From Verrucomicrobia bacterium UBA7008 (lineage in GTDB: Bacteria > Verrucomicrobiota > Kiritimatiellia > RFP12 > UBA1067), in NCBI GenBank assembly GCA_002449695.1, contig DJXI01000042.1, positions 1-10,613 on the forward strand: DNA of 10,613 nt. Reading direction: 5' to 3'. Below are positions 1-10,613 of the stretch, piece by piece. The notes below the pieces were generated by a model. The model saw only the letters and a list, made by a program, of their open reading frames with translations, searched no databases and was not told the origin of the DNA. The first letter of the stretch is position 1. The number at the start of each line of letters is the position of its first letter. The translations under genes and the position numbers were made by a program.

Positions 1-588
1 TCCTCAATCGCCCGCGATTCGCCGCATCGGCTTTCGTGGTCGCGCGAAGCCCCAGCCGCTCACGCCGTCGCGCCCCTCGAACACGGCGGGGTTCGCCGCC
101 GCGAACGCGCAATTCGTGATGTGTCGCGCGTGAAATTGCATCTTAGCTGGATCTGCAATGTACAGTTTTAGGCTGGTGGTGCGTCCACCTGCCGAAGGCA
201 GATTAAAAAAGAACATTTCCCAGCACACCCTGCGCGTTTGAAAGCACGAAGTGGCGGAGCGGGAATGCGCCTGTCGCGGAGCGATCAGGTTGCCCGACGA
301 GCAAAGCGAGGAGCCTTGCGAAGCAAGGTCGCAAGGCTGCGCGGGAGCCCAAACGTTCGGAGTTAGATTCTTCGACTGCAGGGGAGCCCTGCGGATTTCA
401 TTCATCGTTCAGTTGTCAAAGATCGACGCCCGGGATGAAAGGAACGGACAGATGAACTCAGGAGTGAGCCGGATTTCGCCCGCATGCTTTAGAGCCAGAA
501 AAGGATCCGCGCATCAGGAAGGCGAGAGCATGGGCGGCCGCCTAAAATTCTCGGCAGGTGCACCGATAGCCTGAAAAACGGGCCGCGC
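1..588. other. Leading region without a supportable gene
   Basis: No reading frame here has a convincing start, ribosome site and protein-like composition together. The frame beginning at base 2 is open from the window edge to a TGA at 131-133 with mostly G/C third positions, so it could be the last ~43 codons of a gene starting outside the window, but the peptide is Arg/Pro/Ala-rich and I recognise nothing in it. The remaining stretch is less GC-rich than the genes that follow, with A-runs near 205-210 and short hairpin-forming repeats near 312-338. It reads as intergenic or decayed sequence upstream of the promoter at 589-636. Confidence 0.5.
312..338. repeat. Short inverted repeat, REP-like hairpin
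   Basis: Arms AGCCTTGCGA (312-321) and TCGCAAGGCT (329-338) are perfect 10-base reverse complements around a 7-base loop. A competing smaller hairpin, CCTTGC (314-319) with GCAAGG (323-328) and a GAA triloop, lies inside it. No T-run follows on either strand, so it does not look like an intrinsic terminator. It may be a dispersed palindromic repeat, but only one copy is visible. Confidence 0.45.
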
Positions 589-636
589 AAATTTTTCAAA
601 TTCCCACTTGCGCGATTCGCTTTCAAATAGTATACT
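589..636 (+). promoter_or_regulatory. Sigma70-type promoter with UP-like element
   Basis: A -35 box TTGCGC (608-613) and a -10 box TATACT (631-636) are separated by exactly 17 bases. Directly upstream, AAATTTTTCAAA (589-600) falls at about -54 to -43 and follows the spacing of the known RNA polymerase alpha-subunit UP element (an A-run, a T-run, then AAA). The predicted transcription start is near 643. This would leave the ATG at 646 almost leaderless, while the ATG at 667 gets a leader of about 24 bases with AAGG at 654-657. The promoter thus decides the start of the next gene and probably drives the whole cluster to 10134. Inference from sequence only. Confidence 0.72.
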
Positions 637-666
637 AACGACATCATGCGTTTAAGGTTCAAATCG

Positions 667-3600
667 ATGAATGTCAAATTCAAGACCGTTTTGGGCGTCT
701 CCGGCGCCGCCCTGGCGTGCCTCGCCGCGCCGTGCGCCCGCGCGCAGGAGGGCGAGGCCCCGGCCGCCGCCGCCGAGGAAAACAAGGTCGACGAGGCGCT
801 CCAGGCCGAGATCCGCTATGTCGAGGCGCTGATCGACAGCGGCTTCTCGGACTTCGCCGAGCCCGTCATCGCGGCGACCAAGAAGAAGTGGCCCGAGTCC
901 GAGACGATGTTCTTCGCCATCGAGATCCGCGGCCTCCTCGCGCTCCAGAAGTTCGCCGAGGCCGAGGCCAAGATCGCCGCGCTCCCCGACCGCAAGAGCT
1001 CGAAGTACTGGGCCGCGCGGCTCGAGGTCGCCAACAACTTCTTCGCGCGCGGCCACAAGTCGGAGTGCGTCAAGATCTACGACGAGTTCTTCAAGACGTT
1101 CGCGGACTTCAACAAGCTGCCGAAGGAGCTGAAGGAGTTCTACCGCAACGCGAGCTATTCGTGGGGCCAGATCCTCGTCGGCGACAAGCGCTTCGACGAG
1201 GCGGTGAAGGTCTACGACAACCTCCTCAAGCTCATCAACAAGCGCGGCACCGACGAGGAGGAGGGCATCTGGTGCAACGTGGCGTGCGAGACGGCCGAGA
1301 TGTACCTGCACCTCGCGACCGGCAAGCCGGACCCGAAGTCGCGCGCGCCCTACCTCACGCCCGCGAAGAAGATCGTCGACGACCTGCTCTGGATGCAGGG
1401 CCAGCCCGTCTACTTCGGCCGCGCCATCGCGATGAAGGCCAACATCGAGCTCCTCAGGGGCGACGTCGCCAAGGCGCAGGCCACGATCGACGACTACATG
1501 GACCAGCTCGTCGAGCTGCACCAGCAGATGGCGGAGGTCGATCCCGACGGCCGCAAGGGTCTCCTGCGCCAGTCGCCGATGCCGCTGTGCCGCTACATGC
1601 TCGCCGACATGCTCTGGAAGGAGGCGCAGGCCGAGGCCAAGAAGCCGAAGCGCGACGACGAGCGCGTGAAGGCGCTGCTCTTCGGCGAGAAGCTCAAGTC
1701 GGGCAAGCGCAACGGCGCGGGCGCCTTCAACCACGCGCTCAACGTGTTCATCAAGTACCCCGAGTCGACGTGGGCCGCGCAGGCGGGCGAGATGAGCGAG
1801 GCGATCCGCGAATTCGCCGAGAAGACGTACGACGCCAAGATCAAGACGAACATCACGGCCGACCAGATGGCGAAGGTGCGCGCGATGCAGTTCCAGGGCG
1901 CGCGCGCGAAGCTCGCCGAGGGCGACTACGAGGGCGCGATCACGGACTATCTCGACGTGCTCGCGCGCTTCCCCGAGGTCAAGGAGTCGATCGACGCGAT
2001 CGAGGGCCTCGTCAGCGCGTATCTGGGGCTGATCGTCCGCAAGAAGGGCACGCCCGAGCAGCTGGAGGCCTGGCGCATGGACGCGGACGCGGTCGAGGGC
2101 TACCTCTCCGAGCGGTTCGCGGGCAGCCGGGACAAGGTGCTCATGACCGAGGCGGGCGACGCGACGCTGCGCGTGGCGGCCAAGGAGAAGGAGCGCGGCG
2201 AGATCGCGCGCGCGGATGCCCTCTACAAGGCGTTCCTCTCCAACTACCGCGCGCACGTGAACGCGCCGATCACGGCCGCGTCGATGGCGGGCGAGGCCCA
2301 GCGCGCCGAGAAGTGGGAGGACGCGCTCGCGCTCTACGAGATCGTCGACCGGTACTACAAGAAGTCGCCGTACTACGCGACCGCGCTCATCCAGATGTCG
2401 GTCTGCCACGAGAAGCTCGGCAACCGCGCGGCGGCCATCGAGGCGCTCAAGCGCTACTGCGAGGTCGAGACGGCGCCGCTGAAGAAGACGCAGTCGCAGA
2501 TGCAGCTGGCGAAGCTCTACCAGAAGAACGGCCTGGACATCTTCAAGTCGGCGGAGACGAACGAGACGGAAGAGGCCGTCAACAGGCAGCTCGCGGCCGG
2601 CAGCGCCCAGATCATCCGCGGCATCCAGCAGTTCGTGGATTTCGCCAAGACGGCCGACGAGAAGCTGAAGGACCCGAGCGTGAGCGCCAAGGACAAGGAG
2701 CAGTACGCGAAGCTGAAGGAGGGCGCGCTCTACCTCGCGGGCGACTGCTGGGGCCGCCTCACCAAGCCGGCCGACAAGCTGGAGGCGTTCCGCAAGCGCG
2801 CGACCGCGGCGCTCGAAGAGTACGTCCGGCAGTATCCGCAGGGCCAGTACGCGAAGGCGGCGTACGTCAAGCTCGGCACGTTCTACACCGCGCTCGGCGA
2901 CGTGGCGAACTCGAAGAACGCGCTCGACCGCCTCGCCCGGGAGTTCCCGGACGCGAAGGAGACGAAGGACGCCAAGCCGCGCCTCGCCAAGAGCCTCATC
3001 GAGATGGGTATGCGCAAGGAGGGCACCGAGATCTACGCCGAGATGCTGCGGCTCGACGGCAACTACACGGCCGGCCAGTTCGTGAACGCGGGCGAGGCGC
3101 TGATCGAGGCGCGCAGCTGGGATCTCGCGGACCAGGCGTTCGAGAAGGCCATCGCCAAGGCGGGCGCGAACCAGCCCTCGACCGTCGCCAAGGCGCGCAT
3201 CGGCAAGGCGAAGGCGCTCTTCAAGCAGGGGCCGAACTCGTACGCCGAGGCGCGCAGCCAGATCGACGACTTCCTGGCGGACGACAAGATGTCGAAGCTG
3301 AGCATCGCGGCGGACGCGAACCTGCTGCTCGTCGAGATCGCCTCCGAGCAGGGCCGCACCGAAAAGGACGACAACCTGCGCAAGAAGCACTTCAGCGCGG
3401 CCGTGGGCGCGGTCAAGAAGCTGCGCGGCTACTGGAAGAAGAAACCGCAGGAGGAGCAGGACACGGTCGACCTGATGAGCGCGGACGTCGTCATCCGCCG
3501 CATGGCCGCCGAGGACGCGATGAACCTCAAGGAGCAGGCGCAGGAGTCGTGCGCGCGCGCGGCCGCGATGCTCCAGACGTTCCTGCAGTCGCGCGGCGTG

Positions 3601-3966
3601 ACGGAGACGAACCCGATCGACAAGATGACGGCCGGCCAGGTCCGGAACCTCGAGCGCTGCTACGCGACGATGATTCCGCTCTTCTCGCGCCTCGGCGACG
3701 AGCACGCCGTGAACGTGCTGAAGTTCGGCCAGGAATACCTGAAGTACTTCCCGAACGGCAAGGCGCGCACCGAGGTGATCAACTGCATCAACCGCGCGAA
3801 GGCCTCCGGCGCGAAGCTGGACGACGCCGCGCCGGCGGCCGGGGCGCCCGCGCCCGTCGCGGAGGAGGAGGAGGACGCGGCGGAGCCCGCGCCCGCCCCG
3901 GAGCCGGCCCCCGCCGAGGAAGAAGACGCGCCCGACGAGGAGGAGGCGGAAGAAGCCGCCGAGTAA
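667..3966 (+). CDS. Large secreted TPR-repeat protein
   Basis: This gene encodes a 1099-residue exported protein. Residues 1-26 form a signal peptide: a short basic start (MNVKFK), a hydrophobic Ala/Leu/Val core and an A-R-A cleavage site before Gln27. From about residue 30 to 1045 the protein is almost entirely amphipathic helix pairs of TPR type, for example the stretch around 2820-3040, which resembles YbgF/CpoB and BamD repeats (…YPQGQYAKAAYVKLG…). Residues ~1046-1099 are a low-complexity Ala/Pro/Glu tail, very acidic. The ATG at 667 was chosen over the in-frame ATG at 646 because it has AAGG nine bases upstream, while 646 lies about three bases from the predicted transcript start. The repeats suggest a periplasmic scaffold or adaptor. 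Being the first gene of an ExbB/ExbD cluster, it may serve a CpoB-like role. No enzyme motif is seen. Exact function unknown; cysteines at the signal peptide (18, 23) do not form a canonical lipobox. Confidence 0.9.
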   Translation: MNVKFKTVLGVSGAALACLAAPCARAQEGEAPAAAAEENKVDEALQAEIRYVEALIDSGFSDFAEPVIAATKKKWPESETMFFAIEIRGLLALQKFAEAEAKIAALPDRKSSKYWAARLEVANNFFARGHKSECVKIYDEFFKTFADFNKLPKELKEFYRNASYSWGQILVGDKRFDEAVKVYDNLLKLINKRGTDEEEGIWCNVACETAEMYLHLATGKPDPKSRAPYLTPAKKIVDDLLWMQGQPVYFGRAIAMKANIELLRGDVAKAQATIDDYMDQLVELHQQMAEVDPDGRKGLLRQSPMPLCRYMLADMLWKEAQAEAKKPKRDDERVKALLFGEKLKSGKRNGAGAFNHALNVFIKYPESTWAAQAGEMSEAIREFAEKTYDAKIKTNITADQMAKVRAMQFQGARAKLAEGDYEGAITDYLDVLARFPEVKESIDAIEGLVSAYLGLIVRKKGTPEQLEAWRMDADAVEGYLSERFAGSRDKVLMTEAGDATLRVAAKEKERGEIARADALYKAFLSNYRAHVNAPITAASMAGEAQRAEKWEDALALYEIVDRYYKKSPYYATALIQMSVCHEKLGNRAAAIEALKRYCEVETAPLKKTQSQMQLAKLYQKNGLDIFKSAETNETEEAVNRQLAAGSAQIIRGIQQFVDFAKTADEKLKDPSVSAKDKEQYAKLKEGALYLAGDCWGRLTKPADKLEAFRKRATAALEEYVRQYPQGQYAKAAYVKLGTFYTALGDVANSKNALDRLAREFPDAKETKDAKPRLAKSLIEMGMRKEGTEIYAEMLRLDGNYTAGQFVNAGEALIEARSWDLADQAFEKAIAKAGANQPSTVAKARIGKAKALFKQGPNSYAEARSQIDDFLADDKMSKLSIAADANLLLVEIASEQGRTEKDDNLRKKHFSAAVGAVKKLRGYWKKKPQEEQDTVDLMSADVVIRRMAAEDAMNLKEQAQESCARAAAMLQTFLQSRGVTETNPIDKMTAGQVRNLERCYATMIPLFSRLGDEHAVNVLKFGQEYLKYFPNGKARTEVINCINRAKASGAKLDDAAPAAGAPAPVAEEEEDAAEPAPAPEPAPAEEEDAPDEEEAEEAAE

Positions 3967-4015
3967 ATCACCCGTTCACCAACCGACACACCAATCTTTC
4001 AAGGAGACAACCGAA

Positions 4016-4789
4016 ATGAAGAAACTCATCATGGCGATGGCAATCCTGCTCGCGGCTTCGTCCGTCTGGGCGATCCAGGGCACGATCAAGACGGCCACGG
4101 ACACGAAGAAGGGCGACATCAAGTGGCAGAGCCGCGCGAAGGCCTACCTGATCGCGATCAAGAGCAAGGGCGGCGCGGACATCAACGCCGAGTATCCGCT
4201 CGACGACGTGGAGGCGCTGGACATCGACAAGCCCGCCAACTACGACAAGCTCGTGCAGATGGTGACGGCCGGCCAGGGCGCGCAGGCGATCGCGGGCCTC
4301 ACCAAGATCGTCCAGGACTACAAGATGCTCGTCTGGGACAAGCCGGCGGGCCGCTACCTCGTCGAGGCGTACCTCGCGGCGAACAACGCGCAGAAGGCGT
4401 TCGAGACCGCGCAGTCGATCATCTCCGACGACAAGTCCGCCGCGTGGTCGGGCGAGCTCGCCCCCGCGTACTGGCAGGCGCTGCTCAAGCTCGGCAAGCA
4501 GCAGCAGCTCGAAAACTGTCTGCGCAAGGCGACGGAGTCGGGCGACCGCGCCTCGAGCGCGGCGGCGCTGTCGATGCGCGGCGACATGATCCTCCAGACC
4601 GAGGGCGACACGCCCGACGCCTACCGCAGGGCGCTCACCGACGCGTATCTGCGCGTGGCGCTCATGTACACGGACGAGCCCTGCCGGGCGGCGCGCCAGA
4701 CGGCGCTCCTGAAGGCGGCGCAGTGCTTCGACAAGCTCAACATGGCCTCGCGCGCCGAGGGCCTGCGCAACCAGGCGAAGGCGCTCTGA
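4016..4789 (+). CDS. Small secreted helical-repeat protein, unknown function
   Basis: The product has 257 residues. Residues 1-19 are a clear signal peptide (MKKLIMAMAILLAASSVWA, cleaved after V-W-A). Residues ~20-70 look beta-rich (a GTIKT…GDIKWQSRAKAYLIAIK pattern ending in a short acidic stretch). Residues ~75-257 are amphipathic Ala-rich helices compatible with degenerate TPR repeats. The start is fixed by AAGGAG at 4001-4006, nine bases upstream. It lies 49 bases after the large TPR gene, with an A/C-rich, G-poor spacer. I do not recognise a named family. A periplasmic partner of the large TPR protein or of the ExbB/ExbD complex is likely from position alone. Confidence 0.85.
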   Translation: MKKLIMAMAILLAASSVWAIQGTIKTATDTKKGDIKWQSRAKAYLIAIKSKGGADINAEYPLDDVEALDIDKPANYDKLVQMVTAGQGAQAIAGLTKIVQDYKMLVWDKPAGRYLVEAYLAANNAQKAFETAQSIISDDKSAAWSGELAPAYWQALLKLGKQQQLENCLRKATESGDRASSAAALSMRGDMILQTEGDTPDAYRRALTDAYLRVALMYTDEPCRAARQTALLKAAQCFDKLNMASRAEGLRNQAKAL

Positions 4790-4850
4790 CACATTTCGAC
4801 AAACCCAACATCCACCCATTCAACTCAACCAACCCCAAGGAACAGACAAA

Positions 4851-5660
4851 ATGAACAAGTTCAAGAAATCGCTGATGGCTCTCATGATCGTTATCGGAAC
4901 CTGCACGGCCCCCGTCGCGGCGCTGAGCTCGTTCGGACAGGAACTGGAAGGCGCGGACGGCCAGATCGTCGACGCCAACACGAAGACCAACTCCCCGAAG
5001 AAGGGCGGCGGCTTCTACGACATCGTCTTCGGCTCGGGCGTGGTCGGCATGCTGCTGTGGTTCGCGCTCTTCGGCGACGGCATGCTCGCGATCTACTTCT
5101 CGATCGACTGCCTGATCATGATCAAGCCGGAGAAGCTGATGCCGGCCAAGCTGATCGACAAGGTGCAGGAGGCGATGGGCCAGGGCGACGTCGTCGCGGC
5201 GATGGAGGCCTGCCAGAACACGCCGAGCGCGATGTCCAACATCCTGACCGCCGCGTTCCAGCACGTGGAGGAGGGCTTCGACGTCATCCAGGAGGCGGTG
5301 AACGCGGCCTCGGACCTCGAGCAGGAGAAGATGATGCAGCGCCTCAACTGGGTGTCGGTCTGCGGCAACCTGGGCCCCTCGCTCGGCCTGCTCGGTACGG
5401 TGCAGGGCATGATCCTGACGTTCCAGGCGCTCGCGTCCGGCGGCGCCGGCGACGCGGCCGCGCTCGCGAACTCGATCGGCCAGGCGCTCTGGACGACGGC
5501 CGGCGGCCTTGTGGTGTCGATCCCGTCCATCACCGCGTTCTACTCGCTGCGCAACAACGCCAACCGCCTCATCCTGCGCATGACCGCCGTGACGATGGAG
5601 TTCCTGAACGGACTCAGGAACGTCTCGGTCGAGGGCGAGGAAGCCGTCGCCGAGGCCTGA
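4851..5660 (+). CDS. MotA/TolQ/ExbB proton-channel family protein
   Basis: A 269-residue inner-membrane protein of the ExbB/TolQ family, which with ExbD conducts protons and powers a periplasm-spanning partner. Residues 1-24 form a signal-peptide-like hydrophobic start. Three membrane segments follow at about 61-90, 166-192 and 205-232, separated by the large cytoplasmic loop (~92-165) typical of the family. The signature GLLGTVQGMI (179-188) carries Thr183 and ALWTTAGGL (212-220) carries Thr216; by alignment from memory these match the channel threonines Thr148 and Thr181 of E. coli ExbB. The ribosome site AAGGAA (4837-4842) fits the ATG at 4851. The length is normal for the family. It is followed 32 bases later by the first exbD. 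TolQ is an equally valid family label; the partner genes leave Ton versus Tol undecided. Confidence 0.93.
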   Translation: MNKFKKSLMALMIVIGTCTAPVAALSSFGQELEGADGQIVDANTKTNSPKKGGGFYDIVFGSGVVGMLLWFALFGDGMLAIYFSIDCLIMIKPEKLMPAKLIDKVQEAMGQGDVVAAMEACQNTPSAMSNILTAAFQHVEEGFDVIQEAVNAASDLEQEKMMQRLNWVSVCGNLGPSLGLLGTVQGMILTFQALASGGAGDAAALANSIGQALWTTAGGLVVSIPSITAFYSLRNNANRLILRMTAVTMEFLNGLRNVSVEGEEAVAEA

Positions 5661-5692
5661 GGACCGCCGTCCACATCCTGCGAGGTTAGCCA

Positions 5693-6142
5693 ATGGGAAG
5701 AAGGCCACAGGAAAATCCAGCGCTGGACATGACGCCGATGATCGACGTCGTGTTCGAGCTCATCATCTTCTTCGTCGTCACCCTCACGGAGGCGCAGAAG
5801 AAGGATGAGACGATCGAGCTGGAGGACGGGCAGCACGGCGTGGTGCTCACGCCGGACGAGCTGCCCGCGCAGCACATGCAGATCGACGTCGCCAAGAACG
5901 GACGCATCTCGATGGGCAACGTCACGCTCCTCCCCGACGAGATCAACCGCCGGGTGAAGGAAAAGAAGGCGCGCTGGGGCGAGTTCCCCATCCTCATCCG
6001 CGCCGACTTCGAGACCCCCCACGCCGCCGTGCACCGCGTGATGGACGCGTGCACCTCGGCGGGCATCTGGAAGCTCTCGTTCATGGCGATCGGCGAGGAC
6101 AAGACCCACGAGCGCAAGCGCATCAAGAAAGTGAGGAAGTGA
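5693..6142 (+). CDS. ExbD/TolR family protein, first copy
   Basis: A 149-residue ExbD/TolR protein: a short cytoplasmic N-terminus, one membrane helix at about residues 16-33 and a periplasmic domain from ~40 on. The motif MTPMIDVVF (13-21) contains Asp18, the membrane aspartate that corresponds to the proton-carrying Asp25 of E. coli ExbD. The C-terminus ends in a strongly basic tail (residues ~136-149, rich in Lys/Arg), which I would not expect as part of the usual fold. GAGG (5682-5685) precedes the start. The N-terminal ~30 residues match the next gene at 29 of 30 positions, and 80 bases are identical in DNA, while the periplasmic domains are not obviously alike. It is separated by a single base from the second copy, suggesting coupled translation and a mixed ExbD pair in the stator. 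Confidence 0.92.
   Translation: MGRRPQENPALDMTPMIDVVFELIIFFVVTLTEAQKKDETIELEDGQHGVVLTPDELPAQHMQIDVAKNGRISMGNVTLLPDEINRRVKEKKARWGEFPILIRADFETPHAAVHRVMDACTSAGIWKLSFMAIGEDKTHERKRIKKVRK
5703..5782 (+). repeat. 80-base perfect direct repeat, copy 1 (in first exbD)
   Basis: This block is identical base for base to 6154-6233 and lies 451 bases upstream of it. It covers codon 4 (second base) to codon 30 of the first exbD, that is the cytoplasmic lead and membrane helix. The base just before (A versus C) and just after (C versus A) differ. Confidence 0.95.
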
Positions 6143-6143
6143 C

Positions 6144-6560
6144 ATGGCGCGCCGGCCACAGGAAAATCCAGCGCTGGACATGACGCCGATGATCGACGTC
6201 GTGTTCGAGCTCATCATCTTCTTCGTCGTCACCATCAAGCAGGAGGACCTCTACACGCGGCTGAACGTCAACCGTCCCGCCCCGGCGTCGAGCGCCTCCT
6301 CGTCCCCGTCCGACGACATCTCGGTCACGATCGAGATCGGCCGCCGCTACGACGGCAGCGCGCAGGGCGTCATCCTCTACAACAAGCGCGAGGTCAAGCG
6401 CGCGGAGCTGGACCAGTACCTGCGCGAGATCGCCCACACCTCGACGAAGACCCCGATCATCGTCAAGTGCGACGACGCAAGCCCCCACAAGGCGCTCGTC
6501 GACGTGCTGGACATCTGCTACAAGAACAAGCTCTACAGCGTGAGCGTGTTCTCCATGTAA
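6144..6560 (+). CDS. ExbD/TolR family protein, second copy
   Basis: A 138-residue ExbD/TolR protein. The cytoplasmic lead and membrane helix (residues 1-30) are the same as in the preceding gene except Ala2 for Gly2, including the membrane aspartate Asp18. From residue 31 the periplasmic domain is different: a Ser/Pro-rich linker (about 43-56), then a compact beta/alpha domain (VTIEIGRRYDGS … VILYNKREVKRAEL … TPIIVKCDDASPHKALVDVLDIC) with the usual ExbD pattern. GAGGA in the end of the preceding gene (about 6132-6136) serves as ribosome site. Two ExbDs with different periplasmic domains could form a heterodimer in the ExbB pore; this is inference, supported by the family's known ExbD dimer. 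Confidence 0.92.
   Translation: MARRPQENPALDMTPMIDVVFELIIFFVVTIKQEDLYTRLNVNRPAPASSASSSPSDDISVTIEIGRRYDGSAQGVILYNKREVKRAELDQYLREIAHTSTKTPIIVKCDDASPHKALVDVLDICYKNKLYSVSVFSM
6154..6233 (+). repeat. 80-base perfect direct repeat, copy 2 (in second exbD)
   Basis: Second copy of the block at 5703-5782, in the same codon phase relative to its own gene. Recombination between the two copies would remove 451 bases and leave one intact, in-frame exbD with the second copy's periplasmic domain. Confidence 0.95.
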
Positions 6561-6575
6561 CGAAAGGAGCTTTGA

Positions 6576-8291
6576 ATGGCTGAAGAAACGGAACTGGAGG
6601 AAGAGCTCGTCATCGACCTTGACGAGATCAGGAAGAAATACGAGGTCAGGGGCTTCTTCCGTCGCTTGGCCGACATGTTCTCCGGCCTCGGCAAGCCGCA
6701 CAACACGCGCGAATACAAGCTGGCGCGCATCGAGGTCCAGCGCCTGATGGCGCCGCTCATCGCGGTGCTCGCGGTCGTGATTCTCGTCACGGCGCTCATC
6801 GTCATCACCGCCGTGACGGGCCAGAAGAAGGAGACCATCGAAGTCAAGATCGCCCACGCCGAGGAGGAGACGCCGGAGCTGGAGGAGCAGGTGGACGAAG
6901 AGCCGCCGGACGACATCGAGCCGCCGCCGATGGAGGAGGTGGAGATCATGGTCGACACGCCCACGCCCGGCCCCGTCTCGGAGATCACCCCGGTCGCGGC
7001 CCCGCCCGCCACGCAGGTGTCGGTCAAGCCCGCGCCGCAGGATACGGTGGCGTTCGTCGATTCGCCCGTCAAGATGAAGTCGATGACGGGTTCGCGCACG
7101 CCCGGCTCCATCGGCGCGGCGACGAAGGGCGGCGCCGGCTACGGCGACGCGATCACGGAGGCGACGGTGCTGAAGTGCCTGTGGTGGCTCAAGGCCAGGC
7201 AGGACAAGGACGGCTCGTGGGGCGGCGGCTCCTCGCGCCTCGCCAACACGGCGCTCGCGATGCTGACGTACCTCGCCCACGGCGAATATCCCGGCTCGCC
7301 CTCGCCCTACCGCAAGGACTTCGGCCCCGTGGTCGAGAAGGGCGTGCAGTGGCTCGTCGACGCGCTCGTGCCGCCGACCTCGCAGAGCCCCGCCAGGATG
7401 AAGGGCGCGGACGGCAACGAATACGCCTTCCTCATCGCGACGTACGCGCTGTGCGAAGCCTACGGCATGACGAAGAACCCGAACTGCAAGGAGACGGCGA
7501 TGGTCACGCTCGAGCGCATCATCAAGGGGCAGTCGCCGACGGGCGGCTGGGACTACAAGATCAACCCCAGCTCGACGCGCGACGACCTGTCCTTCGCGGG
7601 CTGGGCGCTCCAGGCGCTGAAGGCCGGCAAGATGGCGGGCCTCCACCCGGAGGGCCTCGACGAGTGCATCAAGAAGGCCGTCAAGTGCCTCAAGACGCGC
7701 AGCTTCCACCAGGACTCCTTCACCTACTGCGCGAACGCGCGCCACCACCGGGGCCTGACCGCCACGGGGTGCCTTGCGATGCAGCTCTTGGGATTCAGCT
7801 CGGAGCCCGAGGTCCGCAAGGCGCTCGACTACATGCGCGAGTGGCACCCGTCGTTCAAGAAGGGCGCGACCGTGGCCGACGGCGGCGTGGGCGACAACAT
7901 CGCCAAGGACTGCCCCTCGCCGCAGTACTACTGCTACTACGCGACGCAGTGCAAGTACCAGGCGGGCATGCGCCAGGGCGCGACGAAGCCGGACGAGCAG
8001 TCGTGGCAGAAGTGGAACGCCGAGATGAAGAAGCTCTACCCGTCGGCCATCAAGGACCTTCCGGACAAGGTCAAGGACCACACGGGCAAGGAGCACAAGC
8101 AGGGCTATTTCGAGAACGAGGACACCTGGTCGTCGCGTCCCGTGATGGACACCTGCCTCGCCGCGCTCCAGCTGATGGTCTACTACCGCTACCTGCCCAC
8201 CAGCCAGCTCAAGTCCACCGAGGAGGAGGACAAGTCCGGCGCGGAGGCGGCGGCCGGCAAGGATGACGTCGGCGTCGAAGTCGACATCTGA
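6576..8291 (+). CDS. TonB-topology protein with prenyltransferase/squalene-cyclase-like toroid domain
   Basis: The 571-residue product has an acidic then basic cytoplasmic tail (1-58), one membrane helix (59-81), a periplasmic linker (82-190) that is first Glu/Pro-rich and then Pro/Val/Thr-rich, and an alpha/alpha-toroid domain (~191-545). The toroid shows QW-like repeats at 209-216 (QDKDGSWG) and 319-326 (QSPTGGWDY), further helix repeats at 336-348 and 392-406, and the C-terminal series YYATQ (454-458), WQKWN (477-481) and VYYRYLP (535-541). From memory this series is typical of planctomycete prenyltransferase/squalene-oxidase-repeat proteins. The DxDD motif of hopene cyclases is absent, so terpene cyclisation is unlikely. 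All 11 cysteines lie in the toroid. The first 190 residues match TonB/TolA layout, but no TonB C-terminal domain is present. AAAGGAG (6563-6569) sets the start, 15 bases after the second exbD. Probably the force-transmitting partner of the ExbB/ExbD complex; what the toroid binds is unknown. Confidence 0.88.
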   Translation: MAEETELEEELVIDLDEIRKKYEVRGFFRRLADMFSGLGKPHNTREYKLARIEVQRLMAPLIAVLAVVILVTALIVITAVTGQKKETIEVKIAHAEEETPELEEQVDEEPPDDIEPPPMEEVEIMVDTPTPGPVSEITPVAAPPATQVSVKPAPQDTVAFVDSPVKMKSMTGSRTPGSIGAATKGGAGYGDAITEATVLKCLWWLKARQDKDGSWGGGSSRLANTALAMLTYLAHGEYPGSPSPYRKDFGPVVEKGVQWLVDALVPPTSQSPARMKGADGNEYAFLIATYALCEAYGMTKNPNCKETAMVTLERIIKGQSPTGGWDYKINPSSTRDDLSFAGWALQALKAGKMAGLHPEGLDECIKKAVKCLKTRSFHQDSFTYCANARHHRGLTATGCLAMQLLGFSSEPEVRKALDYMREWHPSFKKGATVADGGVGDNIAKDCPSPQYYCYYATQCKYQAGMRQGATKPDEQSWQKWNAEMKKLYPSAIKDLPDKVKDHTGKEHKQGYFENEDTWSSRPVMDTCLAALQLMVYYRYLPTSQLKSTEEEDKSGAEAAAGKDDVGVEVDI

Positions 8292-8293
8292 CG

Positions 8294-9520
8294 ATGCCGT
8301 TTCCCGTCTTTCTCGCGCTCAAGTACCTCCGGCCGAAGCGATCCGTCGCTTCGGCCATTACGTGCGTCTCCGTCCTCGGCGTGATGCTGGGCGTCGCCGC
8401 CGTCATCATCGTGCGCAGCGTGATGACGGGCTTCGGCGACATCTGGGAGGAGAAGATCCTCGACTTCAAGCCCCACGTCTCGCTCGTGCCGCGCGCGGGC
8501 GCGACGGTCATCACGGGCGAGGAGGCGCTCGCCGCGCGGATCCGCGCGCTGGACGGCGTCAGCGCCGTCACGCCCGAGATCGACACGCGCGTGCTCCTGT
8601 CCGCGCACGGCCGCGTGCTCGCGCCCGTCATTCTCGGCGTCGACGGCGAGGCGTTCACGCAGGCCTACCGCACCGGCGCGCCCGTCGCGGGCACGTTCGA
8701 CCTCGACGGCGACGCGCTCGTCATCGGCCGCCACGTCGCGCGCCAGCTGGGCGTGACGGTCGGCGACGAGGTGACCGTCTACTCGCCCCGGACGCTCGCC
8801 GCGCGCGACGAGGTGTTCCTGCCCGTCAAGTGGCGCGTCGCCGGCATCTTCGCCTGCGGCCAGTACGAGTACGATTCCGGCTACGTCGTCGCCTCGCTGT
8901 ACAACGTCCGCGAGCTGATGGGCATGGACGAGGGCGTCTTCGCCATCCACGTCAAGACCGACGCGCCGGCCGATCCGGCGAAGTTCGCCCGGGTGACGGA
9001 CGGCCTCGCCGCGCTCGCGCCGCGCCTGCGGGCCATCACGTGGCAGGAGGCCGACAGCGAGCTCTTCAGCGCGCTCGCCGTCGAGAAGAACATGACGGCG
9101 ATCCTCCTCTTGCTCATCTCGCTCGTGGCGCTCTTCTGCGTCATGAACACGCTCCTCGTGCTGACCGTCCAGAAGACGCCGGAGATCGGGCTCATGAAGG
9201 CGCTCGGCTTCCCGAAGCGCCAGATCATGGGCGTGTTCATGGTCCACGGGCTCGTCCAGTGCACGGCGGGCATCGCGCTGGGGCTGCTGGTCAGCTGGGC
9301 CGTCCTCTCCAACCTTCAGAACATCGTCGTCTTCCTCGCGCGCCTGGGCATGCAGGTCTTCCCCGAAGCCATCTACGGCCTTGCCGAGATTCCGCACCGC
9401 CTCATCCCGTCCGACATCGTCTGGACGGTGGCGTTCGTCTACGTCTTCGGCATCCTCGCCGCGCTCGTCCCGGCGTCGCTCGCCGCGTTGAAAGATCCCA
9501 TCAAGGCCCTGAACGAATGA
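8294..9520 (+). CDS. LolC/LolE-family lipoprotein-releasing permease
   Basis: A 408-residue inner-membrane permease of the LolC/LolE (FtsX-MacB superfamily) type, which with LolD extracts lipoproteins from the inner membrane for delivery to the outer membrane. The N-terminus (LALKYLRPKRS then a helix at 21-43 and VMTGFG) is the LolC/E pattern. A large periplasmic domain spans ~45-265, followed by helices at ~267-292, 312-337 and 373-396. The coupling segment EIGLMKALGFPKRQI (297-311) between the second and third helix is the characteristic contact to the ATPase. The length matches the family. The start lies two bases after the previous stop with no clear ribosome site, so coupled translation is likely. 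Only one permease gene is seen, so it would act as a homodimer or pair with a protein encoded elsewhere; LolC versus LolE cannot be decided. Confidence 0.92.
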   Translation: MPFPVFLALKYLRPKRSVASAITCVSVLGVMLGVAAVIIVRSVMTGFGDIWEEKILDFKPHVSLVPRAGATVITGEEALAARIRALDGVSAVTPEIDTRVLLSAHGRVLAPVILGVDGEAFTQAYRTGAPVAGTFDLDGDALVIGRHVARQLGVTVGDEVTVYSPRTLAARDEVFLPVKWRVAGIFACGQYEYDSGYVVASLYNVRELMGMDEGVFAIHVKTDAPADPAKFARVTDGLAALAPRLRAITWQEADSELFSALAVEKNMTAILLLLISLVALFCVMNTLLVLTVQKTPEIGLMKALGFPKRQIMGVFMVHGLVQCTAGIALGLLVSWAVLSNLQNIVVFLARLGMQVFPEAIYGLAEIPHRLIPSDIVWTVAFVYVFGILAALVPASLAALKDPIKALNE

Positions 9521-10134
9521 CGATCCTGACCGCCACCGACCTGAAGAAGAGTTTCCGCCTGCCCGGCCAGCCGCCGGTGGAGGTCCTGAAGGGCGTGAAC
9601 CTGTCGGTCGCCGCGGGCGAGAAGGTCGCCATCGTCGGGCGCTCCGGCGCGGGCAAGTCCACGCTGCTGCACATCCTCGGCGGCCTCCTCAAGCCGACGT
9701 CCGGCACCGTCGCGCGCCCGTCGAACATCGGGTTCGTCTTCCAGGCCTACCATCTGATGCCGGAGCTGACGGTCCTTGAAAACGTCCTCCTGCCGACGAT
9801 GGCGCGCCGCCGCACGCCGGACGCGCCGGTGCGCGCGCGCGCGCTGCTGGACAAGGTCGGCCTCGCGGCGCGGCTCGACCACCTGCCGGCGGAGCTCTCG
9901 GGCGGCGAGCGCCAGCGCGTCGCCCTCGCGCGCGCGCTCGTCACGGAGCCGGACATCGTCTTCGCCGACGAGCCGACGGGCAACCTCGACGCGCTGACGG
10001 GCGCGGACATCCTGAAGATGCTCGCCGACCTCTCGGCGGGCGGCCGGACGGCGCTCGTGATGGTGACGCATTCGGTCGAGGCCGCCGCGATCTGCGACCG
10101 CCGCCTCACGCTCGCCGGCGGCACCCTCGCCTGA
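9517..10134 (+). CDS. LolD-type ABC transporter ATPase
   Basis: A 205-residue ATP-binding protein, energising the permease encoded just upstream. All core motifs are present: Walker A GRSGAGKST (41-49), Q-loop Gln76, signature LSGGERQR (127-134), Walker B IVFADEPT (147-154), D-loop GNLD (155-158) and switch His185. ENV (88-90) and HILGGL (52-57) match LolD. It is shorter than the usual ~230 residues mainly because the segment between SGTV (62-65) and the Q-loop is about 17 residues shorter than I recall for E. coli LolD, and because the C-terminus ends soon after the last strand. The ATG overlaps the permease stop by four bases (ATGA), with AAGG at 9503-9506. It is the last gene of the cluster. 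Confidence 0.94.
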   Translation: MTILTATDLKKSFRLPGQPPVEVLKGVNLSVAAGEKVAIVGRSGAGKSTLLHILGGLLKPTSGTVARPSNIGFVFQAYHLMPELTVLENVLLPTMARRRTPDAPVRARALLDKVGLAARLDHLPAELSGGERQRVALARALVTEPDIVFADEPTGNLDALTGADILKMLADLSAGGRTALVMVTHSVEAAAICDRRLTLAGGTLA

Positions 10135-10161
10135 TTCCCGCTCCCGCGCGCCGAGGAGAAA

Positions 10162-10202
10162 TCTTAAGAAAATCTTAAGACAGTCTTAAGATAAAATTAA
10201 GA
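10162..10202. promoter_or_regulatory. Tandem TCTTAAGA array, 11-base period (putative operator)
   Basis: The 8-base palindrome TCTTAAGA occurs at 10162-10169, 10173-10180 and 10184-10191, with a degenerate fourth unit AATTAAGA at 10195-10202. Unit starts are exactly 11 bases apart, so each lies on the same face of the helix. Tandem 8-base units with 3-base spacers are the known layout of cyanobacterial Pho boxes, and 11-base direct repeats are typical for PhoB/OmpR-type regulators; the core here also contains TTAA. The array lies upstream of a possible -10 box at 10223-10228 and so probably controls the next gene. The regulator is unknown; assignment to phosphate control is not claimed. Confidence 0.6.
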
Positions 10203-10218
10203 CTTCTTTTCCGTTTTT
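10182..10218 (+). terminator. Weak possible terminator of the lol end of the cluster
   Basis: AGTCTTAA (10182-10189) and TTAAGACT (10197-10204) form an 8-base-pair stem with a 7-base loop, followed by a T-rich tail ending in TTTTT (10205-10218, interrupted by CCG). The stem has only two G/C pairs, and its bases are shared with the TCTTAAGA array, so it may be a by-product of the operator repeats. Confidence 0.3.
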
Positions 10219-10222
10219 ATGT

Positions 10223-10228
10223 CATACT
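10223..10228 (+). promoter_or_regulatory. Possible -10 box for the RhuM-family gene
   Basis: CATACT at 10223-10228 follows a T-rich stretch, and no good -35 box is found 16-18 bases upstream. The 11-base repeat array ends about 20 bases before it, which would suit an activator-dependent promoter. Predicted transcript start near 10235 gives a leader of about 70 bases. Confidence 0.35.
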
Positions 10229-10237
10229 ACTCGCGTC

Positions 10238-10285
10238 GTGACGGCAAGGCGCGCGGCCCCTTTGTGCACCCGCCGCCCTCGTCAC
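10238..10285 (+). other. Possible structured leader upstream of the RhuM-family gene
   Basis: GTGACG (10238-10243) and CGTCAC (10280-10285) can pair, and inside them GGCG (10248-10251) can pair with CGCC (10271-10274). The GC-rich block sits between two AT-rich stretches and just before the ribosome site at 10293-10298. It resembles no riboswitch class I know. Confidence 0.25.
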
Positions 10286-10306
10286 ACAATAGAAGGGAAT
10301 ATGCCA

Positions 10307-10613
10307 ATGGAAAAGAAAAATGAAATCGTCGTCTATCAGCCGAACGAAACCATCCGGCTGGATGTCCGCCTCGAAAACGAAACGGTGTGGCTCACACAGC
10401 TGAAGATTGCCGAGTTGTTTGGTGTGCAAAAGGCAGCGATCAGCAAACATGTGCGCAATATCTTCGCTTCTGGCGAACTCGTCAGGGAGTCAACAGTTTC
10501 CAAAATGGAAACACTTCAAATGGAAGGCGGGCGATATGTTTCGCGCATGCAGGAGTTCTTTAATCTTGATGTCATTATTGCCGTAGGCTACAGAGTGAAC
10601 TCCTGGCGAGCGA
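10307..10613 (+). CDS. RhuM-family protein, N-terminal part (runs off the window)
   Basis: The first 102 codons of a gene cut by the window edge. The product begins with a beta-type segment (EIVVYQPNETIRLDVRLE), then VWLTQLKIAELFGVQKAAISKHVRNIF (27-53), a helix-turn-helix-like region, then GELVRESTVSK and EFFNLDVIIAVGYRVNS (83-99). These are the hallmark segments of the RhuM virulence family, named after a Salmonella pathogenicity-island gene, whose biochemical role is unsettled; homologues often sit in mobile or accessory DNA. Met at 10307 was chosen because AAGGGA (10293-10298) lies eight bases upstream; the in-frame ATG at 10301 would leave only two bases. Codon third positions are much more A/T-rich than in the genes before it, suggesting acquisition from another source. 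It has no visible link to the envelope cluster. Confidence 0.88.
   Translation, partial: MEKKNEIVVYQPNETIRLDVRLENETVWLTQLKIAELFGVQKAAISKHVRNIFASGELVRESTVSKMETLQMEGGRYVSRMQEFFNLDVIIAVGYRVNSWRA

Follow-up and report, generated by a model that had tools for sequence, protein, structure and literature searches.

A toroid-headed candidate force transducer encoded with an ExbB-ExbD1-ExbD2 motor in Kiritimatiellia

The contig that we analyzed (the "window"; 10,613 nucleotides of DNA from Verrucomicrobia bacterium UBA7008) encodes a membrane-anchored protein that probably transduces force, much as TonB and TolA do, for a dedicated ExbB-ExbD1-ExbD2 motor; its periplasmic head would be an alpha/alpha toroid. 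Most likely, this toroid-headed system is a new variant, with its head swapped, of the non-TonB (vWA-type) transducers that were described recently. The window is one entire contig of a 2.52 Mb assembly that is 82% complete. Homologs come from organisms that go by the names Lentisphaerae bacterium, Kiritimatiellae bacterium, or Kiritimatiellia bacterium. Among the related named contigs, many are from gut samples of goat, yak, sheep, cattle, and other herbivores.

The genes of interest form a single run on the + strand, from TPR1 to the LolD-like ATPase (Table 1). An earlier note on this DNA placed the transducer gene 15 bases 3' of the second exbD gene and gave its product a single membrane helix (residues 59-81) and then an acidic, proline-rich linker up to about residue 190. 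We confirmed these features; the linker has about 100 residues. Also, the two exbD genes have a 90-nt repeat in common (5703-5792 and 6154-6243 of the window; 97% identity, with the first 80 nt identical). The repeat takes in the larger part of the start and membrane-helix region; the periplasmic halves of the two genes have diverged. Our guess is that gene conversion maintains the fit of both helices to a single ExbB ring.

Table 1. Genes in the window and features of the transducer
Feature	Position	Strand	Evidence or remark
TPR1: 1106-aa TPR protein, C-terminus acidic and Ala/Pro-rich	646..3966	+	kept upstream of motor genes
TPR2: 257 aa, signal-peptide-like N-terminus, weak YbgF-type match	4016..4789	+	TIGR02795, E 0.0019
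ExbB/TolQ-like motor subunit	4851..5660	+	PF01618, 3.7e-25
ExbD1/TolR-like subunit	5693..6142	+	PF02472, 1.1e-22
ExbD2/TolR-like subunit	6144..6560	+	PF02472, 2.1e-20
Toroid-headed transducer, 571 aa	6576..8291	+
N-terminal part, residues 1-58, predicted cytoplasmic, conserved SREYKxAxxELQRLxAP	6576..6749	+
Membrane helix, residues 59-81, without S-x3-H	6750..6818	+
D-box-like strand ETIEVKIA, residues 86-93, shortly past the membrane helix	6831..6854	+	pattern match and literature
Conserved SPVKM...R segment, residues 163-174	7062..7097	+	alignment
Alpha/alpha toroid, about residues 190-540	7143..8195	+	structure prediction
Conserved strand-like C-terminal tail DDVGVEVDI, residues 563-571	8262..8288	+
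LolC/E-like lipoprotein-releasing permease	8294..9520	+	TIGR02212, 1.4e-73, 248 bits, under cut-off of 362
LolD-like ABC ATPase, start approximate	9520..10134	+	PF00005, 1.9e-33

The co-occurrence of the toroid fusion with exbB-exbD-exbD in other genomes was borne out, both in named contigs and in whole genomes. ExbD is encoded upstream, on the same strand, at 63 of 80 named-contig loci and is absent there at 14, and the other 3 loci begin at the contig end; the full set of TPR1, TPR2, ExbB, ExbD1, ExbD2, and toroid is present at 51 of the 80. In a sample of the phylum, 49 of 115 genomes had some match to the toroid protein. Our whole-genome loci are a choice of these matches plus some other exbD loci, and linkage was counted on these stretches. 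We considered toroids to be anchored if they had hydropathy of at least 2.0, a linker of 85-200 residues, and fewer than 760 aa. ExbD lies within 2 kb upstream of 32/60 anchored toroids; the other 28/60, one of which has just 255 bases upstream, lack it. Short toroids, without the long linker, were never found beside exbD in the whole-genome loci (0/20, where some of the 20 are fragments). Five whole-genome rows fit neither class and were not counted (the second copy in L040, L193, L151, L160, and L175), of which the L040 copy and L151 do follow ExbD. Of the named-contig rows, four fell into the short class: L099, L121, and L122, which are pieces of anchored toroids with frameshifts, and L131, which begins at the end of a contig.

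We built a tree of the toroids with 19 of the 80 named-contig loci and without L178 or rows with under 200 aligned residues. Most of the short toroids (15/18) are in one clade of 16 rows (SH-aLRT 98), whose remaining member is an ORF that was sorted as anchored. Next to this clade is a small group with the exb-linked L149, L150, and L151 and two short rows, and the last short row (L048) is placed among the anchored toroids. Because 15 of the 18 short toroids form a clade of their own, we rejected the idea that these toroid proteins are nothing more than secreted enzymes. The earlier note had counted toroids that lack the helix and are not linked to exbBD as evidence against its reading; only the more distant short toroids, without helix and linker, are of this kind. 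The unlinked anchored toroids are scattered in the tree, as would be expected if they arose by duplication and then moved out of the operon. In Planctomycetes, we found one match, to a short toroid protein on a plasmid, with no exbB or exbD among the six features listed in an incomplete gene table.

At L151:2791-10278, the order is TPR-ExbB-ExbD, a protein of 1084 aa that contains PD40 beta-propeller repeats, and a toroid. L032:6676-11610 has three tandem membrane-anchored toroids (family f19), and L147 has broken copies of these. The L032/L147 toroids adjoin a galE-like gene (identified by eye), lack the C-terminal tail, and have no exbD in the fetched stretch.

We then considered the chassis, which comprises the N-terminal part, membrane helix, D-box-like strand, linker, SPxxM motif, and tail. 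The S-x3-H core of the SHLS motif was not found in any of 92 window-side relatives, a set to which all named-contig rows were assigned as a group, whatever the order of each. Outside the window's side of the family, it is present in 17/22 exb-linked and 10/24 unlinked homologs. In place of S-x3-H, the window's side has a conserved N-terminal stretch before the membrane helix. The absence of the SHLS core implies that docking to ExbB must differ in these proteins or be absent.

The D-box of TonB is described as a strand that is captured by the ExbD dimer (PMC10907165) and that is separated from the helix by about 10 to 15 residues (PMC12905483). Among the anchored toroids, a strict alternating pattern, best placed 6-11 residues past the helix, was found in 72/136, or about half. 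In 25-residue windows further out, the pattern was found in 80/136 at an offset of 25, 8/136 at 50, and 4/136 at 75; the 80/136 indicate a second strand-like stretch after the D-box-like one. Between helix and toroid, the linker has 96-131 residues in 30/32 linked whole-genome rows and 97-109 residues in 62/62 linked named-contig rows. The SPxxM...R segment precedes the toroid, and R174 is invariant in an alignment of 31 members.

The tail at the extreme C-terminus combines an acidic residue with alternating Val/Ile. Our first pattern for the tail was loose (it matched 35/100 ExbB and 50/193 ExbD) and was replaced by an end-anchored one. Among exb-linked toroids with a complete C-terminus, 30/31 whole-genome and 57/60 named-contig proteins match the end-anchored pattern; the exceptions are L156 among the former and, among the latter, the frameshifted L121 and L122, and L111, whose tail is slightly too long. 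The pattern was also found in unlinked toroids (11/27 and 12/15 in the two sets). By comparison, it matches 1/100 ExbB, 3/193 ExbD, 2/122 TPR1, 2/150 TPR2, 0/52 LolC/E, 1/56 LolD, and 244/4131 ORFs of at least 150 codons. In two proteins with different N-termini, the toroid and strand tail are fused to a radical-SAM/SPASM protein (L160:10409-12709) or to a GH95 protein (L175:19-3057, at a contig edge). These fusions imply that the toroid-tail unit is not bound to the motor chassis alone. As they end in the tail too, we dropped the claim that the tail binds the motor.

In four genomes of the window's own genus, the same operon has a PA14-like (sugar-binding-type) head that replaces the toroid. 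We looked for the toroid in these four genomes and did not find it. The two kinds of transducer have in common the N-terminal part, the SPxxM motif (SPVTM at the corresponding place in the PA14-like family), and the strand-like C-terminal tail, which matches the end-anchored pattern in 31/31 members of the PA14-like alignment. (For the replacement of heads in place, one of our comparisons used every second named-contig locus and only loci with two ExbDs; it left out L197, L198, L049, and L270, which are repeats, and also L236.) The window's own genome contains a PA14-like paralog from the same family. The predicted head fold of this paralog is like PA14 sugar-binding domains (RTX adhesin, Marinomonas, Epa/Flo adhesins). 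Unlike those domains, the PA14-like head rides on a membrane-anchored transducer chassis, and it has no match to Pfam's PA14. The presence of toroid and PA14-like heads in one slot suggests an envelope machine with exchangeable grippers.

The PA14 head might have been swapped by recombination within the transducer gene and not by exchange of the gene as a whole. Sequence identities favor this: a PA14 chassis is 67% identical to a toroid chassis versus 40% to the orphan PA14 chassis of the window's own genome. In an unconstrained tree, the PA14 chassis were split in two, and a one-clade topology was seen in 0% of 200 bootstrap trees. However, the AU test did not reject a single clade of PA14 chassis (p = 0.325; long-branch rows L135, L240, and L110 were taken out beforehand and L252 was added).

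The PA14-like transducers of family f9 have undergone a large expansion, with at least 8 or 9 matches per genome (G035, G050, G087, G192, G198, G204, G224, G239, G255, G258, and G270). Most of these ORFs are about 370-400 or 620-660 aa. The single-contig genome G081 has two closely similar ExbB-ExbD1-ExbD2-PA14 operons (L143 and L144), one of which is beside prepilin-like genes (identified by eye).

The earlier note described the periplasmic domain as an alpha/alpha toroid of the terpene-cyclase type. The toroid is confidently predicted in the structure of the transducer. The terpene-cyclase label is supported by sequence profile, but in fold, among the families listed, sugar epimerases and GH76 come almost as near. 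PF13243 (SQHop_cyclase_C) scores 13.8 bits in the window's protein, under the gathering cut-off of 26.1, and matches 28 of the 31 aligned members with E ≤ 0.01. A toroid with QW-like repeats is a trait of class II terpene cyclases (squalene-hopene cyclase; PF13243/PF13249) that the window's protein has. In contrast to these cyclases, the transducer has a single toroid, a membrane anchor, a periplasmic-type linker, and no DxDD motif. We checked the absence of DxDD, which the earlier note had reported, by eye in the window's protein, and the motif is also missing from the other toroids listed. Without DxDD and with just one toroid, a class II cyclase enzyme is ruled out.

The toroid could still be another kind of membrane-tethered periplasmic enzyme, acting on a sugar, polysaccharide, or isoprenoid; the motor would then set its position or access, and its role would be catalysis instead of grip. 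We consider this unlikely, although several observations fit it. Nine positions (Tyr283, Glu294, Tyr327, Asp337, Ser339, Tyr384, Tyr451, Tyr454, and Tyr455) are conserved in 72-78 of the 78 anchored toroids, as in an active site, and are mostly kept in 18 short toroids as well. Among the aligned members, Pec_lyase matches 10/31 and GH88 matches 2/31 (Pfam, E ≤ 0.01). The closeness in fold to sugar epimerases and GH76 fits as well, as do the two odd fusions to GH95 and radical-SAM proteins. On the other hand, besides the exclusion of a class II cyclase, no curated enzyme family is above its cut-off in the window's protein, and a binding-type PA14-like head is able to fill the toroid's slot.

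Returning to force transduction, among systems already described the nearest are the vWA force transducers found in PVC and other bacteria (Williams-Jones et al. 2025; PMC12204202). As described there, the vWA transducer gene is preceded by a TPR gene, a tolQ-like gene, and two dissimilar tolR-like genes, and its product has a TM and a linker of ~100 residues. The toroid transducer has the same gene neighbors, TM, and linker. It differs from the vWA transducers described in that paper in having a toroid or PA14-like head, with no vWA C-terminal domain in the window's protein; in lacking the SHLS core on the window's side; in its conserved C-terminal tail; and in its context of two TPR genes and, in the window's family, Lol genes. 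The earlier note did not know of any described link between toroids and Exb. This stands for the toroid itself: we found no toroid- or PA14-headed Exb transducer among the matches listed from the open-licence PMC literature, and the word "Toroid" has 0 occurrences in the main text of PMC12204202. More generally, Exb-linked transducers with a non-TonB head, of the vWA type, have been published.

Proteins with vWA domains also occur in the window's genome and genus. Contig C71 of the same genome (L137, 2154-6729) encodes an ExbB-like protein, ExbD (one seen), a TPR protein, and a membrane protein with a VWA domain, similar in kind to those of PMC12204202. In the window's genus, vWA proteins of the YfbK type (L263:6503-8956, and also L262, L264, and L265; Pfam was run on L262-L264) match the chassis profile in the linker part. 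The L263 protein has SPITMK (by eye) and ends in PEVQVEVDI, while L262 and L264 lack that tail. Each of the four is preceded by a gene of about 275 aa; two such genes that we ran (from L263, and from L059 near a toroid) had no Pfam match. There is perhaps an even chance that, in Kiritimatiellia and related bacteria, one kind of proton-driven TPR-ExbB-ExbD1-ExbD2 motor drives a common chassis whose toroid, PA14-like lectin, or YfbK-type vWA head has been swapped in the same slot during evolution, changing the target that is gripped and pulled.

The likeness to TonB and TolA lies in the lone N-terminal helix, the strand resembling a D-box, the Pro-rich linker, and the adjoining ExbB/ExbD-type motor genes. 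Unlike them, the transducer lacks the TonB_C or TolA alpha-beta C-terminal domain (a profile search found no match in the window's protein, where the toroid is predicted instead), and the window's side of the family lacks the SHLS core. Also, the genome has a separate TonB: its TonB_C and Plug matches are on contig C66, where TonB adjoins the one TonB-dependent receptor plug that we found. Given the missing TonB_C domain and the separate TonB, we rejected the identification of the window's protein as a canonical TonB.

The transducer might not be coupled to force at all, but be a membrane-anchored periplasmic scaffold that is co-transcribed with a motor serving another transducer. The loss of the SHLS core, the many unlinked copies (28/60), and the presence of both TonB and a vWA transducer beside motor genes in the same genome would fit with this. 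We think it quite improbable, given the direct adjacency and fixed gene order across many families, the near-constant linker length, the D-box-like strand, and the substitution of another head in place on a similar chassis. Still, the absent S-x3-H, the unlinked copies, the radical-SAM and GH95 fusions, the presence of the D-box-like pattern in only about half of anchored toroids, and the second strand-like stretch after it count against force transduction.

A role for the motor-driven toroid in helping the neighboring LolCDE-like transporter move lipoproteins or lipids across the envelope is very unlikely. In its favor, a LolC/E-like gene is 3' at 46/55 exb-linked named-contig loci with over 1.5 kb downstream, and at 18/18 toroid and 4/4 PA14 loci counted in the genus. 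Against it, among the linked loci compared, Lol genes are only at L042 and L049 (the window's family) and not at L033-L038, L040, and L041 (other orders) or L045 and L046 (same order), so they are not a core part.

If the protein is a force transducer, then the motor would bind it via the membrane helix and by ExbD's capture of the D-box-like strand, and proton flow would then pull on the linker. The conserved Tyr, Asp, and Glu residues of the toroid may make up a pocket with which it grips a ligand on the side of the outer membrane or cell wall. The ligand would most likely be a glycan, because the toroid can be replaced by a PA14 head of the sugar-binding type. The TPR proteins and the C-terminal tail might hold or regulate the assembly. 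Because the genome has a TonB beside its one found receptor plug, we speculate that the whole machine acts more like Tol-Pal, by envelope pulling, than by the gating of TonB receptors. The force coupling, the ligand, and the role of the toroid transducer are all things that we infer.

To our knowledge, motors of the Exb/Tol/Mot type have few known kinds of load: TonB, TolA, and flagellar and gliding parts. In 2025, vWA proteins were predicted to be a further load (PMC12204202). Non-TonB heads as such are thus not wholly new; what we read as new here is the toroid-headed Exb-linked transducer and its PA14-like replacement. If our reading is true, the exchange of toroid and lectin-type heads at one operon position between congeneric genomes would make the load a plug-in module. 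It would also give a candidate function to many proteins from Kiritimatiellia and Lentisphaeria that are annotated as "prenyltransferase/squalene oxidase repeat" or "terpene cyclase/mutase family", and the natural head swaps would allow tests of how motor docking and target choice are divided among the parts of the transducer.
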